Source of the DNA: Lachnospiraceae bacterium | GTDB taxonomy: Bacteria > Bacillota_A > Clostridia > Lachnospirales > Lachnospiraceae | Reading direction: 5' to 3' | Assembly: GCA_024699595.1 (NCBI GenBank) | Contig: JAILPG010000263.1 | Location: 1 to 8,395 of the forward strand | Length of the DNA stretch: 8,395 nt | Shown here: piece after piece, positions 1-8,395 of the stretch | Layout: every line of letters begins with the position of its first letter | Position numbering within the stretch: the first letter of the stretch is position 1 | The notes under the pieces: generated by a model | Told to the model about the DNA's origin: nothing | Seen by the model: only the letters and a program-made list of their open reading frames with translations | Database searches by the model: none | Translations under genes and position numbers: made by a program

Positions 1-170
1 TAGGCGACGGTGTCTATGATATCGAAGCGGTTAAGACTGCCGGCTTTGGCATATGTCCGCAGAATGCGATAGATGATGTCAAAGAGGTTGCTGACATGAT
101 ATTGAAAAAATCCGGCGGAGCCGGATGTATAGATGAGCTCAGGATGTTCCTTGAGTCCGTCAGACAGTAG
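1..170 (+). CDS. KdsC-type HAD phosphatase, C-terminal fragment (nonulosonate-9-phosphate or Kdo-8-phosphate phosphatase-like)
   Basis: Only the last 55 codons are present; the reading frame starts at base 3 and ends with TAG at 168-170. The visible protein begins GDGVYDIEAVKTAG, which matches the fourth HAD motif of KdsC-type phosphatases (family form G(N/D)D..DL..M..AG). It then has a segment like KSGGAGCIDEL, matching the family's conserved C-terminal NGG.GA(V/I)RE signature. Family members remove the phosphate from Kdo-8-phosphate, or from nonulosonate 9-phosphates such as KDN-9-phosphate, in the cytoplasm. The NeuB/NeuA genes about 2.4 kb downstream make the nonulosonate role more likely (inference). 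In the first motif residue pair the second Asp is replaced by Gly (GDG rather than GDD/GND). The N-terminus is outside the window, so this could also be the C-terminal HAD domain of a fused NeuA-HAD cytidylyltransferase. Confidence 0.75.
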   Translation, partial: GDGVYDIEAVKTAGFGICPQNAIDDVKEVADMILKKSGGAGCIDELRMFLESVRQ

Positions 171-221
171 GCTTTATCGCCGGCATTATTATTCTGTCGT
201 TTCTGTAATAACTATCATATC

Positions 222-260
222 TGCAGGGTGTTCTATCCAAGAATATTCCTGCATTTTTTT
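222..260 (+). terminator. possible Rho-independent terminator for the HAD gene
   Basis: TGCAGG at 222-227 pairs with CCTGCA at 248-253, with inner TTCT/AGAA pairing (231-234 with 240-243) separated by an internal loop, followed at once by seven T at 254-260. It lies 52 bases after the phosphatase stop and overlaps the 3' end of the opposing cytidylyltransferase gene. The stem is imperfect and only moderately GC-rich, and the opposite strand lacks a T-tract, so it would act on + strand transcription only. Confidence 0.4.
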
Positions 261-991
261 AGGTCGATATCCGTAGTGACTTTAAAGTTGTTCTCATCGC
301 CGGGGATTATGGCGATGTCCAATCCGGCTCTTATCGCAGGTTCGGTGGAGCCGTTGATCTTAAGGATATCATCGGGAAGCAGAGCCTTTGTAGCCTCAAG
401 ATATTTTTTAAGCCTGAAAGCTTCGGGTGCCTGGCCTGCATATATCTTGCTCCTTTCAAGCAAAGAGGTGACAGATACGCCATCCTCTGAGAGGTAAACG
501 GTATCCTTCATGGGAAGTGCAGGCATCGCACCGTCGTGAATGGCGCAGGCATCTATGCAGCGCTCAAGCAGCTCTGCGCTTACAAAGGGTCTTGCGGCAT
601 CATGCACTATCACGATATCGTCCGCAGTATCGGACTCCGCGGCAGCTGAATCCGCGCCGCTTGTATATGCAGTATCCGATCCCTTGCCGGTATGCCTGCT
701 TATATCGCAAAGGCCGTTATAGATGGACAGCTGTCTGTTTTTCCCGGGATCTGAAAAACCGGTGAACTTCTCCGTAAACTCATCTCCGATAAGCGCTTCT
801 GCGTCTGACAGTATCTCATCTCTCCACTTTTCATCCGCAGTTATATGTATCCTGTCGATCAGACTACATGAAAGCACAGCCTTTATGCAGTGGCTGATCA
901 TCATGTGTTTTCCGATCCTTATGTACTGTTTGGGGATGTCGGAGCTTATCCTGGTGCCGACCCCTCCTGATAATATCAATGCGGTATTCAT
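233..991 (-). CDS. IspD/TarI-family cytidylyltransferase (candidate polyol-phosphate cytidylyltransferase)
   Basis: This 252-residue cytoplasmic protein belongs to the IspD family, which transfers CMP from CTP to a polyol phosphate (methylerythritol 4-phosphate for IspD, ribitol 5-phosphate for TarI). Seen directly: the nucleotide loop SGGVGTRISSDIPKQY at residues 8-23, HDAARPF at 130-136, QAPEAF at 187-192 and the C-terminal TTDIDL at 239-244. The GGVG form of the loop resembles the ribitol-type enzymes more than housekeeping IspD, and the gene follows a polyol-phosphate dehydrogenase in the same direction, 119 bases away. Together these suggest synthesis of a CDP-polyol (inference). ATG at 989-991 is preceded by AAGGGAAC (minus strand, 997-1004), a moderate ribosome binding site. 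Residues about 99-124 form a Ser/Ala/Asp/Thr-rich stretch just before HDAARPF that is longer than usual. It could alternatively be the cell's IspD. Confidence 0.85.
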   Translation of the reverse strand: MNTALILSGGVGTRISSDIPKQYIRIGKHMMISHCIKAVLSCSLIDRIHITADEKWRDEILSDAEALIGDEFTEKFTGFSDPGKNRQLSIYNGLCDISRHTGKGSDTAYTSGADSAAAESDTADDIVIVHDAARPFVSAELLERCIDACAIHDGAMPALPMKDTVYLSEDGVSVTSLLERSKIYAGQAPEAFRLKKYLEATKALLPDDILKINGSTEPAIRAGLDIAIIPGDENNFKVTTDIDLKKCRNILG

Positions 992-1013
992 ATATGTTCC
1001 CTTTCTGAACAGA

Positions 1014-1027
1014 ACATCTTCAGATGT
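1014..1027. repeat. 14-bp inverted repeat in the dehydrogenase-cytidylyltransferase gap
   Basis: ACATCT (1014-1019) and AGATGT (1022-1027) are perfect inverted arms with a 2-base centre, about 20 bases upstream of the IspD-like start in the 119-bp gap between the two minus-strand genes. It could be a protein-binding site or a small RNA hairpin. There is no T-run on the minus strand, so it is not a terminator. No convincing separate promoter was found in this gap. Confidence 0.3.
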
Positions 1028-1110
1028 GTTTTCTTTATCCTGTCTAGATTCTCTTATCTATATTGTTTCAGGTTTATGTGTGTTTTGCCGATAGAGCGGA
1101 GATATGTGGC

Positions 1111-2157
1111 TCACATCTCACACATTATCTTTATATAGTCTTCCGTCTTATCCCGCATTATCAGAAATCCCTTCTCTATATCCTCTATTGAGAAGCGATG
1201 GGAGATGAGGTTTTCGGGATGGATGAGTCCGTCGCGGAGAGCACCCGCCACATACTGCCAGTCATCGTCATCACTCTTAAAGGATGAGTTCCAGGTGCCG
1301 TGAAGGGTCAGCTGGTTCCTTAGGATCTTCCAGTATATGTCCCGCTTAAGTCCCATATCGGAATGAGGATTCCCTACAAGACAGATGCGGCCCTTTGGAG
1401 CGGAATATTCAACTGTTTCACCGTAGGTCACTTCATTTCCGACTACCTCGAAGGATACATTTACTCCGTAATCCCCAGTCTTTGAGAAGATCCATTCTTT
1501 TACGTTATCCTTTCTGAGATTACAGAAGTTTTCCTGCTTGAGGCCTAGAAGGAGGGCTTTTTCTTTCTGGATGTCATGATTTCCAACAACCAATATTTTT
1601 TCATGTCCCATGGACAACAGGTGCATGAGGATGAAGAGCCCTATGGTGCCTGCACCGTAGATTGCGATGGTCTCTTCTTTTTCCATATCACCTATCTGTC
1701 TGATCGCATGACGGGCTACGGACATCGGCTCAAGCATCGCGGCCTGTTCAAAAGACACGCCGCCTGAAAGCTCCATGAGATTCCACTCGGGGACGGCTGC
1801 ATACTCGGCAAAGCCCCCGTTGCATCTTGATCCGAGGTAGTTATAATGCTTGCACATCTCGTACTGTTTATTAAGGCAGGGTGTGCATTCTTTGCAGGGA
1901 ATGAGTGGGAAGATGCCGACTTTTTTTCCTGACCATCTGTCGGATACATCCTTTCCGCATTCGACTACCTGGCCCGAGAACTCGTGCCCTATGATGAGCG
2001 GCATGTTGTGAGCTCCGTCCTTATAGACTCTCGGGATGTCAGAACCGCAGATACCGCAGTTTTTTACCCTTACTATGACTTCGTGCTCTCCCGGAACCGG
2101 TTTATCCGCTTCCTGCAGTCTGAAGTCTGCTATATCATTTAATATCCATGCTTTCAT
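1111..2157 (-). CDS. zinc-dependent polyol-phosphate dehydrogenase, galactitol-1-phosphate 5-dehydrogenase (GatD)-like
   Basis: This is a 348-residue medium-chain zinc dehydrogenase, the usual length for the family, which interconverts a polyol (phosphate) and its ketose using NAD(P). Seen directly: catalytic zinc ligands Cys37 in GICGSD and His58-Glu59 in GHE; the structural zinc cysteines 88, 91, 94 and 102 in the pattern C-x2-C-x2-C-x7-C; and the Rossmann loop YGAGTIGLF. The N-terminal third (GICGSDIPR, GAH, GHEFSG, GSRCNGGFAEY) closely follows the E. coli GatD pattern as I remember it. It is the first gene of a minus-strand unit with the IspD-like gene, so it probably makes the polyol phosphate that enzyme activates, as TarJ does for TarI (inference). 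ATG at 2155-2157 is preceded by GGAGGGAA (minus strand, 2161-2168). Its true substrate cannot be read from sequence; other sugar-alcohol dehydrogenases are possible. Confidence 0.85.
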   Translation of the reverse strand: MKAWILNDIADFRLQEADKPVPGEHEVIVRVKNCGICGSDIPRVYKDGAHNMPLIIGHEFSGQVVECGKDVSDRWSGKKVGIFPLIPCKECTPCLNKQYEMCKHYNYLGSRCNGGFAEYAAVPEWNLMELSGGVSFEQAAMLEPMSVARHAIRQIGDMEKEETIAIYGAGTIGLFILMHLLSMGHEKILVVGNHDIQKEKALLLGLKQENFCNLRKDNVKEWIFSKTGDYGVNVSFEVVGNEVTYGETVEYSAPKGRICLVGNPHSDMGLKRDIYWKILRNQLTLHGTWNSSFKSDDDDWQYVAGALRDGLIHPENLISHRFSIEDIEKGFLIMRDKTEDYIKIMCEM

Positions 2158-2180
2158 ATTTTCCCTCCGGGGTCACGCAG

Positions 2181-2201
2181 GAGCCGGATCTATCCGGGCT
2201 C
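2181..2201 (-). other. hairpin in the dehydrogenase mRNA leader
   Basis: GAGCCGGAT (2181-2189) pairs with ATCCGGGCTC (2192-2201) with a single bulged G. The stem lies in the predicted 5' leader about 12 bases upstream of the GGAGGGAA ribosome binding site of the GatD-like gene. No T-run follows on the minus strand, so it is not a simple attenuator; it may affect mRNA stability or translation. I do not recognise a known riboswitch. Confidence 0.35.
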
Positions 2202-2252
2202 GCAGCTGATCCGCTGATAAGGTTTGAGAAGAATCTGATCATCTCTATAGTG

Positions 2253-2269
2253 AACGAATTAAGTTCGTT
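2253..2269. promoter_or_regulatory. candidate operator AACGAA-N5-TTCGTT
   Basis: Perfect 6-bp inverted arms AACGAA (2253-2258) and TTCGTT (2264-2269) surround TTAAG. The site begins about 8 bases downstream of the minus-strand extended -10 element, so it would cover the transcription start of the dehydrogenase operon, a typical repressor position. The regulator is not encoded in this window. Confidence 0.45.
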
Positions 2270-2276
2270 TACGATA

Positions 2277-2285
2277 AGTATACCA
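2277..2285 (-). promoter_or_regulatory. candidate extended -10 promoter for the dehydrogenase-cytidylyltransferase operon
   Basis: Read on the minus strand, TGGTATACT gives an extended -10 (TGn plus TATACT, one mismatch to TATAAT at 2277-2282). No good -35 hexamer lies 16-19 bases upstream, which is tolerated in extended -10 promoters. The predicted start, near 2270, gives a leader of about 113 bases before the ATG at 2157. Confidence 0.4.
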
Positions 2286-2429
2286 TGATGACAGGGAAAA
2301 AGCAGAAAAACCGAAGCAAACTGACATGATGCGAACAGGAAATATGATCACCCGGGGAAATGGGAATAAAGAGGAGTGGTAAACATTCTGAAATGTGCGC
2401 AGTTACAAGGGATTTTACCTGCCCGTATA

Positions 2430-2458
2430 TTGAAAAAAAGCGCCTGATATTGTATAGT
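2430..2458 (+). promoter_or_regulatory. candidate sigma-A promoter for the NeuB operon
   Basis: TTGAAA (2430-2435), an exact 17-base spacer, and TATAGT (2453-2458) each differ by one base from TTGACA and TATAAT. Predicted start is near 2465, giving a leader of roughly 148 bases before the NeuB ATG. This is the best promoter match seen in the window. Confidence 0.55.
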
Positions 2459-2466
2459 TATGATGT

Positions 2467-2480
2467 ATGCGTGTACGCAT
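2467..2480. promoter_or_regulatory. candidate operator ATGCGT-GT-ACGCAT at the NeuB promoter start
   Basis: The arms ATGCGT (2467-2472) and ACGCAT (2475-2480) are perfectly inverted around GT and begin 9 bases after the -10 hexamer, at the predicted transcription start. The sequence differs from the AACGAA site on the other promoter, so the two operons may answer to different regulators. Confidence 0.4.
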
Positions 2481-2612
2481 TTAAGAATGCAGCAGATCAG
2501 ATATATGGCGGAAAATCGTTTTGTCATTATTTGGCGTGGATTATTTCAACTTTCATATAGAATAGATCAGTAGGAGAACTGCAGGACATAAAGAGGAACG
2601 GAGGTAAATATA

Positions 2613-3446
2613 ATGCCGGAGCATGTATTTGTTACAGCGGAAATAGGGATCAATCACAACGGGGACATGGAGATCTGCAAAAAGCTCATAGACTGGGCTG
2701 CCCTTTCGGGCTGCGATGCCGTGAAGTTTCAGAAGAGAACGATAGACAAGGTATATACGCAGGAATACCTCGACAGCTACAGAGAGAGTCCTTTCGGCAC
2801 CACGCAGAGGGCCCAGAAGGAGGCACTCGAGTTCGGACAGGCCGAGTATGACGAGATAGACAGATACTGCAGGGAAAAAAGGATCGAGTGGTTCGCGTCT
2901 GCATGGGATATCGACTCGCAGCTGTTTCTCAGGCAGTACAATCTCAGATACAACAAGGTTGCAAGCGCTATGCTTACCAATAAAGATCTGTTAAATGTGA
3001 TCGCGGAGGAGCGAAAGTATACTTTTATCGCGACCGGAATGAGCACTTACGGCGAGATCGATACAGCAGTTGATATCTTCAAACGGCACAACTGCCCCTT
3101 CGAGCTCATGCACTGCAACAGTACCTATCCTATGCCCAAGGAGGATGCGAATCTGAGGCTGATACCCGCGCTCAGGGAGAGGTATCACTGCAGGGTCGGC
3201 TACAGCGGACACGAGACAGGAAGAATCATATCGACATCCGCTGTCGCGCTTGGCGCTACGAGCATCGAGAGACATATCACCCTTGACAATACGATGTACG
3301 GATCCGACCAGGCCGCATCCCTCAATGTAAAGGATCTGATGAGGCTTGTAGAGGACATAAGGCTTGTGGAGCTTGTGCTCGGCGACGGCAGGAAGGTGCT
3401 CACGGAAAAAGAGCTTGCCACCAGGAAGAAACTGAGGGGCTATTGA
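2613..3446 (+). CDS. NeuB/SpsE-family nonulosonic acid synthase lacking a SAF domain
   Basis: NeuB-family enzymes condense phosphoenolpyruvate with a six-carbon sugar (ManNAc-like or its phosphate) to make a nine-carbon nonulosonic acid in the cytoplasm. Seen directly: AEIGINHNGD at residues 9-18, VKFQKR near the end of the second strand, HCNSTYP, the metal-ligand candidate His200 in GYSGHETG, and His221 in IERHITLD followed by GSDQAAS. The 21-residue spacing of these two histidines equals that of His215/His236 in the Neisseria enzyme as I recall it. At 277 residues it is about 60-70 shorter than typical NeuB: the TIM barrel is complete but the C-terminal antifreeze-like SAF domain, which normally caps the partner active site, is absent. 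Start ATG follows GGAGG (2600-2604). The stop overlaps the next gene's ATG by one base. The exact sugar substrate is unknown. Confidence 0.87.
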   Translation: MPEHVFVTAEIGINHNGDMEICKKLIDWAALSGCDAVKFQKRTIDKVYTQEYLDSYRESPFGTTQRAQKEALEFGQAEYDEIDRYCREKRIEWFASAWDIDSQLFLRQYNLRYNKVASAMLTNKDLLNVIAEERKYTFIATGMSTYGEIDTAVDIFKRHNCPFELMHCNSTYPMPKEDANLRLIPALRERYHCRVGYSGHETGRIISTSAVALGATSIERHITLDNTMYGSDQAASLNVKDLMRLVEDIRLVELVLGDGRKVLTEKELATRKKLRGY

Positions 3447-4132
3447 TGGCAAAAGGAGAAAGAACGATAGCCTTTATTCCGGTCAGGGGCGGCTCGAAAT
3501 CAATACCTTTAAAAAACATAAAGATGCTAAACGGTCATCCCCTTGTATACTGGACGGTCAGGGCCGCATCACAGTGCCGTTTTATCGACAGGGTCTATGT
3601 GTCGACGGACAGTAAAGAGATAAGGGATACCGTTGAAGGATTTGTGTTTGATAATGTGGAGGTCGTGGACAGATCTGAGCAGACCTGCACCGATACGGCG
3701 ACCACGGAATCGGCGATGATAGAGTTTGCAAATGCACATGAGGATTTTGACGATATAGTGCTTATACAGGCCACATCGCCGCTACTGCAGACATCGGATC
3801 TCGAAAGGGGTTACGAATTATATATGTCCAATAATACGGACAGCGTATTTTCCGGAGTCAGGAAAAAGCAGTTTCTGTGGCACGATGACGGCATATATGC
3901 AAAGCCGACCTACGATCCGCTTAACAGGCCGAGGAGACAGGATTATCCGGGCTACATTGTAGAGAACGGGGCCTTCTACATTACGGGAAGGGATGCTCTG
4001 TTATCAAGCGGATGCAGGATGTCGGGAAGGATAAAGACCTGCGAGATGAGCGAGTCCGCGATCTATGAGATAGACGAGCCGGAAGATTATATTGTGATGG
4101 AATCGATAATGCAGAACCTTTTTTCATCATAA
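3446..4132 (+). CDS. NeuA-family acylneuraminate cytidylyltransferase (CMP-nonulosonate synthetase)
   Basis: This 228-residue enzyme activates a nonulosonic acid with CTP to a CMP-sugar, the donor for sialyltransferase-like enzymes. Seen directly: the CTP-binding loop IPVRGGSKSIPLKN at residues 11-24, VSTDS for the second strand, LIQATSPLL, and ENGAFYITG before the C-terminus. Length matches stand-alone NeuA proteins without the extra C-terminal HAD or esterase domain. I chose ATG at 3446-3448 over TTG at 3443: the junction is TGATG, so the NeuB stop (3444-3446) and this ATG share one base, and GAGGGG (3434-3439) sits 6 bases upstream inside the end of neuB. The arrangement implies translational coupling and matched amounts of the two enzymes. 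The required phosphatase, if the pathway is phosphorylated, could be the HAD protein at the left edge (inference). Confidence 0.88.
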   Translation: MAKGERTIAFIPVRGGSKSIPLKNIKMLNGHPLVYWTVRAASQCRFIDRVYVSTDSKEIRDTVEGFVFDNVEVVDRSEQTCTDTATTESAMIEFANAHEDFDDIVLIQATSPLLQTSDLERGYELYMSNNTDSVFSGVRKKQFLWHDDGIYAKPTYDPLNRPRRQDYPGYIVENGAFYITGRDALLSSGCRMSGRIKTCEMSESAIYEIDEPEDYIVMESIMQNLFSS

Positions 4133-4135
4133 ATG

Positions 4136-4157
4136 AGCAAGGCCTAAGAAGCCTGCT
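4136..4157 (+). other. small hairpin between the cytidylyltransferase and epimerase genes
   Basis: AGC-A-AGGC (4136-4143, one bulged A) pairs with GCCTGCT (4151-4157) around a 7-base loop, just after the stop at 4132. No T-run follows, so it is unlikely to end transcription. It may separate translation of the downstream gene, which has its own very strong ribosome binding site. Confidence 0.25.
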
Positions 4158-4184
4158 TACCACCCATAGTGAATGAATTTATAT

Positions 4185-4194
4185 GGAGGAGGAG
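4185..4194 (+). promoter_or_regulatory. reiterated ribosome binding site of the epimerase gene
   Basis: GGAGGAGGAG gives two overlapping GGAGG registers plus a further GGAG, 4 to 9 bases before the ATG at 4199. It is the strongest Shine-Dalgarno match in the window and points to high translation of the epimerase independent of the upstream genes. Confidence 0.65.
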
Positions 4195-4198
4195 ATAA

Positions 4199-4867
4199 AT
4201 GTATAGTTTTGAGCTGATGGCGTCGATGATGTGCGCCAATTACAGAAATCTTGAAAAAGAGGTAAGGGATCTCGAAAAAGGCGGAATAGATTCATTCCAC
4301 ATAGACATAATGGACGGCCGTTATGTCCCCAACTATGCCATGTCCTTAAATGACATGCGCTGCATCAGGTCTCTTACGAAAAAACCTCTCGACGTGCACC
4401 TCATGGTAGAGCATCCGAACAATACGATCGAGCTGTTCATAAAGCCTCTGAAAAAAGGCGATACCATATACATTCATCCCGAGGCAGAGTATCATCCCTC
4501 AACCACACTTCAGAAGATCATAGACGGCGGCATCACTCCCGGCATAGCGATAAATCCCGGAACCAGCGTAGAGACGATATATGAGATGTTAAGGATCGTC
4601 GACAAGGTGCTGGTAATGACGGTCAATCCCGGAAATGCCGGCCAGATGTTCATGCCCTATGTTCACAAGAAGTTTGAAAAGCTGTTTGAGCTTAAGGACG
4701 AGATGGGCTTTGACATCTACTGGGACGGAGCCTGCGGAGCGGACAAGATCCAGAAATATGCACCGCTTGGCGTAAGGGGATTCGTGCTCGGCACCACGCT
4801 CTTATTCGGGAAAAAGCAGCCTTACGGCGAGACACTTGCCGCTATCAGAAGGCTGGAATTCGATTGA
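4199..4867 (+). CDS. ribulose-phosphate 3-epimerase family protein, closest in motifs to allulose-6-phosphate 3-epimerase (AlsE)
   Basis: This 222-residue TIM-barrel enzyme belongs to the Rpe family, metal-dependent cytoplasmic epimerases that invert C3 of a ketose phosphate. Seen directly: the metal and catalytic residues His34 and Asp36 in FHIDIMDGRYVPN, His67 in DVHLMV, and Asp176 in YWDGAC, all retained, plus VMTVNPGNAGQ at 139-149. Several segments (SMMCAN at the N-terminus, KPLDVHLMV, HPE, INPGTSVE, DGAC and VLGTTLLFG) follow the AlsE pattern rather than housekeeping Rpe, where the equivalents read SILSAD and DGGV. It lies 66 bases after the NeuA-like gene, in the same direction, and was therefore probably recruited to sugar-precursor supply for the glycan. 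It could alternatively be an ordinary Rpe. The substrate is not decided by sequence. Confidence 0.85.
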   Translation: MYSFELMASMMCANYRNLEKEVRDLEKGGIDSFHIDIMDGRYVPNYAMSLNDMRCIRSLTKKPLDVHLMVEHPNNTIELFIKPLKKGDTIYIHPEAEYHPSTTLQKIIDGGITPGIAINPGTSVETIYEMLRIVDKVLVMTVNPGNAGQMFMPYVHKKFEKLFELKDEMGFDIYWDGACGADKIQKYAPLGVRGFVLGTTLLFGKKQPYGETLAAIRRLEFD

Positions 4868-4989
4868 TCGGACGTTTCAGCCGGTCACAGATTGCAGGAG
4901 TTGGCGGCAGAGCCTGTTGCAGCAGCATGGCGACTGAGTCTGCTTTGAAACAATGCGGGCATCATAAATAATTGCAGGGGAAATATATC

Positions 4990-7900
4990 ATGGACAACAA
5001 CACATCTGCGGCTTTCACAGCCGTCAAAGAGGATTACCGGAAGTTATATAGCGGAAAGATAGTGATCGTTATAGTTTCCTACAATCTCTCCCATATGATG
5101 GAGGAAAACATAAAGAGCATCAGGGCCACGCTGCCTGAGGATCTCTATAAGATCGTCGTTGTAGACAATGCCTCCACGGACGGTGTCACCGATTATCTGA
5201 GAAGACAGGACGATATCATTCTCATAGAAAACGACAGAAATGTGGGCTTCGGATCGGCATGCAATCAGGGTGTCAGAACGACTGTGGGCACACAGTACGA
5301 GTCTGCGGATGTATTTTTACTGAACAACGATACGAGGCTTTGCGATAATTCACTGTTTTTTCTCATGAAAGCTCTGTATGAGGATGGAAAAATTGGTGCC
5401 TGCGGAAGCCTGTCAAACTACGCCGGAAACAGGCAGCAGATGAGCATTGATTTTGACAGGGCGGAGAAATATCTTGACTTTGCAAGGCTCATAAATGTCC
5501 CGAAGGATGACTGCCTTGATGAGAGGGTGAGGCTTTCCGGCTTTGCGATGCTCATTAGAAGGTCGCTTTGGGACGACATCGGAGGCTTTGATGAGGATTT
5601 TGCCCCGGGGTATTTCGAGGATGACGCTCTTTGCATGGAGATACTTAAGCGCGGCTATCATCTGAAGGTCGTAAACAACAGCTTTATCTATCATGCGGGC
5701 AGCCAGAGCTTTGCAAAGACCGATGATTACAAGACGCTTCTTAATGACCACAGAAGGCTGTTTATAAAAAAATACGGTTTTGACATAATCTCATATGCAT
5801 ACGGAAGCGACGTGCTGCCGATGCAGATCCCTTATAAGGAGGGTGACAGCTTCAGGCTCTTACAGCTTGGCGCGGGTCTCGGTGCAGATCTGAAGACTAT
5901 AAGAAACAGATTTAAAAATGCATATCTGGCAGGGATCGAGTCTAATGAGAGACTGAGGGAGATCGCAGGAAAGTCAGAGGATATCTTCGCCTCGGCAGAT
6001 GAGGCAAAAGTGAGTATTAAAGAGGACAGATTCAACGTCCTCATAATCGACCCCGATCTTATAAAAGTAATGTCCAGAGAGGAAAAAGAGACCCTTGTGT
6101 CCCTTTGTTATCCCGATGCGATCCTTATCAACAAAAATCCGGTATTTGAAAACTTCCCGTTTGAAAAAGTGAAGCTTATCGTGTGGGATATGGATGACAC
6201 CTTCTGGAAGGGTACGCTCAGCGAAGAGAATGTCACTATTCCAATTGAGAATATCGAGCTTGTAAAAGAGCTTACCAACAACGGCATCATAAACAGCATA
6301 TCCTCAAAGAATGATGAAGAGCCGGTCCTCAATGAACTGCGAAAGGCCGGCATAGAGGATCTGTTTGTGTTCAACAACATCAACTGGGAGGACAAGGGTT
6401 CACAGCTTGCCGAGAAGATAAAGAGGATGGGATTGCGTCCCGAAAATGTCCTCATGATCGATGATAATCAGAGAAACCTTGAAGAGGCAACCTATGTATC
6501 GCCCGGTCTTTTAACCGCTACTCCTGAGATCTTTCCGTTTCTCATAAATTATGTGCTCAAGCTCTATGCAAGCGACAGGGAGCATGTGAGGCTTGAACAG
6601 TACAGACTTCTTGAGAAAAAGACGGAGGCTATGGAACATTTTTCCTCAAAGGAAGATTTCCTGTACGAGAGTAAGATAAGCGTTACGGTCAACAGAAACT
6701 GTCTCGAAGAGCTTGACAGGATCGCAGAGCTGGTCGCAAGGACCAACCAGCTCAACTTCACCAAGAACAGGGATGACAAGGAACTGCTTACGAGGCTTGT
6801 CACAAACGACTGGAACGACAGCGGATACGTAAAGGTAAGGGATAAGTTCGGAGACTATGGCATCGTCGGATTTTACTGTTATAACAGGCGTGAAAAGAAG
6901 ATGGAGCATTTTCTTTTTTCCTGCAGGATACTCGGAATGGGTGTCGAACAGTACGTCTACAACCTGCTCGGATGTCCGGACTTTGAGGTAAAAGAGCCCG
7001 TTGCCGCCACACTTTCAAAGGATGCAGAAACACCCTGGATCAGTGAGGATACGGGCGCTGAGGTGTCCGTTGACAGGATAAGGGATAACAGGGTCAGGAT
7101 CCTGCTTAAGGGGCCCTGCGACATGAGCACGATAGAGCCTTATCTTACGGGCGGAAACATCACGACGGAGTTTAACTACATTAATGAATCAGGATTTGTA
7201 ACGACCGGGCAGAATCATACGGCTCATCTTAGGGAAAGCATAGAGCTTTCGGAAAAAGAGATCGATGAGATCTGCAAGGATGCTCCATTTATCATACACG
7301 GGGATTTCGAGACCAAGCTTTTCTCCGAGGAATATCACATAATCTGCTTAAGTCTTTTACAGGATCTGAGCGCGGGTCTTTACAGAAACAAAGAGACTGG
7401 GGCATATATTTCGTTCAGCAGCAAAAATTATGATCTGACTTCGCCTGAGTTCAGACAGAGATTCATTGATAAGACCGTGCAGGGGCACGACTTTGACTTT
7501 ACTGAGGAGATAATAGACAGATTCTCAGAAAAGTGGGAGTTTGTCGGAAATACTCCGCTTGATATGCTGCTTGCAAACCTTGACTTTATCTATGATAACG
7601 TTAAGGGCCATCCGCTGTTTATCCTGATGCTTGGGAGCGAGAAGGATTACGAGGGCTACAACGAGGAGTTTGCGGGGCTCTGCGACATCTACAGGGAGAT
7701 CAATCCGATCATGGAAAGCTTTGCGGCCGACCATGACAGAATCAGAGTCATAAATCCCACGGTGTACATTCATTCGCAGGATGACTTTGCCGACTGCATC
7801 AATCATTTTTCCAGGAATGTGTACTATGAGATTGCGGGAAAGATCTGCGAGTATATCAATGATGTGGTTGACGAGATCGCAAAGGAGAAGAGAGCTGCAT

Positions 7901-8395
7901 CAAAGAACATAGACAAGGCCACCTATGATGAGTTCATAAGGGGACTTTCGGGAGACGGGGCTGCCGGATCCGCGGGTGCTTCAGGGATTTCTGTCGGTGC
8001 TGCGGGAGGTATTGGTTCTGCGGCGCCTTCGGGAAGTGCGAACCCTGCAGAGAAGCTTGACCCATCGAGACTTATGGCTGCAATACAGAGCGCGACTTCG
8101 GTACAGCCTCTTACCTATGTCCCGGGTGATTTCGACGTGCTCATTGTGATCACGCCCGATGACTATGACAGGGTTAAGAGAAACTACAAAAATATCGCAA
8201 AATACATGCCGGGCCGCAACATAATCTTTATCGGAAGCGATAAGGTCGGGCAGAAGGTTAAGGATGACGCTGTCTCCGAGAGATTTAAGTTCATAAATGA
8301 AAATGACATCCTGCCGTTTTCAGATGTGGAGGCGGTGCTTAAGGATATACTGAAGCTTGATGATATCCCGAGAGGTATGACGGGATGGTATTACC
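4990..8395 (+). CDS. giant multidomain glycan-assembly protein: GT2 - methyltransferase-like - FkbH-like - SGNH-like - DUF6492-like (3' end outside window)
   Basis: From ATG at 4990 one frame stays open to the window edge, 1135 complete codons without a stop. The start is preceded by AGGGGA (4976-4981). Domains in order: GT2 glycosyltransferase (about residues 22-265), a degenerate methyltransferase-like Rossmann segment (287-384), a full FkbH-like module (393-670), an SGNH-like domain (701-957), a Gly/Ala/Ser linker (985-1020), and the beginning of a DUF6492-type glycosyltransferase (from about 1044). No signal peptide or membrane segment was seen, so it is probably cytoplasmic or peripheral. 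It is the fourth plus-strand gene after neuB and follows the epimerase by 122 bases that hold no gene or clear terminator. The likely job (inference) is to extend a glycan and attach an acyl decoration such as glycerate. Codon use looks like the neighbouring genes, so I see no sign of a recent join or frameshift. Confidence 0.9.
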   Translation, partial: MDNNTSAAFTAVKEDYRKLYSGKIVIVIVSYNLSHMMEENIKSIRATLPEDLYKIVVVDNASTDGVTDYLRRQDDIILIENDRNVGFGSACNQGVRTTVGTQYESADVFLLNNDTRLCDNSLFFLMKALYEDGKIGACGSLSNYAGNRQQMSIDFDRAEKYLDFARLINVPKDDCLDERVRLSGFAMLIRRSLWDDIGGFDEDFAPGYFEDDALCMEILKRGYHLKVVNNSFIYHAGSQSFAKTDDYKTLLNDHRRLFIKKYGFDIISYAYGSDVLPMQIPYKEGDSFRLLQLGAGLGADLKTIRNRFKNAYLAGIESNERLREIAGKSEDIFASADEAKVSIKEDRFNVLIIDPDLIKVMSREEKETLVSLCYPDAILINKNPVFENFPFEKVKLIVWDMDDTFWKGTLSEENVTIPIENIELVKELTNNGIINSISSKNDEEPVLNELRKAGIEDLFVFNNINWEDKGSQLAEKIKRMGLRPENVLMIDDNQRNLEEATYVSPGLLTATPEIFPFLINYVLKLYASDREHVRLEQYRLLEKKTEAMEHFSSKEDFLYESKISVTVNRNCLEELDRIAELVARTNQLNFTKNRDDKELLTRLVTNDWNDSGYVKVRDKFGDYGIVGFYCYNRREKKMEHFLFSCRILGMGVEQYVYNLLGCPDFEVKEPVAATLSKDAETPWISEDTGAEVSVDRIRDNRVRILLKGPCDMSTIEPYLTGGNITTEFNYINESGFVTTGQNHTAHLRESIELSEKEIDEICKDAPFIIHGDFETKLFSEEYHIICLSLLQDLSAGLYRNKETGAYISFSSKNYDLTSPEFRQRFIDKTVQGHDFDFTEEIIDRFSEKWEFVGNTPLDMLLANLDFIYDNVKGHPLFILMLGSEKDYEGYNEEFAGLCDIYREINPIMESFAADHDRIRVINPTVYIHSQDDFADCINHFSRNVYYEIAGKICEYINDVVDEIAKEKRAASKNIDKATYDEFIRGLSGDGAAGSAGASGISVGAAGGIGSAAPSGSANPAEKLDPSRLMAAIQSATSVQPLTYVPGDFDVLIVITPDDYDRVKRNYKNIAKYMPGRNIIFIGSDKVGQKVKDDAVSERFKFINENDILPFSDVEAVLKDILKLDDIPRGMTGWYY
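5053..5784 (+). other. GT2 glycosyltransferase domain of the giant protein
   Basis: Residues about 22-265 carry the rhamnosyltransferase-like GT2 pattern: VIVSYN (27-32), VVDNASTDG (57-65), NVGFGSACNQG (84-94), the DXD-equivalent LNNDT (111-115), and the acceptor-side GYFEDDALCMEILKRGY (207-223). All hallmark positions are present, so the domain should be active with a nucleotide-sugar donor. The donor is unknown. Confidence 0.88.
5848..6141 (+). other. methyltransferase-like Rossmann segment, short and probably degenerate
   Basis: Residues about 287-384 begin LLQLGAGLGADL (290-301), similar to the SAM-binding loop of the class I methyltransferase domains that often follow GT2 domains. GIES and LIIDPD follow where the second and fourth strands are expected. 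It is only about 100 residues long, roughly half a normal domain, so it may be a structural remnant rather than an active methyltransferase. Confidence 0.45.
6166..6999 (+). other. FkbH-like HAD-IIIC / acyltransferase module
   Basis: Residues about 393-670 contain all four HAD motifs: DMDDT at 400-404, SSKND at 438-442, Lys469 in NWEDKGSQ, and MIDDNQ at 489-494. The FkbH C-terminal acyltransferase-like part follows with ARTNQLNFTKNR (583 onward), DKFGDYGIVGF (618-628) and SCRILGMGVEQ (644-654) with Cys645. FkbH proteins take a glyceryl group from 1,3-bisphosphoglycerate and load it on a carrier protein. No carrier domain or gene is visible here, so the acceptor is unknown. Confidence 0.88.
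7090..7860 (+). other. SGNH-hydrolase-like domain
   Basis: Residues about 701-957 open with a beta strand and turn RILLKGPCDMSTI (703-715), in the place of the SGNH family's first block, and close with DDFADCINHFSRNVYYEI (931-948), which resembles the C-terminal Asp/His block with Asp935 and His939. The usual nucleophile Ser is Cys710-Asp711 at the best aligned position. The resemblance is to the SGNH-like domains of polysaccharide clusters (DUF6270-like). Catalysis is uncertain. Confidence 0.5.
7942..8049 (+). other. Gly/Ala/Ser-rich interdomain linker
   Basis: Residues about 985-1020 are almost entirely Gly, Ala and Ser with a few Ile, Val and Pro, and contain no predicted structure. They separate the SGNH-like domain from the last domain and mark a fusion boundary. 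Such simple-sequence DNA can vary in length between strains. Confidence 0.7.
8119..8395 (+). other. start of a DUF6492-type glycosyltransferase domain, truncated by the window edge
   Basis: From about residue 1044 the protein reads like the N-terminus of DUF6492 domains: FDVLIVITPDDYDRVKRN (1048-1065), a second strand NIIFIGSD, then FINENDILPF. The last visible residues PRGMTGWYY match the start of the family's conserved R-x-GWYYQQ segment. Members are putative glycosyltransferases. The rest lies beyond the window. Confidence 0.55.

Follow-up and report, generated by a model that had tools for sequence, protein, structure and literature searches.

A conserved GT2-FkbH-SGNH fusion protein of Lachnospiraceae with a possible role in flagellin glycan modification

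Background

FkbH proteins are reported to divert 1,3-bisphosphoglycerate (OzmB; accessible part of PMC5318452), and the protein described here shares with the FkbH / HAD-IIIC glyceryl-transfer proteins (TIGR01686) the HAD motif, the SCR motif and a score above the cut-off; it differs from them in being joined to a GT2 domain and a Cys-bearing SGNH domain, and in that no carrier gene was found within 50 kb in its relatives. In Campylobacter jejuni, as far as the accessible parts of two reports go (PMC7099621, PMC3068675), an fkbH gene (cj1302) is found in company with nonulosonic acid and the modification of flagellin, with a di-O-methyl-glyceryl pseudaminic acid; we infer that cj1302 makes the glyceric acid. 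Here too an FkbH module stands with nonulosonic-acid genes and, in relatives, with flagellin genes, but in C. jejuni, according to those parts, the genes are separate. Reports of flagellar O-glycosylation concern few Gram-positive genera (seven are named in the accessible part of PMC13317340, Butyrivibrio included).

The GT2-methyltransferase fusions (for example in Bacillus safensis, locus L007, and a Lachnospiraceae genome, locus L005) likewise have a GT2 ahead of a Rossmann domain, and their GxGxG region matches; in our protein, however, the methyltransferase part has shrunk to about 100 residues, and FkbH and SGNH modules come after it. In BF1531 of Bacteroides fragilis (3slr) an SGNH-like part precedes a HAD domain, whereas here the HAD domain comes before the SGNH. 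The titles and abstract openings that we surveyed (subscription papers being mostly outside the survey) contained no description of a GT2-FkbH-SGNH fusion.

Results

One long frame

In the window (the whole stretch of DNA analysed, 8,395 nt), a frame starting with the ATG at 4990 runs for 1135 codons without a stop and exits the contig, which is short and stops at 8395, inside the frame. Its features are as follows.

4976..4981, +, ribosome-binding site AGGGGA, read from the sequence, 8 nt upstream of the ATG
4990..8394, +, open reading frame of 1135 codons, reaching the window end
5059..5784, +, GT2 glycosyltransferase domain, residues 24-265, its NND and EDD motifs conserved
5842..6159, +, truncated methyltransferase-like Rossmann domain, residues 285-390 (GxGxG, E317), from model secondary structure and BLASTP
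6169..6504, +, HAD-IIIC domain of FkbH, residues 394-505 (WDMDDTFWKG motif; TIGR01686 and TIGR01681 above cut-off)
6652..6969, +, FkbH C-terminal half, residues 555-660, with the SCR motif, within the TIGR01686 span
6922..6924, +, Cys645, the SCR-motif cysteine and candidate for carrying the acyl group, from conservation
7078..7899, +, SGNH-fold domain, residues 697-970, Cys replacing Ser
7117..7119, +, Cys710 in Gly-Pro-Cys-Asp, at the place of the SGNH nucleophile (block I), from conservation and position in the model
7804..7806, +, His939, candidate catalytic His (block V), from conservation
7942..8124, +, Ala/Gly/Ser-rich linker, residues 985-1045, predicted disordered (pLDDT below 50 for 985-1042)
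8131..8394, +, probable start of a DUF6492 domain, truncated where the contig stops, 46% identical to the first row of the DUF6492 alignment

The nearest homologue among those listed, P0002, has 1297 residues and aligns with 100% of the query at 76% identity; since the linker of the window's protein is the longer one, comparison of the two sequences suggests a full length probably somewhat above 1300 residues. The sequence-only reading of this DNA had seen a single chain with GT2, FkbH-like, SGNH-like and DUF6492-like parts, an observation that we confirm; the methyltransferase-like domain, the change from Ser to Cys and the link with flagellin do not appear in it.

Conserved residues of the core

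Homologues numbered 325; all counts of architecture and conservation given below refer to the 120 listed, the window's protein included. The GT2 domain (PF00535, 54.6 bits for a cut-off of 23.3) keeps its motif residues in 119-120 of the 120. The Rossmann domain matches in BLASTP the methyltransferase half of two GT2-methyltransferase proteins, and retains motif I and the acidic residue (G294 in 116, G296 in 118, G298 in 119, G315 in 120 and E317 in 119), over a length of about 100 residues and with no Pfam methyltransferase match in the window's protein.

The TIGR01686 (FkbH) match, which spans residues 394-660, scores 147.7 bits against a curated subfamily cut-off of 146.65. The Asp pair of the HAD motif is kept (D400 in 119/120, D402 in 120/120), and Cys645, in the C-terminal half that we take to be GNAT-like, is a Cys in all 120. 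Seven FkbH-like proteins were aligned from the 304 plasmid records with a match (none of which covers 80% of the query), and all seven share the HAD and SCR motifs and this Cys.

The whole-chain predicted structure has a pTM of 0.59, with uncertain placement of the domains, and a structure search with it was filled by GT2 results, so that the SGNH part was modelled separately. Residues 697-970 have the SGNH fold, with Cys710 at the start of the helix that follows the first strand; a sequence search of the PDB gave no match with the SGNH profile, nor with that of DUF6492. SGNH enzymes carry Ser at the position held here by Cys710, and the O-acetyltransferases PatB and OatA use Ser, whereas the window's protein has Cys at block I. 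This Cys is present in all listed proteins, always as Gly-Pro-Cys, and in 19 of 19 rows of a further alignment; two proteobacterial relatives have Gly-Ala-Cys and Gly-Gly-Cys, so the Pro varies and the Cys is kept. The Ser of the GDS block being missing, we do not file the domain as an SGNH serine hydrolase. His939, placed by sequence and by the loop preceding the last helix of the model, is found in 118 of the 120 (gaps in the other two) and again in 19/19 rows, and N742 and H743 are invariant among the 120.

A full-length paralogue of 800-820 residues, 36-37% identical over the core, lies about 8 kb from the core in genome G450 and less than 0.1 kb from it in G470. In both aligned copies the GT2 is intact and D400 is kept, while D402 is replaced by Glu or His, the SCR Cys by Tyr or Trp, and His939 by Val or Arg; the counterpart of Cys710 is Asn (G450) or Ser (G470), and about 30 residues containing GQNH are missing. 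Partial matches resembling this paralogue were also seen in G003, G435, G466 and G471.

Fused and split forms

The whole core forms one chain in 118 of the 120 listed proteins, the window's included. In one genus, to which the Butyrivibrio loci L001 and L003 belong, 10 of 79 genomes carry it, always as an uninterrupted frame (nine with an N-terminal DUF6492, one without); in a second genus it was found in 2 of 4 genomes (G002, G477). In a family sample of 397 genomes (two candidates scored per genome), 15 matched at 1e-60 and one, the sample's centre genome, had the full core, and in G332 and G361 GT2 and FkbH-SGNH share one frame; in a phylum sample of 398, the FkbH-SGNH part matched at 1e-30 only in the centre genome. 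A contig scan retained 80 loci, mostly GT2-only, among which L001, L002, L003 and L006 matched further; the full core was confirmed in the genomes of the first three, locus L003 itself holding the paralogue. Split forms exist: G445 and G460 have separate GT2 and FkbH-SGNH frames within a stretch of less than 5 kb, and G278 and G337 have FkbH-SGNH with no GT2 frame in the examined stretch. Their occurrence suggests that the fused chain probably arose by the joining of two cooperating genes.

One could object that the long frame is an assembly artefact uniting separate genes, as the window is a short contig ending within the frame and the halves lie apart or side by side in some genomes. We regard this as hardly credible and reject it, because independent assemblies already contradict it: P0002, from another and longer contig, aligns with the query over the whole length of the latter, and nearly all listed relatives are fused. 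The proposal of a genuine single-chain fusion is thus upheld, and homologues encoded as separate genes, which would have spoken against it, are not the rule.

Exchangeable end domains

The domain order recurs in relatives as regards the core, which is fused elsewhere too. That DUF6492 typically follows the SGNH domain is not supported: it is N-terminal in 36 of the 120 and C-terminal in three (P0001, P0002, P0088). The window's own sequence, with only about 85 residues of the domain, gives no PF20102 (DUF6492) match; the C-terminus of P0002 does (30.5 bits, cut-off 22.9). Other N-terminal extras are a short TPR-like domain (39) and a domain of about 340-360 residues (12), other C-terminal ones LicD (3), GT-D (3) and other extensions (2), and 27 proteins have no extra domain (proteins extended at both ends are counted twice). 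The labels TPR-like (about 118 residues) and, for the longer N-terminal domain, GT4-like were given by eye; in P0003 and P0080, Pfam gave no match in the N-terminal domains so read.

A FastTree phylogeny of 118 cores requires 20 changes of architecture. It places 34 of the 35 proteins with N-terminal DUF6492 in one branch (support 97; P0101 is elsewhere), and groups the window's protein and P0002 (100) with P0003 and P0004, where LicD takes the place of DUF6492; P0088 sits on a long branch whose placement is uncertain. The separation of these groups argues that the DUF6492 of the window's protein was joined separately, at the opposite end. In the two genomes of another genus (G002, G477; loci L134, L137), DUF6492-type domains are encoded close to the core by genes of their own.

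Neighbouring genes

Five further genes of the window concern us here, the last three of them directly upstream of the long frame.

233..991, -, IspD/TarI-like cytidylyltransferase, possibly for ribitol-5-phosphate (PF01128; IspD and ribitol-5-phosphate models below cut-off)
1111..2157, -, zinc-dependent dehydrogenase, possibly TarJ-like (PF08240, PF00107; best NCBIfam match galactitol-1-phosphate 5-dehydrogenase, below cut-off)
2613..3446, +, NeuB-type nonulosonic-acid synthase (PF03102, 232.5 bits; below NCBIfam equivalog cut-offs)
3443..4132, +, NeuA/PseF-kind cytidylyltransferase (PF02348, 88 bits; best NCBIfam match PseF, below cut-off)
4199..4867, +, ribulose-phosphate 3-epimerase-like protein, Rpe (PF00834, 166.7 bits; NCBIfam rpe below cut-off)

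No flagellin gene is among the frames of these 8,395 nt. In all ten full-core genomes of the first genus, the nearest flagellin gene is 2.6-10.5 kb from the core (these belong to one genus and some loci are alike, as in G001 and G420, so that they do not count as independent); in L001 the core is preceded by FliD, two flagellins and a GT2-TPR gene (a FliD-like label in L133 was given by eye). The more distant fused forms G361, G442 and G332 have a flagellin-family gene 5-10 kb away. NeuB adjoins the core in G435 and is 4.5 kb from it in G450; it is accompanied in both by an MptE-like gene (sole NCBIfam match PseD, far below cut-off) and a cytidylyltransferase (by Pfam in G435, by eye in G450). 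In G361 the MptE-like domain shares one chain with GT2-FkbH-SGNH. G435 also has an Rpe gene about 27 kb from the core on the same contig.

As far as the contigs reach, no gene for a carrier protein (PF00550) was found within 50 kb of the core in 12 genomes of relatives (the contig of G477 has 8.8 kb, and the core of G002 is 4.7 kb from a contig end). The nearest on the core contig is 53-100 kb off in G466, G470, G422 and G450, and in G402 about 660 kb; in the remaining seven genomes the core contig carries none. Locus L144 has two carrier-type genes beside an FkbH. The absence of a carrier gene bears on the mechanism and leaves the assignment of the FkbH domain untouched.

Discussion

We think that the frame encodes a genuine fusion enzyme, conserved and of Lachnospiraceae type, which makes a modified glycan, most probably one carried by flagellin (we would put the probability of this reading, with the route that follows, at roughly 0.45). 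The role is most likely glycan assembly with an added acyl group, and the proximity of flagellin genes in many relatives suggests that the enzyme probably helps to decorate the flagellar filament. The GT2 domain would add a sugar to the acceptor; the HAD domain of FkbH would take an acyl phosphate, probably 1,3-bisphosphoglycerate, and a glyceryl group would be loaded on Cys645; the SGNH-fold domain, with Cys710 and His939, would take over the acyl group and esterify the sugar; finally the exchangeable end domain, here DUF6492, may add a further sugar. The idea of an assembly line (sugar, acyl group, sugar), already put forward by the sequence-only reading, would fit the intact catalytic residues and the exchangeable, transferase-type end domains.

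Given that no carrier gene was found within 50 kb of the core in relatives, as far as their contigs reach, cysteines of the enzyme itself would convey the acyl group. A bolder version, which we consider unlikely as a whole, is a carrier-free relay in which the glyceryl group would pass from Cys645 to Cys710 and then to the sugar placed by the GT2 of the same chain, swappable end transferases would decide how the flagellin glycan continues, and the paralogue, with decayed HAD and SGNH parts and an intact GT2, would work alongside. Several points are to be set against our preferred reading: the window has no flagellin, there is none on the core contig of G002 and G477 (full core, another genus; G477 has only 8.8 kb) or on the same contig in the unfused forms G278, G337, G445 and G460 (some contigs being short), and published FkbH chemistry has a carrier protein as the loaded partner (PMC5318452, accessible part). 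Hydrolysis in place of transfer is also conceivable for a Cys-His pair in an SGNH fold.

The same chemistry might serve another acceptor, a cell-surface polysaccharide or a teichoic-acid-like polymer, with Rpe and the TarJ-like and TarI-like proteins supplying CDP-ribitol, and LicD or Glyphos_transf attaching the polyol phosphate. The window's genes for Rpe, the dehydrogenase and the IspD/TarI-like protein speak for this, as does the C-terminal LicD of three listed proteins, among them P0003 and P0004 that group with the window's core, and in G002 the core stands beside IspD-like, Glyphos_transf and NeuB-cupin genes on a contig without flagellin. We nevertheless find it doubtful, as flagellin is close by in every full-core genome of one genus, and the matches behind the TarI and TarJ assignments fall short of the NCBIfam cut-offs, with both genes on the opposite strand. 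It is also conceivable that no acyl group is added: the HAD domain would be a phosphatase acting on a sugar or nucleotide intermediate, the SGNH domain an esterase or a scaffold (the fold is common to many esterases), and GT2 the only transferase of the core. The paralogue, which in both aligned copies has kept its GT2 but no longer has the second Asp of the HAD motif, the Cys of SCR or His939, indicates that the fold can persist without these residues; however, they are retained in 118-120 of the 120 listed cores and the FkbH match exceeds its subfamily cut-off. We hold this alternative to be unlikely.

Conclusion

If our preferred reading is true, the long frame codes for a new enzyme of glycan modification in rumen and gut bacteria. 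It would then allow FkbH chemistry that works with no carrier protein to be put to the test, and would be a cassette that swaps its end domains from one related protein to another. Flagellins are recognised by host innate immunity, and it is for this reason that their decoration would be of interest.

Forms of the core

In two relatives (loci L117 of genome G445 and L118 of G460) a GT2 frame adjoins a separate FkbH-SGNH frame, and each pair corresponds, as two genes, to what the window's core has in one chain. A paralogue shares its region with an intact core gene:

L129:1814-4210, core paralogue
L130:13059-15524, core paralogue

In both copies the GT2 is intact, while alignment to the core shows D402, the SCR Cys, Cys710 (here Asn or Ser) and His939 all altered; partial matches occur additionally in G003, G435, G466 and G471. 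A further relative is plasmid-borne, in a protein annotated as a DUF1796 putative cysteine peptidase and adjoined by glycosyltransferase genes:

L138:4639-7725, FkbH-SGNH relative, Komagataeibacter plasmid

Neighbouring sugar genes

Window 233-2157 and 4199-4867, Rpe, zinc dehydrogenase, IspD/TarI-like cytidylyltransferase
Window 2613-3446, short-form NeuB
L126:12978-14147 (G435), cytidylyltransferase-HAD phosphatase fusion

Rpe, the zinc dehydrogenase and the IspD/TarI-like enzyme could jointly produce CDP-ribitol, all three assignments scoring below the curated NCBIfam cut-offs. The NeuB near the core (window, G435, G450, G408, G422) has 277-304 aa, presumably without the C-terminal SAF domain, and the second NeuB of the four G-numbered genomes is longer (357-365 aa). 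The phosphatase part of the G435 fusion is closest to KDN-9-phosphate phosphatase (160.5 bits vs 180), a resemblance hinting at a KDN-type nonulosonic acid.

A possible link to flagellin modification

L136:15842-19999 (G361), GT2, FkbH-SGNH and MptE-like (PseD/Maf-type) domain, single chain

Here a domain of the flagellin-modification type is thus joined to the GT2/FkbH-SGNH cassette itself.
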